Assembly (NCBI GenBank): GCA_947458455.1
Contig: CANGYJ010000002.1
Span: 310,001 to 374,000 of the forward strand
DNA: 64,000 nucleotides
Direction: 5' to 3'
Origin: Verrucomicrobiaceae bacterium
GTDB taxonomy: Bacteria; Verrucomicrobiota; Verrucomicrobiia; Verrucomicrobiales; Verrucomicrobiaceae
In this document: positions 1 to 64,000 of the stretch, in pieces
Layout: each line of letters starts with the position of its first letter
How positions within the stretch are numbered: position 1 is the first letter of the stretch
Program-made: the position numbers and the translations under genes
Notes under the pieces: model-generated
The model's input: the letters and a program-made list of their open reading frames with translations, nothing else
The model's database searches: none
Told to the model about the DNA's origin: nothing

Positions 1-3000
1 TCGTGACCTTGATCTTGGCTTTGCTGATCTTTTCACGCACCGCAGGCGAGAGTGCGCCGTGCATGAAGCTGCTCTTCCCACTGCCGCTGACGCCGGTGAG
101 CACCGTCAAACGAGCGAGCGGGATGCTGACGTCGATGTTTTGGAGGTTGTTCGCGGTGGCGCCGGTGACGCGGAGCCAGCCGTCCTTCGATTTCGCGGAT
201 GGCAAAGGCCGGCGGCATCCGCGTGAGGGATGCTTGAGCGGATGTTTGAGGCTTTGGCCGGTGACGCTTTGCTTGGACTTCAAGAGATGCGCCAGCGTGC
301 CTTGGGCGACGATTTCACCGCCGAATTTGCCCGCGCCGGGTCCGAGGTCGAGAATGGTGTCGGCGCGTTTCATCGTCTCGTCATCGTGCTCGACGACGAG
401 GAGGCTGTTTCCTTTGTCGCGCAGGGCGACGAGGGTGTTGAGAAGCTTTTCGTTGTCGCGTGGATGCAGGCCGATGGTGGGCTCGTCGAGGACGTAAAGC
501 ACGCCACGGAGGTTGCTGCCGAGCTGGGCGCTCAAACGAATACGCTGCGCCTCGCCGCCGCTGAGCGTGTCGGCGCTGCGATTGAGCTGCAGGTAGCCGA
601 GGCCGACCTCCTGCATGAATTTGAGGCGCTGGGTGATCTCCGTGACGATGTCGCGGGCGATGATGGCTTCGGTGCCGTCGAATTTGAGCTTCGCGATGAG
701 TTTGGAGGCATCGCCCGCAGTGAGATTGGCGAAGTCTTGAATGGTGCTCTTCTGGAGCTGAACAGCGCGGCCGATCTCGTTGATGCGGCTGCCGTGGCAG
801 GTGGTGCAGAGCTGGCGTGGAGCGGCGTTTTCGTCGTCGTCGCTGTTGAAGCGGCGTTCTTCTTCCAACTCGGCTTCCAGCATCGAAACGTCGGCGTTGC
901 GGTCGTGGAGATCGCGTTTGGCACCGACGTAGCCGAAGCCTCGGCAGTCTTTGCACCAGCCGTGCGGGCTGTTGAAGCTGAAGAGGCGCGGATCGAGCTC
1001 TTCAAAGCTCAAACCGCAGCTCGGGCAGCTCATCTCGGTGCTGAGGACGTGCATCGTTTTGTCGGCGAGACGCAGCTTGATGGTGCCTTTGCCCATCTTG
1101 AGGGCCGTTTCGATGTGCGGACGCAACACATCGGCATTTTCGCCTTTGGCGACCTTGGCGATGACGGCGTCGATGCTGTGCTCTTTGAAGCGTTCGAGGC
1201 GTTGGAAGCCCATCGTGTCGCGGAACTCGCCATCGACCCAAAGCGTCTCGATGCCGTGTTTCGCGGCGTTTTCGGCCACATCGGTGTGGAAGCCTTTTCG
1301 CGCCTTGATGAGCGGCGCGAGTAAATGGCCACCACTGATGCGCAGGTGGCCCTGGATGGTTTTGAGGATGGCCTCCGCGCTTTGCTTTTTGACGGGAACG
1401 GCGCATTGCGGGCAGTGCTGCGTGCCGAGCTTCGCGAAGAGCAATCGCAGGAAGTGATACACCTCTGTAACGGTGGCCACGGTGGATTTGCCGCCGCCGC
1501 GTGAGATGCGCTGCTCAATGGCGACGGTGGGCGGCACGCCGGTGATGAGATCGACCTCCGGCTTCTCCATCTGCTCGACAAAGGTGCGTGCATAGACGGA
1601 CATGGAGTCGAGGAAGCGCCGCTGGCCTTCCGCGAAGATGAGGTCGAAGGCGAGCGAGGATTTGCCGCTGCCACTGAGGCCCGTGACGACGACGAATTCG
1701 TCGCGCGGGATGTCGAGGGAGATGTTTTTGAGGTTATGCTCGCGTGCGCCGCGGATGGAGATGCAATTGCTCGCGGCAGCGTCCTGGAGTGCGCCAGTCC
1801 TCTGGCGCTTTCGAGCGTCTTCAGGCCCGCGAAAAGCTCCAGAGGACTGGAGCACTCCAGGACGCTCTCGCGTTGATTGGAAGAGCAGATCTCGAAGGTA
1901 CTGGCCCGTGTGCGACGCACTGCACTCCGCCACGTCCTCCGGCGTGCCGGCAATGACGAGATTGCCTCCGGCCGCGCCGCCTTCGGGGCCGAGGTCGAGG
2001 ACCCAGTCGGCGCATTTGATGACTTCGAGATTGTGCTCGATGACGACGAGGCTGTTGCCTTCATCGACGAGGCGGTGGAGCAGCTTGATCAAGAGCGCGA
2101 TGTCGTCGAAGTGGAGGCCGGTGGTGGGCTCGTCGAGCAGGAGAAGGCTGCTTTTGCCCGGTGTTTGTGGTTCGAGGAGGTGGCCGACGAGTTTGAGGCG
2201 CTGGGCTTCGCCACCGCTGAGGGTGTTGAGCGGCTGGCCGAGCTTCAAGTAGCCAAGTCCGGCGTCGATGACGAGTTGCAGGCTGCGATTGATCGCCGCG
2301 ACGGCGCGATGCTCGATGGTGGCGAACCACGGCACGGCGTCGTCGATGGTCATGCTGAGCACATCGTGGATGGATTTGCCGTGGAGCAGGATTTTGAGCG
2401 CATGCGGCTTGTAGCGCTTCCCCTCGCACTCGGGGCAGGTGACATAGAGATCGCTGAGGAACTGCATCTCGATCTTTTCGAAGCCGTTGCCCATGCAGCG
2501 CTCGCAGCGACCCTCGCCGCTGTTGAAGCTGAAGAAGCCGGGCATGATGCCCTGCGTGGCCGCATCATCGCACGCGGCGAAGAGCGTGCGGATGTGATCA
2601 AAAGCGCCGACAAACACCGCCGGCGTCGAGCGCGGCGTGCGAGCGAGCGGTGATTGATCCACCATCACCACGCTGCCGAGCTGCTCCCAGCCGCTGATGC
2701 TGCCCACGCGGCCCGGTTCTTCTTCGCAGACTTCGCCGCGCAGCTTTTGCAGGTTCCGGTAGAGCACGTCGTGCACGAGCGTCGATTTCCCGGAGCCGCT
2801 GACGCCGGTGATGCAGACGAAGGCGTTCAGCGGGATATCGGCGTCGAGTTTGCGGAGGTTGTTTTGGCGGGCGGAGCGGATGGAAAGAGTAGCCGGGGCA
2901 TTCTTGCCCCGTGATGGGCCAGGAATGGCCCGATTACTCACGGGGCGTCGTTCCGTCGGCACCGGGATGCTCTTCCGCCCAAAAAGATAATCCCCAGTGA

Positions 3001-4759
3001 GCGAGCCCTTCGTCTTCGAGAGCTTCTCCAGCGGCCCGTTGAAAACGAGTTCGCCGCCTTTCTCGCCTCGGCCGGGGCCGATGTCGATGAGGTTGTCGGC
3101 GGCGTGCATGACGGCTTCTTCGTGTTCGACGACGAGGAGCGTGTTGCCTTTGTCGCGGAGGCCGTGCATGACGCCGATGAGACGGCCGATGTCGCGGGGA
3201 TGAAGGCCGATGCTGGGTTCGTCGAGGACGAAGAGGGTATTCACCAACGAAGCACCGAGGCAGGTGGTGAGGTTGACGCGTTGCAGTTCGCCGCCGCTGA
3301 GGGTGCGCGTTTGGCGGTCGAGATTCAGGTAGCCGAGGCCGGCGCGGTCCATGTAGCTGACGCGGCTGGCGATTTCATCGCGCAGCATGATGGCGGCGTG
3401 ATCGCCTTCTTTGAGCGGCCAGCTCTGTAAAAGCGGATGCAGCTCGCTCACCGGCATGCGCCACAGATCCGCGATGGTGTGCGGGCCGATGCGGAAGGCG
3501 TAGGCTTCTTTTTTCAAGCGGCCGCCATCACACGCGGCGCACTCGGTGTAGGCGCGGTAACGGCTGAGGAAGACGCGCACGTGCATCTTGTAGCTGCGGG
3601 ATTCCATCCACTTGAAGAAACCGCGCACGCCATACCACTCGCCGCGATTGTAGGCGAGCTCGGGGTCGTCGCAGGTGCCGTTGAGGAGCCAATCGCGTTC
3701 TTCGGCGGTGTAGTCGTCGAAGGGCTTGTGGATGTCGATGCCGCGCTTGCGGGCGGCGCGTTCGAGATCGAGCTGCGATTCGCCGTGGCTGCTGCTCTGG
3801 AAAGGGCGCACGAGGCCGAGATTGATGCTCAGCGACTCATCCGGGATGGCTTTACCGATGTCGATGCCGAGCGTGCGGCCAAAGCCGCGGCAGGTGGGGC
3901 AGGCACCAAGTGGGGAGTTGAAGGAGAAGAGGCCGGGGGTGGGCGTGGGGAGGGTGATGGAGCAATCGGCGCAGGACCAGTCAGTCGAATAATTGATGAT
4001 TTGTGATTGATGATTGATGATTTGGTCGAAGGAAACGGCGCAGTGGCCTTTGCCGTGGCGGAGGGCAGCTTCGAGGGATTCGGAGAGGCGGGATTTGGTT
4101 TTGGCTTCGAGAGTGAGGCGGTCCTGGACGACGAGGACCTGCGCGGGGAGTTTGCGGGTGCCGAGTTCGTCGAGGCGGAGGGTTTGGCCGTAGAGATGGA
4201 GGCGGAGAAAGCCCTGGGATTGCAGAAACGCGGCGAAGTCGGCGGTGACGGCGTTTTGGGGCACCGGGACGGGAAAGAGGATGAGCGCCTGCGAGCCGCT
4301 GTGATGCGTGAGGAGGTCGTGAAGGATGGTTTCGGGCGTCTCGGGCTTCACGCGGCGTTTGCAGCCGGGGCAGGTGGCCTCGGCGAGACGCGGGAAGATC
4401 ATTTTGAGGTAGTCATTGATCTCCGTGATCGTGCCGACGGTGCTGCGCGTGCTGCGCATGTTGTTGACCTGCTCGATGGCGATGGCGGGTGGGATGCCTT
4501 CGATGCTGTCCACCTTCGGCTTGTCCATGCGCTCGAAGAACTGCCGTGTGTAAGGCGAAAAGGTCTCCACATAGCGGCGCTGGCCTTCCGCGTAGATCGT
4601 ATCAAAGGCGAGCGATGACTTCCCGGAGCCGCTGGGGCCGGTGATGACGCTCAACTGGCCGAGCGGCAGGTCGAGGTCGATGCCCTTGAGGTTGTTCTGC
4701 CGTGCGCCGCGTATGCGGATGGAGTCGGCGATGAGTTTGCGGGCGGTTTTCTTTGCCAT
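1..4759 (-). CDS. uvrA: Excinuclease ABC subunit A, double-length (tandem UvrA fusion), 3' end outside window
   Basis: UvrA is the DNA-damage-recognition ATPase of nucleotide excision repair. The minus-strand frame opens at ATG 4759 and stays open to base 1 (about 1586 codons), so the C-terminus lies beyond the window. Two UvrA units are joined head to tail. Unit 1 (residues 1 to about 960) has Walker [10 protein letters not shown] (41-49), zinc-finger cysteine pairs, the signature LSGGELQR, then a second ABC half with GVSGSGKST and LSGGEAQR. Unit 2 (from about 995) restarts with [17 protein letters not shown] and a final GVSGSGKSS near base 90. A normal UvrA is about 940 residues, so this is a full duplication; I recall similar long UvrA proteins in this superphylum. 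Two palindromes interrupt it in frame (residues about 608-624 and 965-994), both at domain boundaries. It is divergent from the dehydrogenase gene at 4889. Confidence 0.95.
1779..1865. repeat. Palindromic element (family C) in frame inside uvrA
   Basis: The left arm (1779-1805, beginning GCGTCCTGGAGTGC) and right arm (1839-1865, ending GCACTCCAGGACGC) are reverse complements over 27 bases with one mismatch, separated by about 33 bases. The element reads through in the uvrA frame, encoding roughly residues 965-994 between the two UvrA units. No second copy was found in the window. Confidence 0.85.
2889..2937. repeat. REP-like doublet (family B) in frame inside uvrA
   Basis: The left half starts GTAGCCGGGGCATTC and the right half ends GGAATGGCCCGATTAC. 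They form two facing palindromes with GTA heads pointing outward. The same architecture recurs at 6233-6290. The element encodes about residues 608-624 of UvrA, between the two ABC halves of unit 1. Confidence 0.8.
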
Positions 4760-4888
4760 GGGGACGCCGAGCGTAGCGAAGCGGTGGGAAGTGGCAAACC
4801 GTGCTGAAAATGAAAAGTGAGGCGTGCGTGAATCCGCCTTCTTTGAAACGACGTAGCGCGGCACTCGAAGCCGGGCTATGGCGCTGAC

Positions 4889-5974
4889 ATGAATCGTTTC
4901 GAGTTTGCGACGGCGCAGCGGATTGTTTTCGGACGCGGAGTGGTGTCCGAATTGGAGGGCTTGTGCGCGGGTTTTGGGCCGCAGGTGCTGCTGGTGACGG
5001 GAAGTGATCCGAATCGCTTTCCCGTGCTGCCCTTGGCGAAACGTTTCGCGGTGCCCGGTGAGCCCACGGTGGGCGATGTGCAGCGCGGCGTGACTTTGGC
5101 GAAAGGCGTGGATGTGGTGGTGGCCATCGGCGGCGGCAGTGTGATCGATGCGGGCAAGGCCATCGCGGCGATGGCAACGCAGCCGGGCGATTTGATGCGC
5201 TACATCGAGGTGATCGGGGAAGGGAAGGCGCTCGATGCGGCTCCGCTGCCTTTCATTGCCGTGCCGACGACGGCTGGCACGGGCGCGGAGGCCACGCGGA
5301 ATGCGGTGATCGCCAGTGAGGTGCATCGCGTGAAGGCGAGCCTGCGGCATGTGAGCATGCTGCCGCGTGTGGCGCTGATCGATCCTGAGCTGGCACGTGG
5401 CGTGCCGCCTGATGTGACTGCAGCGAGTGGGATGGATGCGCTCACGCAGTGTCTGGAGGCTTTCGTGTGCTCACGAGCGCAGCCGATGACGGATGCGCTC
5501 TGCGTCGATGGCATCCAGCGGGCGGTGAGATCGCTGGAGAAGGCCTGTCACGATGGAAACGACCTCGACGCTCGCGAGGACATGGCGCTGTGTGCTCTCT
5601 ACAGCGGCATGGCGCTGGCGAATGCGGGCCTCGGTGCCGTGCATGGCTTCGCTGCGCCGATCGGCGGGATGTTTCATGCGCCGCATGGAGCCGTGTGTGC
5701 GGCTCTGCTGGCCCCTGTTTGGGCGGCGAATGCGAAGCGAGTCGTGAATCGCGAGAAGTTTGATCGCGTGGATGAACTTCTTGGCGGCGATGCCATCGAC
5801 TGGCTGCGAGGCATGACCGAACGTCTAGGCATTCCAAAACTGAGTGCCTGGGGCCTTAGCGATGGCGATCTGGATGAAATCGCCCGCAAAGCCGCCGCAG
5901 CGAGCAGCATGAAGGCCAATCCGGTAGTGCTTAGTCATGAAGAGCTGGTGGGGATTTTGACGGAGGCTTTATGA
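4889..5974 (+). CDS. Iron-containing alcohol dehydrogenase
   Basis: This 361-residue protein belongs to the group III (Fe-type) NAD(P)-dependent alcohol dehydrogenases, which interconvert alcohols and aldehydes; the substrate cannot be read from sequence. The nucleotide-binding motif GGGSVID is at 81-87. Candidate metal ligands are D183 (GMDALTQ), H252 (AVHGF) and H266 (FHAPHG). The usual second ligand His is Gln187 here, a substitution I recall in one Fe-ADH subfamily, so it need not mean inactivity. The start at ATG 4889 follows a short divergent spacer shared with uvrA. The stop overlaps the start of an aldolase remnant by four bases (ATGA), which suggests a former operon with a DhnA-type aldolase. 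Confidence 0.9.
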   Translation: MNRFEFATAQRIVFGRGVVSELEGLCAGFGPQVLLVTGSDPNRFPVLPLAKRFAVPGEPTVGDVQRGVTLAKGVDVVVAIGGGSVIDAGKAIAAMATQPGDLMRYIEVIGEGKALDAAPLPFIAVPTTAGTGAEATRNAVIASEVHRVKASLRHVSMLPRVALIDPELARGVPPDVTAASGMDALTQCLEAFVCSRAQPMTDALCVDGIQRAVRSLEKACHDGNDLDAREDMALCALYSGMALANAGLGAVHGFAAPIGGMFHAPHGAVCAALLAPVWAANAKRVVNREKFDRVDELLGGDAIDWLRGMTERLGIPKLSAWGLSDGDLDEIARKAAAASSMKANPVVLSHEELVGILTEAL

Positions 5975-6183
5975 TTCGCGAAGTGTCCTCGGAGCGCGGC
6001 GGAGGCCAGGTGAGTGAGCGCGAGATCTTCGAACGCACGCAGGGACTGCTCCATCAAGGTGCGGCGGGCATTGTGTATGGTCGCAATGTGATCCAGCATC
6101 CGAATCCGCAGGGCATCACGCGGGCCCTGATGGCGATGGTGCATGATGGCGCGGGCGTGGAAGAGGCTTTGGAGCTCATCTAG
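5971..6183 (+). pseudogene. C-terminal remnant of a DhnA/LsrF-type class I aldolase
   Basis: The 70-codon frame contains GAAGIVYGRNVIQHPNP and then an ALMAMVHDG segment, which match the phosphate-binding end of class I fructose-bisphosphate aldolases of the DhnA family (normally about 260-300 residues). The catalytic lysine and the rest of the TIM barrel are missing. The missing part is not found upstream, because the alcohol dehydrogenase occupies that DNA. It is most likely a deletion remnant held in translational coupling; expression as a small protein cannot be excluded. Confidence 0.65.
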
Positions 6184-6197
6184 GGCCGCGAAGGCAC

Positions 6198-6232
6198 AAA
6201 AAAGCCGCAGCGCACTTTCGCACGCTGCGGCG
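6198..6232 (-). terminator. Rho-independent terminator of the Gfo/Idh gene
   Basis: On the minus strand a GC-rich stem, GCCGCAGCG pairing with CGCTGCGGC around a 10-base loop, is followed directly by six T residues. It lies about 65 bases past the stop of the oxidoreductase at 6296, with a REP doublet in between. Confidence 0.75.
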
Positions 6233-6290
6233 GTAACCGGGCCATTCCTGGGCCAGGTCGTTGGGTAGGGGGCTGGAATGCCCCCGTTAC
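6233..6290. repeat. REP-like doublet (family B), intergenic
   Basis: The left half begins GTAACCGGGCCATTCC and the right half ends GGAATGCCCCCGTTAC, in inverted orientation. It has the same consensus as the copy inside uvrA at 2889-2937, with the GTAA/GTAG head at each outer end. It lies between the convergent aldolase remnant and the Gfo/Idh gene. Confidence 0.8.
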
Positions 6291-6295
6291 TTGGA

Positions 6296-7699
6296 TTAGA
6301 ACACTTCGACGCCTTCGACCTTCTGGCCGGGGATGGCGATGGGGTACCAGCCTTCGGCGTTAGGTTTGACCGGAGGCTCGCTTTCCGCAGTGATGATGGC
6401 GGGCATGTGCTGCACTTTGGAGTTCAGCGCCTGATCCCAGGTGATCTCCTGGCCGCTGTAGGTGGCCATGCGGCCGAGGACGGCGGTCATGGTGCTCTCA
6501 GCGCCGTAGTAGGCGTTGTTGATGGGCGTGTTGTTGAGGATGGCAGCCTGGAGGGTGTCATGCTCGACTTGGTAGGGGTTCGGATCGCCAGCGGTGCCGC
6601 CTTTGTTCTTCTTGCCTTTGCCTTCAGCGCCAGCGTCACCACCGCGTGCGGGGCGGTATTTCCAGATGGTGTTGCCCTTGTGATCGACGGCGTAGCACTT
6701 GCCGCTGTTGTCGAGGTAGAGCTTGCCTTTGGTGCCGGTGAATTCTTCACGCACGTCGGGCTTGGTGTTGCTCTGGTGACGGCACTGGCTGTTCACGCGG
6801 ACGCCGTTGGCGTAGGTGAACTCGACGTAGTGGTGGTCATAAATCTGGCCCCATTTCTTGTCCACACGCTGCTGACGACCGCCCATGCCGGCAGCTTTTT
6901 CGGGGTGACCACCGATGAACCAGTTGGCGACGTCGATGTTGTGAATGTGCTGCTCGTTGATGTGATCGCCGCAGAGCCAGGTGAAGTGGTACCAGTTGTT
7001 GAGCTGATACTGGAGGTCGTTCATCTCAGGCTTGCGGTCGCGGAACCAGATGCCGCCGCCGTTCCAATACACTTGGCCGGAGACGATGTCGCCGATGATG
7101 CCCTGCTCCTTGACCTGCTTCAAGGCGTCGATGTAGCAGTTCTGGTATCGGCGCTGGAGACCGACGACGACCTTGAGCTTCTTCTCGTCGGCCACTTTGG
7201 CCATTTCGAGCACCTTGCGCACGCCGGGGCTGTCCACAGCGACGGGTTTTTCCATGAACACGTTTTTGCCGGCGTTGATGGCGGCTTCGAAGTGATACGG
7301 GCGGAATCCAGGAGGCGTGGTGAGGATGACGAGGTCGCAGGAGTCGATGACCTTCTTGTAGCCTTCGACGCCGTCGTAAATGCGGTCTTCCACCTGCACA
7401 CGCTCGGCGTGTTTGTTGCGGATGTTGGAGAGGGAGCCTTCGGCTTTTTCTTTGAAGGCATCGCACACGGCATGGAGCACGAAATTGGCATTTGGCGTGG
7501 TGAGCGCCTGGTCAGCAGCGCCCGAGCCACGGCCGCCGGAGCCGATGAGGCCGATTTTGACGCGGTCGCTACCGGCGACATTGGCCGACTGAGCGACGGT
7601 GAGGCCCGTGCTGGCGACGGTGGCTGCCGTAGCGCCTGCTGTTTTGGTGATGAAATCGCGGCGCGAGGTGGCCGCAGGTGAGTTGGTGGGTGGGTTCAT
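6296..7699 (-). CDS. Gfo/Idh/MocA family oxidoreductase with Tat signal
   Basis: This 467-residue protein has a twin-arginine signal (TSRRDFITKTAG, RR at 13-14) and then a Rossmann fold with GLIGSGGRGSG near residues 51-61. The EKPVA motif typical of the Gfo/Idh/MocA family is present. Members are NAD(P)-dependent oxidoreductases of sugars or inositols; exported, Tat-dependent versions are abundant in Planctomycetes and Verrucomicrobia. The gene follows the epimerase at 7880-8731 on the same strand with a 180-base gap holding a large palindrome, so the two probably act on related sugars. A terminator follows at 6198-6232. The substrate is unknown. Confidence 0.9.
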   Translation of the reverse strand: MNPPTNSPAATSRRDFITKTAGATAATVASTGLTVAQSANVAGSDRVKIGLIGSGGRGSGAADQALTTPNANFVLHAVCDAFKEKAEGSLSNIRNKHAERVQVEDRIYDGVEGYKKVIDSCDLVILTTPPGFRPYHFEAAINAGKNVFMEKPVAVDSPGVRKVLEMAKVADEKKLKVVVGLQRRYQNCYIDALKQVKEQGIIGDIVSGQVYWNGGGIWFRDRKPEMNDLQYQLNNWYHFTWLCGDHINEQHIHNIDVANWFIGGHPEKAAGMGGRQQRVDKKWGQIYDHHYVEFTYANGVRVNSQCRHQSNTKPDVREEFTGTKGKLYLDNSGKCYAVDHKGNTIWKYRPARGGDAGAEGKGKKNKGGTAGDPNPYQVEHDTLQAAILNNTPINNAYYGAESTMTAVLGRMATYSGQEITWDQALNSKVQHMPAIITAESEPPVKPNAEGWYPIAIPGQKVEGVEVF

Positions 7700-7753
7700 G
7701 AGAGGTTGGATAACGTGTGGAGTGAGAGAGTTCTGTGCGTGATTGAGAGCGGA

Positions 7754-7876
7754 AAATGACGAATTCAGAATTCAGAATGACGAAGGAATGTCGAAATTCG
7801 AAGCCCGAACGAGCGGTGAGGCGGTGGTTCGGGCTTCGGGTTTAATTCGTCATTCGGAATTTCTCATTCGTCATTT
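7754..7876. repeat. Long imperfect palindrome between epimerase and oxidoreductase genes
   Basis: The core is a perfect 12-bp stem, CGAAGCCCGAAC (7799-7810) with GTTCGGGCTTCG (7827-7838). The outer arms are AT-rich and carry repeated AATGACGAATTC-like and ATTCGTCATT-like segments in inverted orientation. The element stops four bases before the stop codon of the epimerase. It resembles a dispersed, non-coding repeat, but no second copy is in the window. Confidence 0.65.
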
Positions 7877-7879
7877 TCA

Positions 7880-8731
7880 TCAGGCCAGCGCCTTCTGGAT
7901 GACCTGGATGCCTTCTTCATAGACCTGCTCGGTGCTGGGGAAGAAGTCACGCCAGACGCGGGTGGCGGCGGCGAGGTCCGGCAGGGCGCTGCCGAAGGCC
8001 TCAATGGTCATCCAGCCGTTGTAGCCGATCTTTTTGAGGTGCTGGATCTGCTCGGTGAGATTGATGTGGCCGCGACCGGGCGTACCGCGGTCGTTTTCGG
8101 AGATGTGCACATGGTTGAGCTTGCCGGAGGCAAAGACGGTGTCGATGGCTGCAAATGGGTTCTTCTCTTCGATGTTCGCGTGAAAGGTGTCGTACATCGT
8201 GCCGAAATTCGGGTGATCCACACGCTTCACGTAGCTGGCGGCCTGCTCCATCGTGTTAAGGAGGTGGCTCTCGAAGCGGTTCAGCGCTTCGATGGCGCAC
8301 TTCACGCCTGCAGCTTGGGCGACCGGCGCGATGGCGCGATGCACTTCGGCGGCGTGGTTGAGTTCGGCTTCCGTGGGGAAGGCACCGGTGAACTGGCCCA
8401 GCACCTGGTAGTAGGGGCCGCAAAGCGTCTGCACGCCGGCATTGTGAGCGCATTCGAGCACGCGCTTCAGGTGGTCGATGGCACCCTGGCGGTTCGCGGC
8501 GACGGGGGAGATGGCATTGTGCGCTTCATCGGGCAAAACGGTCACAGCCGTGCATTCGAGGCCGTTGTCTTTGAGCACCTTGCCGATGCTGGCAAAGTGA
8601 GCGGGATTGCTCACATCGAAAATCGGCAGCTCGACGCCGTCGTAGCCGGCCTTCTTGAGTTTTTCGATGACGGGGTAATTGGCCTCGGTGACGTGGCCCG
8701 TGTAGAGAAGGAGGTTGAATCCGATTTTCAT
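7880..8731 (-). CDS. Sugar phosphate isomerase/epimerase, TIM-barrel (AP endonuclease 2 fold)
   Basis: This 283-residue cytoplasmic protein starts MKIGFNLLLYTG and has the xylose-isomerase-like TIM-barrel pattern of the hydroxypyruvate isomerase and D-tagatose/D-psicose 3-epimerase group. Likely metal ligands are in the segments IEALNRFE, YDTFHANIEE, HVHISENDRG and MTIEAFG. It is the first gene of a likely two-gene unit with the Gfo/Idh oxidoreductase. This epimerase plus dehydrogenase pairing is common in verrucomicrobial sugar catabolism. The exact sugar is not predictable from sequence. Confidence 0.85.
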   Translation of the reverse strand: MKIGFNLLLYTGHVTEANYPVIEKLKKAGYDGVELPIFDVSNPAHFASIGKVLKDNGLECTAVTVLPDEAHNAISPVAANRQGAIDHLKRVLECAHNAGVQTLCGPYYQVLGQFTGAFPTEAELNHAAEVHRAIAPVAQAAGVKCAIEALNRFESHLLNTMEQAASYVKRVDHPNFGTMYDTFHANIEEKNPFAAIDTVFASGKLNHVHISENDRGTPGRGHINLTEQIQHLKKIGYNGWMTIEAFGSALPDLAAATRVWRDFFPSTEQVYEEGIQVIQKALA

Positions 8732-8863
8732 GCGAGTGGGGCCGCCAAGCTAGGGACTCGCGGCGGAATTGGCAAGGGGAGAAGCATGCCCGGCGGGCCT
8801 TCGCCGATATGGAGAATGCTGCCCACCGTCGAAAATCGCTTCTGACGAGCGTATGAGTGCGCC

Positions 8864-11800
8864 GTGATCCGCCCCCTCATCACTTTTGCCCTCGTTTCCT
8901 CCGCCCTGGCGGAGCCCATCGACTTTTCCAAACAGATCCGCCCGATCCTGAGCGAGAACTGCTTTTTCTGCCACGGCCCCGACGATAAAAAACGCGAGGC
9001 GGACCTCCGTCTCGACGACGAAACCGCCGCGAAGACGAGCAACGACGGTGTGATCGCCGTAGTGCCGGGTGATCCGGAGAAAAGCGCCCTCATCCAGCGC
9101 ATCGTGAGCACGGACCCGGATGAGGTCATGCCGCCGCCGAAGCAGCACAAGACGATCTCACCGGCGCAGGTCGCTTTATTAAAAGAGTGGATCAAGCAGG
9201 GCGCGAAGTGGGGGAAGCACTGGAGCTATGAGAAGGTGGTTAGGCCGGCGGTGCCTGCCGGAGCGAAGAATCCCGTGGATGCGTTTCTGGCGGCGCGTCT
9301 GAAGAAGGAAGGGCTATCGTTTTCTCCAGCTGCGGACCGAGCCACGCTGATTCGCCGTGTGGCGCTCGATTTGACTGGGCTGCCGCCGACGCTGGAGGAG
9401 CTGGCGCGTTTTGAACGGTCCGAGCTGAGCGATACGGTGCAATTTTATCTCAATAAACCCAGCTACGGCGAGCACTGGGCCCGCCAATGGCTGGACCTCG
9501 CACGCTACGCGGACTCCTCTGGCTATCCGAGTGATCAGCCACGGGAGATTTGGGCCTATCGTGACTGGGTCATCCGTGCGCTGAACGCGAACATGCCTTT
9601 CGATCAGTTCACCATTGAGCAAAACGCGGGCGATCTGCTGCCGAACCCGACGGACGACCAGCTCATCGCCACCGCGTTTCATCGGAACACGATGACGCAG
9701 AACGAAGGCGGCACGGATGACGAGGAATTCCGCAACGCGGCGATCATCGACCGCGTGAACACGACCTTTGCGGTGTGGATGGGCACCACGATGGCCTGTG
9801 CGCAGTGCCACACGCACAAATACGATCCGCTCACCATCAATGAGTACTTCCAGTTCTACGCCTTCCTCAATCAAAGCGCCGATAGCGACAAAAAAGACGA
9901 GGTGCCGCTGCACAGCTTTGACACGCCGGAGACGAAAAAGCAGCGCGAGATGCTGAAAGCCGAGATCGCGGCGCTGGAGTCGAAATTCACGAAACCGGAC
10001 GCGAAATGGCTCGCGGGCCTCGACGCGTGGGACCGCGGCTTTGCGCGGGATTTGGGCTGGCAGAGCCCGAAGCCTGTCAAAGTGAGCGAAAGCGGCGCGA
10101 AGATCGAAAACGATGGTCGCGTGATCCTTGCGAAGAACCAGGATAAGGCGAGCTACACGGTCGAACTGCCGCTCACGGGTGATAAACTGAGCGCTCTGAG
10201 GCTCGAAACGACTCCGCAGGCCGGTTTCGGCAATTTTGTGCTCACCAGCCTCAAGGCCGAGGTGGTGCCGCCGGATGCGAAGGCGGCTTCGCAGGCTCGC
10301 TTTGTGCGCGTGGAGCTGCCGGGGGCTAAAAAGATGCTGCAACTGGCTGAGGTGCAGGTTTTCAGCGGCGCGGAGAACCTCGCGCCGAAGGGCGTGGCGA
10401 GTCACAGCAGCCAGTATCAGGATGCCGCGGCGAAACGCGCCAACGACGGCAACACGAGCGGCGAGTACAAGAACGGCAGCGTGTCGCACACGAGTGGCAA
10501 CGACAACGATCCGTGGTGGGAGGTCGATCTGAAGGCCGCGAAGCCGGTGGATCGCGTGGTGGTGTGGAACCGCACGGATGGCAATGTTCACACCCGATTG
10601 GAAGGCTTTCGCGTCGTCTTGCTTGATGAGAAGCGCCAGATCGTCTGGAAGAGTGATCTGACGCCTGCGCCGGTGAAGGAGAAGGCTTTTGCGGTGAGCG
10701 GCCCGGTGTCGGTGGGTTTCACGACGGCACTGGCTGATTACGAACAGAGCGGTTTTGAGACCGTGAAGTTCCTCGCTCCGAAAAGCAAGGGCTGGGCCGT
10801 CGGTGGCGCGGCGGAAAAACCGCACACGCTCACGCTTTTGACAAATTCACCCGTCGTGGTGCCTGCGGGCGCAAAGCTGCGCGTGACCTTGGAGCAGAAG
10901 AGCGAGTTCAAGCAGCACACCCTCGGGAATTTCCGCCTCAGTTTCACCGGCGATGCCCGCGTGCAGCAGGCGGCGAAGATTCCCGCGAATGTCATCGCCG
11001 CGCTGGCGCTGCCGAAACGCACGCCGGAGCAGCAGAAGGTCGTCGTGGATTATTATGTGCGAAACATCGCCAAAGAATCTGCCGCCGAGCGCACGCGACT
11101 CGTTGCCGCGACCCAAGAGCTCTCCGCGATCAAGCCCGTGACGGTGCCGATCATGCGTGACCTTGATCCGAAGCAGCGCCGCGTGACGAAAGTGCAGCTT
11201 CGCGGGAACTGGCAGTCGCTCGGCGATCAAGTGAAGGAAGCCACGCCTGCTGTTTTCAATCCGTTGCCCGCGAACGAGCCGAAGAACCGCCTCACGATGG
11301 CAAAGTGGCTCGTGAGCCGCGACAATCCGCTCACGGCCCGCGTGGCCGTGAATCGTCTGTGGGAAAGCCTGTTCGGCACCGGCATCGTGCGCAGCAGCGA
11401 AGAGTTCGGCAGCCAGGGCGATCTGCCGTTTCATCCCGAGCTGCTCGACTGGCTTGCTGCGGAGCTGATGGACAGCGGCTGGGACATCAAGCACCTGCTG
11501 AAACTGATGGTGACGAGTGAGGCATATCAGCAGAGCTCTTCGTTCGTAGTTCGGCCTTCAGGCCGTTCTGACGGGCTAAAGCCCGAACTACAAACGGATG
11601 ATCCTGATAACCGCTTGCTGGCTCGTGGGCCGCGTTTCCGCCCCACCGGCGAACTGCTGCGTGATCAAGCGCTCGCCGTGAGCGGTTTGCTTTCGGAGAA
11701 GATGTTCGGCGTGCCCGTGCGGCCCGTCACACCGAATCTCGGCCTGAGCACCGCGTTTGGTCGCAGCAACGACTGGGAGGTTAGCAAGGGCGAGGATGCT

Positions 11801-12268
11801 CACCGCCGCAGTCTTTACACGGAGGTGCGGCGCAATTCGCCGTATGCGAGCTTCACGACCTTCGACGCGGGCAATCGCGAGGTCTGCATGATCCGCCGCA
11901 GCCGCACGAACACGCCGCTGCAGGCCTTCGTGACGCTGAATGACCCCGTCTTCATCGAAACGCATCAGGCGATGGCGCGGCGGATCGTCTTGAAGGACGG
12001 AAAGGACCGAACAGACGTAAAGGACAGGCTTTCGCTGATGTTCCGCCTCTGTCTCTCGCGTGAGCCGACGGCGACCGAATTGACCGCCTTGACGCAGCTT
12101 CATGCGGAAAGCCTCGAGATGTATCAAAAGGACACCGCCGCTGCGACGAAGATGGCCACCGAGCCGCTCGGACCTGTGGAAGCTGGCGCTGATGTCGTCG
12201 AACTCGCCGCCTGGACGGCCGTGGCGAATGTGGTCATGAATTTGGATGAGTTTTTGATGCGGAGGTGA
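8864..12268 (+). CDS. Planctomycete-type cytochrome c, DUF1549/DUF1553 protein
   Basis: This 1134-residue exported protein starts at GTG 8864; the nearby ATG at 8850 runs straight into a stop. After a short signal peptide comes a heme c site CFFCH (33-37) of the PSCyt1 type. A DUF1549 domain follows at about 130-330, a discoidin-like galactose-binding segment at about 490-600, and DUF1553 over the C-terminal third. These proteins nearly always pair with a DUF1501 protein, found here at 12848 but separated by an ORF6N gene. The role is unproven; surface or periplasmic oxidative attack on carbohydrates has been suggested for the family. A REP doublet is inserted in frame at about residues 895-910. 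Confidence 0.9.
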   Translation: MIRPLITFALVSSALAEPIDFSKQIRPILSENCFFCHGPDDKKREADLRLDDETAAKTSNDGVIAVVPGDPEKSALIQRIVSTDPDEVMPPPKQHKTISPAQVALLKEWIKQGAKWGKHWSYEKVVRPAVPAGAKNPVDAFLAARLKKEGLSFSPAADRATLIRRVALDLTGLPPTLEELARFERSELSDTVQFYLNKPSYGEHWARQWLDLARYADSSGYPSDQPREIWAYRDWVIRALNANMPFDQFTIEQNAGDLLPNPTDDQLIATAFHRNTMTQNEGGTDDEEFRNAAIIDRVNTTFAVWMGTTMACAQCHTHKYDPLTINEYFQFYAFLNQSADSDKKDEVPLHSFDTPETKKQREMLKAEIAALESKFTKPDAKWLAGLDAWDRGFARDLGWQSPKPVKVSESGAKIENDGRVILAKNQDKASYTVELPLTGDKLSALRLETTPQAGFGNFVLTSLKAEVVPPDAKAASQARFVRVELPGAKKMLQLAEVQVFSGAENLAPKGVASHSSQYQDAAAKRANDGNTSGEYKNGSVSHTSGNDNDPWWEVDLKAAKPVDRVVVWNRTDGNVHTRLEGFRVVLLDEKRQIVWKSDLTPAPVKEKAFAVSGPVSVGFTTALADYEQSGFETVKFLAPKSKGWAVGGAAEKPHTLTLLTNSPVVVPAGAKLRVTLEQKSEFKQHTLGNFRLSFTGDARVQQAAKIPANVIAALALPKRTPEQQKVVVDYYVRNIAKESAAERTRLVAATQELSAIKPVTVPIMRDLDPKQRRVTKVQLRGNWQSLGDQVKEATPAVFNPLPANEPKNRLTMAKWLVSRDNPLTARVAVNRLWESLFGTGIVRSSEEFGSQGDLPFHPELLDWLAAELMDSGWDIKHLLKLMVTSEAYQQSSSFVVRPSGRSDGLKPELQTDDPDNRLLARGPRFRPTGELLRDQALAVSGLLSEKMFGVPVRPVTPNLGLSTAFGRSNDWEVSKGEDAHRRSLYTEVRRNSPYASFTTFDAGNREVCMIRRSRTNTPLQAFVTLNDPVFIETHQAMARRIVLKDGKDRTDVKDRLSLMFRLCLSREPTATELTALTQLHAESLEMYQKDTAAATKMATEPLGPVEAGADVVELAAWTAVANVVMNLDEFLMRR
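11546..11591. repeat. REP doublet (family A) in frame inside the DUF1553 region
   Basis: GTAGTTCGGCCTTCAGGCC at 11546 faces GGGCTAAAGCCCGAACTAC ending at 11591. The doublet is read in frame as VVRPSGRSDGLKPELQ. The same family brackets the RAYT gene at 28123-28722. Related proteins have only a short loop between the QSS and DPDNRLLARGPRF motifs that flank it here. Confidence 0.85.
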
Positions 12269-12282
12269 TTCAATCCGAAGCC

Positions 12283-12795
12283 ATGGCTGCCCAAAAATCC
12301 ATCGACATCCCCATTCACACCGTGCGCGGCCAGCGTGTCGTGCTGGATTCCGATCTGGCGGCGCTGTATGGCGTCACGACGATGGCGTTCAATCAGGCGA
12401 TCAAACGTAACCTGAAAAGATTCCCTGAAGATTTCTCCTTCGTCGTCAGTCGCGAGGAGTTTCTACTTTTGATATCACAATCTGTGATATCAAAGCCGGA
12501 GGGGCGCGGCGGTCGTCGCAAACCGCCCCGCGTCTTTACCGAGCATGGCGCCCTCATGGCGGCCTCGGTGCTGAACAGTGACCGCGCCATCTCGATGAGC
12601 GTCTATGTCATCCGGGCCTTCATCGAAATCCGTGAGCAAATCGCCGCGAATGCCTCGATACTCAAGCGTCTGGCCGAGATCGACAACACGCTCCTTATCC
12701 ACGACGCTTCCCTTCGCGACATCTACAAGAAGCTAATGCCACTCCTGGCTCCGCCTCCGCCAGCGCCTCGCAAACAAATCGGATTCCATCCCTGA
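12283..12795 (+). CDS. ORF6N domain protein
   Basis: This 170-residue protein (from ATG 12283) carries the ORF6N DNA-binding domain found in phage and mobile-element proteins of the KilA-N/Bro group: it begins with VRGQRVVLDSDLAALYGV, then FNQAIKRNLKRFPEDFSF, GGRRKPPRVFTEHGALMAA and VIRAFIEIRE. A helical tail ends in a proline-rich segment. It sits between the normally adjacent DUF1549/1553 and DUF1501 genes, 14 bases past the first, so it looks like an insertion. Its own coding sequence contains a 27-base palindrome (12468-12494) that resembles another just downstream (12809-12833). The function is unknown; regulation or remnant mobile DNA are both possible. Confidence 0.85.
   Translation: MAAQKSIDIPIHTVRGQRVVLDSDLAALYGVTTMAFNQAIKRNLKRFPEDFSFVVSREEFLLLISQSVISKPEGRGGRRKPPRVFTEHGALMAASVLNSDRAISMSVYVIRAFIEIREQIAANASILKRLAEIDNTLLIHDASLRDIYKKLMPLLAPPPPAPRKQIGFHP
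12468..12494. promoter_or_regulatory. Operator-like palindrome inside the ORF6N gene
   Basis: TTTGATATCACA, a three-base centre ATC, and TGTGATATCAAA form a perfect 12-bp inverted repeat within the coding region. A close relative lies at 12809-12833. Its role as a binding site is inferred only from symmetry and from the DNA-binding domain encoded around it. Confidence 0.45.
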
Positions 12796-12808
12796 ACACC
12801 CGCCAAAC

Positions 12809-12833
12809 TTGAGGTCACAATTTGTGACCTCAA
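12809..12833. promoter_or_regulatory. Operator-like palindrome downstream of the ORF6N gene
   Basis: TTGAGGTCACA, centre ATT, and TGTGACCTCAA form a perfect 11-bp inverted repeat, 15 bases before the start codon of the DUF1501 gene. It matches the pattern TTGAnnTCACA-ATN-TGTGAnnTCAA shared with 12468-12494. Read on the plus strand it would encode LRSQFVTSK, similar to a conserved ORF6N segment, so it may instead be a relic of a second ORF6N gene. Confidence 0.45.
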
Positions 12834-12847
12834 AGGCAAATTTCCCC

Positions 12848-14299
<1,452 letters not shown>

Positions 14300-14338
14300 G
14301 CCTTGCCTGCGGGCGCTGAGCCTGCATGATGGGTATTG

Positions 14339-15184
14339 ATGATTTTGTTCTTCCAGCAATGGCGCGGTGAGCTGCTGAAGCTCTTCGCCCGCCGCCGCAC
14401 CTACATTGGCTTCGGGGCTTTTGTGCTGCTGGAGTTGCTCATCCTTTGGCTCATCAAGGTGAAGGGCCTCGGACCGGTGCAGAAGGCCATCGTCGGCTCC
14501 GGCGAGAACATGGATTACTACTTCTCGGCGCTCACTGTGTCCCTCATCGTCGTTTCGATGTCTGTTTTTTTCCTGGGGGCCTTGTACCTCACGCTCGTGG
14601 CGGGTGACATCGTGGCAAAGGAAGGCGAGGACGGCCATTTGCGACTCTTGCTGGCCCGGCCGGTGACGCGTTTTCGCGTGCTGCTGCTGAAATACCTGAC
14701 CTGCTTCTGCTACGCCTTCTTCTTGATCCAGTTTCTCGCCTGGACGGCTTTCATTCTTGGCCTCGCGCTGCGTGGCTGGGGGGGCGGCTTCTGCGTGCTC
14801 ATCATGGACATGGACATCGTGTCCTTTTACGACTGGGATGAGGGTATCAAGCGCTACGCTTTTGCCATGCTGGGCCTTGGCTTGAGCATGACGGCCATGG
14901 CCAGCATCGCCTTTTTCCTCTCCTGCTTTCCCATCAAACCGGCTGCTGCCACCATTGGAGCGCTCTCCTACATCCTCGTCGATTTCATCCTGCGAAACAG
15001 CGGCTTCATGGAAAGCTACCAGCACCTGCTCATCACCCGCCACATGGCGGCCTGGACGCGTCTGCTGGCCGAGACCATCGACTGGCCGCTCGTCTTCCGG
15101 GGCTTTGCGGTCGTTTTCGCCACCAACATCACTCTCTTCACCCTCGGCTACGCGGTGTTTGAATCCCGCGATCTCAAATCATGA
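14339..15184 (+). CDS. ABC-2 type transporter permease
   Basis: This 281-residue integral membrane protein starts at ATG 14339. About six hydrophobic segments are visible, for example YIGFGAFVLLELLILWLI, SLIVVSMSVFFLGALYLTLV and FVVFATN-type segments near the end. The motif GEDGHLRLLLARPVTRFRVLLLKY after the second segment (quoted in part: LRLLLARPVTR) is typical of ABC-2 permeases. No ATP-binding subunit lies next to it, so the partner is encoded elsewhere or was lost. The stop overlaps the panC start by four bases, so the two are translationally coupled. The substrate is unknown. Confidence 0.8.
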   Translation: MILFFQQWRGELLKLFARRRTYIGFGAFVLLELLILWLIKVKGLGPVQKAIVGSGENMDYYFSALTVSLIVVSMSVFFLGALYLTLVAGDIVAKEGEDGHLRLLLARPVTRFRVLLLKYLTCFCYAFFLIQFLAWTAFILGLALRGWGGGFCVLIMDMDIVSFYDWDEGIKRYAFAMLGLGLSMTAMASIAFFLSCFPIKPAAATIGALSYILVDFILRNSGFMESYQHLLITRHMAAWTRLLAETIDWPLVFRGFAVVFATNITLFTLGYAVFESRDLKS

Positions 15185-16032
15185 ACATCATCAACAACGT
15201 TCGTCAGCTTCGCTCCTGGACGAGCATCAATCGCGGCACGCGCTGTGTCTTCGTGCCCACCATGGGGGCGCTGCACGAGGGCCACGCAGCTCTCATCCGT
15301 GCCGCTCGCGAGCTGGCCGGGCAGGCAGGCAATGTCATCGTCAGCATCTTCGTGAATCCCACGCAATTTGGGCCGGGGGAGGATTTCTCGAAGTATCCCC
15401 GCACTCTCATTGAGGATCTCGGTATGTGCCGCGACAACGGCGCGGATGCCATTTTTGCCCCGAAGGCCGAGGATCTGTATCTGGCGGACCGCAGCCTCCA
15501 GCTTTTCGAGACCAGCCTGTCGAAGACGCTTTGCGGAGCCAGCCGCCCCGGTCATTTCGATGGCGTTTGCACCATCGTGGCCAAGCTCTTCAACCTCGTA
15601 CAGCCGGATGACGCGGTGTTCGGCAAAAAAGACTACCAGCAGCTCGCCATCATCCGTCGCCTCGTTCGGGATCTCGATTTCAATGTCGTCATCCACGGCA
15701 TCGAGACCGTGCGTGAGGCCGATGGTCTGGCGATGAGCAGTCGCAACCGCTATCTCAGCGAAGAAGAGCGTGCGCAGGCCCCGGTGCTGCGTGCGGCGCT
15801 CATGAAAGCTCGTGAGGCATATGTCAAAGGTGGCGAGCGGGATGGCAAGGCGCTTCAACGCCTCGTGAGCGATCAAATCGCCGCCGAAGCCCCTGCGGGC
15901 CGCGTGGACTATGTGGAAGTCGTGGATGCCGGCACGCTGCAAAAGCCCACCGAAGCCACCGAGCTTGTTTTGGTCGCCGTGGCGGTGTTTTTCGGCTCGG
16001 CGAGATTGATTGATAACATTGAACTGAAATAA
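15181..16032 (+). CDS. panC: Pantothenate synthetase
   Basis: PanC condenses D-pantoate with beta-alanine using ATP, the last step of pantothenate (coenzyme A precursor) synthesis in the cytoplasm. The 283-residue length is normal. The ATP-binding HIGH-type motif appears as PTMGALHEGHAALI (about 27-40), with FVNPTQFGPGEDF, GVCTIVAKLFNLV, FGKKDYQQL and the MSSRNRYL motif further on. The start overlaps the ABC permease stop (ATGA), and the NADH dehydrogenase gene follows after five bases, so the three probably share a transcript. No other pantothenate gene is nearby. Confidence 0.95.
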   Translation: MNIINNVRQLRSWTSINRGTRCVFVPTMGALHEGHAALIRAARELAGQAGNVIVSIFVNPTQFGPGEDFSKYPRTLIEDLGMCRDNGADAIFAPKAEDLYLADRSLQLFETSLSKTLCGASRPGHFDGVCTIVAKLFNLVQPDDAVFGKKDYQQLAIIRRLVRDLDFNVVIHGIETVREADGLAMSSRNRYLSEEERAQAPVLRAALMKAREAYVKGGERDGKALQRLVSDQIAAEAPAGRVDYVEVVDAGTLQKPTEATELVLVAVAVFFGSARLIDNIELK

Positions 16033-16036
16033 CCCA

Positions 16037-17281
16037 ATGAGTGAAAAACATGTGATCATCCTCGGGGGCGGCTTTGCCGGTCTCGCCTGTGCCAAGGGTC
16101 TCGATGACGAGCGCTTTCGCGTGACGCTGGTGGACCGCTGGAATCATCATCTATTTCAACCGCTGCTTTATCAGGTCGCCACGGGCGGGCTGGCGATGAC
16201 GGAGATCGCGCAGCCGCTGCGCTCGATCCTTTCGGAGCACAAAAACGTCACGACGATCATGAACGAGGTCACCCGCATCGACGTGGAGACGCGGCAGGTG
16301 CATTTGAAGGACCGCGTGCTGGATTATGACTTCCTCGTGATCGCGATGGGCGCGAAAACGAGTTACTTCGGCCATCCCGAATGGGCACCACACACGCTAG
16401 GCCTCAAGAGCCTGGATGATGCGATGGCGATTCGCCGAAAGGTGCTGCTGGCCTTTGAAAAGGCGGAGTCGTCCGCTGATCCGGCGGAGGTCGAGCGGCT
16501 GCTGACGATGGTGGTCGTGGGTGGTGGACCGACGGGGGTGGAGATGGCGGGCTCGCTGGCGGAACTGGCGAATGTGGTGCTCAAAGATGACTTCCGCCGC
16601 ATCGATCCGGCGCAGGCACGGGTACATCTCATCGAAGCGGGGCCAAAGCTCCTGCCGATGTTTCCTGGCGAGCTGCCTGAATACACGCGCAAGCGTCTCG
16701 AACGCATGGGTGTGACCGTTCACCTCAACTGCCCGGTCAAAGACCTGGGCGCGGGCTTTGTACTCGCGGGGGATCAGCGTCTCGAAACGGATCTCGTGGT
16801 CTGGGGCGCGGGCGTGGAGGCCAGCGAGGTCACGCGCACGCTGGCGGGCATTCCGCTGGATCGCGGTGGTCGCATCGAGGTGCGGCCGGATTTGAGTCTG
16901 CCGGGTCATCCCGAGGTCTTCGCGGCGGGAGACATCGCGAGTTTGACGGACAAGAACGGCGTCAAAGTGCCCGGTGTGTGTCCGGCGGCGATTCAGATGG
17001 GGCAGTTCATCGCCAAGATGATCGTCGAGGAGCCGCTGAGTGATTCACGGCCTGCCTTTGGCTACTGGGACAAGGGCAGCATGGCCACCATCGGCCGCAG
17101 CGCGGCGGTGGTGAGCTTTGCCGGGATGCAGGTCAAAGGCTTCATCGCGTGGCTGATGTGGCTGTTTGTGCATCTGCTCTTCCTGATGGGCATGCGGAAT
17201 CGTGCCTCGGTGTTTCTGCACTGGGTGTGGTCCTATTTTACTTGGCAGCGCGGGGCGCGGGTGGTGCAGTCCTCGTCGTGA
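16037..17281 (+). CDS. ndh: Type II NADH dehydrogenase (NDH-2)
   Basis: This 414-residue flavoprotein moves electrons from NADH to quinone without proton pumping at the inner face of the cytoplasmic membrane. The FAD-binding motif GGGFAGLACAKGL is near the N-terminus, the NAD-binding motif VVVGGGPTGVEMAGSLAEL is at about 157-175, and the second FAD motif VFAAGDIAS is at about 294-302. A hydrophobic C-terminal stretch (FIAWLMWLFVHLLFLMGM) serves as membrane anchor, typical of one NDH-2 subgroup. It is the last gene of the permease-panC-ndh run and converges on the cytochrome gene at 17354. Confidence 0.92.
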   Translation: MSEKHVIILGGGFAGLACAKGLDDERFRVTLVDRWNHHLFQPLLYQVATGGLAMTEIAQPLRSILSEHKNVTTIMNEVTRIDVETRQVHLKDRVLDYDFLVIAMGAKTSYFGHPEWAPHTLGLKSLDDAMAIRRKVLLAFEKAESSADPAEVERLLTMVVVGGGPTGVEMAGSLAELANVVLKDDFRRIDPAQARVHLIEAGPKLLPMFPGELPEYTRKRLERMGVTVHLNCPVKDLGAGFVLAGDQRLETDLVVWGAGVEASEVTRTLAGIPLDRGGRIEVRPDLSLPGHPEVFAAGDIASLTDKNGVKVPGVCPAAIQMGQFIAKMIVEEPLSDSRPAFGYWDKGSMATIGRSAAVVSFAGMQVKGFIAWLMWLFVHLLFLMGMRNRASVFLHWVWSYFTWQRGARVVQSSS

Positions 17282-17319
17282 GGCTGGATGTGGAAGAGAG
17301 GGGGGGGGGCACGCCGAGT

Positions 17320-17343
17320 CGGCAAACGGACGTTTGCCGCTAC
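17320..17343 (-). repeat. Single REP-like palindrome (family E)
   Basis: On the minus strand it reads GTAGCGGCAAACG, then TCCGTTTGCCG: a 5' GTAG head followed by a stem (CGGCAAACG with CGTTTGCCG). It lies between the convergent ndh and heme-protein genes and could also act as a bidirectional transcription block. A run of ten G residues (17300-17309) precedes it. Confidence 0.6.
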
Positions 17344-17353
17344 GAAGGCGGCC

Positions 17354-18670
17354 TCACTTCGCCGCCAGCGTCTTCTTCCATTCCTTGGGCGCACCAGGAA
17401 GGGTCTCGGCAAGGATGCGGCGGATGTGGCTGCGTTCGCTTTCGCCGAGGTAGGCGTAGCTGCCGGTTTGGACGTTGCCGTCGAGCACGTTCCAAAGGCG
17501 GGCGAGGATGGTCTGCTTCAGCGGTGCGGTGAGGTGCTGGAAGGTGAGGGAGTAGATCATGTAGCTGCAGCGATGCTTGAAGAGGCGGTTGAGGAGCTGG
17601 AAGTCCTTCAAACTGCGTCCATCGCTGCTCTGCGGAGCGCGTTTGACGAAGGCGGTCTGGAAGGCGGGATCGCCCTCGATGCCGCCCCCGGGCAAAGCGG
17701 CTTCGTCTTTGAAAAGCAGCGCGTCGAGCACATCCTCGGCGCAGTGATCGATGATGCGGCGGGCGGTGCCCACGGGCTCGGGTGTGATGGTCTCACCCAA
17801 CTCACGCTGGAGGCTCGTCTGCATGTGCATGGCCCGCAGAGAGGTGTGGTTGGCCTTGGTGAGGATGTTTTGCACGCTCGTCTGATGCTCGAGGATCATG
17901 AGCGCGACGATGTCGCTCGTTTTGCGTTTGTAGGGGGAGGTATCGAAGAGCTTTGCGAGGCTGGTGACGTTCGCACCGGCTTTGAAGTCGATGTCCACGC
18001 TCTGGTCCTTGTTCTCGATGGCGGTCACATTGCCGCGGTGGAGCACATCGCCATGCCTGCCGGTGACATACCAGCCGCCCCAGCGGTCGCTGAACGGCGT
18101 GGTGGTATCCACGACGGTGCTGCCCTGGCTCATGATGGGATGGCCTTCGGGGCCGGGAAAGACGGAGCGCACGAGCACGCCGGGCACCTCCGGGGTGAAG
18201 GGGCCGCCGTGGCAGCTCAGGCAGCTTTGATCCCGCTCAAAGTGCAGCGGCTTCTTCGGCTCGGTATCGGGATCGAGGAGGTAAAAGATGGGGCCGAGCT
18301 TCGGATCAATGGTGGAGATTTCCAGCGCTCCGCCGACGCTGTAGCCCACATAGGCGTTGTCGCCAAAATAGATGACGCGTGGGGTTCGTGGGCTGATGCG
18401 GTCGTTTTGCTTGCTGGTCTTGGAGAAGACCATGACCTGCGATTCAGGCGGGATACCGAATGCCTTCAGCACGCCCTGAAGCATGCTCCACGCATCGGTG
18501 CGGTCGATTTTGACCTTTCCCTCGGCCATGAGGCGCTCGAGGCGCTGCGCGGCATCGTTCGGCGCGGTGTCGGAGTAGTGGATGGGGGCGTTTTCGTATT
18601 CGTTTTCGGCCTGCGCGGCGGTGGCGAGCAGGCTGAGCGTGACGAGGCCGCGTGTCAGAAGCGTTTTCAT
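17354..18670 (-). CDS. Exported c-type heme protein in an NsrR operon
   Basis: This 438-residue protein has a signal peptide (MKTLLTRGLVTLSLLATAAQA) and a single heme c site, CLSCH (150-154). A His-rich and Met-containing C-terminal half with MILEHQTSVQNILTKANH could supply axial ligands. I do not recognise a named family; similar uncharacterised cytochrome-like proteins occur in Verrucomicrobia and Planctomycetes. Its ATG overlaps the stop of the upstream NsrR-type regulator by four bases, so the two are translationally coupled. The context suggests a periplasmic role in nitric oxide or nitrosative stress, by analogy with cytochrome c' and other NsrR targets; this is inference. Confidence 0.75.
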   Translation of the reverse strand: MKTLLTRGLVTLSLLATAAQAENEYENAPIHYSDTAPNDAAQRLERLMAEGKVKIDRTDAWSMLQGVLKAFGIPPESQVMVFSKTSKQNDRISPRTPRVIYFGDNAYVGYSVGGALEISTIDPKLGPIFYLLDPDTEPKKPLHFERDQSCLSCHGGPFTPEVPGVLVRSVFPGPEGHPIMSQGSTVVDTTTPFSDRWGGWYVTGRHGDVLHRGNVTAIENKDQSVDIDFKAGANVTSLAKLFDTSPYKRKTSDIVALMILEHQTSVQNILTKANHTSLRAMHMQTSLQRELGETITPEPVGTARRIIDHCAEDVLDALLFKDEAALPGGGIEGDPAFQTAFVKRAPQSSDGRSLKDFQLLNRLFKHRCSYMIYSLTFQHLTAPLKQTILARLWNVLDGNVQTGSYAYLGESERSHIRRILAETLPGAPKEWKKTLAAK

Positions 18671-19110
18671 GACGAGGAAGAGATCAAAAGGCGCTGCATG
18701 CGGGAGCCATCGGCCCCGGCGATGAGATCACGCAGCGTGTGGCGGTCCAGTGTTTCGTAGAAGGCGTTCACGGCCTGGGCGAGAGCGCCTTTGAGACGAC
18801 AAGAGCCGTTGAGGATGCAGGTGTTGTGCTCCTTGTCGAAGCACTCGACGAGGGGCGGCGTGCCTTCCGTGCGGCGCACGACCATGCCCACGCGGATGTC
18901 CTCCGGCTTCATCGCCAGCGAGACGCCACCGCCGCGTCCGCGACGTGTTTCGAGGTAGCCGAGCTTCGCCAGGTAGTTCACCACCTTCACGAGGTGATGC
19001 CGGGAGATGTCATAGGCCTCCGCCACCTCGCTGAGTGAAAAACTTTGGCCCTTCAGCGCGGCAAACATGAGCACGCGGAGGGAATAATCGGTGAAGAGGC
19101 TGAGTCGCAT
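18667..19110 (-). CDS. nsrR: Rrf2-family regulator, NsrR-type nitric oxide sensor
   Basis: From ATG 19110 the product is 147 residues, normal for Rrf2 regulators. The winged helix covers about residues 1-60 (FSLSEVAEAYDISRHHLVKV as recognition region). The cluster-binding pattern of NsrR is complete: D8 plus C90, C98 and C104, matching the Asp8 and three Cys ligands known for the [4Fe-4S] cluster of Streptomyces NsrR. The C-terminal AFYETLDRHTLRDL also matches the family. In NsrR the cluster reacts with nitric oxide and releases DNA. The longer upstream reading frame is only translated octamer repeat. It heads an operon with the heme protein at 17354. Confidence 0.88.
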   Translation of the reverse strand: MRLSLFTDYSLRVLMFAALKGQSFSLSEVAEAYDISRHHLVKVVNYLAKLGYLETRRGRGGGVSLAMKPEDIRVGMVVRRTEGTPPLVECFDKEHNTCILNGSCRLKGALAQAVNAFYETLDRHTLRDLIAGADGSRMQRLLISSSS

Positions 19111-19228
19111 GCCCCGGTTTACTCCCAGGCGACGGCTTAACTTGCACGCGCCGTGCATCTTTGATGAACTCACGCCAAACGAGGCGCAGTGGAGGGCAAG
19201 ATCGGGCGGGACGCGGGGCTCGGGGCGA

Positions 19229-19343
19229 TGGAGTAATGGAGTAATGGAGTGGTGGAGTAATGGAGTGGTGGAGTAATGGAGTGGTGGAGTAATGGAGTGG
19301 TGGAGTGGTGGAGTGGTGGAGTGGTGGAGTAATGGAGTGGTGG
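19229..19343. repeat. Octamer tandem array TGGAGTRR upstream of nsrR
   Basis: Fourteen consecutive 8-base units of TGGAGTAA or TGGAGTGG run from 19229 to 19340, followed by a partial unit. A small hairpin GGGCT-GCGG-AGCCC and then an inverted half array (CCAATACTCCACCACTCC) follow, up to 19384. This fills most of the 331-base gene-free stretch between nsrR (start 19110) and the terminator at 19387. Nothing else was recognised in that gap besides the expected nsrR promoter region. The unit is not a multiple of three and no gene crosses it. Confidence 0.9.
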
Positions 19344-19386
19344 TTGGGCTGCGGAGCCCATTGCTCCAATACTCCACCACTCCAAC

Positions 19387-19417
19387 AAAAAAGCCCGGGC
19401 ATTGCTGCGCCGGGCTT
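19387..19417 (-). terminator. Rho-independent terminator of the Cys-rich lipoprotein gene
   Basis: On the minus strand AAGCCCGG, loop CGCAGCAATG and CCCGGGCTT form a stem that continues directly into six T residues (19387-19392). It is 25 bases past the stop at 19442. Confidence 0.85.
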
Positions 19418-19441
19418 GGTGGGGAAAATCGAGCGGGTGGC

Positions 19442-19600
19442 TCAATGGTTGCAGGTCTTGCAGTCGGTGGTCTTTTTGCTGTCGCAGCAGGCGGAGGTGC
19501 CGGATTTGCAGCATTCTTTCTTCGGAGCGAACATGCAGGATTTGCAGCTCGAAAGGCTGAAGACGGCGGCGATGAGGGCGAGGGTGGCGAGTGATTTCAT
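19442..19600 (-). CDS. Small cysteine-rich lipoprotein
   Basis: The chosen start at ATG 19600 gives 52 residues with a signal peptide and lipobox (VFSLSSC, lipidated C19). The mature part carries seven further cysteines in pairs: C22, C30-C31, C38-C39, C47 and C50, followed by NH at the end. The family is not recognised. Dense paired cysteines in a lipid-anchored peptide suggest metal binding or thiol redox buffering at the cell envelope, which is inference. It is a single gene with its own terminator at 19387-19417. Confidence 0.75.
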   Translation of the reverse strand: MKSLATLALIAAVFSLSSCKSCMFAPKKECCKSGTSACCDSKKTTDCKTCNH

Positions 19601-19704
19601 GAGTTTGGTGGTGTTGTTGGATGATTGAAGCGGCCGGTGGTGGCCGGGTGCGCTTGTGGATACGAGCATGCCAAGCAGGCTTTATTCCTGGCAAGCACGA
19701 AATC

Positions 19705-20292
19705 TCAGGAATGGGCCGGTTTTACCTTCTCGGTGAGCTCGCGGGTGCGTTTTGCCAGCTCCATGCGGTGGCCGATCTCCCAAATGCCCCAACTGGCCAC
19801 ATAACCCACCACGGCGCAGATGGCACCGAGCACGAGACCGCCGATGAGCATCACGGGCGCATGCTCTTTCAGCACCATCCAGGCCTCGATGGCGGAATCT
19901 GGCAGGTGATCCGGGAAGGGCGTGGTGGGCACAGCGGTGTAAAAGCTGAGGAACCACTTGCCGATGGCATATTCGGCGGAGGCCAGCAGAGGCACGGTCA
20001 CCGGATTGCTCACCCAGCACAGCGCCAGGGCAATGGGGATGTTCACCCGGAAGAGGGCGCACACGATGGTGGCCGTGGGCATCTGGATGGGGAGCAATTG
20101 CAGCGTGATGAAGGAGCCGACGGCCATGCCGCCGGCAAAGGTGTGCTGCGTGGGCTTCCACACCCGTTTGTCGAGAAAGTGGCGGGCGAACCAGCGCATG
20201 AGAGGCCGCTCCCGCAGCTTGCGCGGGTGTTTGAGGAAACGGTAGGTCTGGAAGACCGAGCGTCGGAACCAGGATCGAAGGCGGATCAGCAT
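19705..20292 (-). CDS. DUF2062 membrane protein
   Basis: From ATG 20292 the product is 195 residues. It has a basic N-terminus and three or four hydrophobic segments, with the DUF2062 signature FAGGMAVGSFITLQLLPIQM and ALCWVSNPVTVPLL. An in-frame TTG at 20307 would add five residues. The family is of unknown function and is sometimes fused or linked to cell-envelope glycosyltransferases. The start lies eight bases past the uppP stop, so it is probably co-transcribed with that undecaprenyl-pyrophosphate phosphatase. Confidence 0.85.
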   Translation of the reverse strand: MLIRLRSWFRRSVFQTYRFLKHPRKLRERPLMRWFARHFLDKRVWKPTQHTFAGGMAVGSFITLQLLPIQMPTATIVCALFRVNIPIALALCWVSNPVTVPLLASAEYAIGKWFLSFYTAVPTTPFPDHLPDSAIEAWMVLKEHAPVMLIGGLVLGAICAVVGYVASWGIWEIGHRMELAKRTRELTEKVKPAHS

Positions 20293-20299
20293 GTCATTT

Positions 20300-21094
20300 T
20301 CATCCAAAGTAGGCCCAGGCTAGCAAGCCGCCACCGAGAGCGATGCGATACCAGGCGAAGCCGTTGAAGGTGTGGGATTGAACGAAGCGAATCAGCCATT
20401 TCACCACGACGAAGGCGGAAATCGCGGAAACGAGCGTGCCGAGCGCCACCATGCCCCAGTCCTCACCGGCGGCCTCGCCGTCTTTGAAGGCAGACAGGAT
20501 CTTGTAACCGCCCGCCGCGAGCAGCGTGGGAATGCCGAGCAGGAAGGAAAACTCCGTGGCGGCAGGCCTCGCGATGCCCAGCGCCATCGCCATGAGGATG
20601 CTGGCCCCGGAGCGTGAGGTGCCTGGAAACACGGCCGCGAGCAATTGAGCGGCGGCGACGGCGATCACGACCGTCCAGGTGATGCCCGTGATGCCTTCGC
20701 GGCCCTTTTGCATCGCCTCCAGCGCGAGGATGACGATGCCGCCGATCAGCGTGGCCCAGGCGACGGGTGGAATCGTTTCCGGCAGCTCGATGTCGAGCTT
20801 CTTGATCACGAGGCCGCCGGCTGCGGTGATGAAAAAAGCCACGGCGAGTTTGGCGAGGTAGTCCTTCGTGGTCGGATCACTCAGCGAGGTGGTGAGCTGC
20901 TTCACACGCTGCGTGAAAACAGCCAGCACCGCCAAAACGGCCCCGCTTTGGATCACCACATTGAAGAGATCGCTCTTCGCTGGCAGCCAGCCGAGGTTCT
21001 GCGGGATGAGCAGATGCCCGGTGGAGGAGATGGGCAGGAATTCGGTGACACCTTCAATGATGCCGAGGAGGATGATCGCGAGCCAGTCGGGCAT
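20300..21094 (-). CDS. uppP: Undecaprenyl-diphosphatase
   Basis: UppP (BacA) dephosphorylates undecaprenyl pyrophosphate at the membrane and recycles the lipid carrier for peptidoglycan and polysaccharide synthesis. From ATG 21094 the product is 264 residues, the normal length. The two family motifs are clear: EGVTEFLPISSTGHL near the N-terminus and PGTSRSGASI at about residues 160-169. Multiple membrane segments follow the expected pattern. The longer frame upstream (to 21157) would precede the first membrane helix with a proline-rich stretch and is unlikely. DUF2062 follows directly. Confidence 0.95.
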   Translation of the reverse strand: MPDWLAIILLGIIEGVTEFLPISSTGHLLIPQNLGWLPAKSDLFNVVIQSGAVLAVLAVFTQRVKQLTTSLSDPTTKDYLAKLAVAFFITAAGGLVIKKLDIELPETIPPVAWATLIGGIVILALEAMQKGREGITGITWTVVIAVAAAQLLAAVFPGTSRSGASILMAMALGIARPAATEFSFLLGIPTLLAAGGYKILSAFKDGEAAGEDWGMVALGTLVSAISAFVVVKWLIRFVQSHTFNGFAWYRIALGGGLLAWAYFG

Positions 21095-21168
21095 GGGCGG
21101 AGGTGGTGAAAGCAGGGTGCGGGCGAGAAATCGGTGACTTTCCGCTTCGTCAGCCATCTTGCAAGGTC

Positions 21169-21324
21169 GTAGTCCGCGAGTTCACTCGCGGCGAACGTCG
21201 TTTGGTGAGTTTTCAGACGCAAAGCCCGATCGTGCCCCAAAGCCTCCACGTTGGCGCTGGAGCGAGAAGGCACCCACTTACCGCCGCGACAGGATTCCCT
21301 TCGGGGCTTCGCAGCGCGGACTAC
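21169..21324. repeat. Inverted REP-like pair (family D) between uppP and rph
   Basis: GTAGTCCGCGAGTTCACTCG (21169 onward, stem CGCGAG with CTCGCG) faces a second GTAGTCCGCGCTGCGAAG on the minus strand starting at 21324. The two heads point outward across about 155 bases. The rph stop codon TAG (21323-21321) is the TAG of this second head. Most of the 226-base uppP-rph gap is therefore repeat-derived. Confidence 0.7.
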
Positions 21325-22106
21325 TTCTTCGCGAAGAAATTCGCCAGGTTTTGAAGCTGGCCGCCGCTGGCGGGCCGCATGGCGGCCTGGATGATCTGCT
21401 CTTGCAGGGCGCAGAGCTCGCGGATGCCTTTGCGGCTGACTTCGAGCATGGAATCGAGCTGCGGCTGGGTGAAGGTGGCCTCTTCACCGCTGCCTTGGAT
21501 CTCGACGAAGTCGCCGTCCTCCGTGAGCACGACGTTGCAGTCCACATCAGCGGCGGCGTCCTCGACGTAGCAGAGATCGAGCAGCGTCTCGCCCTTCACG
21601 ATGCCGGCGCTGACAGCGGCGACTTTCTTCTTGAGCGGCTGGCGGGTGATCTTGCCCTTTTCGAGCAGCCGATTGCAGGCGATGGCAGCGGCGACGCAAG
21701 CGCCCGTGATCGAGGCCGTGCGGGTGCCGCCATCGGCCTGCAAGACATCGCAATCGATGTTCAGCGTGCGGGAGCCGAGCTTTTCGAGATCGATCACGGC
21801 GCGAAGACTGCGACCGATGAGGCGCTGAATCTCCGTCGAGCGGCCATCGGGTTTCCCACGGCTGCTTTCGCGTTCTTTGCGGTCTAAAGTCGAATACGGC
21901 AGCATCGAATACTCCGCCGTGAGCCAGCCGCCTTTAACGTTCTGCACCTTCATCCAGCGCGGCACATCTTCCTGAATCGTGGCGGCGCAAATCACGCGTG
22001 TGTTGCCAAAAGCGATCAACACCGAACCTGCGGCGTGCGGGGCGACATCGACGATGAAGTCGATCTGGCGGAGTTGGTCGTGCTGGCGGTTATCGGGGCG
22101 GGGCAT
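21321..22106 (-). CDS. rph: Ribonuclease PH
   Basis: RNase PH trims the 3' ends of tRNA precursors by phosphorolysis. The product is 261 residues, slightly longer than the usual 240 or so. Family features are seen: GNTRVICAATI, GGWLTAEYSMLPYST, RSTEIQRLIGRSLRA, DCDVLQADGGTRTASITGA and LLDLCYVEDAAADVDCN. The phosphate-binding residues lie in the RESSRGKPDGRS-type segment. The stop codon is supplied by a REP-like head. A GxxExxY gene lies 66 bases upstream on the same strand, separated by one copy of a GC-rich repeat. Confidence 0.95.
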   Translation of the reverse strand: MPRPDNRQHDQLRQIDFIVDVAPHAAGSVLIAFGNTRVICAATIQEDVPRWMKVQNVKGGWLTAEYSMLPYSTLDRKERESSRGKPDGRSTEIQRLIGRSLRAVIDLEKLGSRTLNIDCDVLQADGGTRTASITGACVAAAIACNRLLEKGKITRQPLKKKVAAVSAGIVKGETLLDLCYVEDAAADVDCNVVLTEDGDFVEIQGSGEEATFTQPQLDSMLEVSRKGIRELCALQEQIIQAAMRPASGGQLQNLANFFAKK

Positions 22107-22129
22107 AAGGCTGGGGGAGGTTCGGGTTT

Positions 22130-22147
22130 GCCGCAGAGGGGCGGAGG
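22130..22147 (+). repeat. GC-rich dispersed repeat, copy R1
   Basis: An 18-base segment beginning GCCGCAGAGGGGCGGAGG is identical to the copy at 22614-22631 and in the same orientation. The two bracket the GxxExxY gene. Both are followed by a related GCAGAGATTT tail. Confidence 0.8.
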
Positions 22148-22172
22148 AGCAGAGGAGGCAGAGATTTTGATC

Positions 22173-22583
22173 TCAAAGATCATAAGTGGCCTCGCCATTC
22201 ACGACGCGATGGATGCCGTCTTTGAGGAGTTCGACGTTGAAATTGATCAGCAGGCCGAGACGGCGGTTGGCGAGCTTCAGGTAGCTGCGGAGCTGGGCTT
22301 TGTGAAGCGGGACGACGACCTCCACGACTTTGTTTTCGACGATGATGGTGTCGTTCGCTACGATGTCCATGCGGAACGGGTCGTCGAAAGTGATACCGTC
22401 ATACACAATGGGCTGCCGTTTCTGCCAGACGACGTCCAAGCCAGCTTTGGCCAGTTCATGACAGAAGCACCGCTCATACACGCTCTCGATCATTCCTGGC
22501 CCGAAGTGTCGATGAACGATCATCGCACAGCCGATGATCCGGGTCGCCAACTCGTTCTCATAAGGCGTGGGATCGGTGAGCAT
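22173..22583 (-). CDS. GxxExxY protein (predicted PD-(D/E)XK-like)
   Basis: From ATG 22583 the product is 136 residues. It carries the family motif GPGMIESVYERCF (GxxExxY) and the later segments FRMDIVANDTIIVENKVVE and LHKAQLRSYLKLANRRLGLLINF, which resemble a PD-(D/E)XK nuclease core (D, then ExK as ENK). The family is short, widespread and patchily distributed, and its function is unknown. Identical 18-base direct repeats lie on both sides (22130 and 22614), and an inverted relative is at 22679. This suggests arrival as a small mobile unit between aguA and rph. Confidence 0.85.
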   Translation of the reverse strand: MLTDPTPYENELATRIIGCAMIVHRHFGPGMIESVYERCFCHELAKAGLDVVWQKRQPIVYDGITFDDPFRMDIVANDTIIVENKVVEVVVPLHKAQLRSYLKLANRRLGLLINFNVELLKDGIHRVVNGEATYDL

Positions 22584-22613
22584 GACCTTCAAGGCGTTGG
22601 GTGGTTCGGACTC

Positions 22614-22631
22614 GCCGCAGAGGGGCGGAGG
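22614..22631 (+). repeat. GC-rich dispersed repeat, copy R2
   Basis: Identical over 18 bases and in the same orientation as R1 (22130-22147). It continues with GCGCAGAGATTTAAAGATG, related to the bases after R1. It lies just upstream of the GxxExxY start codon and so may include its promoter region. Confidence 0.8.
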
Positions 22632-22678
22632 GCGCAGAGATTTAAAGATGATCCAAAGCAGTCAGGGAACACAAAAAA

Positions 22679-22712
22679 CTCTGCGTCCTCCGCCTCTTTG
22701 CCCCTCTGCGGC
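22679..22712 (-). repeat. GC-rich dispersed repeat, inverted copy R3
   Basis: On the minus strand it reads GCCGCAGAGGGGCAAAGAGG, then CGGAGGACGCAGAG. It is an inverted relative of R1 and R2 ending 18 bases before the aguA stop. With R2 it could form a hairpin of about 30 bases around a 45-base loop. Confidence 0.7.
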
Positions 22713-22730
22713 CCAATCGAGCCTTCAGCC

Positions 22731-23783
22731 TCACTTCGGCTGCTGCATCGCGATGCAGTGGAAGGCACCGCCTTCGGTGACGAGGTCCTTGGCCATCATG
22801 GAGATGATTTCGCGGCCGGGGAAGCATTCGGCGATCTTATCCTCGGCGGCGGCGTCCTTCTTCTTGTTGCCGAAGAGGGGGACGATCACGGCGTTGTTGA
22901 GGATGAGGAAGTTCGCGTAGCTGGCGGGCAGGCGGCTGAGGCGCCAGTCCTTCATTTCGATGGCCTGGGGCATTTCGATCTCGATGATCTCCAATTTGCC
23001 ACCGTCGGGAGCCTTCACGTCGTCGAGACGCTCGCGGATTTCCTTCAAAACCTTGTGGTTCGGGTCGGTGTCACGTGGCTCGACCATGCAGATGACGGCG
23101 TCTTCGCGCACGAAGCGCACGATGTCGTCGATATGGCCGTCGGTGTCGTCACCTTCGATGCCTTTTTTGAACCAGACGATGTCTTTGACGCCGAGCATGG
23201 CCTTCAGCTCCTTTTCGACGTCGGCCTTGTTGCCGGGCTTGCCGCCGTGGCGGTTCGGATTGAGCAAAACGGCCTCGGTGGTGAGCAGCGTGCCTTTGCC
23301 GTTCGTTTCGATGGCACCGCCTTCGAGGATCATCGAGGAGGTGAAGCGCTCCATGTTCAGTACCTTGGCCGCTTTCTCCGGGATGCCGTTGTCGAGGTCC
23401 CACGGAGCGAATTTGCCGCCCCAAGCATTGAATTCCCAGTCGGTGATGGCCACCTTGCCGGTCTCGTTGTGCTTGATGAAGATCGGGCCGTGGTCGCGGC
23501 ACCACACGTCGTTGGTGTTGTGCTCGTAGATGTCCACCTGGGAGAGATCTCCCTCGTTATCGGCGATGGAGAGGCGGATGTTCATGTGGGCGAGCATCGG
23601 GGCATTGATGCGCACACGCTCGTAGCGGCTGATGACGCTGGCGATTTCGCCGAACTTGTCCTGGAGCTTGTGGAAGGTTTTCGGGCAGCTTTCCTTGTTG
23701 GAAGGCCACGAAAGCCAGATCGCCTCCTGCGGTTCAAATTCGGCGGGGAGACGGTAGTTCTGCGGGTAATTAGCTTTGCTCAT
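22731..23783 (-). CDS. aguA: Agmatine deiminase
   Basis: AguA hydrolyses agmatine to N-carbamoylputrescine and ammonia. The 350-residue length is normal. Conserved features are EAIWLSWPSN near the N-terminus, DVWCRDHGPIF, ILEGGAIETNG, DDTDGHIDDIVRFV and the C-terminal catalytic-cysteine segment GGAFHCIAMQQP (C343), as in the peptidylarginine-deiminase/agmatine-deiminase superfamily. It overlaps the end of aguB by 14 bases, and the two together convert agmatine to putrescine. Arginine decarboxylase, the preceding step, is not in the window. Confidence 0.95.
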   Translation of the reverse strand: MSKANYPQNYRLPAEFEPQEAIWLSWPSNKESCPKTFHKLQDKFGEIASVISRYERVRINAPMLAHMNIRLSIADNEGDLSQVDIYEHNTNDVWCRDHGPIFIKHNETGKVAITDWEFNAWGGKFAPWDLDNGIPEKAAKVLNMERFTSSMILEGGAIETNGKGTLLTTEAVLLNPNRHGGKPGNKADVEKELKAMLGVKDIVWFKKGIEGDDTDGHIDDIVRFVREDAVICMVEPRDTDPNHKVLKEIRERLDDVKAPDGGKLEIIEIEMPQAIEMKDWRLSRLPASYANFLILNNAVIVPLFGNKKKDAAAEDKIAECFPGREIISMMAKDLVTEGGAFHCIAMQQPK

Positions 23784-24642
23784 CCAAGTAGCGTTTGGTC
23801 AGGGGTGCGTAGGTGTCAATGCGGCGATCACGGAAAAACGGCCAGATGCGGCGAAAATCCTCCACGGCCTGCAAATCACACTCCACGATGAGAATCTCCT
23901 CATCCGTGACCGAGGCTTTGGCAACGATTTCTCCATACGGATTCGTCACAAAGCTCTGGCCCCAGAATTCGCTCTGCTGCTCGGTGCCCACGCGGTTCAC
24001 TGCGGCCAGGAAACAGCCGTTCGCCACGGCGTGGCCGCGTTGGACGGTCTCCCAAGCGCAGTGCTGCGCCTTGCCGAGGGCCGCTTTTTCGCTCGGCAGC
24101 CAGCCGATCGCCGTCGGATAGAACAAAATCTCCGCGCCCATGAGCGCGGTCATGCGCGCGGCCTCTGGATACCATTGGTCCCAGCAGATCAGCACGCCGA
24201 TGCGGCCAAATTTCGTGTCCCACACGCGGTAGCCGAGGTCGCCCGGCGTGAAGTAGAACTTCTCCTCAAAGCCCGGGTCCTGCGGGATGTGCATCTTGCG
24301 GTATTTGCCCAGCACGGTGCCATCGGCGTCGATCACGGCCGCGGTGTTGTGGTAGAGGCCCGGGCCGCGTTTTTCAAAGAGCGGCACGATGATCACCACG
24401 CCCAGTTCCTTCGCCAGCGGGGCCAAAGCCTCCGTCGTGGGGCCTGGCACAGCCTCGGCGAGGTTAAACAGCTCCGTGTCCTGCGTGATGCAGAAGTAGG
24501 GCGTGTTGAAAAGCTCCTGCAGGCACACGATTTGAGCGCCACGAGCCGCCGCGTCGCGGATGAGCTGCACATGCTGGCGCAGGCTTTCTTTTTTGGAGGA
24601 AAAGGCCCGGCTCTGAACCAGGCCGAGGGTGACTTTCGACAT
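23770..24642 (-). CDS. aguB: N-carbamoylputrescine amidohydrolase
   Basis: This nitrilase-superfamily enzyme releases putrescine, CO2 and ammonia from N-carbamoylputrescine. The product is 290 residues. The catalytic triad is E43 (LQELFNTPYF), K116 (GKYRKMHIPQD) and C153 (VLICWDQWYPE). The spacing and HIPQDPGFEEKFYF segment fit AguB rather than general nitrilases. Its 3' end overlaps aguA, so the enzymes are made together for polyamine synthesis. The hicBA genes lie directly upstream on the same strand with a 55-base gap, so read-through from that promoter is possible. Confidence 0.95.
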   Translation of the reverse strand: MSKVTLGLVQSRAFSSKKESLRQHVQLIRDAAARGAQIVCLQELFNTPYFCITQDTELFNLAEAVPGPTTEALAPLAKELGVVIIVPLFEKRGPGLYHNTAAVIDADGTVLGKYRKMHIPQDPGFEEKFYFTPGDLGYRVWDTKFGRIGVLICWDQWYPEAARMTALMGAEILFYPTAIGWLPSEKAALGKAQHCAWETVQRGHAVANGCFLAAVNRVGTEQQSEFWGQSFVTNPYGEIVAKASVTDEEILIVECDLQAVEDFRRIWPFFRDRRIDTYAPLTKRYLDEQS

Positions 24643-24697
24643 AGGACGGCGAGCTATGAACGTCCTCGCGGAGGATGCAAGGAACGTCTGCGCCCAA

Positions 24698-24883
24698 TCA
24701 CGGCAGCGGCACTTCGAGTTGCTTGCAGATGGCGCGTGCGGTCGTCTCCTTCACCTCGCGGTGCCGGGGCACACTGGTGAGTTTTCGAGAGGTTGGCTTC
24801 CACCAGATCGCATGGCTGCCGCCTTGGCGATACAGAGCGCACCCATGCTCTCGTAGATGCCGCTCGAGGTCGGCCAGTTTCAT
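24698..24883 (-). CDS. hicA: HicA family mRNA-interferase toxin
   Basis: The 61-residue protein has the HicA double-stranded RNA-binding-like fold with the catalytic histidine in GGSHAIW (H24) and the RHREVKETTARAICKQL helix at the end. HicA toxins cut mRNA during translation. The start overlaps the stop of the antitoxin gene by four bases, giving the order antitoxin then toxin, the reverse of classical hicAB. Confidence 0.88.
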   Translation of the reverse strand: MKLADLERHLREHGCALYRQGGSHAIWWKPTSRKLTSVPRHREVKETTARAICKQLEVPLP

Positions 24884-25098
24884 GCGGCAGCGAGTTCAAA
24901 GAAGCGTTTTACGCTGCGTGGACTCCTGCTTTCCTCGGAAAGCTCACGCTGGCATTCCAACACGAGTTGCACGGCTTCCATCAGGTTTGCTTGCGCCTCC
25001 TCCAGCGTCTCGCCTTCTGAGATAGCAGCAGGAATCTCTTCGACCCAGCAGGTGTAGCCACCTTCAGGCGCGGGTTCGAACACAGCAGTCAGTTTCAT
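24880..25098 (-). CDS. hicB: HicB family antitoxin (short form)
   Basis: From ATG 25098 the product is 72 residues: an N-terminal partial RNase H-like domain (MKLTAVFEPAPEGGYTCWVE, then IPAAISEGETLEEAQANL) that would bind HicA, followed by a short basic tail. No ribbon-helix-helix or HTH DNA-binding domain is seen, so autoregulation by this protein alone is doubtful. It heads the hicB-hicA pair upstream of aguBA and is divergent from alaS. Confidence 0.85.
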   Translation of the reverse strand: MKLTAVFEPAPEGGYTCWVEEIPAAISEGETLEEAQANLMEAVQLVLECQRELSEESRSPRSVKRFFELAAA

Positions 25099-25167
25099 GC
25101 GGTGAGGATGCCATCCGCTCTTTCGACGGTCAAGGCATCGCTTCATCCACCCACCGCCCTTGCCTCC

Positions 25168-25195
25168 TTGACCCATCAACCGCCCCCGCTACCAT
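25168..25195 (+). promoter_or_regulatory. Possible promoter of alaS
   Basis: TTGACC (25168-25173) and TACCAT (25190-25195) with a 16-base spacer lie 16 bases before the alaS start. They resemble sigma-70 elements, but the implied leader is very short, so this is a weak call. Confidence 0.25.
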
Positions 25196-25211
25196 CCGCG
25201 CCCTCTTTCCC

Positions 25212-27985
<2,774 letters not shown>

Positions 27986-27989
<4 letters not shown>

Positions 27990-28112
27990 TTCGGGCTTTA
28001 GCCCGTTCCGTGTTTGTAGTTCGGCCTTTAGGCCGTTCTGGGTGGTTTGTGACGTCGAAGAACGGGCTGAAGCCCGAACTACGAACCTTGACGGCCTGAA
28101 GGCCGAACGACA
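27986..28112. repeat. Four REP copies (family A) upstream of RAYT
   Basis: Two forward copies start with GTAGTTCGGGCTTTAGCCCG at 27986 and GTAGTTCGGCCTTTAGGCCG at 28016. Two inverted copies end at 28082 (GGGCTGAAGCCCGAACTAC) and about 28112 (GGCCTGAAGGCCGAACGAC). Each is a stem-loop of about 23 bases with a GTAG (once GTCG) head, arranged as two facing pairs. The first supplies the alaS stop codon. Confidence 0.92.
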
Positions 28113-28122
28113 AACTCGCGCC

Positions 28123-28722
28123 ATGTACGCGTGGCGGCGAATGACTCACGAAGAACGGGACAACGTCCTCCAGTGGCGGAAACTCCGCAGCCGCCCGTGG
28201 CACACACCGCCGCATCCGCTCGGTGGAGCCGGTGAGTTTCACCTCACAGCGGCATGTTACGAACATCAGCCGATCATCGGAGCCACGCCTGAGCGGATGG
28301 ATGCTTTCTCCGAAGAGCTGCTGGCCGCTTTGGAGGCCTGCCGACTTCATGCGTGGTGCCTTCTGCCAAATCACTATCACGTCTATGTCGAAACCAGTGA
28401 TCTCAAGCAGACACTCGCGACTCTCGGAAAACTACATGGCCGATCCTCCTTCTCTTGGAACGGTGAGGACAACCAACGTGGACGTCACGTCTGGCACAGT
28501 GTCTCAGATCGCCAGATCCGCAACGAAGCCCACGGCTGGGCCACCCTGAACTACCTCCATCACAACCCTGTGCGTCACGGCTACGTCTCCAAATGGCAGG
28601 ACTGGCCCTGGTCGAGCGCGAGGGACTATCTCGCCAAACAAGGCACCGACGAGGCCGCGAGAATCTGGAAGGCCTTCCCCGTGCTCGATTACGGCGCAGG
28701 TTGGGATGATCCATGTTTGTAG
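28123..28722 (+). CDS. REP-associated tyrosine transposase (RAYT, Y1/IS200-like)
   Basis: From ATG 28123, just after the REP cluster, the product is 199 residues. The HUH motif is HYH (84-86, in LLPNHYHVYVET). The likely nucleophilic tyrosine is Y144 in LNYLHHNPVRHGYV, and the WPWSSARDYL segment (161-170) is typical of RAYTs. These enzymes nick and join single-stranded REP sequences, recognising the GTAG head next to the hairpin. Four REP copies lie upstream and two plus a half copy downstream, so this is a complete RAYT-REP unit. The stop codon is inside the downstream REP. The longer upstream frame is translated REP sequence. Confidence 0.92.
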   Translation: MYAWRRMTHEERDNVLQWRKLRSRPWHTPPHPLGGAGEFHLTAACYEHQPIIGATPERMDAFSEELLAALEACRLHAWCLLPNHYHVYVETSDLKQTLATLGKLHGRSSFSWNGEDNQRGRHVWHSVSDRQIRNEAHGWATLNYLHHNPVRHGYVSKWQDWPWSSARDYLAKQGTDEAARIWKAFPVLDYGAGWDDPCL

Positions 28723-28788
28723 TTCGGCCTTCAGGCCGCGATTGGGAGTTCCCAGAGCGGGCTAAAGCCCGAACTACAAACGAACTAC
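28719..28788. repeat. REP copies (family A) downstream of RAYT
   Basis: GTAGTTCGGCCTTCAGGCCG at 28719 (containing the RAYT stop codon) faces GCGGGCTAAAGCCCGAACTAC ending at 28777. A half copy, CGAACTAC (28781-28788), follows and contains the stop codon of the minus-strand gene that ends at 28785. Confidence 0.9.
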
Positions 28789-30329
28789 CTCACATACACC
28801 GCGCTTAGCCTCGCCTGCGCTCGCTTCGCACCTTCGAAAACCACCCGCAGCCGCACCTTGTCCGGCAGCGCTACTTTCGACGCAAAAACCACCGGCACCT
28901 GAAACCCGCTTTGCGTCACCACCGCCGCGTTTTTGCCTGAAAACGCCTCCAGCGGCCTCTCAACCTCATCGAGCACTTCCACGCGCAACACAGCCGCCTC
29001 GCTCAAACCATCCACATTCACGAAAATGCCTTCCTTCGGCCTCGAAACAGCCGCCGTAACGAGTTCCGCCGTCACCTTCGGCATCTGATAATCTCCCGGC
29101 CCTTCGCCGCTGGCATCAAACACAAGGTCGCCCATCCGATCGCGAGGCCACGCCGCGATTCCGACGCCTCCGCGCTTCACTTCTGGCCCGCCAGTGGCTC
29201 GCGGGTCCCAGGAGCCGTAATAGACAAACGTCTTCTCGCCGATGTTCTCGAAGCCCTGTCCTTGGATGATGCCGCCTTGGTCCCACTGGCCATCCTTGCC
29301 GCGCTCCAGCATCGTCCACTCATGCTGCGGCTCGCGGAAGGTGTGACCATCATTCGACATCACGAAGCCCAGATCGACCGACACATCTTTCCACGCCGCC
29401 GCGCCATGCCAGCGGCCATACACGCCGAGCAAAACATTCCCGCGAGGCCACACCGCGATGCCTTCGTGGTTCTGCTCCCCCTCGCGACTCTTCCCCGCAC
29501 CGAGATACGCATGCTGCGCCGTCCGCACAAAGGCCAGCGTGCTCGTGGCCGACCAATTCACAAAGTCCGCGCTGCGATGCAGCCGCACCACCCGGCCTTG
29601 GTAGTGATGCGTGTGTGGCATCGCGTTCTGCGCGGTGAGAAAATACTGCCCGTCCCACTGATACAGCCCGCAGGCCGGCTCCAGATGAAAGCCCGGCACC
29701 AGCAGACCCTGCTTCCGCAGCTCGCCTTTGACCGGATTGACCTCTTTGACAGGCCGCCACGTCAGCCCATCGGCACTCACAAAGGGCAGCAGCGTACCCA
29801 GCCGCGTGTGATGGCGAAAATACACATGCGTGACCATCTTGTAGCGCCGCGAAGCATCGGAATCAACGTCATCCTTGATCACCTTCAGGTTCACAAAACC
29901 CCAGGCTGCGCCCACATCCACAAGGTTGTTCTTTTTGCTACCGCGAAACTCCACCAAGCCCAGCTCCGGCTTCACCCACGACACGCCGTCCGTGCTCTCC
30001 GCATACGCTGCTCGCCAGCGCTCCGAGGCCACCGCACCTTTCCCAGCATCATCAAAGGCCACATACCACATCCGGTATTTGCCGCCGTCTTGGATGATCG
30101 AGCCATAAAACTGCACGCCCTGCGCATCCACTGCGCCTGGCGATCCACGCTTCACCACAGGATTGCCTTCAAACCGCTCCGGCTGTCGCATTTCGAGCTT
30201 CAAATTCTGCGTGTGCGGAATCGAGACGTTGTCGAAAGCGAACAGCGTGGTCGCTTTCGTTTCATCGAACAGACCCGCTGCGCCCAGGTGGGCGGTGGTG
30301 AGGACAAGAGCGGCAATCAACAATTTCAT
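28785..30329 (-). CDS. Secreted five-bladed beta-propeller protein (GH32/GH43-like)
   Basis: This 514-residue protein has a signal peptide (MKLLIAALVLTTAHLGAAG) and repeated propeller-type segments such as KYRMWYVAFD, AYAESTDGVSWVKPELGLV and FVMSNDGHTFREP, seen in glycosyl hydrolase family 32/43-like proteins. The exact activity cannot be given, and no clear catalytic acids were assigned. It overlaps the sulfatase stop by four bases (ATGA), so the two are coupled and probably act on one sulfated glycan. The stop codon is provided by a REP half copy. Confidence 0.75.
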   Translation of the reverse strand: MKLLIAALVLTTAHLGAAGLFDETKATTLFAFDNVSIPHTQNLKLEMRQPERFEGNPVVKRGSPGAVDAQGVQFYGSIIQDGGKYRMWYVAFDDAGKGAVASERWRAAYAESTDGVSWVKPELGLVEFRGSKKNNLVDVGAAWGFVNLKVIKDDVDSDASRRYKMVTHVYFRHHTRLGTLLPFVSADGLTWRPVKEVNPVKGELRKQGLLVPGFHLEPACGLYQWDGQYFLTAQNAMPHTHHYQGRVVRLHRSADFVNWSATSTLAFVRTAQHAYLGAGKSREGEQNHEGIAVWPRGNVLLGVYGRWHGAAAWKDVSVDLGFVMSNDGHTFREPQHEWTMLERGKDGQWDQGGIIQGQGFENIGEKTFVYYGSWDPRATGGPEVKRGGVGIAAWPRDRMGDLVFDASGEGPGDYQMPKVTAELVTAAVSRPKEGIFVNVDGLSEAAVLRVEVLDEVERPLEAFSGKNAAVVTQSGFQVPVVFASKVALPDKVRLRVVFEGAKRAQARLSAVYVR

Positions 30330-31726
30330 GGTTGTTTCTTCTTTTTCGCCTTGGCTTTCTTGGCGGCACCGGGGTCGATGAGCGTGACGGGTTCGCCTTG
30401 GAGGAGTGGTTTGCCAAAGACAGTTTGGGTATCGCCTTGCTGTTTCATCCAGGCGTCGAGATCGCTGCGCATGGTGGTGAGCCGCTCGGTTTGTTTTGGA
30501 TCGGCTGCGAGGTTGTGGAGTTCATTGGGATCAGCGGCGAGGTCGTAGAGTTCTTCGGCGGGACGCGTGGTGAAGCGCTTCACGGTGGCGGCGGCTTTGG
30601 GATCGTTTTCGGCGGCGGTGAGCCATGTTTTCCAATACGCGAGGCCACTGGGGCCGGTGGAGCGTGAGATGTGGCTGTGATGCTGGAATTCGGGATGGAG
30701 ATTGCGGATGTATTTCCAGTCGCGGGTGCGGACGGAGCGGATGGGATAGACGTTGAAGTCGCCATCGCCGCTGTGCGTGGCGAAGATGTGGTCACGATGC
30801 GTGGTGGCAGTGCCGCGCAGGATTCCGGCGAAGGATTTGCCGTCGATACCTTCAGGAACTTTCCCGCCGCCGAGTTCGATGAAGGTAGGGAGCAAGTCGG
30901 GCCAGCAGACCATCGCATCGCTGGTGGTGGCCGGTTTCAGCGTGCCGGGCCAGGCGATGATGAGCGGGATGCGGATGCCGGCATCGTAGAGGTTCCATTT
31001 CCCAAAGGGCCACTGGCCGCCGTGATCAGCGGTGTAGATGAAGAGTGTGTCGCCAATGATTTTCTCGCTAGCAAGGGTGCGGACCTCGCCGAGCAGCGTG
31101 TCGGACTTGGTGATGTCGGTCAGGTAGCCCGCACGCTGCTCCCGTGTGACGGCGGTGTCCACATGCATGGGCGGGATCGTGACTTTGGCCGGATCGTAAC
31201 TGCGTTCTTCACTCCACGGCACATGCGGATGGCGTGTGCCGACGAAAAGGCAGAGCGGCTTGTTCGATGTGCGCTCGCTGAGGAACTTCGCCACCTCGGC
31301 CGTGTCCGAGACGCCCACCGGTGGCCCGATCACGGTATCGAAGTCATAGAACTTGGCCCAGTCTCCATGCGCGACCTTGCCAATGATCGCCATTTCGTAT
31401 CCGAGACTGCGGAGCACCGTCGGCAGAGATGGAACCTCGGGTTTTTTGGCGTTGTGATTGGCCTCTGCGCCATTGCGAGCCGACCAAAGTCCCGTCAGCA
31501 TCGCCGTGCGGCTCGGTCCACAGGCTGGCGAGGCGACAAAGGCGTGCGTGAACTTCAATCCTTCCTCCGCGAGCCGTTTCATGTTCGGCGTACGGACTTC
31601 GGTGGAGCCATAGGCCTGCGAATCGACCTGGCTGTGATCATCCGAGATGAAAACGACGATGTTGGGCTGAGCAGCCAATGCGTAGAGCAGAGGGCAAAGG
31701 GCGAGGAGGAACAATAGGCGTTTCAT
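30326..31726 (-). CDS. Secreted sulfatase, formylglycine type
   Basis: From ATG 31726 the product is 466 residues with a signal peptide (MKRLLFLLALCPLLYALAAQ). The sulfatase core begins PNIVVFISDDHSQVDSQAYG. The activation motif C69-G-P-S-R73 (C-x-P-S-R) holds the cysteine to be converted to formylglycine, and GKWNLYDAGIRIPLI is the second sulfatase signature. Substrates are sulfate esters of polysaccharides or mucins. The upstream reading frame (to 32005) lacks a plausible role. The maturation enzyme is not in the window. It is coupled with the propeller protein gene downstream. Confidence 0.92.
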   Translation of the reverse strand: MKRLLFLLALCPLLYALAAQPNIVVFISDDHSQVDSQAYGSTEVRTPNMKRLAEEGLKFTHAFVASPACGPSRTAMLTGLWSARNGAEANHNAKKPEVPSLPTVLRSLGYEMAIIGKVAHGDWAKFYDFDTVIGPPVGVSDTAEVAKFLSERTSNKPLCLFVGTRHPHVPWSEERSYDPAKVTIPPMHVDTAVTREQRAGYLTDITKSDTLLGEVRTLASEKIIGDTLFIYTADHGGQWPFGKWNLYDAGIRIPLIIAWPGTLKPATTSDAMVCWPDLLPTFIELGGGKVPEGIDGKSFAGILRGTATTHRDHIFATHSGDGDFNVYPIRSVRTRDWKYIRNLHPEFQHHSHISRSTGPSGLAYWKTWLTAAENDPKAAATVKRFTTRPAEELYDLAADPNELHNLAADPKQTERLTTMRSDLDAWMKQQGDTQTVFGKPLLQGEPVTLIDPGAAKKAKAKKKKQP

Positions 31727-31895
31727 GATCGGCGAGGCCTGTGAACTGGCTGGTTGGGGCGAATGTTGCGGCTTTTTGCGAGGCTCTTTGCTCCCTCCAA
31801 CCCTGGCAGACCTCCCCAAAAAATCTCCGGCGTGAAATTCTGGATGTAACTCTTTTTCCAGAATGGTGAGAGAGTAGTAAAGTTCTTTCGATTTA

Positions 31896-34800
31896 ATGCC
31901 CAATCCTGCCGCCATGTCCCCTGTCGCCTTTTTCCGTTCCGCCTGCGTTTTGTTGCTCCTTGCCGCCGCTGCGCGGGCTAGTTCGGTGAGCGGGGTGGTC
32001 GTCACGAATCAGCCTACGGCTCCGTATTATGTCATCGAGGCGGATGCGGTGGATGGGAATGGCCTTTCCAACCGGCATCTGCTGGAAATGGAGGCGCAGG
32101 TGAGCCTCACACTGGCGGGGACGTATGAGCTGCGCTGGTCGCTGATCGATGAAACGGACACGGCGGTGCACACGGACAGTTCGCAGACGATGTCCGGGCC
32201 AACGGTCGGCGCGGTGACGCGGAGCATTTCCTTCGATCTGCCTGCGGGGGTGACTTTGGACCAAAATAAGGTCTATCGGGCGAAGCTGGCGGTGTTTCGG
32301 GATCTGGGCGGCGGGGCCTACATCGCCACGGCGAGTGATGTGGAGGCCACGGGGCGGACTTACCTGCATTTCACCAGCACGAATCCCACCGACCTGGATC
32401 GCAATGTGATCACGGAGGTCGTTTCCGGCTCCTACAGCCGCACTTACCTGCTGGAGGCGGATTCGAGCCTGGATGCGGTGCCGCTGAGTGTGACGATCCG
32501 CCTGCACCGCTATGACGCCTGGGGCTCCGCCGTGGGCACGGCCAGTGTGAACACGAAAGTGGAGGCGAAACTGCATGAGGTGGGCACGGACGCGGAGACC
32601 ACGCCCACGGCGGGTGTCTCCAGCGTCATCGCGGTGGACATCGACAGCCATGATGGCGGCATTTTCATGAAATCCCCCGTGGTGGTGAATCAGGTGCACA
32701 CGTTGGAGGTCGATCCGCCCGTGCAGCTCGAAAGTTTCTCCAAAACCTACTACGCCAAAGCGATGTCGTTTGACCAGGGGATCGCGGCGTTGGGCTACCA
32801 GCAGGGGGAGGCGCAAAATCTGGCGAATCAGCGTCTGCGGCACTACAGCGGGGCTTTGGAGTGGGGAAACATCGCCACGCATTTCACCAGTTTCAGCGCG
32901 GGGCCTGTGGGGGTCACTTTGGGGGCAAATTATGTGCAGTCCGGCTCGGTAGGCGTGACGGGCGGCAGCGTCGATTCACCGGTGGGATACAGCTTCAGCG
33001 CCAGCGGCCTCACGCTGCGGCTTTTTGATGATGGGCATGCGGAAGTCTTCGCCGGCACGGCGAATGTGAGCGGTCCGGTGCCGGACACGGGCACGGCGGG
33101 CGGCCTGGGCTTTGCACGCAGCGGCATCGTGCTGAGCAGCACGGGCGGCACGGCGAGTTTTGAGGTCACTTTGCCCGTGGGCATGGGCTATAGCAGCACG
33201 CGGGACCAGTGGCTGCTGGACAATGAGCTGGACATCACCGGTGTGACGCTTTCCTCCGCGCTGGCCCCCACGGGCAATCCCGTGCGTGCGGGCACGCTGT
33301 GGTTCGCGGAGGAGACGAAGCCGGTGCGCTGCGAGGTGAGTGATGTGACCTGGCATGTGAGCACGGGCACCTTTGATTTCACCGAGGTCAGCGCCTACGC
33401 GGTGAGAAAGCCCTTCGACACGGAGCTGGCGGCCACGGTGGGCCTGAAAAATGCGTCGATGACCACGAAGCGCAGCAATGACAACTACTACCACGACCTG
33501 GACGGCACGCTGACCGCGATGACTTTGAGCAAAGGTGCCACGAATGGCGATGCACGACTCACCGCGCAGTTCGGCGTGGCCGTGGGCGACTTCCGCACGC
33601 ACTTCCCGTATGATGTGGAGCTGAAATGGAATGCCGCTGGCACCTTGAAATTCACCAACGACCTCGTCACACCGGCCTCCAGCACGCTCGCCAGCGGTGT
33701 GGCGGTGAGCGTGGCCTACGCGCAGCACTGCTGGGACGCGGGGGATTGCGGCCTGGGCACACGCTTTGACTCCATGAACATCACGCCGGACGGCGGCACG
33801 CTTTCCTTCACGGCGGACGGTGGTCTGCATGCGAAGGACCGCAGCACGCATGCCGTCGGCGGCAATGCGCTGGCCTGGGGCATGTTTGCGGCCACGCCGC
33901 AGTTCGCGCACTCGCATGTGCTTTCCTTCACGGATGGGAATTTCCTCATGGCGGGCACTTTCCTGCGCGGTGACAGCGTCTCCACCACCAGCGCGGCGGA
34001 CAAGCCCGGCGTGCTGCACCACAGCGGCTTTGATCCCGCGAATCTGAGCAATGCGGAGCGTCCGGCGGATGTGGGCTACCTCACGGGTGCGGCGGATTAT
34101 CCGGGGCTGAATCTGCGTGCGCAGCCGCTCATGCCCGCGATGAGCCTCATCGCCGGCGAGGCAATGGGCTATGACATGAAGACCCGCTCCAAGTACTACC
34201 TCCGTCACGGCGGCGTCAGCGGCATCCATGATCCTGATCCTGCCAGCGTCGCGGACACGGCCACGCTCTACGGTTATGACTTCACCATCAGCACCATGGG
34301 CCTCTCCTTCCTCGGCGGGGAGAACGTCATCAGCCGCTTCAATGGCAGCATCGACCTGCCGCAGTATTCGGACTTCAGCATTGGCTTTGAAAACCTCACG
34401 CTCACCTGCCTCGGCGGGCTGGACGGCGGCGAGGTGCCCGCCACGGAGACGGATAAAACGTTGCAGCACTGGAATGCGATCATGACGCCGCTCTCGATCG
34501 CCTTTGAGCGTGCGAGCGAGTGCGATCCAGGCACCGGCTTCCTCACCATCGGCATGCAGGGGCATGCCTCGCACCTGGACTTCCCGCTGGCGGGCACGCT
34601 GGGCTTTCTGAGCACCGGGGCACTCATCCGTGAGGCGGATGCAAAGCCCTCCGCGGCCGATCCCATCACCAGCCGCTTCCCGCTGCCTGCGTCCTTCACC
34701 CTCACCGGTCGCCAGGGCAGTGATTACACATTCACACCGGTGCAGCAGGCGTATTTGAGCCACCACACACGCACCAGCAGCGGCCAGGGCCTGTGGAATC

Positions 34801-37205
34801 TCTTTGGCACCATCAACGTGCCCTTCTTTGAGGACATCCAGGCGCATCTCCAGGTCAAAGCGGTCGAGGCAGACACCTCCTCCGCGCTGCCGATCATGGG
34901 CGGCTGGCCTGCGCACGGCTGGAAGATCGCCACCACGCAGACGCCCTTCAACACCACCGCTTTCGACACCAGTCACGACAGCTTCACCGGTAGCACGCTC
35001 ACCGATTATCAAAACGGCGGCGCTGGAGCCTCCGCGCAGGCTTACCTGCCGCGTGCGCAGCGCTCCTGGCTGGGCGGCATCGTGGAGTTCGACTACCCGC
35101 TGAACTGGGACACCACGCTGCGCTACTTCACCGCCGCATCCCCCACCGTGAATGCGAACCTCCTCGTGCTCCAGGCGCAGCATCAGCTCGACTACCTCGG
35201 CCCGGACACGGCGGACATCAGCTTTGGCATTCAATACGACGGTCTGCCGAGCATCAGCATCGGCAATCTGCTCGTGAACGAGCTCGGCGACAGCACTGGC
35301 ATGGCCCAGGCCGTCGTGGAAGCCGCTGGCGATGATGTTTTCGCGGCGCTGGAAGACGGGCTCGATGACTTCAGCGACCTCGTCAGCGACAAAGCGGAAG
35401 ACTTGACCGATCAAATCCTCGACGCCGCCATCGACACGCCGCTGGACCTCTTCTTTGATGAATTGGAGAGCGAACTGCAAAATCCCGCCGCCACGGCCTA
35501 TGCGGACGCGGATGCACTCATCGACGCCTGGTTCGGTGCCACGGGTGCTCCCGGGCCGGTGCCAGGCTTTGTACTGCGCAGCCAGCTCGCCGCCATGAAT
35601 GGCGGAGCCTCGGCGATCAATCTGCTCAGCGAAGTGGACCGCAAACTCGCCAAAGTGCAGGGCCTCATCAATGCCTTCATCGGCGAAGTGCCACGCAGCG
35701 GCGGAGTCGATCCCGGCATCCTCTTTGAAGACGCCTTGGGCAACCGCACCGTCTTCCAATCCCTCGGCTCGGAGATCATCGAGACGCTGGCGGACCTCAC
35801 CGTCACGCCCACGCTCACCACTGAGCTCAACAACCTGCTCGCCGAGGCCGAACCCGCGCTGGAAACGATCACCAGCACGCTCACCAGCCTCAACACGCAG
35901 ATCACCGCGCTGCGCACCCAGATCAGCAGCGCCACGGACCTCGCGACGGAGATCAATGCCCTCTTTGCAGCGAATGCGGCGCTTTTCCAGACCATCGCCG
36001 ACGACTCCGCAGCGGAGATGAAGCTCATCCTCGCCGAAGTGGCACAGCAGGACTACGCGCAGTTCGATTCGCTCAAGGCAGAGCTCAAGCAGCGCATCCG
36101 CGCCCACATCGCCGATGCGCTGAACACCAGCACACTCATCACCGACATCCGCAATGCGCTGCGTGACCGGCTCAACGACCTGCACCGCTCCTTTGAGAGC
36201 GCGGTGGACAGCGTCTTTGCGGAAATCAACAAAGCCATCCGCGACGTCGTCACCGAATCCCTCGCCGGTGTGGATGACAACATCAACGGCCTGCTCGGCG
36301 ATCTCGGCGACAAGATGGGCGCGGGCAGCATCAATGGCTTCGCCAGCATCAACAACGACTCGCTCGACATGCTGCGCCTGGACGGCCATTTCGAGTGGGA
36401 GATGGCGGCGGAGAAGCAGCAGTTCGACGCCTACCTCGAAATCCTCAATCTGGAGACGAATGGACCTGCTGGATGCTCCACCACTGCGGCGGATACTTAC
36501 CAAGTCACCCTCGGTACACCGAACACGAAGCTCACCTGGCGCGGCGTCGATTTGCAGGTCGGTCTGGAGGGCAAATTCAATCTCAACGTGGCCTCCACGC
36601 CCTTCCCCAGTGGCGTGGGCGGCAGTTTCGAGCTGAAGAGCGGCTCGCTCGACTTCGAAGGCATGGGCGTGGAGGAACTCTACGTCACCACCATGCTCAG
36701 CGTCGGTGGCAGCGGCGGCGGCGTGGAGGAGGCCTACATCGGCGGTGCGGCCTCGCTCACCTTCAGCGGCTCCGGCATTGCGGGCGGGCTTTTCCTTGGC
36801 CGCACCTGCACCATTGATCCTATCTTGGAGATCGATCCTGATGTCGGCAGCGTGCTGGGCACACCGCCCTTCACCGGCGGTTATGTCTATGGCGAAGGCA
36901 CGTGGCCGCTGGTCGATTTCGGCTGCGTCTTCAACATCAGCGCCAGCGCAGGCACCGGCATCTTCTACTTCGCCGAAGGGCCCACTTACGGTGGCAAAAT
37001 CCACGCCGGCGTGTCTGGCGAGGCGCTGTGCGTCATCAGTGTGAAGGGCGAAATCGACCTCGTCGGTGTGAAAAGCGGCGACGACTTCCGCTTCACCGGC
37101 GCGGGCAAGGTGAAGGGCAAAGTCGGAGCCTGCCCCTTCTGCAAACGCTTCAACAAGACCGTGCGCCTCACCTATGAAAATGGCGGCTGGGATGCCGACT
37201 ACTGA
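31896..37205 (+). CDS. Giant secreted protein of unknown function, first of a trio
   Basis: The product is 1769 residues from ATG 31896 (18 bases later a second ATG is possible). A signal peptide (FFRSACVLLLLAAAARA) leads into two related beta-rich modules (about 35-150 and 155-290), followed by a very long beta-rich, Ser/Thr/Gly-rich middle. Residues about 1135-1480 change to amphipathic helix with heptad-like patterns (LISEIIETLADL-type). The last 290 residues are Gly-rich beta again, with a CPFCKRF motif (CxxC) about 25 residues from the end. I recognise no family. It is followed after 57 bases by two more large secreted proteins, so it is likely a surface or extracellular structure component. 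Confidence 0.75.
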   Translation: MPNPAAMSPVAFFRSACVLLLLAAAARASSVSGVVVTNQPTAPYYVIEADAVDGNGLSNRHLLEMEAQVSLTLAGTYELRWSLIDETDTAVHTDSSQTMSGPTVGAVTRSISFDLPAGVTLDQNKVYRAKLAVFRDLGGGAYIATASDVEATGRTYLHFTSTNPTDLDRNVITEVVSGSYSRTYLLEADSSLDAVPLSVTIRLHRYDAWGSAVGTASVNTKVEAKLHEVGTDAETTPTAGVSSVIAVDIDSHDGGIFMKSPVVVNQVHTLEVDPPVQLESFSKTYYAKAMSFDQGIAALGYQQGEAQNLANQRLRHYSGALEWGNIATHFTSFSAGPVGVTLGANYVQSGSVGVTGGSVDSPVGYSFSASGLTLRLFDDGHAEVFAGTANVSGPVPDTGTAGGLGFARSGIVLSSTGGTASFEVTLPVGMGYSSTRDQWLLDNELDITGVTLSSALAPTGNPVRAGTLWFAEETKPVRCEVSDVTWHVSTGTFDFTEVSAYAVRKPFDTELAATVGLKNASMTTKRSNDNYYHDLDGTLTAMTLSKGATNGDARLTAQFGVAVGDFRTHFPYDVELKWNAAGTLKFTNDLVTPASSTLASGVAVSVAYAQHCWDAGDCGLGTRFDSMNITPDGGTLSFTADGGLHAKDRSTHAVGGNALAWGMFAATPQFAHSHVLSFTDGNFLMAGTFLRGDSVSTTSAADKPGVLHHSGFDPANLSNAERPADVGYLTGAADYPGLNLRAQPLMPAMSLIAGEAMGYDMKTRSKYYLRHGGVSGIHDPDPASVADTATLYGYDFTISTMGLSFLGGENVISRFNGSIDLPQYSDFSIGFENLTLTCLGGLDGGEVPATETDKTLQHWNAIMTPLSIAFERASECDPGTGFLTIGMQGHASHLDFPLAGTLGFLSTGALIREADAKPSAADPITSRFPLPASFTLTGRQGSDYTFTPVQQAYLSHHTRTSSGQGLWNLFGTINVPFFEDIQAHLQVKAVEADTSSALPIMGGWPAHGWKIATTQTPFNTTAFDTSHDSFTGSTLTDYQNGGAGASAQAYLPRAQRSWLGGIVEFDYPLNWDTTLRYFTAASPTVNANLLVLQAQHQLDYLGPDTADISFGIQYDGLPSISIGNLLVNELGDSTGMAQAVVEAAGDDVFAALEDGLDDFSDLVSDKAEDLTDQILDAAIDTPLDLFFDELESELQNPAATAYADADALIDAWFGATGAPGPVPGFVLRSQLAAMNGGASAINLLSEVDRKLAKVQGLINAFIGEVPRSGGVDPGILFEDALGNRTVFQSLGSEIIETLADLTVTPTLTTELNNLLAEAEPALETITSTLTSLNTQITALRTQISSATDLATEINALFAANAALFQTIADDSAAEMKLILAEVAQQDYAQFDSLKAELKQRIRAHIADALNTSTLITDIRNALRDRLNDLHRSFESAVDSVFAEINKAIRDVVTESLAGVDDNINGLLGDLGDKMGAGSINGFASINNDSLDMLRLDGHFEWEMAAEKQQFDAYLEILNLETNGPAGCSTTAADTYQVTLGTPNTKLTWRGVDLQVGLEGKFNLNVASTPFPSGVGGSFELKSGSLDFEGMGVEELYVTTMLSVGGSGGGVEEAYIGGAASLTFSGSGIAGGLFLGRTCTIDPILEIDPDVGSVLGTPPFTGGYVYGEGTWPLVDFGCVFNISASAGTGIFYFAEGPTYGGKIHAGVSGEALCVISVKGEIDLVGVKSGDDFRFTGAGKVKGKVGACPFCKRFNKTVRLTYENGGWDADY

Positions 37206-37262
37206 TTTTCGAGCCTCAAACTGCCCCCAACAGCCTCCAACCGACTTTTTGCCCTTTTTGTC

Positions 37263-40200
37263 ATGAAACTGCTTCTTCCGTTTTTTTCGCTCCTCGCGCT
37301 GTTTTCGGCCTTTTCGCCGCTTGGGGCGCAAAGTGGCTCCATCCCGCCAAATGTGGCCGCCGTGGGCACCACCATCACCACCGGCGGCACACGCTGGGCC
37401 TACCTCTATTGGCGTGCGAGTGAGCCGCTGGCGCTCGCTGCGGACAAGATCGCCATTTATCGCAAAAACGGCACCGCTACGGCCACCACCAGCTACGCAC
37501 GGGTCTCCATCACCGAGGCGCAGACCGACCCCGCCGTCATCGGTGCGCTGCTGCACCGTGCTGAGCAGCTCGGTGACGATCTCACCCTGCTCAATGCGGC
37601 CATCGTCGCTAGTTTCGGCCCGCTTTTCACCGACAGCGGCATCGCGCTGGAGAAAAAAATCGCCGCTGTCATCACCGGTGCACATGGCGACGCGGAAAAG
37701 ACCGCCGTGCTCGACACCATCGCCGCCAGCCACCCTGCGCTGGCGATGGCACGCGGCCACGCCATCGCGCTGGAAGTGAGTGTGGGCATTCACACCTTTG
37801 AACTGCGCACCTTTGATGCCGGAAACAACCGCGACCTCGACGTCATCGGCCGTGTGCAGGTCAATACCGCCTCCGTGACCCAACTACCCGCCCCAGGGCG
37901 ACCGCTGAGCGTGCCCTACCACCTCACACCACCGCCCGCGACAGCCGCAGCCGTCATTCTACCCGCCACGCCGCGTGATGACGCCCTTGTGCGCCTGCGC
38001 TGGGCCACGCCGGACCCGCTGCGTGACGCCAGCCTCATGCAGCACGGCTTTAACCTCTTCCGCGTCAGCCGAACCTTCGCCGAAGGGCTGAACTGGCACC
38101 TCACCGCGCCCACCACCACCGCGCTGCTCGCCGCCGTCAGCGGCAGCCCCACCTTTGTCGCCCGTGTGAACCGCACGCCCATCATCACCGAGCGCCAGCT
38201 CACCGCGAATGAAGCCGCCTACGACACCGACCAGGAGACCTACTTCCTCGCCGACGACAACAACCGCCACCAAGCTAGCGGCACGCCTTTCGCCGATGGG
38301 GCGGCGTATTATTACTTCACCACCGCGCGTGACATCCTGGGGCGTGATGGCGTGGTCTCGCCCGCCAGTCCGCTCGTGACCCTCTGCGACCGCATGCCGC
38401 CCATGCCGCCCGCAGCGGTGAAGGTGGAAAACATCTTCAACCGCATCGCCGGAGCACGCAAACAACGCCTGAAAGTGAGCTGGACCGCGCCCGCGGACAG
38501 CAGCGGCATCAAAGACTACTACCTCTACCGCTGGAGCAGCATCGGCGAGATGCAGCAAAAGTCCCGCGACCTCGATCCGGTGGAAAAAATCCCCGACTAC
38601 AATCTCGCCGCCATCATCCCGCATGTCGCTGGTACCACGCAGTACAGCTTCATCGACGACGGCACCACTGCGCCGCCCGCCTGGGCGAATCTCGTCACGC
38701 CCACACCCGCCATGCCCGCGCAGGAAGGCGTCGGTTATTACTATACAATCCGTGCGCGGGACAACTCCGTGTGCGGTGGCAACGTCAGCAAAGCCAGCGG
38801 CACCGCCATCGGCCACCTGCATGACCACACCGGCCCCACGGGGGCACCAGTCAGCAGCATCAAAACCATCTGCTACACGCCGGTGGCCACCTTTTTGAAT
38901 TTTGGCCAGGAAGACGAGCTACAGTTCAGCAATGCGGTGATCAAACTGCGCCTCTCCTGCGAAGCAAAGCCCGCGATGACTCCCCCGATGAAGCGCCGCC
39001 TCGCCTGGGCGGAGTTTTATACCAAGATGGGGGCCAGTGCACCAGTGCTGATCGGTCGGGTGAGCTTCACGCATCCCCCGGCGGGAAATTCCAAAGCGGA
39101 AATCCTCACTGCCATCGCCAACAGCACCACCAAGCCGCAGATCGGCTGCCGCATCGGCCTGAACAACGGCGCGGTGTCCCCCATCGTGTATTCGACCAAC
39201 GACCAGCTCACGCAGATCACTGGCAAGCGCCGCGTGCTGAACTTTGAGGGGGAGGTGCAGCGCCAGCTCTGCATCGGCGGTGACGAGCATGACAGCAGCG
39301 AAAACGGCGACGAAGACGGCGACGGCACCGTGGAGCGCAACAACGTCGTGATCGAGGTCACCATGCCCGCCGGAGCCGCCGAATACCGCGCCTACCGCCG
39401 CATCGATGAAGGCGACTACCAGCTCCTCAATCATGACACCACCAGCGCGGGCGCTTTGGAGGCCATCACGGATGACACCCTGCCCACCACGCCCTGCCGC
39501 GTGTGTTATTATATCCAAGTCACCGACTCCAGCGGCAATCCAGGGCCGTACTGGCTCGTCCACTGCGTCGAGGTCAATGGCACGCTGCCCACGCCCATGC
39601 TCACCCCGCTCAGCCGCCAGGGCAGCAGCGCCACCCCGCAGATGCGGGTGAAGTTTTTCTGCCCACCGAGCGGTGTGGAGCGCTTTGAAGTCTGGATCGG
39701 TCGTCAGGGCGGCGGTGCGCTGCTTTCCAGCACCAGCACGCTCTCCGCAGACCAGGCCACGCATCCGAATACGAGCATCGAGGACTCTCCCGGCACCGAC
39801 TTCGGCGTCTATGACACGCCGCATGTCATGATCCTCTCCCCTGCGGGTGCCACCTCGCAGTTCAGCTTTGATGTGCCGGTGGAGCTCGGCGCGGAGTACA
39901 CCGTGCTGGTGCGTGCCGTCGGCCCCGGCGGCTATTCCGAGCGCAACAGCGGTGATTTCAGCAACGCGGAGACTTTTAGCTGGCTCAGCGCCGGCAGCAG
40001 CACGGACGTGAATGTGCCCTGGCCCGCACGGCCTGCGCCTGCCACGGGCAGCTTTCACAGCAGCATCAGCGCCGCCTACATCAACTACCCCAACAACATG
40101 TCCACCACCGCCGCGCAGTGGGAAGGCGTGGGCGTGCGCATCGGCGAAATCCCGCAGCAGGCCAAACAGGTCGTCGGAGAGAACAAAACGAACATGAACA

Positions 40201-40616
40201 TCCTCATCGTCGATACCGCCTCCGAGCCGGAAAGTTACCTGTACTCCAACAGTGCCGCCAAAACGGCTGAGGAGGGCCAAAGAACCAATCCAGGCCTCAT
40301 TTTGCCCGTGGTGATGTACCGCACGCAAATCCCCAATGCGAAGTATCCCAGCGTCTCCGGCGATCTGGTGCAGGTGACGCCTTTGATGGAAGAAATCGCC
40401 TACAAAGCCATCGGCGGCGGCAGTCCACAGATCGAGATCCACGACCCCTACATCGGCCTGCAAGCCAACGGAGCCAAGCACGACATCATGCTGCTCGACC
40501 GCCATCCCGTGCTCACTGGCGCGGCCTATCAATACCTCCTGGTGCGCTACGGACCTGACAAAGAGATCGAGCGCGTCATCCCCACCAACACCGTCACCAC
40601 CCGCACGCTGCCATGA
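37263..40616 (+). CDS. Large secreted protein with fibronectin III-like modules, second of a trio
   Basis: The product is 1117 residues with a signal peptide (MKLLLPFFSLLALFSAFSPLGAQ). Several segments look like fibronectin type III strands: RLKVSWTAPADSSGIKDYYLYRW, VGYYYTIRARDNS, YRAYRRIDEGDYQLL and YTVLVRAVGPGGYSE. An early helical insert (about 90-170) contains LHRAEQLGDDLTLLNAAIV. Acidic stretches (EDGDGTVE region) could bind calcium. No catalytic motif was found. The stop overlaps the third gene of the trio (ATGA). A scaffold or adhesion role is possible but not shown. Confidence 0.75.
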   Translation: MKLLLPFFSLLALFSAFSPLGAQSGSIPPNVAAVGTTITTGGTRWAYLYWRASEPLALAADKIAIYRKNGTATATTSYARVSITEAQTDPAVIGALLHRAEQLGDDLTLLNAAIVASFGPLFTDSGIALEKKIAAVITGAHGDAEKTAVLDTIAASHPALAMARGHAIALEVSVGIHTFELRTFDAGNNRDLDVIGRVQVNTASVTQLPAPGRPLSVPYHLTPPPATAAAVILPATPRDDALVRLRWATPDPLRDASLMQHGFNLFRVSRTFAEGLNWHLTAPTTTALLAAVSGSPTFVARVNRTPIITERQLTANEAAYDTDQETYFLADDNNRHQASGTPFADGAAYYYFTTARDILGRDGVVSPASPLVTLCDRMPPMPPAAVKVENIFNRIAGARKQRLKVSWTAPADSSGIKDYYLYRWSSIGEMQQKSRDLDPVEKIPDYNLAAIIPHVAGTTQYSFIDDGTTAPPAWANLVTPTPAMPAQEGVGYYYTIRARDNSVCGGNVSKASGTAIGHLHDHTGPTGAPVSSIKTICYTPVATFLNFGQEDELQFSNAVIKLRLSCEAKPAMTPPMKRRLAWAEFYTKMGASAPVLIGRVSFTHPPAGNSKAEILTAIANSTTKPQIGCRIGLNNGAVSPIVYSTNDQLTQITGKRRVLNFEGEVQRQLCIGGDEHDSSENGDEDGDGTVERNNVVIEVTMPAGAAEYRAYRRIDEGDYQLLNHDTTSAGALEAITDDTLPTTPCRVCYYIQVTDSSGNPGPYWLVHCVEVNGTLPTPMLTPLSRQGSSATPQMRVKFFCPPSGVERFEVWIGRQGGGALLSSTSTLSADQATHPNTSIEDSPGTDFGVYDTPHVMILSPAGATSQFSFDVPVELGAEYTVLVRAVGPGGYSERNSGDFSNAETFSWLSAGSSTDVNVPWPARPAPATGSFHSSISAAYINYPNNMSTTAAQWEGVGVRIGEIPQQAKQVVGENKTNMNILIVDTASEPESYLYSNSAAKTAEEGQRTNPGLILPVVMYRTQIPNAKYPSVSGDLVQVTPLMEEIAYKAIGGGSPQIEIHDPYIGLQANGAKHDIMLLDRHPVLTGAAYQYLLVRYGPDKEIERVIPTNTVTTRTLP

Positions 40617-43600
40617 AGCTGAAACTCTCTCTCTTTGCCCTCCTCTGCGCCGCGCCGCTGCTGCACGGAGCGAACTTCATCACCGAGTCCGCGGAGCAAT
40701 TCCTCGCACCCGGCGACTACGATGACGATGGGGATGTCGATCTCGCCATCCTCGACCGCTTCAGCGGCATGGTGCGTGTGCTCTACCGCGTGACGCCCGG
40801 CAGCGTGGTGAGCGGTGGAAACATCGCCACCGGCATGGAAAACCTCAGCGGCGTGACCAGTGGCCGCTTTGACAGCCTCAACAAGGACGCGCTGGCCCTC
40901 ACCACCCCGAACGCGAACAAGATTCACCTGCTCTATCCCGAGGATCCCGCGCACACGACGCCGATCCCTGTCAATGGCGGCCCCGGCAGCCGCACCGTGA
41001 CCGCACTGGACGTGCCCGGCTCTGGCAACACCGCGCATGACGACCTCGTCATCACGCACGGCTTTGGCACCGGCTCGCTCGCCACCACATTGGTGAGCCT
41101 GCGCAACGACGGAACGACCATCGCTGCGCCCGGAACCGGCAGCACCATCAATCAACAGTGGGTGCAGCCGAACGCCCTCGTGCCGCAGACCGGCGCATCA
41201 CCCATCCTCGGCGTCATGAGCCGCACCACCAACCGGCTGCGCGTCGGCGAAGTGAGCGGGAACGTCTTCACGGAGCGCTTCAACATCCCCGCGCCGCCCT
41301 CTGGCTGGTGGGCCACCGGCTTCTTCGGCGCATCGGCCTATGCAGACCTGCTCATCTGGGAAAGCGGCAGCGCCACGGTCAAAGGAGCACGCCTCGGCGG
41401 CAGTGCAGGCGCATGGACCATCGGCACGGCCACGAACCACACGCTGCCGGCCACCGTGTCCACTTTGATGACCTACCTCCTCAGCAGCGGCCAAAGCCGT
41501 GTCTTCGTGGCCTATGGAAATGGCACCGCCAGCTCGCTCGACTACGCGGATGGCACCGGCTTCAGCGGCGCACGCGCCATCTCCCTCGCAGGCCTCAGTG
41601 GCAGCGTCTCCGGCGCGGTGGCGCTGGATGGCGGCCACTTTTTACTCACCACCACCGGCGCGGACGGCTCCACAGGCCGCTACGCCCTCTTCAATGACGA
41701 CGGCACCACCCTTTCACTGCTCTCACATGGTGCGCTCAACACGCTTAGTCCCCGCAATAGCTCGCCCACGGTGCTGCTCTTTGACTCCGCGCCGCTGCGG
41801 AATGAAAACGCCCTCTTCCTCGGTGCCCTGCGTGCCGGTGACTGGACCACGCTCGCCAATCTCGCCGGCGCACCACCCACCGTCACGGCGCTGCGCTATC
41901 AAAGTGCCGCCACCGGCCTGGGCAGCAGTTTCAGTGCGGACATCACCCCGCTGCCCCTCGGCAGTGCTGCGGCGCTGGTGAATCAAATCACGCCGGACAC
42001 CAGTTTATTCGCCCTGAGCAGCCGCGCAGGTGCCTGGAGCAATGACGTCATCGCTGAGCCCGTCGCAGGCTCCTACAGCGAGGCCGTCAGCGTCACCCTC
42101 ACCGCCGCTGTGCCTGCTGGAGCCACGATTTTTTACCGCAAAGGCACCAGCGGCAGTTTTTCCGCCTACAGCACGCCTATCTTCATTTCCCGTGACACCA
42201 CGCTGCAAGCCTACGTCGTGCAAAGCGGCGACAGATCACCCATCGTGAGCTTTAGCTATGATCTCACCAACGAGCCGCAGGATCAGGACAGCGACGCCGA
42301 CGGCGTGCCCGACTTCGTCGAAAACAGCAACGGCCTCGACCCCGAAGGCGGTGCCGACAGCGACGGCGACGGCTACAGCGACCTCGCGGAGCTGCTCGCA
42401 GGCACCAATCCCTCCAGCAGCGCCAGCAAGCCGCTGCTGCGCTCCGACTCGCGTGACAAGATCACCCTCACCGTCACGCCCAAGTCCATCGACCCCGCGA
42501 GCACCAGCGTCACGGTCCATGCGCTCGCAGGCACCGAAGTCAGCGTCTATGACGTCGAAGGCACGCTGCTCGGTCGTGACGTGCTCGAAGGCGCGGACAC
42601 CGCCGCAGTCGTCGAATGCCATCCGGTGGATGAAAATCAGCGCTTCCTCATCGTGCAAACCAGCACGCACTTTGCCATCAACACCGCCGACACGGATCAG
42701 GACAAAGGCCGCGAACTCGTACAAATCATCCCCGTGCCCGCACGTGAGCCTGTGAGCGTCAGCTTCACCTACAACACCGCCGCCACGCAAAGCGCCGAGT
42801 CCGCCCGCTGGATCACCGCCGCGAGCGCCGCCCACGCCGCCGCCACACCCGCCAGCATCACCGACGCCTCTTTCGATGCGGATGACGTGCTCGCCTTTGC
42901 CCTCACCGAGATGGTCCTGGGCGAAGGACTCAACCAGCGCGGCACTTCCTTCAACAAAGCCACCTTCACCCCCTGGCGTGCCACCGAGCGCGGCTCGAAC
43001 ACCTTTCGCAGCATTACCAAAACCGAGCTGCGTGAGCTCGCCGGCCCCGTGGACACCGGTGTCTACTTCAACGCCAGTTGGCCGCCGCCCTACGTCGCCC
43101 ACAGCGTTCATGCGCAGATGCAGAGCGCCGTCACCACACCGGCGGATGCAGGCATGACCGCCCTGCGCAAGCTCGCCCGCGACATCTACCGCATCAGCGC
43201 CGTCTTCTCGAACGCCGAACCCGGCATGTACGACCTCCCGCTGGATGCGCTGCGCCAGGTGCTGCTCTTTTCCACCCTCCCAGCCGCCTACCAGGCCAAA
43301 ACCAGCCTCAGCAGCACCGAAACCAACGATGCGCTCATGAAGGCCAGCTTTCTCCGCTACACCAGCGGCCTCAATCGCGTCGCGGTGACACGCACGCTCG
43401 CTTTTGTCAGCCAAAATGCCTCAAACACCCTCGCGCAGCTCAGCGGCGGCGGCACCACCTTCAGCCTCATCGACCTCGAAGGCACGCCCTACGAGCTGCC
43501 GGAGCAGTGGGACCTGCAAAGCGGCAGCGTCATGGAGGTCATCGGCTACGAGGACACAGCAGCACGCGACGGCTACGCCACCATCACCGTCGCCCGTGCC

Positions 43601-44044
43601 ACCCTGACAGTCATCGAGCTGCCCGACCGCACCGACAGCGACGGCGACCTGCTCGCCGATGCCTGGGAGCGCTTTCACTACGGCAACCTCAGCCGTGGGG
43701 CCTTCGACATCGGTGACTCCAGCGGCTTCAGCCTCCTGCACGAGTACCTCGCCGCCACCGATCCGCTACGTGCCGCCCATTCGCCCACCGGAGCACCGGT
43801 GAGCTTCACCTTCAGCAGCACACGCAGTAGTACACCCGCCGCAGCCACGATCCGCATCGAAAGCTGGTGGCCGGTGAGCTACCTCGATCAGTTCGAGATT
43901 TACGTCGAAAGCAGCCCCGACCTCGCCACCTGGACCGACACCGTCGCCATCGCCACCCACATCGCCGACGGCCTCCACCGCGCCGAAATGCCCATCGCCG
44001 GAGCGAAGCTGTTTTACCGCATGCGGGCCAGGCTGAAGCCGTGA
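40613..44044 (+). CDS. Large secreted protein with FG-GAP-like and TSP3-type calcium repeats, third of a trio
   Basis: The product is 1143 residues with a signal peptide (MKLKLSLFALLCAAPLLHG). An FG-GAP/VCBS-like calcium loop is at about 33-43 (GDYDDDGDVDLAIL). A chitobiase C-terminal-like beta domain lies at about 477-548 (AGATIFYRKG, YSTPIFISRDTTLQAY). Thrombospondin type 3-like acidic repeats are at about 555-595 (DSDADGVPDF, DSDGDGYSDLAELLAGTNP) and about 1008-1020 (DSDGDLLADAWERF). The middle part is not recognised. Coupled with the previous gene, it completes an operon of three giant exported proteins. DUF1552 follows after 75 bases. Confidence 0.78.
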   Translation: MKLKLSLFALLCAAPLLHGANFITESAEQFLAPGDYDDDGDVDLAILDRFSGMVRVLYRVTPGSVVSGGNIATGMENLSGVTSGRFDSLNKDALALTTPNANKIHLLYPEDPAHTTPIPVNGGPGSRTVTALDVPGSGNTAHDDLVITHGFGTGSLATTLVSLRNDGTTIAAPGTGSTINQQWVQPNALVPQTGASPILGVMSRTTNRLRVGEVSGNVFTERFNIPAPPSGWWATGFFGASAYADLLIWESGSATVKGARLGGSAGAWTIGTATNHTLPATVSTLMTYLLSSGQSRVFVAYGNGTASSLDYADGTGFSGARAISLAGLSGSVSGAVALDGGHFLLTTTGADGSTGRYALFNDDGTTLSLLSHGALNTLSPRNSSPTVLLFDSAPLRNENALFLGALRAGDWTTLANLAGAPPTVTALRYQSAATGLGSSFSADITPLPLGSAAALVNQITPDTSLFALSSRAGAWSNDVIAEPVAGSYSEAVSVTLTAAVPAGATIFYRKGTSGSFSAYSTPIFISRDTTLQAYVVQSGDRSPIVSFSYDLTNEPQDQDSDADGVPDFVENSNGLDPEGGADSDGDGYSDLAELLAGTNPSSSASKPLLRSDSRDKITLTVTPKSIDPASTSVTVHALAGTEVSVYDVEGTLLGRDVLEGADTAAVVECHPVDENQRFLIVQTSTHFAINTADTDQDKGRELVQIIPVPAREPVSVSFTYNTAATQSAESARWITAASAAHAAATPASITDASFDADDVLAFALTEMVLGEGLNQRGTSFNKATFTPWRATERGSNTFRSITKTELRELAGPVDTGVYFNASWPPPYVAHSVHAQMQSAVTTPADAGMTALRKLARDIYRISAVFSNAEPGMYDLPLDALRQVLLFSTLPAAYQAKTSLSSTETNDALMKASFLRYTSGLNRVAVTRTLAFVSQNASNTLAQLSGGGTTFSLIDLEGTPYELPEQWDLQSGSVMEVIGYEDTAARDGYATITVARATLTVIELPDRTDSDGDLLADAWERFHYGNLSRGAFDIGDSSGFSLLHEYLAATDPLRAAHSPTGAPVSFTFSSTRSSTPAAATIRIESWWPVSYLDQFEIYVESSPDLATWTDTVAIATHIADGLHRAEMPIAGAKLFYRMRARLKP

Positions 44045-44119
44045 GTGCGAACTGAGCACGAAGCAATAGCTGCAATAAGCCCGCTTAGCTCTGCGTTCAC
44101 TTCGGCTCCAAAATCCCTC

Positions 44120-45385
44120 ATGAATCGTCGTCACTTTCTCCTCAGTTCTCTCGGCACCACACTGGCGTTGCCGGGCATGTCTTCGCTCATGGCCAAGACC
44201 GTGGGCGGCTCCGTGCAGGCCGCGAAAGGAGCGGGCATGGGCGCTCGGCGCTTTGTGGCGATCGGGAATCTGCTCGGCTACCAGACGAAGAGCCTGTTTC
44301 CGACGACCACCGGCCGGAATTACGAGAAGACGACGCTGCTGGAGCCGCTGTGGGACATTCGCGACAAGTTGACGGTCCTCCGTGGGCTGGATCACGGCGT
44401 GAAGGGTGGTCATTTCGCGGTGCATTCGTTCCTTTCCGGCGTGCTGCATTCTGAGGCGCAAAATCGCCCGGATGGCAATGTGACCATCGATCAGTTCCTC
44501 GCGGACGAAGTGGGCTTTGAGACGCGTTTTCCTTCGCTCACGGTCGGCTCGGAAGGCGGTATCCATGGCGGCTGTCAGATCGCGTGGACGAAGTCGGGCG
44601 TGCGTGTGCCGCCGGTGACGAATCCGGCGGAGTTGTTCGAGAAACTCTTCGTCACCGACTCGAAGGAGCGTCAGGCGCGTCGCATGCAGGAAAATCAGGT
44701 GCAGGCCTCCATTCTCGATTCCGTGCTGGAGGAAGCGAACCGCCTCTCGAAGCAGGTCAACAAGGAGGACAAGGACAAGCTCGACGAATACCTCACGTCC
44801 GTCCGCGATGTGGAAAAGCGCCTGGAACTGCGCCAACGCTGGACGAACCAGCCGAAGCCCAAAGCGCCCTTCGACAAGCCCGCGAATCGCAACGCCGTCG
44901 AGGATCTGCCGCTGCTGTATGAGATGATCGCGCTCGCCTTGCAGTCGGACAGCACGCGCATCGCCACGCTCGAGATCGGCGGCGATTTCATGCCGCAGCA
45001 TCTCGGCATCAAAAAGGACTGGCATGGCCTCTCGCATCACGGCAACGCCCCCGAAGCCATCGCGGACCTCATCACGCTGGAGAAGTATCAGATCGAGCAC
45101 TATGGCAAATTCGTCGCCCGGCTCGCGAAGATGAACGATGGCGAGCGTACGCTGCTCGACTCGACGACCGTGCTTTTCGGCAGCGGCATGGGCGATGGCA
45201 ATTCGCACAAGAACTCCGACCTGCCCATCCTCCTCGCTGGCGGCGGTTACAAGCACGGCGAATTCCGCGAAGTGCCGCGTGAAGGCATCAACAAGGTGCC
45301 GCTGTGCAATCTCTTCGTCGATATCGCCCAGAAGATGGGCGTGGAGACCGATTCGTTCGGCAACAGCACGGGGCGGTTTGCTTGA
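44120..45385 (+). CDS. DUF1552 protein
   Basis: From ATG 44120 the product is 421 residues with a twin-arginine-like start (MNRRHFLLSSLGTTLALPG). Family features include RRFVAIGNLLGYQ, LRGLDHGVKGGHFAVHSFLSG in two parts, DSTTVLFGSGMGDGNSHKNSDLPILLAGG in parts, and the terminal NLFVDIAQKMGVE. DUF1552 proteins are exported, relate to the DUF1501/alkaline phosphatase-like proteins, and usually follow a DUF1592 cytochrome gene. Here the DUF1592 gene is about 9.5 kb away (54887). It ends 17 bases from the convergent outer membrane factor gene. Confidence 0.9.
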   Translation: MNRRHFLLSSLGTTLALPGMSSLMAKTVGGSVQAAKGAGMGARRFVAIGNLLGYQTKSLFPTTTGRNYEKTTLLEPLWDIRDKLTVLRGLDHGVKGGHFAVHSFLSGVLHSEAQNRPDGNVTIDQFLADEVGFETRFPSLTVGSEGGIHGGCQIAWTKSGVRVPPVTNPAELFEKLFVTDSKERQARRMQENQVQASILDSVLEEANRLSKQVNKEDKDKLDEYLTSVRDVEKRLELRQRWTNQPKPKAPFDKPANRNAVEDLPLLYEMIALALQSDSTRIATLEIGGDFMPQHLGIKKDWHGLSHHGNAPEAIADLITLEKYQIEHYGKFVARLAKMNDGERTLLDSTTVLFGSGMGDGNSHKNSDLPILLAGGGYKHGEFREVPREGINKVPLCNLFVDIAQKMGVETDSFGNSTGRFA

Positions 45386-45402
45386 GCGGGTGGTATCGGA
45401 GT

Positions 45403-46800
45403 CTATTTTGCGGCGGGAATGCTCGATTTGTCCCAACCGCCGCCGAGGGAGCGATAGAGTTCGATGGTGGCGGCGATTTCATCGAGGCGGGCGCGGGCTT
45501 GAGAGAGTTCTGCAGCGAAGAGTTCTTGGTCGTTGTAGAGGACTTCGAGGTAGGCGGAGGCTCCGTTGTCGTAGCGCTCGCGGATGAGGCCGAGGGCAGA
45601 CTGGCGGGCTTGGACGACTTGAGATTGGGCGGCGCGGACGCCTGCGCTTTTTTGGCGGGAGATGAGGGCGTCGGAGACTTCACGTAGGCTCTGGAGGACG
45701 GTTTTGCGGTAGTTGGCCTCGGCTTCGTCGCGTGCGGCTTTGCTGCCGCGGATGGCGGCCATGAGGCGGCCACCGGTGAAAATGGGGACGTTCACGGCGG
45801 GGCCGAGCTGCCAGATGCGTGTGGGGTTGTCGAAGAGGCCGGAAAATTCCCGGCTGCGTAGTCCGGCGCTGGCGGTGAGGGTGAAGCTGGGGAGCAGGCG
45901 TGCCTGGGCGACGCCGATATTGGCTGTGGCGGCGATGAGGAGCTGCTCGGCAGCGCGGAGGTCGGGGCGCCGCTGGAGCAGGTCGGAGGGCAGGCCTGCC
46001 GGCACGGTGCTGACGATTTGGATGGAGTCGAAGCTGCGGGTGCGGCGGATGGCTCCCGGTGGGCGTCCGGCGAGGTAGCTGATCTGGTGCTCGAGCTTGG
46101 CGATCTGCTTTTCGATGGTGCGCATGGCGGCGTTGGCTTCGGCGATGAGGACTTCGGCCTGGCGTACGTCGGTGAGGGGGCTTTGGCCGCCTTTTTGCCG
46201 CTGGGTGATGAGGCCGAGCGAGGTGGTGCGTGCGGCGAGGGTGCGGCGGGCGATTCCGAGCTCGTGATCTTGCTCGCACAGGGTGACGTAGGCGGTGGCG
46301 ATGCCTGCAATGAGGCCGACCTGCACCATTCGGCGGCCGTCTTCGGTGGCGAGGACTTGGGCGCGGGCGGCTTCCGAGGAGCGGCGGATTTTGCCCCAAA
46401 AATCAGCTTCGTAGTCGAGGAGGGTGATGCCGATGCTGTGGTTCTGAGTGGCGTTGGTGAAGTTGGTGAGGTCGCTGCGGTTGTAGTTGTAGCCAGCTCC
46501 GATGGTGGGGAGAAATTGCGAGCGTACGGCGGCGAGATTGGCCTGGGCCTGGAGCACGCGTGCGGAGGCGGCCTGGAGGTCGAGGTTGTTGGCGAGGGCT
46601 TCATCAATGAGGGCACGCAGGGCGCTGTCTTGGAAGACGCTGCGCCATTCGAGGTCGCCGAGGCTGCGGGTGCTCTTTTTGCCGCCAAAACGAAAGACGG
46701 AGGGTTCAGCAAGGTCTGGACGGCTGTAATTGGGGCCGACTTTGCAGCCGGTGAGCAGCGCGGCGGTGAGGATGAAAAGATAAAAGCGTGAGCGGGACAT
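45403..46800 (-). CDS. RND efflux outer membrane factor (OprM/NodT-type lipoprotein)
   Basis: The 465-residue protein has a lipoprotein signal (LTAALLTGC, lipidated Cys19) followed by KVGPNYSRPD, the classical NodT/OprM N-terminus. The two outer-membrane efflux protein repeats are seen, with coiled helices such as LDLQAASARVLQAQANLAAVR and QSQVVQARQSALGLIRERYDNGASAYLEVL in part. It forms the trimeric outer membrane channel of the tripartite pump encoded directly upstream (24-base gap). It is the last gene of the five-gene operon. Confidence 0.95.
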   Translation of the reverse strand: MSRSRFYLFILTAALLTGCKVGPNYSRPDLAEPSVFRFGGKKSTRSLGDLEWRSVFQDSALRALIDEALANNLDLQAASARVLQAQANLAAVRSQFLPTIGAGYNYNRSDLTNFTNATQNHSIGITLLDYEADFWGKIRRSSEAARAQVLATEDGRRMVQVGLIAGIATAYVTLCEQDHELGIARRTLAARTTSLGLITQRQKGGQSPLTDVRQAEVLIAEANAAMRTIEKQIAKLEHQISYLAGRPPGAIRRTRSFDSIQIVSTVPAGLPSDLLQRRPDLRAAEQLLIAATANIGVAQARLLPSFTLTASAGLRSREFSGLFDNPTRIWQLGPAVNVPIFTGGRLMAAIRGSKAARDEAEANYRKTVLQSLREVSDALISRQKSAGVRAAQSQVVQARQSALGLIRERYDNGASAYLEVLYNDQELFAAELSQARARLDEIAATIELYRSLGGGWDKSSIPAAK

Positions 46801-46824
46801 GCAGGGAAAAAAGGAAGAAGTGGA

Positions 46825-49800
46825 TCAATGCGTGGCGGCTGTGGCTGGCTTTTTGCCACCGCTGGTGAGCCGCATGACAAAGGCATAGCAGGCGGGGATG
46901 ACGAAGACGCCGATGAGGGTGGCGATGGTCATGCCAAAGACGACGGCGGTGCCCATGACCTGACGAGACTGGGCACCGGAGCCAGTGGCGATGGCGAGCG
47001 GCACGGCACCGAGGATGAAGGCGAAGGAGGTCATCAAAATGGGCCGCAGGCGCAGCCGTGCGCCCTGAATAGCGGCGTCCATAAAGGGCATGCCTTTTTC
47101 GTGCTCCATTTTGGCGAATTCGACGATGAGGATGGCATTTTTCGCGGCGAGGCCGATGAGCATGATGATGCCGATCTGGGCATAGACATTGTTTTCAAAG
47201 CCGCGCATGAGCAGGCCGAGGTAGGTGCCGAGCACGACGAGTGGCGTGGCCAGCAGCACGCTAAAGGGCAGAGACCAGCTCTCATACTGCGCAGCGAGCA
47301 GCAGGAAGACAAAGATGATGGCGAGACCAAAGATGAAGATGGCCTGGCCCTCGGCTTTCTTTTCCTGGTAGGTGAGGCCGGTCCACTCATAGCCGAAGCC
47401 TGCGGGCAGCACCTCGCGGGCGACTTCTTCCACGGCAGTCACGGCCTGGGTGGAGCTGTAGCCGGGCGCGGGCGCACCGCTGATCTCGACGCTGCGGAAA
47501 AGGTTGTAGCGTGTGGTGAAGCCGGGACCGCTGGTTTGTGTGACTTTGACGAGGGTGTCGAGCGGCACCATGTCGCCGTTTTTATTCCGCACATAGAATT
47601 TGGCGATGTCTTCGGGCTTGCTGGTGAATTGGGACTCCGCCTGCAAATAGACGCGGTAGATGCGGCCAAAGCGGTTGAAGTCATTCACATAGGCTCCGCC
47701 AAGGTAGGACTGGAGGGTGGTAAAGACGTCGTTCACATTCACGCCGAGCACGCGGCACTTTTCGCGGTCGAGGTCCACCTTCACCTGCGGCACTGCGGGG
47801 CGGAAGCCGGTGAAGAGGCGGCTCAGCTCTGGGCGCTGGCCTGCGGCGGTGAGGAATTTTTGCGAGGTGGCGGCGAGTTCTTCGATGCTGCCACCGCTGC
47901 GGTCCTGGAGCATGAAGTTGAAGCCGGAGGCATTGCCGTAGCCGGGCAAGGCGGGCGGGCCAAAGGGTATGATGCGGGCTTCGGGGATCTTTTGAAACTG
48001 CACCATGAGCTGGAACATGATGCCGCGGACGTGGGTCTTCCGCGTTTGCCTCTCGTGCCAGTCTTTGAGGCTGACGAAGAAGGTGATGGCATTCGGCGAG
48101 GACACGCCGGTCATGCTGCTGAAGCCGGAGATGTTGAGGTAGGACTCCACACCCTCCATTTTCGCGAGCAGGTCTTCGATTTTTTTGCCCACGGCCTGGG
48201 AGCGTTGCAGGGAGGCGGCATCCGGCAGCTCGGCGGAGATGAAGAAGTAGCCCTTGTCCTCATCCGGGATGAAGCCACCGGGCACCTCCTGGCTGATGTA
48301 GTAGATGCCGATGCTGGCAGCGACGAGGATGAGCATGGCCCGCGCAGAACGACGCACGAGAAAGCCGACGACGCCCGTGTAGCGTGCCGTCACGGCATCG
48401 AAGGTCTTGTTGAAGAGGCGGAAGAAGGCTCCCAGCGGCCCGCGCTGCGGTGCGGGCGGGCGCAGCAGCATGGCAGCGAGGGCGGGGCTGAGGGTGAGCG
48501 CATTGATCGCGGAGAAGATGACGGACGCGGCGATGGTGATGGCGAACTGCTGATAGAGCGTGCCCGTGAGGCCGGGCATGAAGGCGACGGGCACAAAGAC
48601 GGCACAAAGAATGAGCGCGATGGCGATGACGGGGCCGGAGACCTCCTTCATAGCTTTTTTCGTGGCCTCCACGGGGCTGCTGCCGTGCTCGAGGTGGTGC
48701 ATCACGGCCTCCACGACGACGATGGCGTCATCCACCACGATGCCGATGGCGAGCACGAGGCCAAAGAGCGTGAGCGTGTTCACCGAGAAGCCGAGCAGCG
48801 GGAAAACCATGAAGGTGCCAAGCAGGGCGACGGGCACCGTGAGCATGGGGATGAGCGTGGCGCGGAAGCTCTGGAGGAAGAGATAGACGACGAAAATGAC
48901 GAGCACCATGGCCTCGAAGAGGGTGTGGACGATGGACTCCATGGAGGCCTTGATGGGCCGGGTGGAGTCGAGCGTGATCTGGAGCTGCACGTCCGGTGGG
49001 AAGCTCTGTTCCATCAACGCGAGCTGTTGCTTGATGGCGTCCGCCGTGGCGAGGGCGTTCGCTCCGGGGGCCAAATAAATGCCGAGGGCCGCTGCGGGTG
49101 CTCCATTCACATTGGCGGTGCTTTTATAGACCTGCGCACCCATCTCGATCCGGGCCACATCTTTGATTTTCACCTGCGAGCCATCCGGGTTGGAGCGGAT
49201 GATGATCTGCTCAAACTGCTCCGGCTCCTGCAGCAGGCCGCTGGCGACGACGTTGTATTGAAACTCCTGCCCTTTCCTTGCTGGCTCCGCGCCCACGAGT
49301 CCGGCAGCGGCCTGCACATTTTGCTCGCGCACAGCCGCGACGACATCGGATGGCGTGAGTTTGAGCGAGGCGAGGCGGTCCGGGTCGATCCACAGCCGCA
49401 TGGCGTAGTCCTGCGAGGTGAAGTTCTTCACGTCGCCCACGCCTTTCACACGGGCGATGGCATCGACCATGTTGAGCGTGGCGTAGTTGGAGAGGAAGAC
49501 GGCGTCATAGCTACCCTTGGGCGAGAAGAGGCCGATGACCATGAGGATGTCCGGGCTGGAGCGCTTCACACTGACGCCCTCGCGTGTGACGGCCTCCGGC
49601 AGGCGTGGAAAGGCCAGCGAGGCACGGTTTTGCACGTTGACCTGGTTGATGTTCGAGTTGGTGCCGAGATCAAACGTGGCAGTGAGGGACATAGAGCCAT
49701 CAGCGGCATTGACCGACTTCATGTAGATCATGTCTTCCACGCCATTGACCTGCCCTTCGATGGGGGTGGCCACAGAGGACTCCACGGCCTGCGAGGCCGC

Positions 49801-49953
49801 GCCACGATAGTTCGCAGTGACATTGATGACGGGCGGGCTAACCTCGGGATACTCCGAGATGGGCAGTCCTGTGAGCGTGAAAGCCCCCACGATCACCATC
49901 AGGATCGAGAGCACCATTGCGACAATGGGGCGGCGGATGAAAAATTCGGCCAT
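46825..49953 (-). CDS. RND multidrug efflux permease (HAE1 family)
   Basis: The 1042-residue inner membrane pump of the AcrB/MexF type begins MAEFFIRRPIVAMVLSILMV. The proton-relay acidic pair is in GIVVDDAIVVVEAV (about residue 405) and the partner lysine is in GLAAKNAILIVEFA (about residue 940). The two porter halves and twelve membrane helices follow the normal pattern. Substrates are usually drugs, bile salts, solvents or dyes, exported by proton antiport. It lies between the adaptor (27-base gap) and the outer membrane factor. Confidence 0.96.
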   Translation of the reverse strand: MAEFFIRRPIVAMVLSILMVIVGAFTLTGLPISEYPEVSPPVINVTANYRGAASQAVESSVATPIEGQVNGVEDMIYMKSVNAADGSMSLTATFDLGTNSNINQVNVQNRASLAFPRLPEAVTREGVSVKRSSPDILMVIGLFSPKGSYDAVFLSNYATLNMVDAIARVKGVGDVKNFTSQDYAMRLWIDPDRLASLKLTPSDVVAAVREQNVQAAAGLVGAEPARKGQEFQYNVVASGLLQEPEQFEQIIIRSNPDGSQVKIKDVARIEMGAQVYKSTANVNGAPAAALGIYLAPGANALATADAIKQQLALMEQSFPPDVQLQITLDSTRPIKASMESIVHTLFEAMVLVIFVVYLFLQSFRATLIPMLTVPVALLGTFMVFPLLGFSVNTLTLFGLVLAIGIVVDDAIVVVEAVMHHLEHGSSPVEATKKAMKEVSGPVIAIALILCAVFVPVAFMPGLTGTLYQQFAITIAASVIFSAINALTLSPALAAMLLRPPAPQRGPLGAFFRLFNKTFDAVTARYTGVVGFLVRRSARAMLILVAASIGIYYISQEVPGGFIPDEDKGYFFISAELPDAASLQRSQAVGKKIEDLLAKMEGVESYLNISGFSSMTGVSSPNAITFFVSLKDWHERQTRKTHVRGIMFQLMVQFQKIPEARIIPFGPPALPGYGNASGFNFMLQDRSGGSIEELAATSQKFLTAAGQRPELSRLFTGFRPAVPQVKVDLDREKCRVLGVNVNDVFTTLQSYLGGAYVNDFNRFGRIYRVYLQAESQFTSKPEDIAKFYVRNKNGDMVPLDTLVKVTQTSGPGFTTRYNLFRSVEISGAPAPGYSSTQAVTAVEEVAREVLPAGFGYEWTGLTYQEKKAEGQAIFIFGLAIIFVFLLLAAQYESWSLPFSVLLATPLVVLGTYLGLLMRGFENNVYAQIGIIMLIGLAAKNAILIVEFAKMEHEKGMPFMDAAIQGARLRLRPILMTSFAFILGAVPLAIATGSGAQSRQVMGTAVVFGMTIATLIGVFVIPACYAFVMRLTSGGKKPATAATH

Positions 49954-49980
49954 CGGGTCTAAAAGTGGGTGGAGGGTGGC

Positions 49981-51162
49981 TTAGTTTTTCGGGGCCGGGG
50001 CGCTCGGAGCTGGCTCGGTTTTCGTTCCAGGCACGCTGGCGAGCAATTCGAGCAACGGGGCGTCGTCGATCTGCACGTCCTGCGCCTCCACTTGGCCGCC
50101 ATCGCGGGCTTTTTGCAGTCCTTCGATGATGATTCGCTCCTCGGCGGTCAAACCGGACTCCACCACCCACAGAGAGCCGATTCGGCGTCCCATCTTCACC
50201 CGCTTGAAGGCCGCTTTGCCATCCGCCGCGACGACGAAGACATTGTGCAGCCCTTGCAGCTCCTGCACGGCACGTTGCGGGATGAGCAGCGAGTTTGGCA
50301 GCGTGCGGGTGAGCACGCGCACGCGGCAAAATTGGCCCGGACGCACGATTTTTTCGGGATTGGGGAATTCGACGCGGATTTTCAGCGTGCCGGTCGTCGC
50401 ATCGACCAGACGGTCCACAAAGGCCAGTTTGCCGAGGTGCGGATGCACCTGGCCGTTGGCCAGCACGAGGGCAAAAGCGGGCGAGTTTTTCGGATCCTTC
50501 ATTTTGCCCGCGCTATTGAGGTAAGCGACCTCGCTGACCTCGAGATTGGCCCAAATCGGGTCCACAGGTGAAATCGTTGCCATCACCGTGGGCTGACCTT
50601 TGCCGACGAGTGAGCCGACGTCCACTTGCTTGGCCCCGATGATGCCCGCGACTGGTGCTGCGACATCTGTGTAGCCGAGATCGAGCTCCGCAGAGGTGAC
50701 TTGCGCTTTGCCTGTGTCCAAAGCGGCTTCCGCCTGTTTTTGCACGGCGAGAGCGGTATCGAGGTCTTTTTGCGGCACCGCGCCTGATTTTGCCAGCGGC
50801 GTGAGTCGCTCCACATCCTGCCTAGCACGACCGAGCGCGGCATCCAGCTGGCCGAGATTGCCCTTCACCGCGGCGAGTCTTTGCTCGATGGGCTTCTTAT
50901 CGAGCAAGAAGAGCGGATCGCCCGCTTTCACCTCCGAACCCTCCACAAAGAGGATTTTCTCCACCATGGCCTCCACCCGGGCGCGGACTTCGACATTCGC
51001 GGTGGCCTCTGTCTGCGCGATCACCTCCGCCACCACCGGCACGTCCCGTTGGAGCGGTTTGGCGACTTGAACGACCGGAGGCCCGGAAGGCAATTGAGGT
51101 GGTGTTTTTTTGCAAGCTGCCAGACAGAGCGGGAGGAGCAGAAGTGAGGAGAGGTGTCTCAT
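49981..51162 (-). CDS. RND efflux periplasmic adaptor lipoprotein
   Basis: This 393-residue membrane fusion protein has a lipobox (LLLPLCLAAC, lipidated Cys17). The domain order is barrel-lipoyl (VAEVIAQTEATANVEVRARV), helical hairpin (RLAAVKGNLGQLDAALGRARQDVERL in part), second lipoyl half (VAAPVAGIIGAKQVDVGSLV in part) and beta-barrel (KIRVEFPNPEKIVRPGQFCRV). It links the pump to the outer membrane channel. It is the first of the three pump genes and follows the alpha/beta hydrolase gene by 27 bases. Confidence 0.95.
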   Translation of the reverse strand: MRHLSSLLLLPLCLAACKKTPPQLPSGPPVVQVAKPLQRDVPVVAEVIAQTEATANVEVRARVEAMVEKILFVEGSEVKAGDPLFLLDKKPIEQRLAAVKGNLGQLDAALGRARQDVERLTPLAKSGAVPQKDLDTALAVQKQAEAALDTGKAQVTSAELDLGYTDVAAPVAGIIGAKQVDVGSLVGKGQPTVMATISPVDPIWANLEVSEVAYLNSAGKMKDPKNSPAFALVLANGQVHPHLGKLAFVDRLVDATTGTLKIRVEFPNPEKIVRPGQFCRVRVLTRTLPNSLLIPQRAVQELQGLHNVFVVAADGKAAFKRVKMGRRIGSLWVVESGLTAEERIIIEGLQKARDGGQVEAQDVQIDDAPLLELLASVPGTKTEPAPSAPAPKN

Positions 51163-51189
51163 GGCATGGAGGTGTGAAAAAGAGAGGCG

Positions 51190-52788
51190 TTACTTCAATC
51201 CGAGTTTCTTCAGGTGCAAATGCAGGATGCGCCGCATCTCCTGGATGGCCTCAGGGCGCTCATGCACGCTGTGGTCGGAGGTGACGATGAGTTCGGACTC
51301 GACGCCCTGGAGGTGGGAGCTGATGTAGGGAACAAAGCCATCGGAGCACTTCGGATCAGTAAGTGCCTTGCCATCATGATTGCCGATGATGGAGTGAAGA
51401 TGCACGCCAGCGCGGAAAGGGAGTGTGTTGGCGACTTTGACATAAAACGAGTGCGGGGAGAGATTGTCCACGCTCGTCGGCATGCCATGCGCGAAGACTT
51501 TGGAGAGCATGGGATCGCGTTGAGCGATGTTTTGCACGACCTGCAAGGTGCCACCGAAGGCCTCAACTGGCAGGCTGACGAGCTTGCGGCCAAAATGAGC
51601 CAGTCGCGAGTCGGCGACTGCGCTGCCGCGATGCGGTGTGGCGGCGAAGATGACGCGGCTGATGTTGGGATTGGCCTCGAACTCAAAAAACTTCCTCAGC
51701 TTGTCGTGTTCCTTTTGGCCGATGCGGAGAAGCTCGGGCGTGGTGCCGAGGGCCGAGCCCCAGCGTTGTTCGCTGCTGCTCTGCACCTGCGCCTTGCTCA
51801 CGAGTCCGCCCATGCTGTGGCCGATGAGCACCATGTTTCTCGCCGTGCTTCCCGCTCCTTCTTTGACAAGAATGCTGTGCAACGTGGCGAGGTTTTCCCG
51901 CAGTTTTTCCGAGCTATATCCGATGGGGACGCCGGATGGATAGCGAAACACAAAAATCTGATAGTGACGACGAATCAGCGGGTCCATCGTAAACTCATGG
52001 ATAACGTTTTCCCACGTCGCAGGCCGTGACATGAGGCCGTGGACGAGCACGAGCGGGATTTTGCCTGGGGCAGGGTGCTCCAGGGAGAGTAGGCCGAGCT
52101 TGTCCATGTAGTTCGCACTCCTGAGCAGTGCCTTGAGTCCCGCCATCCGCGCTTGTTTGATGGAGGCGAGGTATTCGCCATGAGCGGAGAAATCAGCTGC
52201 GAGCGGCTGGTTTTTCCCCTGGAACCGGACGGCGTCCGTCACGCGAGCATCATGCAGGGTGAGTATCGCGGTGTGTCGTCCGTGGGCGGCCTGGCTGAAG
52301 TCGAGCGTGGCCGTGACGGGCGAGATGTAGCCTGCTTCCGGCATGAATGGCTCGGAGGCTTTTCGTTCCGCCGTATATTTCCAATGGGCGACCATTGGCG
52401 CGCCCACGCCGTCACGCAGATGGCGGGTTTTGAACTCCTTGCTCTTGATCGACGCGGCGGGAATGAGCTCGTCGAAGCGCAAATGAGCCGGATAACGCGA
52501 TTCCAACATGTAGCGTGGCCCCACGTTCATTTTGGATCGTTTGGCGTCCGAAAGTGAAAGCCACAGCGAGCTGACACGCCCCACAACCGTCGCATAAGCC
52601 TGCCGCTGCTCCGCCGATCCGATCCCGCGCGCTAGGATCCGCTCGGCTTCAGCGAGGGCTGCACTGAGTTTGTCATTCTGGATGTCCAAGCTGGCTCCAT
52701 GAGCAGCGGTGCGGTTTTGCGGCGGTGAACTGCAAGATGACAAGCCCAGCGAAAGCAGAGCGATGAGTAAAAAAATGCGGGAGAGCAT
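51190..52788 (-). CDS. Alpha/beta hydrolase lipoprotein
   Basis: The 532-residue protein has a lipoprotein signal (LLSLGLSSC, lipidated Cys19). The hydrolase fold is clear from IPLVLVHGLMSRPATWENVI (oxyanion loop) and the nucleophile elbow GHSMGG with its catalytic serine. A plausible histidine is in TSDHSVHERPEA near the end, and PHRGSAVAD follows the nucleophile strand as in lipases and PGAP1-like hydrolases. The N-terminal 200 residues are not assigned. It is encoded between a lipoprotein carbonic anhydrase and an RND pump with 25- to 27-base gaps, so envelope detoxification or lipid turnover is plausible. Confidence 0.85.
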   Translation of the reverse strand: MLSRIFLLIALLSLGLSSCSSPPQNRTAAHGASLDIQNDKLSAALAEAERILARGIGSAEQRQAYATVVGRVSSLWLSLSDAKRSKMNVGPRYMLESRYPAHLRFDELIPAASIKSKEFKTRHLRDGVGAPMVAHWKYTAERKASEPFMPEAGYISPVTATLDFSQAAHGRHTAILTLHDARVTDAVRFQGKNQPLAADFSAHGEYLASIKQARMAGLKALLRSANYMDKLGLLSLEHPAPGKIPLVLVHGLMSRPATWENVIHEFTMDPLIRRHYQIFVFRYPSGVPIGYSSEKLRENLATLHSILVKEGAGSTARNMVLIGHSMGGLVSKAQVQSSSEQRWGSALGTTPELLRIGQKEHDKLRKFFEFEANPNISRVIFAATPHRGSAVADSRLAHFGRKLVSLPVEAFGGTLQVVQNIAQRDPMLSKVFAHGMPTSVDNLSPHSFYVKVANTLPFRAGVHLHSIIGNHDGKALTDPKCSDGFVPYISSHLQGVESELIVTSDHSVHERPEAIQEMRRILHLHLKKLGLK

Positions 52789-52813
52789 GGATTTGTGTGT
52801 GAATCAGGGCTTG

Positions 52814-53512
52814 TCACAGCCAGGTGATGCGCCCGGTGTGCAGGTCATAGACGCCACCGATGATTTTGACCGTGCCCTTCTTAAGCGCCTCAGTGATCAT
52901 GGGGTCGCGGTACAGCTGACGGATCACCAGCTTCACATTCTCCGTCACCCCACGAGCGATACGATCATCATGCGAACCGTGTTTGCCGACTTTTAAAATT
53001 GCGGGCCGGATGTCCTCGACCAGCTTCTGCACCTCTCCCTCTGCCCTCTGGTGGGCGTCCGTCACATCCAGCGCCGCCGTGACCGCACCGCAGCTCTCGT
53101 GGCCGAGCACGACGATCACGGGCGTCTTGAGGTGCTCCAGCGCATACTCCAGACTGCCCAGCGTGGCATCATCCGCGACATGACCGGCCTCACGCACGAC
53201 AAAGAGATCACCGAGACCCTGGTCAAAGATGATTTCCGGCGGCACACGCGAGTCTGCACAGGCCAAAATACAAGCGATGGGATGCTGTCCGGTGGCGAGT
53301 TGGTGAATGCGCTTCCCGTTTTGGTCAGGGTGCTTCTGGTGATGCGTGGCAAAACGGCGGTTGCCCTGTTTCAATCTGGCGATCACTTCCGAGGCGGTCG
53401 GCATCTGTGGGGCAGGCTGGGCAGCAGAACCGGAAGCGGTGCCGGTATGAATCGTGCTGCAACTGGCGAGCGGATAGAGGGCGCAGCTGAGTGCAAGGAG
53501 TCGGATCTTCAT
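52814..53512 (-). CDS. Beta-class carbonic anhydrase, predicted lipoprotein
   Basis: From ATG 53512 the product is 232 residues. It catalyses CO2/bicarbonate interconversion. Zinc ligands and the Asp-Arg dyad are in ILACADSRVPPEIIFDQ (C, D, R) and LGHESCGAVTAA (H, C). The N-terminus has a lipobox-like ALYPLASC (Cys18), so the enzyme is probably periplasmic, less usual for beta-type enzymes. The longer reading frame up to 54496 is antisense to the DUF4105 gene and is not used. It heads the operon that continues into the hydrolase and RND pump. Confidence 0.92.
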   Translation of the reverse strand: MKIRLLALSCALYPLASCSTIHTGTASGSAAQPAPQMPTASEVIARLKQGNRRFATHHQKHPDQNGKRIHQLATGQHPIACILACADSRVPPEIIFDQGLGDLFVVREAGHVADDATLGSLEYALEHLKTPVIVVLGHESCGAVTAALDVTDAHQRAEGEVQKLVEDIRPAILKVGKHGSHDDRIARGVTENVKLVIRQLYRDPMITEALKKGTVKIIGGVYDLHTGRITWL

Positions 53513-53692
53513 GGATGACGCTGCGTGGATGGAAAGGTTAATAATTTGCCCTTGCCGTGTGAAAATGAGGCGGGACTCGCCTTTTTTCCGGAATGGGACT
53601 AATGCCTTTGCTCGCTTGATCGGCACTCTGCAAGTCCTCAGCGGAGGTTTAGATTGTCTTTTCCGTAACAACTCGACACTGTCGGCGCCTCG

Positions 53693-54700
53693 ATGAAAAA
53701 GCTGGCATCCATCGCACTCAAAGGCATCGCTTGGTTGATCACGCTCGGCGGCGTGGTTTGGGCGTTCGGTGCTTTGCATTTCGACTTTCCGTTTGGGCGT
53801 GTGGTGGTGCCATGGGCTTACCTCATCGCCGTCGTGGCCGTGCTCGTCTGGGTGCGGCCCATGCTGAAAAAGCTGGCCGCAGTGGGTTCGCTCTTTGCCG
53901 TGGTTCTCGGCTGGTGGCTGACGCTTCAGCCCAGAAATGACCGCCAATGGCTGCCAAACAACGCCGAAGTGGCCTGGGCGGAGGTGGCTGGTGATTCGGT
54001 GACGCTGCATCACGTGCGCAACTTTGACTACAAGGCAGGCAACACAGAACCTTCGCCGAGATGGGAGACCCATACCGTGAATCTCACCCAGCTCACCGGG
54101 GTGGATCTTTTCATCAACCAATGGGGCGATCCGCTGATGGCGCACCCCATCGTCAGCTTTCAGTTCGCGGATGCGCCGCCCGTGTGTTTTTCCATCGAGA
54201 CGCGGAAGGAGGTCGGTGAAGGCTACTCTGCCATCGGCGGCATCTACCGGCAGTTTGAGCTGATCTACATTGTGGCAGATGAGCGCGATGTGATCCGGGT
54301 GCGGACCCAACTCACCAACGGCGAGACCACGCGCCTCTACCGCACCGCGTTTGGTCCCTTCGCAGCGCGTGAGCGCTTCATGGAATATATCCACTCCCTC
54401 AACAGCCTGAAAGAACACCCTCGCTGGTACAATGCTATCACCACCAACTGCACCACGAGCATTCGTGCCCAACACCCCTCTCAGGAGCGTGCTCATTGGG
54501 ACTGGCGAATCCTAATCAATGGCTCTCTGGACGAATTTTTGGCGGAGCGCGGGGCGATTCTCACCGACGGCCTTCCGTTGGCAGAACTCAAAGCCAAAGC
54601 GCTCATCAACTCCGTGGCACTGGCAGCGGACCTTGATCCTGATTTTTCAAAACTCATCCGCGAGGGACGGCCTGGATTTGGGGCCAAACCGGTTCCGTAA
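53693..54700 (+). CDS. DUF4105 membrane protein
   Basis: The 335-residue protein has three hydrophobic N-terminal segments (IALKGIAWLITLGGVVWAF, VVVPWAYLIAVVAVLVWV, LAAVGSLFAVVLGWWLTL) and then a large domain containing HHVRNFDYKAGNTEPSPRW and YNAITTNCTTSIRAQ. The conserved Asn-Cys-Thr with a histidine recalls the papain-like NlpC/P60-type layout proposed for DUF4105. The function is unknown. It is transcribed away from the carbonic anhydrase operon, with a 180-base shared upstream region. Confidence 0.85.
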   Translation: MKKLASIALKGIAWLITLGGVVWAFGALHFDFPFGRVVVPWAYLIAVVAVLVWVRPMLKKLAAVGSLFAVVLGWWLTLQPRNDRQWLPNNAEVAWAEVAGDSVTLHHVRNFDYKAGNTEPSPRWETHTVNLTQLTGVDLFINQWGDPLMAHPIVSFQFADAPPVCFSIETRKEVGEGYSAIGGIYRQFELIYIVADERDVIRVRTQLTNGETTRLYRTAFGPFAARERFMEYIHSLNSLKEHPRWYNAITTNCTTSIRAQHPSQERAHWDWRILINGSLDEFLAERGAILTDGLPLAELKAKALINSVALAADLDPDFSKLIREGRPGFGAKPVP

Positions 54701-54822
54701 GTGCTCCCTTCGGCACCAACAGAAGGCATTGCACGCAAAAGAATCCTAGATTCAGAAACTTGGCGTTATATCAGCTGCCGATGGGCAGTTTAGAAGTGCC
54801 CTCCCGCCGATGCGCCAGCAAA

Positions 54823-54846
54823 GTAGCCATCTTGCTCCGCAAGATG
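54823..54846 (+). repeat. REP-like palindrome (family F), copy 1
   Basis: GTAGCCATCTTGC, loop TCC, GCAAGATG: a GTAG head then a perfect 8-bp stem. It lies about 40 bases upstream of the DUF1592 start codon and faces copy 2 at 54919-54941. Both are preceded by GCAAA when read from the head. Confidence 0.8.
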
Positions 54847-54886
54847 AGCACAACGCTCTCGCTAACACCTCACGTTTTTCCGCTCG

Positions 54887-57397
54887 ATGACCAAATCTCC
54901 TTTCACCGCCACACGCTCCTCTCGCGGAGCGAGAGGGCTACTTTGCTTCGCGATTGCGACCACTTTGTCCCACGCCGCGGACGACACCCCGAAGCTCGTG
55001 CAGCAGTTCATCGGCAAATACTGCCTGGAGTGCCACGACGCGGATGTGCAGAAGGGCGACCGCGCTTTTGATGCGTTCGCGCTGCCGCTGAAGTCGGTCG
55101 CGGATCTCATTGAGGCACGCGACATCATCGACCAGCTCACGCTGAAGGAGATGCCGCCGAAGAAGGCGGATCAGCCGCAGGACGACGAGCGTATCGCGAT
55201 GATCCGAGCGCTGCGTGATGGCACCGTGGCCGCGCATGCGAAATTTCAGGCCACCGGCAGCCGCACGGTGATGCGCCGCCTTTCCAGCCGCGAGTATGAA
55301 AACACACTCGCGGTGCTGTTTGGCCGTCGCGTGGACACGCTGGGCCTCACGGCGGATTTTCCGAAGGAGAAAACCACCGAGCACATGGATACCATCGGCA
55401 AGTCGCTCGTGACCTCCGGCTTCCTCGTGGATCAATACTTTCAGTCCGCGAACCGCCTCGTCGAAACACGCCTCGGCAAACCGGCGATGGAGCCCAAGGA
55501 TTGGAAGTTCAACAGCCACTTCGTGCAATACGAGGAACTCAGCGGCTCGCACAAAAGCGCCTTCAACTACCGCTACCTCAATCTCTACGAGCAGCCAAAC
55601 ACAGACACGCGCCAGGGTGGTTACGGCCACATCGAGGACTTCCTCAAAGGCGTGCCCGTCTCCGGCCTCTACGACCTCGAAGTCGAGGCCACGGCGCTGC
55701 ATCGCGACACGCATTACGATCCCGCCATCTTCGGCATCGACTTCTCCGAGCCTTTCATCCTCGGCGTCGTGCCGGGCGATGTCACCAAAGGCCACATCCA
55801 CTACCCGCAGGCCATCGAGCCGTTGCTCGCCACCGCCGTGGTGCCGGACAACAAGCCGACGTGGTTCAAATTCCGCGTGTGGCTGGAGGCGGGGCAAACA
55901 CCGCGCTTCATCTTCCCGAACGGCCCCTTTGAATCCCGTGCCTCTGTCGTCACGATCAACAAAAAGTACAAAGACGAGTTCAAAAGCGATGTCGGCTCAT
56001 CAGGCGTCGGTCGTGCGCACATTTTGAAGGAGGGCAAGCTCCCGCACATCCGCATCAGTGAGATCGCCATCCACGGTCCCGTGCCGGAAACGCCTGCCAG
56101 CGTCGAAGAAGTCGCCGTTTTCGGCAAAGACGGCTTCCAGGAGGCCAAGGCGCTCGATCAATTGAATGCCTTCGCCGAGAAGGCGTATCGCCGTCCGCTC
56201 ACCGAGGAGGACAAAAAGCCGATTCGTGCGCTTTATGAGAAACGCATCGCCGAAAAGGCCGCGCCACGTCAGGCTGCGCTCGATGCGCTCAAATTGATCC
56301 TTTGCTCGCCGAGCTTCCTTTACCTCAGCGAGATCACCGACGAGTCGGAAAAGCGCCTCAAACCCTACGACCTCGCCTCGCGCCTCTCGTATGCACTTTG
56401 GTCCGCGCCGCCGGATGACCAGCTTTTGGCCGCCGCAAAGTCCGGCAAGCTCAGCGAGGACGCCGAGCTCAAAAAGCAGATCCAGCGCATGATCGCCGAT
56501 GAACGCATCGGAGGCTTCGTGAACGGCTTCATCGACAGTTGGCTCAATCTCCGCGATCTCGGTTCGCAGCCGCCGCCACGTGAAGTTGTCCGCTCCTACT
56601 ACGCCGAAGACCTGCCCAGCTCGATGAAGAACGAGGCGCGACTCTTCTTCCGCGATCTGCTCAAAACTAACGGCTCCGTCGCCCAGTTCATCGATTGCGA
56701 CCACACCTTCGTGGACAAGAAACTCGCCAAACTCTACGAACTGCCCGAGGCGAAGACCTTGCGCCTCGCCGACGGCTTCAAAAAAGTCAGCCTCAAAGGC
56801 AACACGCATCGCGGAGGCCTGCTCGGCATGGCTGCGGTGCTCACCGTGAGTGCGAACGGCGTCGAGACCTCACCCGTCACACGTGGCGTCTGGGTCACCG
56901 AAAACATTCTCGGCATCCCGCCACCTCCGCCGCCGGATGTCGTGCCCGCGATTGATCCCGATGTCAGCGGTGCCACCACCATCCGCGACCGTCTCGCTAA
57001 ACACCGCGCCGATGCCGCCTGCGCCGAGTGCCATCGCAAGATCGACCCGCTCGGCTTCAGCCTCGAAGCCTACGATCCCGTCGGCCGCTGGCGCAAAACC
57101 TATCCGAAGCCCAAAAAGGCTAAAGACGCTCCCAAGATCGACACCACCGGCGAATTCCCCTCTGGCGAAACTTACGCCGACTTCACCGGCTTCAAACAGG
57201 TGATACGCGACACCCGTGCCGACCTCTTCAGCCGCCACCTCATCCGCCAGTTCCTCACCTACACCACTGGCCGCACCATGGAGCTCAACGACGACCTCCT
57301 CATCGACCAGCTCCACGATAAAGTGAAGAAGCAAGGCCTCGGTCTGAAAACGCTCATGGTCGAGTGCCTGATGAGCGAGGTGTTTCGGTCGAGGTGA
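54887..57397 (+). CDS. DUF1592-type planctomycete cytochrome c protein
   Basis: The 836-residue exported protein has two heme c sites: CLECH (46-50) and CAECH (about 712-716). The domain order follows the family: PSCyt1-type N-terminus, DUF1587 (MRRLSSREYENTLAVLF), a carbohydrate-binding-like segment (VSGLYDLEVEATAL), DUF1595, DUF1592 (SYALWSAPPDDQLL), DUF1588 (RGGLLGMAAVLTVSANG, IDPLGFSLEAYDPVGRWR) and DUF1585 (TTGRTMELND). Its usual neighbour DUF1552 is at 44120. Residues 11-19 (SSRGARGLL), in the n-region of the signal peptide, are encoded by a REP-like palindrome. Confidence 0.92.
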   Translation: MTKSPFTATRSSRGARGLLCFAIATTLSHAADDTPKLVQQFIGKYCLECHDADVQKGDRAFDAFALPLKSVADLIEARDIIDQLTLKEMPPKKADQPQDDERIAMIRALRDGTVAAHAKFQATGSRTVMRRLSSREYENTLAVLFGRRVDTLGLTADFPKEKTTEHMDTIGKSLVTSGFLVDQYFQSANRLVETRLGKPAMEPKDWKFNSHFVQYEELSGSHKSAFNYRYLNLYEQPNTDTRQGGYGHIEDFLKGVPVSGLYDLEVEATALHRDTHYDPAIFGIDFSEPFILGVVPGDVTKGHIHYPQAIEPLLATAVVPDNKPTWFKFRVWLEAGQTPRFIFPNGPFESRASVVTINKKYKDEFKSDVGSSGVGRAHILKEGKLPHIRISEIAIHGPVPETPASVEEVAVFGKDGFQEAKALDQLNAFAEKAYRRPLTEEDKKPIRALYEKRIAEKAAPRQAALDALKLILCSPSFLYLSEITDESEKRLKPYDLASRLSYALWSAPPDDQLLAAAKSGKLSEDAELKKQIQRMIADERIGGFVNGFIDSWLNLRDLGSQPPPREVVRSYYAEDLPSSMKNEARLFFRDLLKTNGSVAQFIDCDHTFVDKKLAKLYELPEAKTLRLADGFKKVSLKGNTHRGGLLGMAAVLTVSANGVETSPVTRGVWVTENILGIPPPPPPDVVPAIDPDVSGATTIRDRLAKHRADAACAECHRKIDPLGFSLEAYDPVGRWRKTYPKPKKAKDAPKIDTTGEFPSGETYADFTGFKQVIRDTRADLFSRHLIRQFLTYTTGRTMELNDDLLIDQLHDKVKKQGLGLKTLMVECLMSEVFRSR
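54919..54941 (-). repeat. REP-like palindrome (family F), copy 2, in the DUF1592 signal peptide
   Basis: On the minus strand it reads GTAGCCCTCTCGC, loop TCC, GCGAGAG: the same head and loop as copy 1 with a different but compensated stem. It is translated as SSRGARGLL in the signal-peptide region. Confidence 0.8.
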
Positions 57398-57525
57398 GGT
57401 GGCGGAGTATGAATGCCGCGAGGAGGGTGCGAAGATGGACGATTTCCCCGAAGCTGAGCATGCCGGGAATCGACGATAGACATTAGGCGATAGAGGGCTA
57501 CTCCGAGGGCGACATTTTGCCCCAC

Positions 57526-58746
57526 ATGGACGCCCCCCAACGACCGAAAAAATTCCTGCCTCATCCCTTCCAGTACCATCAGGAGCTGGAAGTGATCATC
57601 GATAACCTCACGAACTTAGGCACGGGCGTGGCACGCGTGGACGGCTGGGTCGTTTTCGTGCCTTTCACGCTTCCCGGCGAGCGAGTGCGCTGCCGCATAT
57701 TCCGCAATCACAAGAACTACAGCGAGGCAGACCTCATGGAGGTGCTCGAAGCGTCACCGAAGCGTCTGCAGCCGCCCTGTGCGCTCTTTGGGCAGTGCGG
57801 CGGCTGCCAGTATCAGCACCTCGCGTATGAGGAGCAGCTCATCTGGAAGCGAAATCAAGTCACGGAGCTGCTGCGGCACATGGCGAAGATCGAGCATGAG
57901 GTGCTGCCGGTCATTCCCTCGCCGGTGGAATATGGCTATCGGTCCAAGATCACCCCGCATTTTCAAAAGCCGCGTGAAGGCCAGATCCAGGACATCGGCT
58001 TTCTCCGTATCGGCACACGCATGTCCATTCTGGATGTGCCTCAGTGCCTGATCGCCATGTCGGCCATCAATGAGGCGCTGCCAGCTCTCCGCGAGGGCAT
58101 CCAAGCGAGGTCGGATCAATTCAAACGCGGTGCCACGCTGCTGCTGCGTGCGGCGAAGAACGGCGTGCTCACGCAGAGCGATCAAATCGCCATTGAGGAG
58201 GTGGATGGCATTAAGTTTGAGTTCCAGGCCGGCGATTTCTTCCAAAACAATCCCTTCATCCTGCCCGCCTTCGTTCAGCATGCCGTGGACGAGGCCAAGG
58301 CCTGTGGTGCCCGCTTTCTGGTGGATGCCTACTGCGGCAGCGGCCTATTCGCGCTTTCCGCCGCGAAGGCCTTTGAAGAGGTCATCGGCGTGGAAATCTC
58401 CGAAACGGCCGTGGCCAAGGCCGCGCACAATGCGCAGATCAATGAAATCACGAACTGCCGCTTCCTCGCCGCCGATGCGCAGAAGGTCTTTGAGGTCGTT
58501 CCGCATGCTGGGGCGCAGACCGTGGTGCTCATCGACCCACCGCGGGCCGGGTGCAGCCGCGAGTTTCTCGATCAGCTCTTCGTCTTCGGCCCGAAAGCCG
58601 TCGTCTATGTGAGCTGCAATCCCGCCACCCAGATGCGCGATCTCGTTCTCTTCCACGAAGCCGGCTTCAAGCTGCACAAAGTCCAGCCCTTCGACCTCTT
58701 CCCGCAGACGAAGCACCTCGAGTGCGTGATGACGCTGTCCAAATAA
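57526..58746 (+). CDS. Class I rRNA (uracil-5)-methyltransferase, RlmD/TrmA family
   Basis: From ATG 57526 the product is 406 residues. A TRAM domain (VIIDNLTNLGTGVARVDGWV) comes first, then the iron-sulfur cysteines (CALFGQCGGCQYQH), the SAM motif VDAYCGSGLFALSA, the IDPPRAGC motif and the catalytic-cysteine segment VVYVSCNPATQMRDL. These enzymes add the C5 methyl of uridine in 23S rRNA or tRNA. Which uridine is modified cannot be decided from sequence. An upstream TTG at 57517 would add three residues. Confidence 0.88.
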   Translation: MDAPQRPKKFLPHPFQYHQELEVIIDNLTNLGTGVARVDGWVVFVPFTLPGERVRCRIFRNHKNYSEADLMEVLEASPKRLQPPCALFGQCGGCQYQHLAYEEQLIWKRNQVTELLRHMAKIEHEVLPVIPSPVEYGYRSKITPHFQKPREGQIQDIGFLRIGTRMSILDVPQCLIAMSAINEALPALREGIQARSDQFKRGATLLLRAAKNGVLTQSDQIAIEEVDGIKFEFQAGDFFQNNPFILPAFVQHAVDEAKACGARFLVDAYCGSGLFALSAAKAFEEVIGVEISETAVAKAAHNAQINEITNCRFLAADAQKVFEVVPHAGAQTVVLIDPPRAGCSREFLDQLFVFGPKAVVYVSCNPATQMRDLVLFHEAGFKLHKVQPFDLFPQTKHLECVMTLSK

Positions 58747-58767
58747 GACACTTCAGATACGTTCGAC

Positions 58768-58787
58768 CTGTCTGACCCGTCAGACAG
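58768..58787. terminator. Hairpin between convergent genes
   Basis: CTGTCTGAC, loop CC, GTCAGACAG forms a 9-bp perfect stem in the 47-base gap between the convergent methyltransferase and PLP-enzyme genes. There is no T-run, so it may be a weak bidirectional terminator or another dispersed palindrome. Confidence 0.5.
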
Positions 58788-58793
58788 AGCCGT

Positions 58794-59957
58794 TCACTTC
58801 CCCTTCAGTGCTCGATCAATGTCCTCCCAAAGATCCTCGACGTGCTCGATGCCGACAGAGAAGCGCACGAGGCTATCGGTGACGCCGGCGGCTTCGCGGA
58901 CGTCTTTCGGGAAGGACGCGTGCGTCATGCTGGCGGGATGCGCGACGAGGCTTTCGATGCCGCCGAGGCTTTCCGCCTGAGTGAAGAGTCGCAGGCGACG
59001 GATGAAATCGAGGGTCTTGGCGTAGCTGAGGCCGAAATCGGCGAGCAGCATGCCTCCGCCGAGTTTCATCTGCTTCTTGGCGAGCTTGTACTGCGGGTGG
59101 CTGGTCAAAAACGGATACTTCACCGCTTTGACACCTTTGCGGTCTTGCAGGCGTTTGGCGAGTTCGAGGGCGTTCGAGCTGTGGCGCTCGATTCGCACCG
59201 CTTCCGTCTTCGCACCGCGTGAGACGAGCCAGGCGTCGAACGGGCTTGGCTGCAAACCGAGGGCTTTTTGGGCGAAGATCATCTTTTCCTGCCACTCGTC
59301 GTTGTTGGTGCAAACGGCACCCCCGAGGCAGTCGCTGTGGCCGTTGGTGTACTTCGTCGTGCTGAGCTGCGAAAGGTCAGCGCCGAGGTCGAGCGGCTGC
59401 TGGAGCAGACTGGAGGCAAAGGTGTTGTCCACGGCGACGATGCTGCCGACTTTGTGCGCAGCATCGGAGATCGCCTTGATGTCGAGGATCTTCAAAAGCG
59501 GGTTCGTGGGCGATTCGAGCCAGACGAGGGCGGGTTTGAGGTCTTTGATGAGGGCGTAGTTCGCCGGATTGGTGAGGTCGGCGTATTTGATTTTGATGTC
59601 GAAGCGGCGCAGGACGCGTTCGAACAGGCGGTAGGTGGCTCCGTAGATCTGCTGCTCGCTGAGGATGGTATCGCCCGCTTTGAGCGAGAACATGATGGCG
59701 CTGATGCTGCTGATGCCGCTGGCGAAGACAGTGGCGTGCTTCGCATTCTCCAGCGAGGCGAGCGTGGCTTGGAGGTTGCGGAAGTTGGGGTTGCCGCTGC
59801 GTGTGTAGTCAAAGCCGCCGGGGTTTCCCGTCTCGAAGGTCGAGGTCATGTAGATCGGCGGGATCACCGCGCCGGTTTCACTGCGCCAGTCTTGGCCGAC
59901 GTGGATGGCACGGGTCTCAAAACGAGCGTCAGCGGGGATGGTGGGGTCTTCCTTCAT
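58794..59957 (-). CDS. Cys/Met metabolism PLP-dependent enzyme (cystathionine gamma-synthase-like)
   Basis: The 387-residue fold-type I PLP enzyme belongs to the trans-sulfuration family. Family features are TRAIHVGQ, PPIYMTSTF, YTRSGNPN, FASGISSISAIM, ESPTNPLLKI, VDNTF and the PLP lysine in STTKYTNGHSD. Cystathionine gamma-synthase, gamma-lyase and O-acetylhomoserine sulfhydrylase cannot be separated by these motifs alone. It stands alone and is convergent with the methyltransferase gene and divergent from pyrH. Confidence 0.88.
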   Translation of the reverse strand: MKEDPTIPADARFETRAIHVGQDWRSETGAVIPPIYMTSTFETGNPGGFDYTRSGNPNFRNLQATLASLENAKHATVFASGISSISAIMFSLKAGDTILSEQQIYGATYRLFERVLRRFDIKIKYADLTNPANYALIKDLKPALVWLESPTNPLLKILDIKAISDAAHKVGSIVAVDNTFASSLLQQPLDLGADLSQLSTTKYTNGHSDCLGGAVCTNNDEWQEKMIFAQKALGLQPSPFDAWLVSRGAKTEAVRIERHSSNALELAKRLQDRKGVKAVKYPFLTSHPQYKLAKKQMKLGGGMLLADFGLSYAKTLDFIRRLRLFTQAESLGGIESLVAHPASMTHASFPKDVREAAGVTDSLVRFSVGIEHVEDLWEDIDRALKGK

Positions 59958-60107
59958 GTGGGGGGAGGAATGGCGGAGGTTCGCGGTATCGGCAAGGTTT
60001 TGTGAGAGGCAGGCGGCAACACCCTCAAATGCGGTGACCTCCGAAGGTAGATTTAGCTTTGCAAGGCTCCGCGCTGCATGCTTTATGGTTCAACTTCGCT
60101 CTCCTCC

Positions 60108-60845
60108 ATGTCTGATTCTACTCCTCGCAAATTCCGTCGTGTTCTTCTTAAACTAAGCGGCGAGGCATTGAGGCAGCCGGGCAGCACGGATAACATCAGC
60201 CCGCCCATCGTCGAGGACATGGCGGCGCAGATCAAAGCGGCGCACCAAACCGGTCTCGAAATCGCTCTCGTCGTGGGCGGCGGCAATTTCTGGCGTGGCG
60301 TGAGCGCCTCGAACAAAGGCATGGAGCGTGCCACGGCAGACTACATGGGCATGCTGGCCACGGTGATGAACTCGCTGGCCGTACAGAGCATGCTGGAGGC
60401 CATGGATGTGCCCACTCGCGTGCAAAGCGCCATCAAGATGGACAATGTGGCCGAACCCTTCATCCGCCGCGTGGCGATGCGTCATCTGGAACTCGGTCGC
60501 GTGGTCATTTTCGCCGCCGGCACGGGGAATCCCTTCTTCTCCACCGATACGACCGCTGCGCTGCGTGCCAGCGAGATCAGCGCCGACATCGTTTTGAAGG
60601 CCACGAAGGTCGATGGCATCTACGACGCCGATCCGAATAAAAACCCCAACGCCGTCAAATTCGACCGCATCAGCTTCCACGAATGCCTCACGCGTCAGCT
60701 CAAGGTCATGGACGCCACCGCCTTCTCCCTCTGCATGGAAAACAACATGCCCATCGGCGTCTTCAGCATGAACGAGCCGGACAACATCCGCCGCGCCCTC
60801 ACCGGCGAGCACATCGGCACGCTGGTGGATGCGACCGGGGCGTAG
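60108..60845 (+). CDS. pyrH: UMP kinase
   Basis: PyrH phosphorylates UMP to UDP in pyrimidine nucleotide synthesis. From ATG 60108 the product is 245 residues, the normal length. Features include RRVLLKLSGEAL, VVGGGNFWRG, ADYMGMLATVMNSLAVQ, GTGNPFFSTDTTAALRA and VDGIYDADPNKNP. The frr gene follows after 83 bases, as in the common tsf-pyrH-frr cluster, though tsf is absent here. The upstream in-frame TTG-type extension is not needed. Confidence 0.96.
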   Translation: MSDSTPRKFRRVLLKLSGEALRQPGSTDNISPPIVEDMAAQIKAAHQTGLEIALVVGGGNFWRGVSASNKGMERATADYMGMLATVMNSLAVQSMLEAMDVPTRVQSAIKMDNVAEPFIRRVAMRHLELGRVVIFAAGTGNPFFSTDTTAALRASEISADIVLKATKVDGIYDADPNKNPNAVKFDRISFHECLTRQLKVMDATAFSLCMENNMPIGVFSMNEPDNIRRALTGEHIGTLVDATGA

Positions 60846-60928
60846 CAGGCTGAAGACGGAGGAATGCGCTTGAGCTTCCCTGCGGGAGCGTCCAAGAAAG
60901 GGAGGAACCAACTTATCCCTGACCTCTT

Positions 60929-61495
60929 ATGGACGCTGAACTTACCATTATGGAATGCGACGAATCGATGACGAAAGCCGTCGAGCACGCCATTCACGAA
61001 TTTGCCACCGTGCGCACGGGCAAGGCGAGCCCCGCCCTTGTCGAAAACATGGACGTTCACGTCCACAGCTACGGCAGCCACATGAAGCTGAAGCAGCTCG
61101 CCATGATCACCACGCCGGACGCACGCCTCATCCGCATCGAGCCGTTTGATTCCAGCACATTGCAGGACATTGACCGGGCGATCCGCGAGTCCCGTCTCGG
61201 CCTCAATGGCAGCATCGAGGGCAAGGTGATCCGCCTGCCGATCCCCGCCCTTTCACAGGAGCGCCGCGAGCAGATGGTGAAGATGGTGAAACAGCTCGGC
61301 GAAGAAGCTCGAGTCCGCGTTCGTAGCGCCCGCCGCCATGCTTTGGAGACTCTCAAAGCTGGCGAGAAGGATAGCAGCATCACTGAAGACGATCTTCACC
61401 GCCTCGAAAAAGATGTGCAGACGATGACGGACAAAAAGATCGCCGAAATCGACCAGCACGTCGTTTCCAAGGAAAAGGAAATTCTGACGGTTTAA
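60929..61495 (+). CDS. frr: Ribosome recycling factor
   Basis: RRF splits the post-termination ribosome with EF-G. The 188-residue product has the expected motifs FATVRTGKASPALVENM, YGSHMKLKQLAMI, TPDARLIRIEPFD, LGLNGSIEGKVIRLPIPAL in part and the basic LTQERR-like SQERREQMVK. It lies downstream of pyrH and five bases before the oxidase gene at 61501, so the three probably share transcription. Confidence 0.96.
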   Translation: MDAELTIMECDESMTKAVEHAIHEFATVRTGKASPALVENMDVHVHSYGSHMKLKQLAMITTPDARLIRIEPFDSSTLQDIDRAIRESRLGLNGSIEGKVIRLPIPALSQERREQMVKMVKQLGEEARVRVRSARRHALETLKAGEKDSSITEDDLHRLEKDVQTMTDKKIAEIDQHVVSKEKEILTV

Positions 61496-61500
61496 GCGTG

Positions 61501-62874
61501 ATGGCCTCTCTCGCCGATCAACTTTCTCTCCTGCTCGGCCTAGACCGCGTCTCGACCACGGCGGACGATCTCGCCGCGCACAGCACGGATAAGTGGTTCG
61601 CCTCGAACCCGCCTGAGGTCGTGGTGCATGCGCAAAATGTGGACGATGTGTCCAAGACGCTTCGCTTTGCCAATGAGCATCAGATTCCCGTGACGCCGCA
61701 GGGTGCTCGGGTCGGTTATGTGGGTGGTTGTGTGCCGTCACGCGGGGGGATCGCGCTGTCGCTGGCGAAGATGAACCGCATCGTGGAGATCAAAACGGAG
61801 GATGGCGTGGCCGTCGTCGAGCCGGGTGTGATCACCGGCCAGTTGCAGGCCGCCGTGCGGAAGCGGGGCTGGTTTTATCCGCCGGATCCGGCCTCGCTGA
61901 AGGAGTGCAGCCTCGGCGGAAACATCGCCACGAATGCCGGCGGGCCTCGTTGCCTGAAATACGGCGTCACGCGGCATTACGTGCTCGGCTTGCAGGCGGT
62001 GCTGGCGGATGGCAGCATCGTGGAGGCGGGTGGTCGTTGTCACAAAAACAAGACGGGTTTTGACCTCGTGGGCCTCATGGTGGGCAGCGAGGGGTTGCTC
62101 GGCGTCGTCACGCAGGCCACGCTGCGCATCATCCCGCATCCGCCGATGCGGGCGATGCTCTCGGCGGGCTTCAATTCGTTCGCGGAAGCCGCGAACGCCG
62201 TGCAGCGCATCCTCGGCAGCGGCTTTTTGCCCTCGGCGCTGGAGATCGCGGATAAGTTCACGCTTCGTGCGGCTCGCGAGTATCTCGGCGAATCCGTCAC
62301 GCCGAAGGGTGATGCCCATTTGCTTGTCGAGATCGATGGCCAGAGCGAATCGGTCAAAGGTGAGCTGCAATTGCTGGCGAAGCTCGTGCGTGAACTCGGC
62401 TGCATCTGCCTCGAAGAAGCGATGGGCGAGGAAGCGTGCGAGGCGTTTTGGAAGCTGCGCCGTGAGTTCAGCTATAGCCTGCGCAACACAGGCCTCATCA
62501 AGCTGAACGAGGACATCGTTGTGCCACGTGGCAAGCTGGTGGAACTGGTCGAGTTCGCCGAGCAGCTGCAGACCGAGTTTGGCTTTCCCGTGGCTTGCTT
62601 TGGCCACGCGGGCGATGGCAACATCCACGTCAACATCATGGTGCCCACGATGGACGATCCGCCCATCCGCGAGCGTGCCGAGGCCGCTCTTGACCGGCTT
62701 TTCCATCAGATCATCGCCTGGAAAGGTGCCATCACGGGCGAGCACGGCATCGGCATCGCGAAAGCCCGCTGGTATCCGCATGCGGTGCCTGAGGCGGCTA
62801 GGGCGATGCACACCGCGTTGAAGAAGGCGCTCGATCCGAACGGGATTTTGAATCCCGGGAAGTTCATTTCTTGA
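61501..62874 (+). CDS. FAD-binding oxidase, GlcD/D-lactate dehydrogenase family
   Basis: The 457-residue flavoprotein (from ATG 61501) has the FAD-binding type 4 domain (VTPQGARVGYVGGCVPSRGG, FYPPDPASLKECSLGGNIATNAGGPRCLKYG in parts) and the FAD-linked oxidase C-terminal domain with catalytic-type residues in GHAGDGNIHVNIMVP and GEHGIGIAKARW. Substrates in the family are glycolate, D-lactate or other 2-hydroxy acids. The glcE and glcF subunits are not adjacent, so a D-lactate dehydrogenase is possible. It follows frr by five bases, and its 3' end overlaps the convergent DUF4282 gene by 11 bases. Confidence 0.9.
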   Translation: MASLADQLSLLLGLDRVSTTADDLAAHSTDKWFASNPPEVVVHAQNVDDVSKTLRFANEHQIPVTPQGARVGYVGGCVPSRGGIALSLAKMNRIVEIKTEDGVAVVEPGVITGQLQAAVRKRGWFYPPDPASLKECSLGGNIATNAGGPRCLKYGVTRHYVLGLQAVLADGSIVEAGGRCHKNKTGFDLVGLMVGSEGLLGVVTQATLRIIPHPPMRAMLSAGFNSFAEAANAVQRILGSGFLPSALEIADKFTLRAAREYLGESVTPKGDAHLLVEIDGQSESVKGELQLLAKLVRELGCICLEEAMGEEACEAFWKLRREFSYSLRNTGLIKLNEDIVVPRGKLVELVEFAEQLQTEFGFPVACFGHAGDGNIHVNIMVPTMDDPPIRERAEAALDRLFHQIIAWKGAITGEHGIGIAKARWYPHAVPEAARAMHTALKKALDPNGILNPGKFIS

Positions 62875-63208
62875 GCTTCGAGAGCACATCCTCTGCCTGC
62901 GGGGCATTCTCATCCAGCGGGGCGATCTTTTCGGCAATGCGGAAGATGACGAGGATCAGCTCCACCGTCACGCGGGCCACGATGGCATAGGCCAGCAGAG
63001 CCAATGGGGCCGTGATGAAGCCCAGGAAGCTATCCATCCAGCGCCAGGTGTAGATCACCGCACCCACGAGGCTCAGCGCATAGACCACCCGGATGAGCTT
63101 TGGCGTCACGAGGCGCTTAAAGCTCAGATCGAGCACGAGATCGAGGATGGCCCGGATAAAGGACCATAGGCGGGTCACGGGGGAGCTGGAGGAGGGGTCA
63201 GTGCTCAT
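62864..63208 (-). CDS. DUF4282 small membrane protein
   Basis: From ATG 63208 the product is 114 residues with two hydrophobic segments (VVYALSLVGAVIYTW and LGFITAPLALLAYAIVARV) followed by VELILVIFRIAEKI, which fits DUF4282. The function is unknown. The much longer frame upstream to 63997 is antisense to the lysine-rich gene and is not real. Its stop lies inside the end of the convergent oxidase gene. Confidence 0.75.
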   Translation of the reverse strand: MSTDPSSSSPVTRLWSFIRAILDLVLDLSFKRLVTPKLIRVVYALSLVGAVIYTWRWMDSFLGFITAPLALLAYAIVARVTVELILVIFRIAEKIAPLDENAPQAEDVLSKLKK

Positions 63209-63395
63209 GGCGGGGAGCTTACGGCAGGCTGGAAACGCGGCAACCGGCCAAAATTCGGGCTTCCAAAGCATCGTGACGCTTCGGAATATCCGTTTGCGCT
63301 TTCTGGCAAGCGAGACAGAATCCGCGCCTCTTTTTCCGGCCCGCCGATGCGGGCTGCTTGAAAACATCCTTCGGAACTCAACACCCTGCCCGTCC

Positions 63396-64000
63396 ATGCC
63401 TGCGAAAAAGTCCAAAGCAGCGGCCAAGAAGCCTGCTGCGAAGCCCGCCAAGAAAGCGCCTTCTAAACCGGCAGGGAAGCCGAAAGGGAAACCTGTCCCT
63501 GTTAAGAAACCCGCTTCCAAAAAGCCTGCCCCCAAACCTGTGAAGAAAGCTCCTGCGAAACCCGCACCCAAAAAAGCCGCCCCGGCCAAGAAGCCAGCGG
63601 CCAAGCCGGCCCCCAAAAAGGCCGCTCCTGCGAAAAAAGCAGCGCCAGCGAAAACCGCCGCCCCAGCTAAGAAGCCAGCGGCTCCAGCCAAAAAAATCCC
63701 GGCACCAGCCCCGGCCAAGCCCGCCCCCAAAGAGCCGGTGAAGCCAGTCGTGAAAGCTCCTGAAAAGAAGGCTGCACCAGCTCCTGCACCCGTTTCTCCG
63801 GCGAAGCCTACTGCTCCAGCAAAGTCTGCCAAGCCCTCCTCTAAGTCTCCCGTGACGATTCCGAAGGGCAAGGTCAGCACCGGCCCAAAGACCGGCACGC
63901 CGCGCCGCGTGGCCGAGGAAGAAGGCGCCACCATCGAGATCGCCAAAGGTCCGGTGAAGATGACCCCTTTCCTCAAAAAGCAGAAGCAGCGCCTCATCGA
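63396..64000 (+). CDS. Lys/Ala/Pro-rich protein, probable DksA/TraR-type zinc-finger protein, 3' end outside window
   Basis: From ATG 63396 the frame is open to the window end (201 codons). Residues 1 to about 155 are a low-complexity tract built from KKPAAKPAPKK-like units, histone H1-like. After about residue 185 it turns into MTPFLKKQKQRLIE, which resembles the start of the DksA/TraR coiled-coil domain seen in verrucomicrobial proteins with the same layout. The zinc finger itself is beyond the window, so the assignment is inferred. The basic tail suggests nucleic acid or RNA polymerase contact. Confidence 0.6.
   Translation, partial: MPAKKSKAAAKKPAAKPAKKAPSKPAGKPKGKPVPVKKPASKKPAPKPVKKAPAKPAPKKAAPAKKPAAKPAPKKAAPAKKAAPAKTAAPAKKPAAPAKKIPAPAPAKPAPKEPVKPVVKAPEKKAAPAPAPVSPAKPTAPAKSAKPSSKSPVTIPKGKVSTGPKTGTPRRVAEEEGATIEIAKGPVKMTPFLKKQKQRLI

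Follow-up and report, generated by a model that had tools for sequence, protein, structure and literature searches.

NsrR operons are well known. The published NsrR operator consensus is gATGyAT-N5-ATrCATc (PMC1274295), and the cluster of S. coelicolor NsrR is ligated by Asp8 and three cysteines (PMC5411485, PMC9338935). The locus described here lies in a window (the whole stretch of DNA analysed, 64,000 nucleotides) from the genome of a Verrucomicrobiaceae bacterium. It resembles the described NsrR regulon (PMC1274295) in having an Rrf2 regulator with Asp8 and three cysteines, a predicted operator of the form ATGCAY-N5-RTGCA in 23-bp geometry and, in relatives, globins among the predicted targets, encoded in the vicinity of nirK and nnrS. 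It differs in the identity of its predicted targets in the window's genome, an exported heme protein of an unnamed family and a diheme cytochrome c, and in that Hmp, NnrS and a NorB-type reductase were not found in that genome. In the open-access papers searched, neither NsrR regulons nor this heme protein were described for Verrucomicrobia or Planctomycetes.

The regulator and its operon

Two genes on the minus strand make up the locus: an nsrR-type Rrf2 repressor gene (18667-19110, 147 aa) and the gene of an exported mono-CxxCH protein of an unnamed family (17354-18670, 438 aa). The two genes overlap by 4 bp: ATGA (within TCATGA) contains both the stop of nsrR and the start of the heme-protein gene; such ATGA stop/start overlaps are the usual mark of translational coupling. 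The initial annotation, which had described a regulator overlapping the start of an exported 438-residue protein with one CLSCH site, was correct on each of these points.

The regulator starts MRLSLFTDYSLR and belongs to the Rrf2 winged-helix fold (PF02082, E=1.6e-33, 116 bits against a cut-off of 30). Its best PDB match is S. coelicolor NsrR (5n07, E=8e-24), and in the alignment D8, C90, C98 and C104 fall on Asp8 and the three cysteines of 5n07. The same Asp8 and cysteines are retained in verrucomicrobial orthologues. All four ligands listed in the initial annotation are present, as opposed to the cluster-free regulator that it had named as evidence against itself. The NCBIfam NsrR equivalog (NF008240) is still the best-scoring model, at 118.3 bits, but does not reach its cut-off of 182; the RirA model scores nearly the same (112 bits), also below cut-off. 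The name NsrR thus rests on ligands, operator and context and not on the curated equivalog and, as judged from its sequence, the regulator is NsrR-type rather than a proteobacterial NsrR equivalog. The almost equal NCBIfam scores would also suit an iron or redox sensor of the RirA/IscR kind, with the heme protein as part of such a response. We regard this as very unlikely in view of the Asp8 and three cysteines as in NsrR, the NsrR geometry of the operator and a predicted regulon of globins near nirK and nnrS.

The predicted NsrR-type operator, AAGATGCACGGCGCGTGCAAGTT, is a 23-bp palindrome at 19139-19161 (minus strand), about 29-51 bp upstream of the nsrR start. Its spacing is that of the published consensus, from which G-ATGCAC/GTGCA-AG differs by single bases, and TAAACaTGCAY-N5-RTGCAaGTTTA precedes nsrR across the genus. 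A possible nsrR promoter, proposed with low confidence, would consist of TGCAAG (inside the operator), 18 nt and GTAAAC (19117-19146, minus strand); the pattern TGCAAG...GTAAA is kept across the genus, and no sigma-70 consensus match was found for it. We conclude that nsrR and the heme-protein gene form one operon under this predicted operator. Chance pairing is excluded, since the pair is kept in most of the genus and beyond and the window's genome has only two strong Rrf2 genes.

Two other elements lie upstream of nsrR. An ORF at 19442-19600 (minus strand) encodes a 52-residue Cys-rich, lipoprotein-like product (MKSLATLALIAAVFSLSSCKSCMF...DCKTCNH), which may bind metal; at least 12 related loci have a relative of it at this position. 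Between this ORF and nsrR, at 19227-19343, are seven copies of the 16-bp tandem repeat ATGGAGTGGTGGAGTA.

Predicted regulon and gene neighbourhoods

Operator scans were run on IUPAC patterns, with the reversed pattern as control. In the window's genome 19139-19161 is the only zero-mismatch site (control 0). The only other near match (1 mismatch) precedes the gene of a 264-aa diheme cytochrome c; its score of 31.8 is as high as those of the nsrR sites, compared with 0.07 control matches per 100 kb at score 14. Three matches with 2 mismatches in the same genome (C13, C14 and C15) were dropped, their targets not being consistent. An operator also stands upstream of the diheme cytochrome c in the nearest relative without NnrS (G014), and in four other genomes the gene of this cytochrome is a direct neighbour of the heme-protein gene, overlapping it in L075 and divergent from it in L078, L158 and G040. 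In G014 the heme-protein gene is preceded by the operator and by an nsrR match of just 75 residues (L030:2569-2793); this regulator gene may be truncated or misassembled.

Heme protein and diheme cytochrome c are the predicted NsrR targets visible in the window's genome. This genome is 96% complete, and a search of it that covered NnrS, the NorB_cytochrome_c-like domain and full-length Hmp found none of these; the two truncated globins that it encodes are both without operator. With the heme protein and the cytochrome as predicted targets, and no NnrS, NorB-type reductase or full Hmp found, this context makes the strongest case for the heme protein being itself the active component.

A scan of 39 genomes placed the operator at the nsrR promoter and at one other recurrent position, with 0 matches to the reversed pattern. 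In relatives this second position falls in the intergenic stretch that separates the gene of a group III truncated globin (trHb3-like; best PDB match 2ig3, E=6.5e-13) from that of an exported YHS-globin fusion (PF01152, E=2e-18), and the genes nearby are nirK (TIGR02376 above cut-off), an FGE/SCO fusion and nnrS. The operator before trHb3 and YHS-globin near nirK/nnrS thus points to predicted control of NO genes, as expected of NsrR. The G049 locus carries nirK-nirV-sco-nnrS and, on the opposite strand, nsrR, YHS-globin, heme protein and trHb3; nnrS comes after a second heme-protein copy in G049. The exported fusion of a YHS-like N-terminal part (CPISGKPVDP...) with a truncated globin looks unusual (L139:3129-3839, L150:6511-7212, L159:6562-7158). 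Relatives have it behind an NsrR-type operator, and in G049 and G055 its gene neighbours nsrR and the heme-protein gene.

In Planctomycetes the gene order is rrf2-hmp-heme protein-qNor in L103 and L104, likewise in L106 without a qNor call, rrf2/hmp/heme protein in L091, heme protein-qNor in L090 and L096, and protoglobin / heme protein-rrf2 in L105. These neighbours were identified as flavohemoglobin (NF009805 above cut-off), quinol-type NO reductase (PF22085), Tll0287-like heme proteins and protoglobin. The adjoining Rrf2 proteins are of another subfamily (MLSxTxEYALR, CPLG...CPLH), and palindromes lie between the divergent genes (for example TTCAATTCTACATGTCAATGTGTAGAATTGAA in L103 and two GGATGT/ATATTGACATCC sites in L105). 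The heme protein shares with Hmp and the quinol NO reductase a regulatory neighbourhood and presumably a stress; it differs from them in its unrelated sequence and in being predicted to be exported and soluble. Hmp is cytosolic and qNor is a membrane protein. The clusters of L103, L104 and L106 encode, besides Hmp and the heme protein, an HPP-family protein and two exported heme proteins of the Tll0287-like kind (with qNor in L103 and L104); the rrf2-hmp interval there holds a nearly perfect palindrome of 32 bp.

An Rrf2 gene lies within 2 kb of the heme-protein gene in 35 of the 67 testable loci, related species included (23/52 in Verrucomicrobiota and 12/15 in Planctomycetota). In 266 kb of comparison DNA Rrf2 genes occurred at two loci only, both themselves heme-protein loci. 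On the tree the linkage requires 12 changes; it is thus not the product of a single inherited event, and it is not found everywhere. Rrf2 is missing beside about half of the heme-protein loci in Verrucomicrobiota, and the operator was not found before those copies. The conserved nsrR linkage that the initial annotation had suggested looking for, and whose absence it had named as evidence against itself, was found in other genomes, including beside Hmp, quinol-type NO reductase, NnrS, truncated globins and protoglobin. From sequence comparison, a tie of the heme protein to NO through two different Rrf2 subfamilies in two phyla is well supported. So is the regulatory half of the initial annotation, by the predicted cluster ligands, the genus-wide operator and the linkage in relatives, and comparative genomics makes a regulatory link of the operon to NO highly probable.

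Such neighbourhoods would also suit an electron-transfer or accessory (maturation or repair) protein for NirK, qNor or globins. Genes for qNor, NirK/NnrS or globins are adjacent in several genomes, and two further invariant histidines (see below) could make a bis-His heme. Yet the window's genome retains the heme protein under the predicted NsrR control though a search there for NnrS, NorB-type reductase and Hmp found none of them, and we consider an accessory role unlikely.

Sequence and predicted structure of the heme protein

The N-terminus of the heme protein, read by eye, is a typical Sec signal, MKTLLTRGLVTLSLLATAAQA|EN (residues 1-21, 18608-18670, minus strand, cleavage at AQA|EN). The protein has one CxxCH, the heme c attachment site CLSCH at residues 150-154 (18209-18223, minus strand), whose C150, C153 and H154 do not vary among 102 homologues or within either clade of the family. 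Two other histidines are candidate axial or catalytic residues: His211 (18038-18040, minus strand), within DRWGGWYVTGxHGxxxHxGN, and His262 (17885-17887, minus strand). Among the homologues both show little or no variation, as does the motif RWGGWYVTG...H.GN; His211 is kept in 86/86 members of the NO-linked clade and 10/11 of the other, His262 in all members of both. About 45 residues, three histidines among them, are strongly invariant, which fits an enzyme better than a mere carrier.

Homologues were found in 34 of the 35 genomes searched in the genus group, in other families of the order and in Planctomycetota, and orthologues with one CxxCH occur both across the genus and in Planctomycetota; Brevifollis gellanilyticus and Lacipirellula limnantheis are among the species that encode the heme protein. 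Plasmid records yielded no relatives. Pfam, NCBIfam and PDB sequence and profile searches gave no family, and none of 55 homologues had a meaningful score against Pfam. The family is unnamed in these libraries. Its second clade keeps the CxxCH and both histidines, has one member in the window's genome (C9:135567-136739, L151) and showed no NO neighbours. A rhodanese-like gene adjoins some of its members in relatives (L152, L161, L167).

The AlphaFold model of the full protein (pLDDT 90.5, pTM 0.90) consists of two helices, five strands, the CxxCH helix and a mostly helical C-terminal half, with residues 1-20 disordered. Modelled alone, the N-terminal domain reached a pLDDT of only 75 against 90.5 for the full model, so the protein is probably not divisible at residue 250. 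Foldseek found no match at E 0.001 with either the full model or the N-terminal domain. For the C-terminal half VIA-align gave helical proteins (CNOT1, exportins) at Z up to 6.6; these matches look like widespread ways of packing helices and were set aside. For the N-terminal part, cytochrome P460 appeared in both VIA-align searches at Z 3.3-3.5, tied with unrelated proteins and at the tool's own noise level; the P460 entries were the only c-type cytochromes in the two lists.

The cytochrome P460 fold is common to the gas-binding cytochromes c'-beta and has NO chemistry (PMC11928373). The heme protein shares with this group one c heme, an NO context and, in the model, five strands before the CxxCH helix, where the P460 fold has a five-stranded twisted sheet with such a helix. 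It differs in being twice as long, with a helical C-terminal half, in sequence and structure scores that are not significant, and in that no aligned crosslink lysine was seen in the sequence comparison: no motif like the GTVxVKE of P460, which holds its invariant crosslinking lysine, was seen, and Lys84, which is not invariant, stands in another strand context (VFSKTS). PF16694 (cytochrome P460) matched none of 55 members at E 10 and nothing in the window's genome, and the window protein has no Pfam match at E 1. An hhalign comparison with a PF16694-derived alignment gave a probability of 25%, and column-shuffled alignments that kept the CxxCH scored equally high. The Tll0287-like c-heme domain (DUF3365, PF11845) has in common with the heme protein the CLxCHG motif and its co-location in the Planctomycete clusters. 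PF11845 did not match the window protein and matched 3 of 55 members (best E 0.06); its hhalign score was above that of P460 but no better than shuffled columns keeping the CxxCH. As the shuffled controls score as high, we claim neither homology, and the possible resemblance to the P460/c'-beta fold is only a lead from the model. Two adjacent genuine cytochrome P460 genes (PF16694, E about 1e-26) do occur in a relative (G014:C63:61214-62350, L169).

The single heme, the NO regulon context, the co-located Tll0287-like proteins in Planctomycetes and the weak structural resemblance to P460 (Z 3.3-3.5), whose fold occurs in gas-binding c'-beta (PMC11928373), would agree with a sensor of NO or redox state, or a signalling or NO-trapping protein that buffers NO non-catalytically as cytochromes c' do. 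We hold this to be unlikely, since the protein has no signalling output domain, a carrier would need neither so large a conserved surface motif (DRWGGWYVTG...H.GN) nor so long a helical C-terminal half, and the P460 resemblance lies within the tool's stated noise.

Proposed function

We propose that the heme protein is most likely a heme enzyme that consumes NO in the periplasm with electrons from cytochrome c, a reading to which we give a probability of about one half. Export, the CxxCH and the cytochrome linkage suggest that this heme c protein resides in the periplasm, has redox contact with cytochrome c and would remove NO. While NO is absent, the cluster-bearing repressor would occupy the operator and keep the operon off; NO would destroy the cluster and the operon would be expressed, as in known NsrR biology. 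The heme protein would then be exported and take one covalent heme c. In the periplasm NO may bind this heme at an open or readily opened site and be reduced (or oxidised), the small diheme cytochrome c serving as electron donor (or acceptor). We infer the NO binding, the redox chemistry including catalysis, the cytochrome as partner and the identity of the axial ligands. Of the proposal in the initial annotation, the coupling of an NsrR-type NO sensor to the heme protein is well supported by ligands, operator and linkage; its suggestion that the heme protein binds or reduces NO we carry forward as a reasonable proposal.

Several observations weigh against an enzyme. No fold or sequence relative with known NO chemistry was found, and two invariant histidines beside the CxxCH could give a six-coordinate bis-His heme suited to electron transfer only. 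The verrucomicrobial loci without adjacent Rrf2 or operator, and the sister clade without NO linkage, point the same way. On balance we nonetheless regard the heme protein, by its genomic context, as a strong candidate for an undescribed NO-handling enzyme. It is possible, though doubtful, that it represents a new enzyme class characteristic of Verrucomicrobiota and Planctomycetota, that of periplasmic NO reductases or NO oxidases with a single heme c, which would be fed by a diheme cytochrome c and replace Hmp and NorB where these are absent.

Verrucomicrobia and Planctomycetes are abundant in soils and waters, and their NO tolerance and removal are little described. Regulon membership shifts between close relatives, and the nsrR-heme protein pair stays. 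The unnamed, conserved family is a directly testable candidate for a missing periplasmic NO enzyme and may bear on the amounts of NO or N2O that they release.
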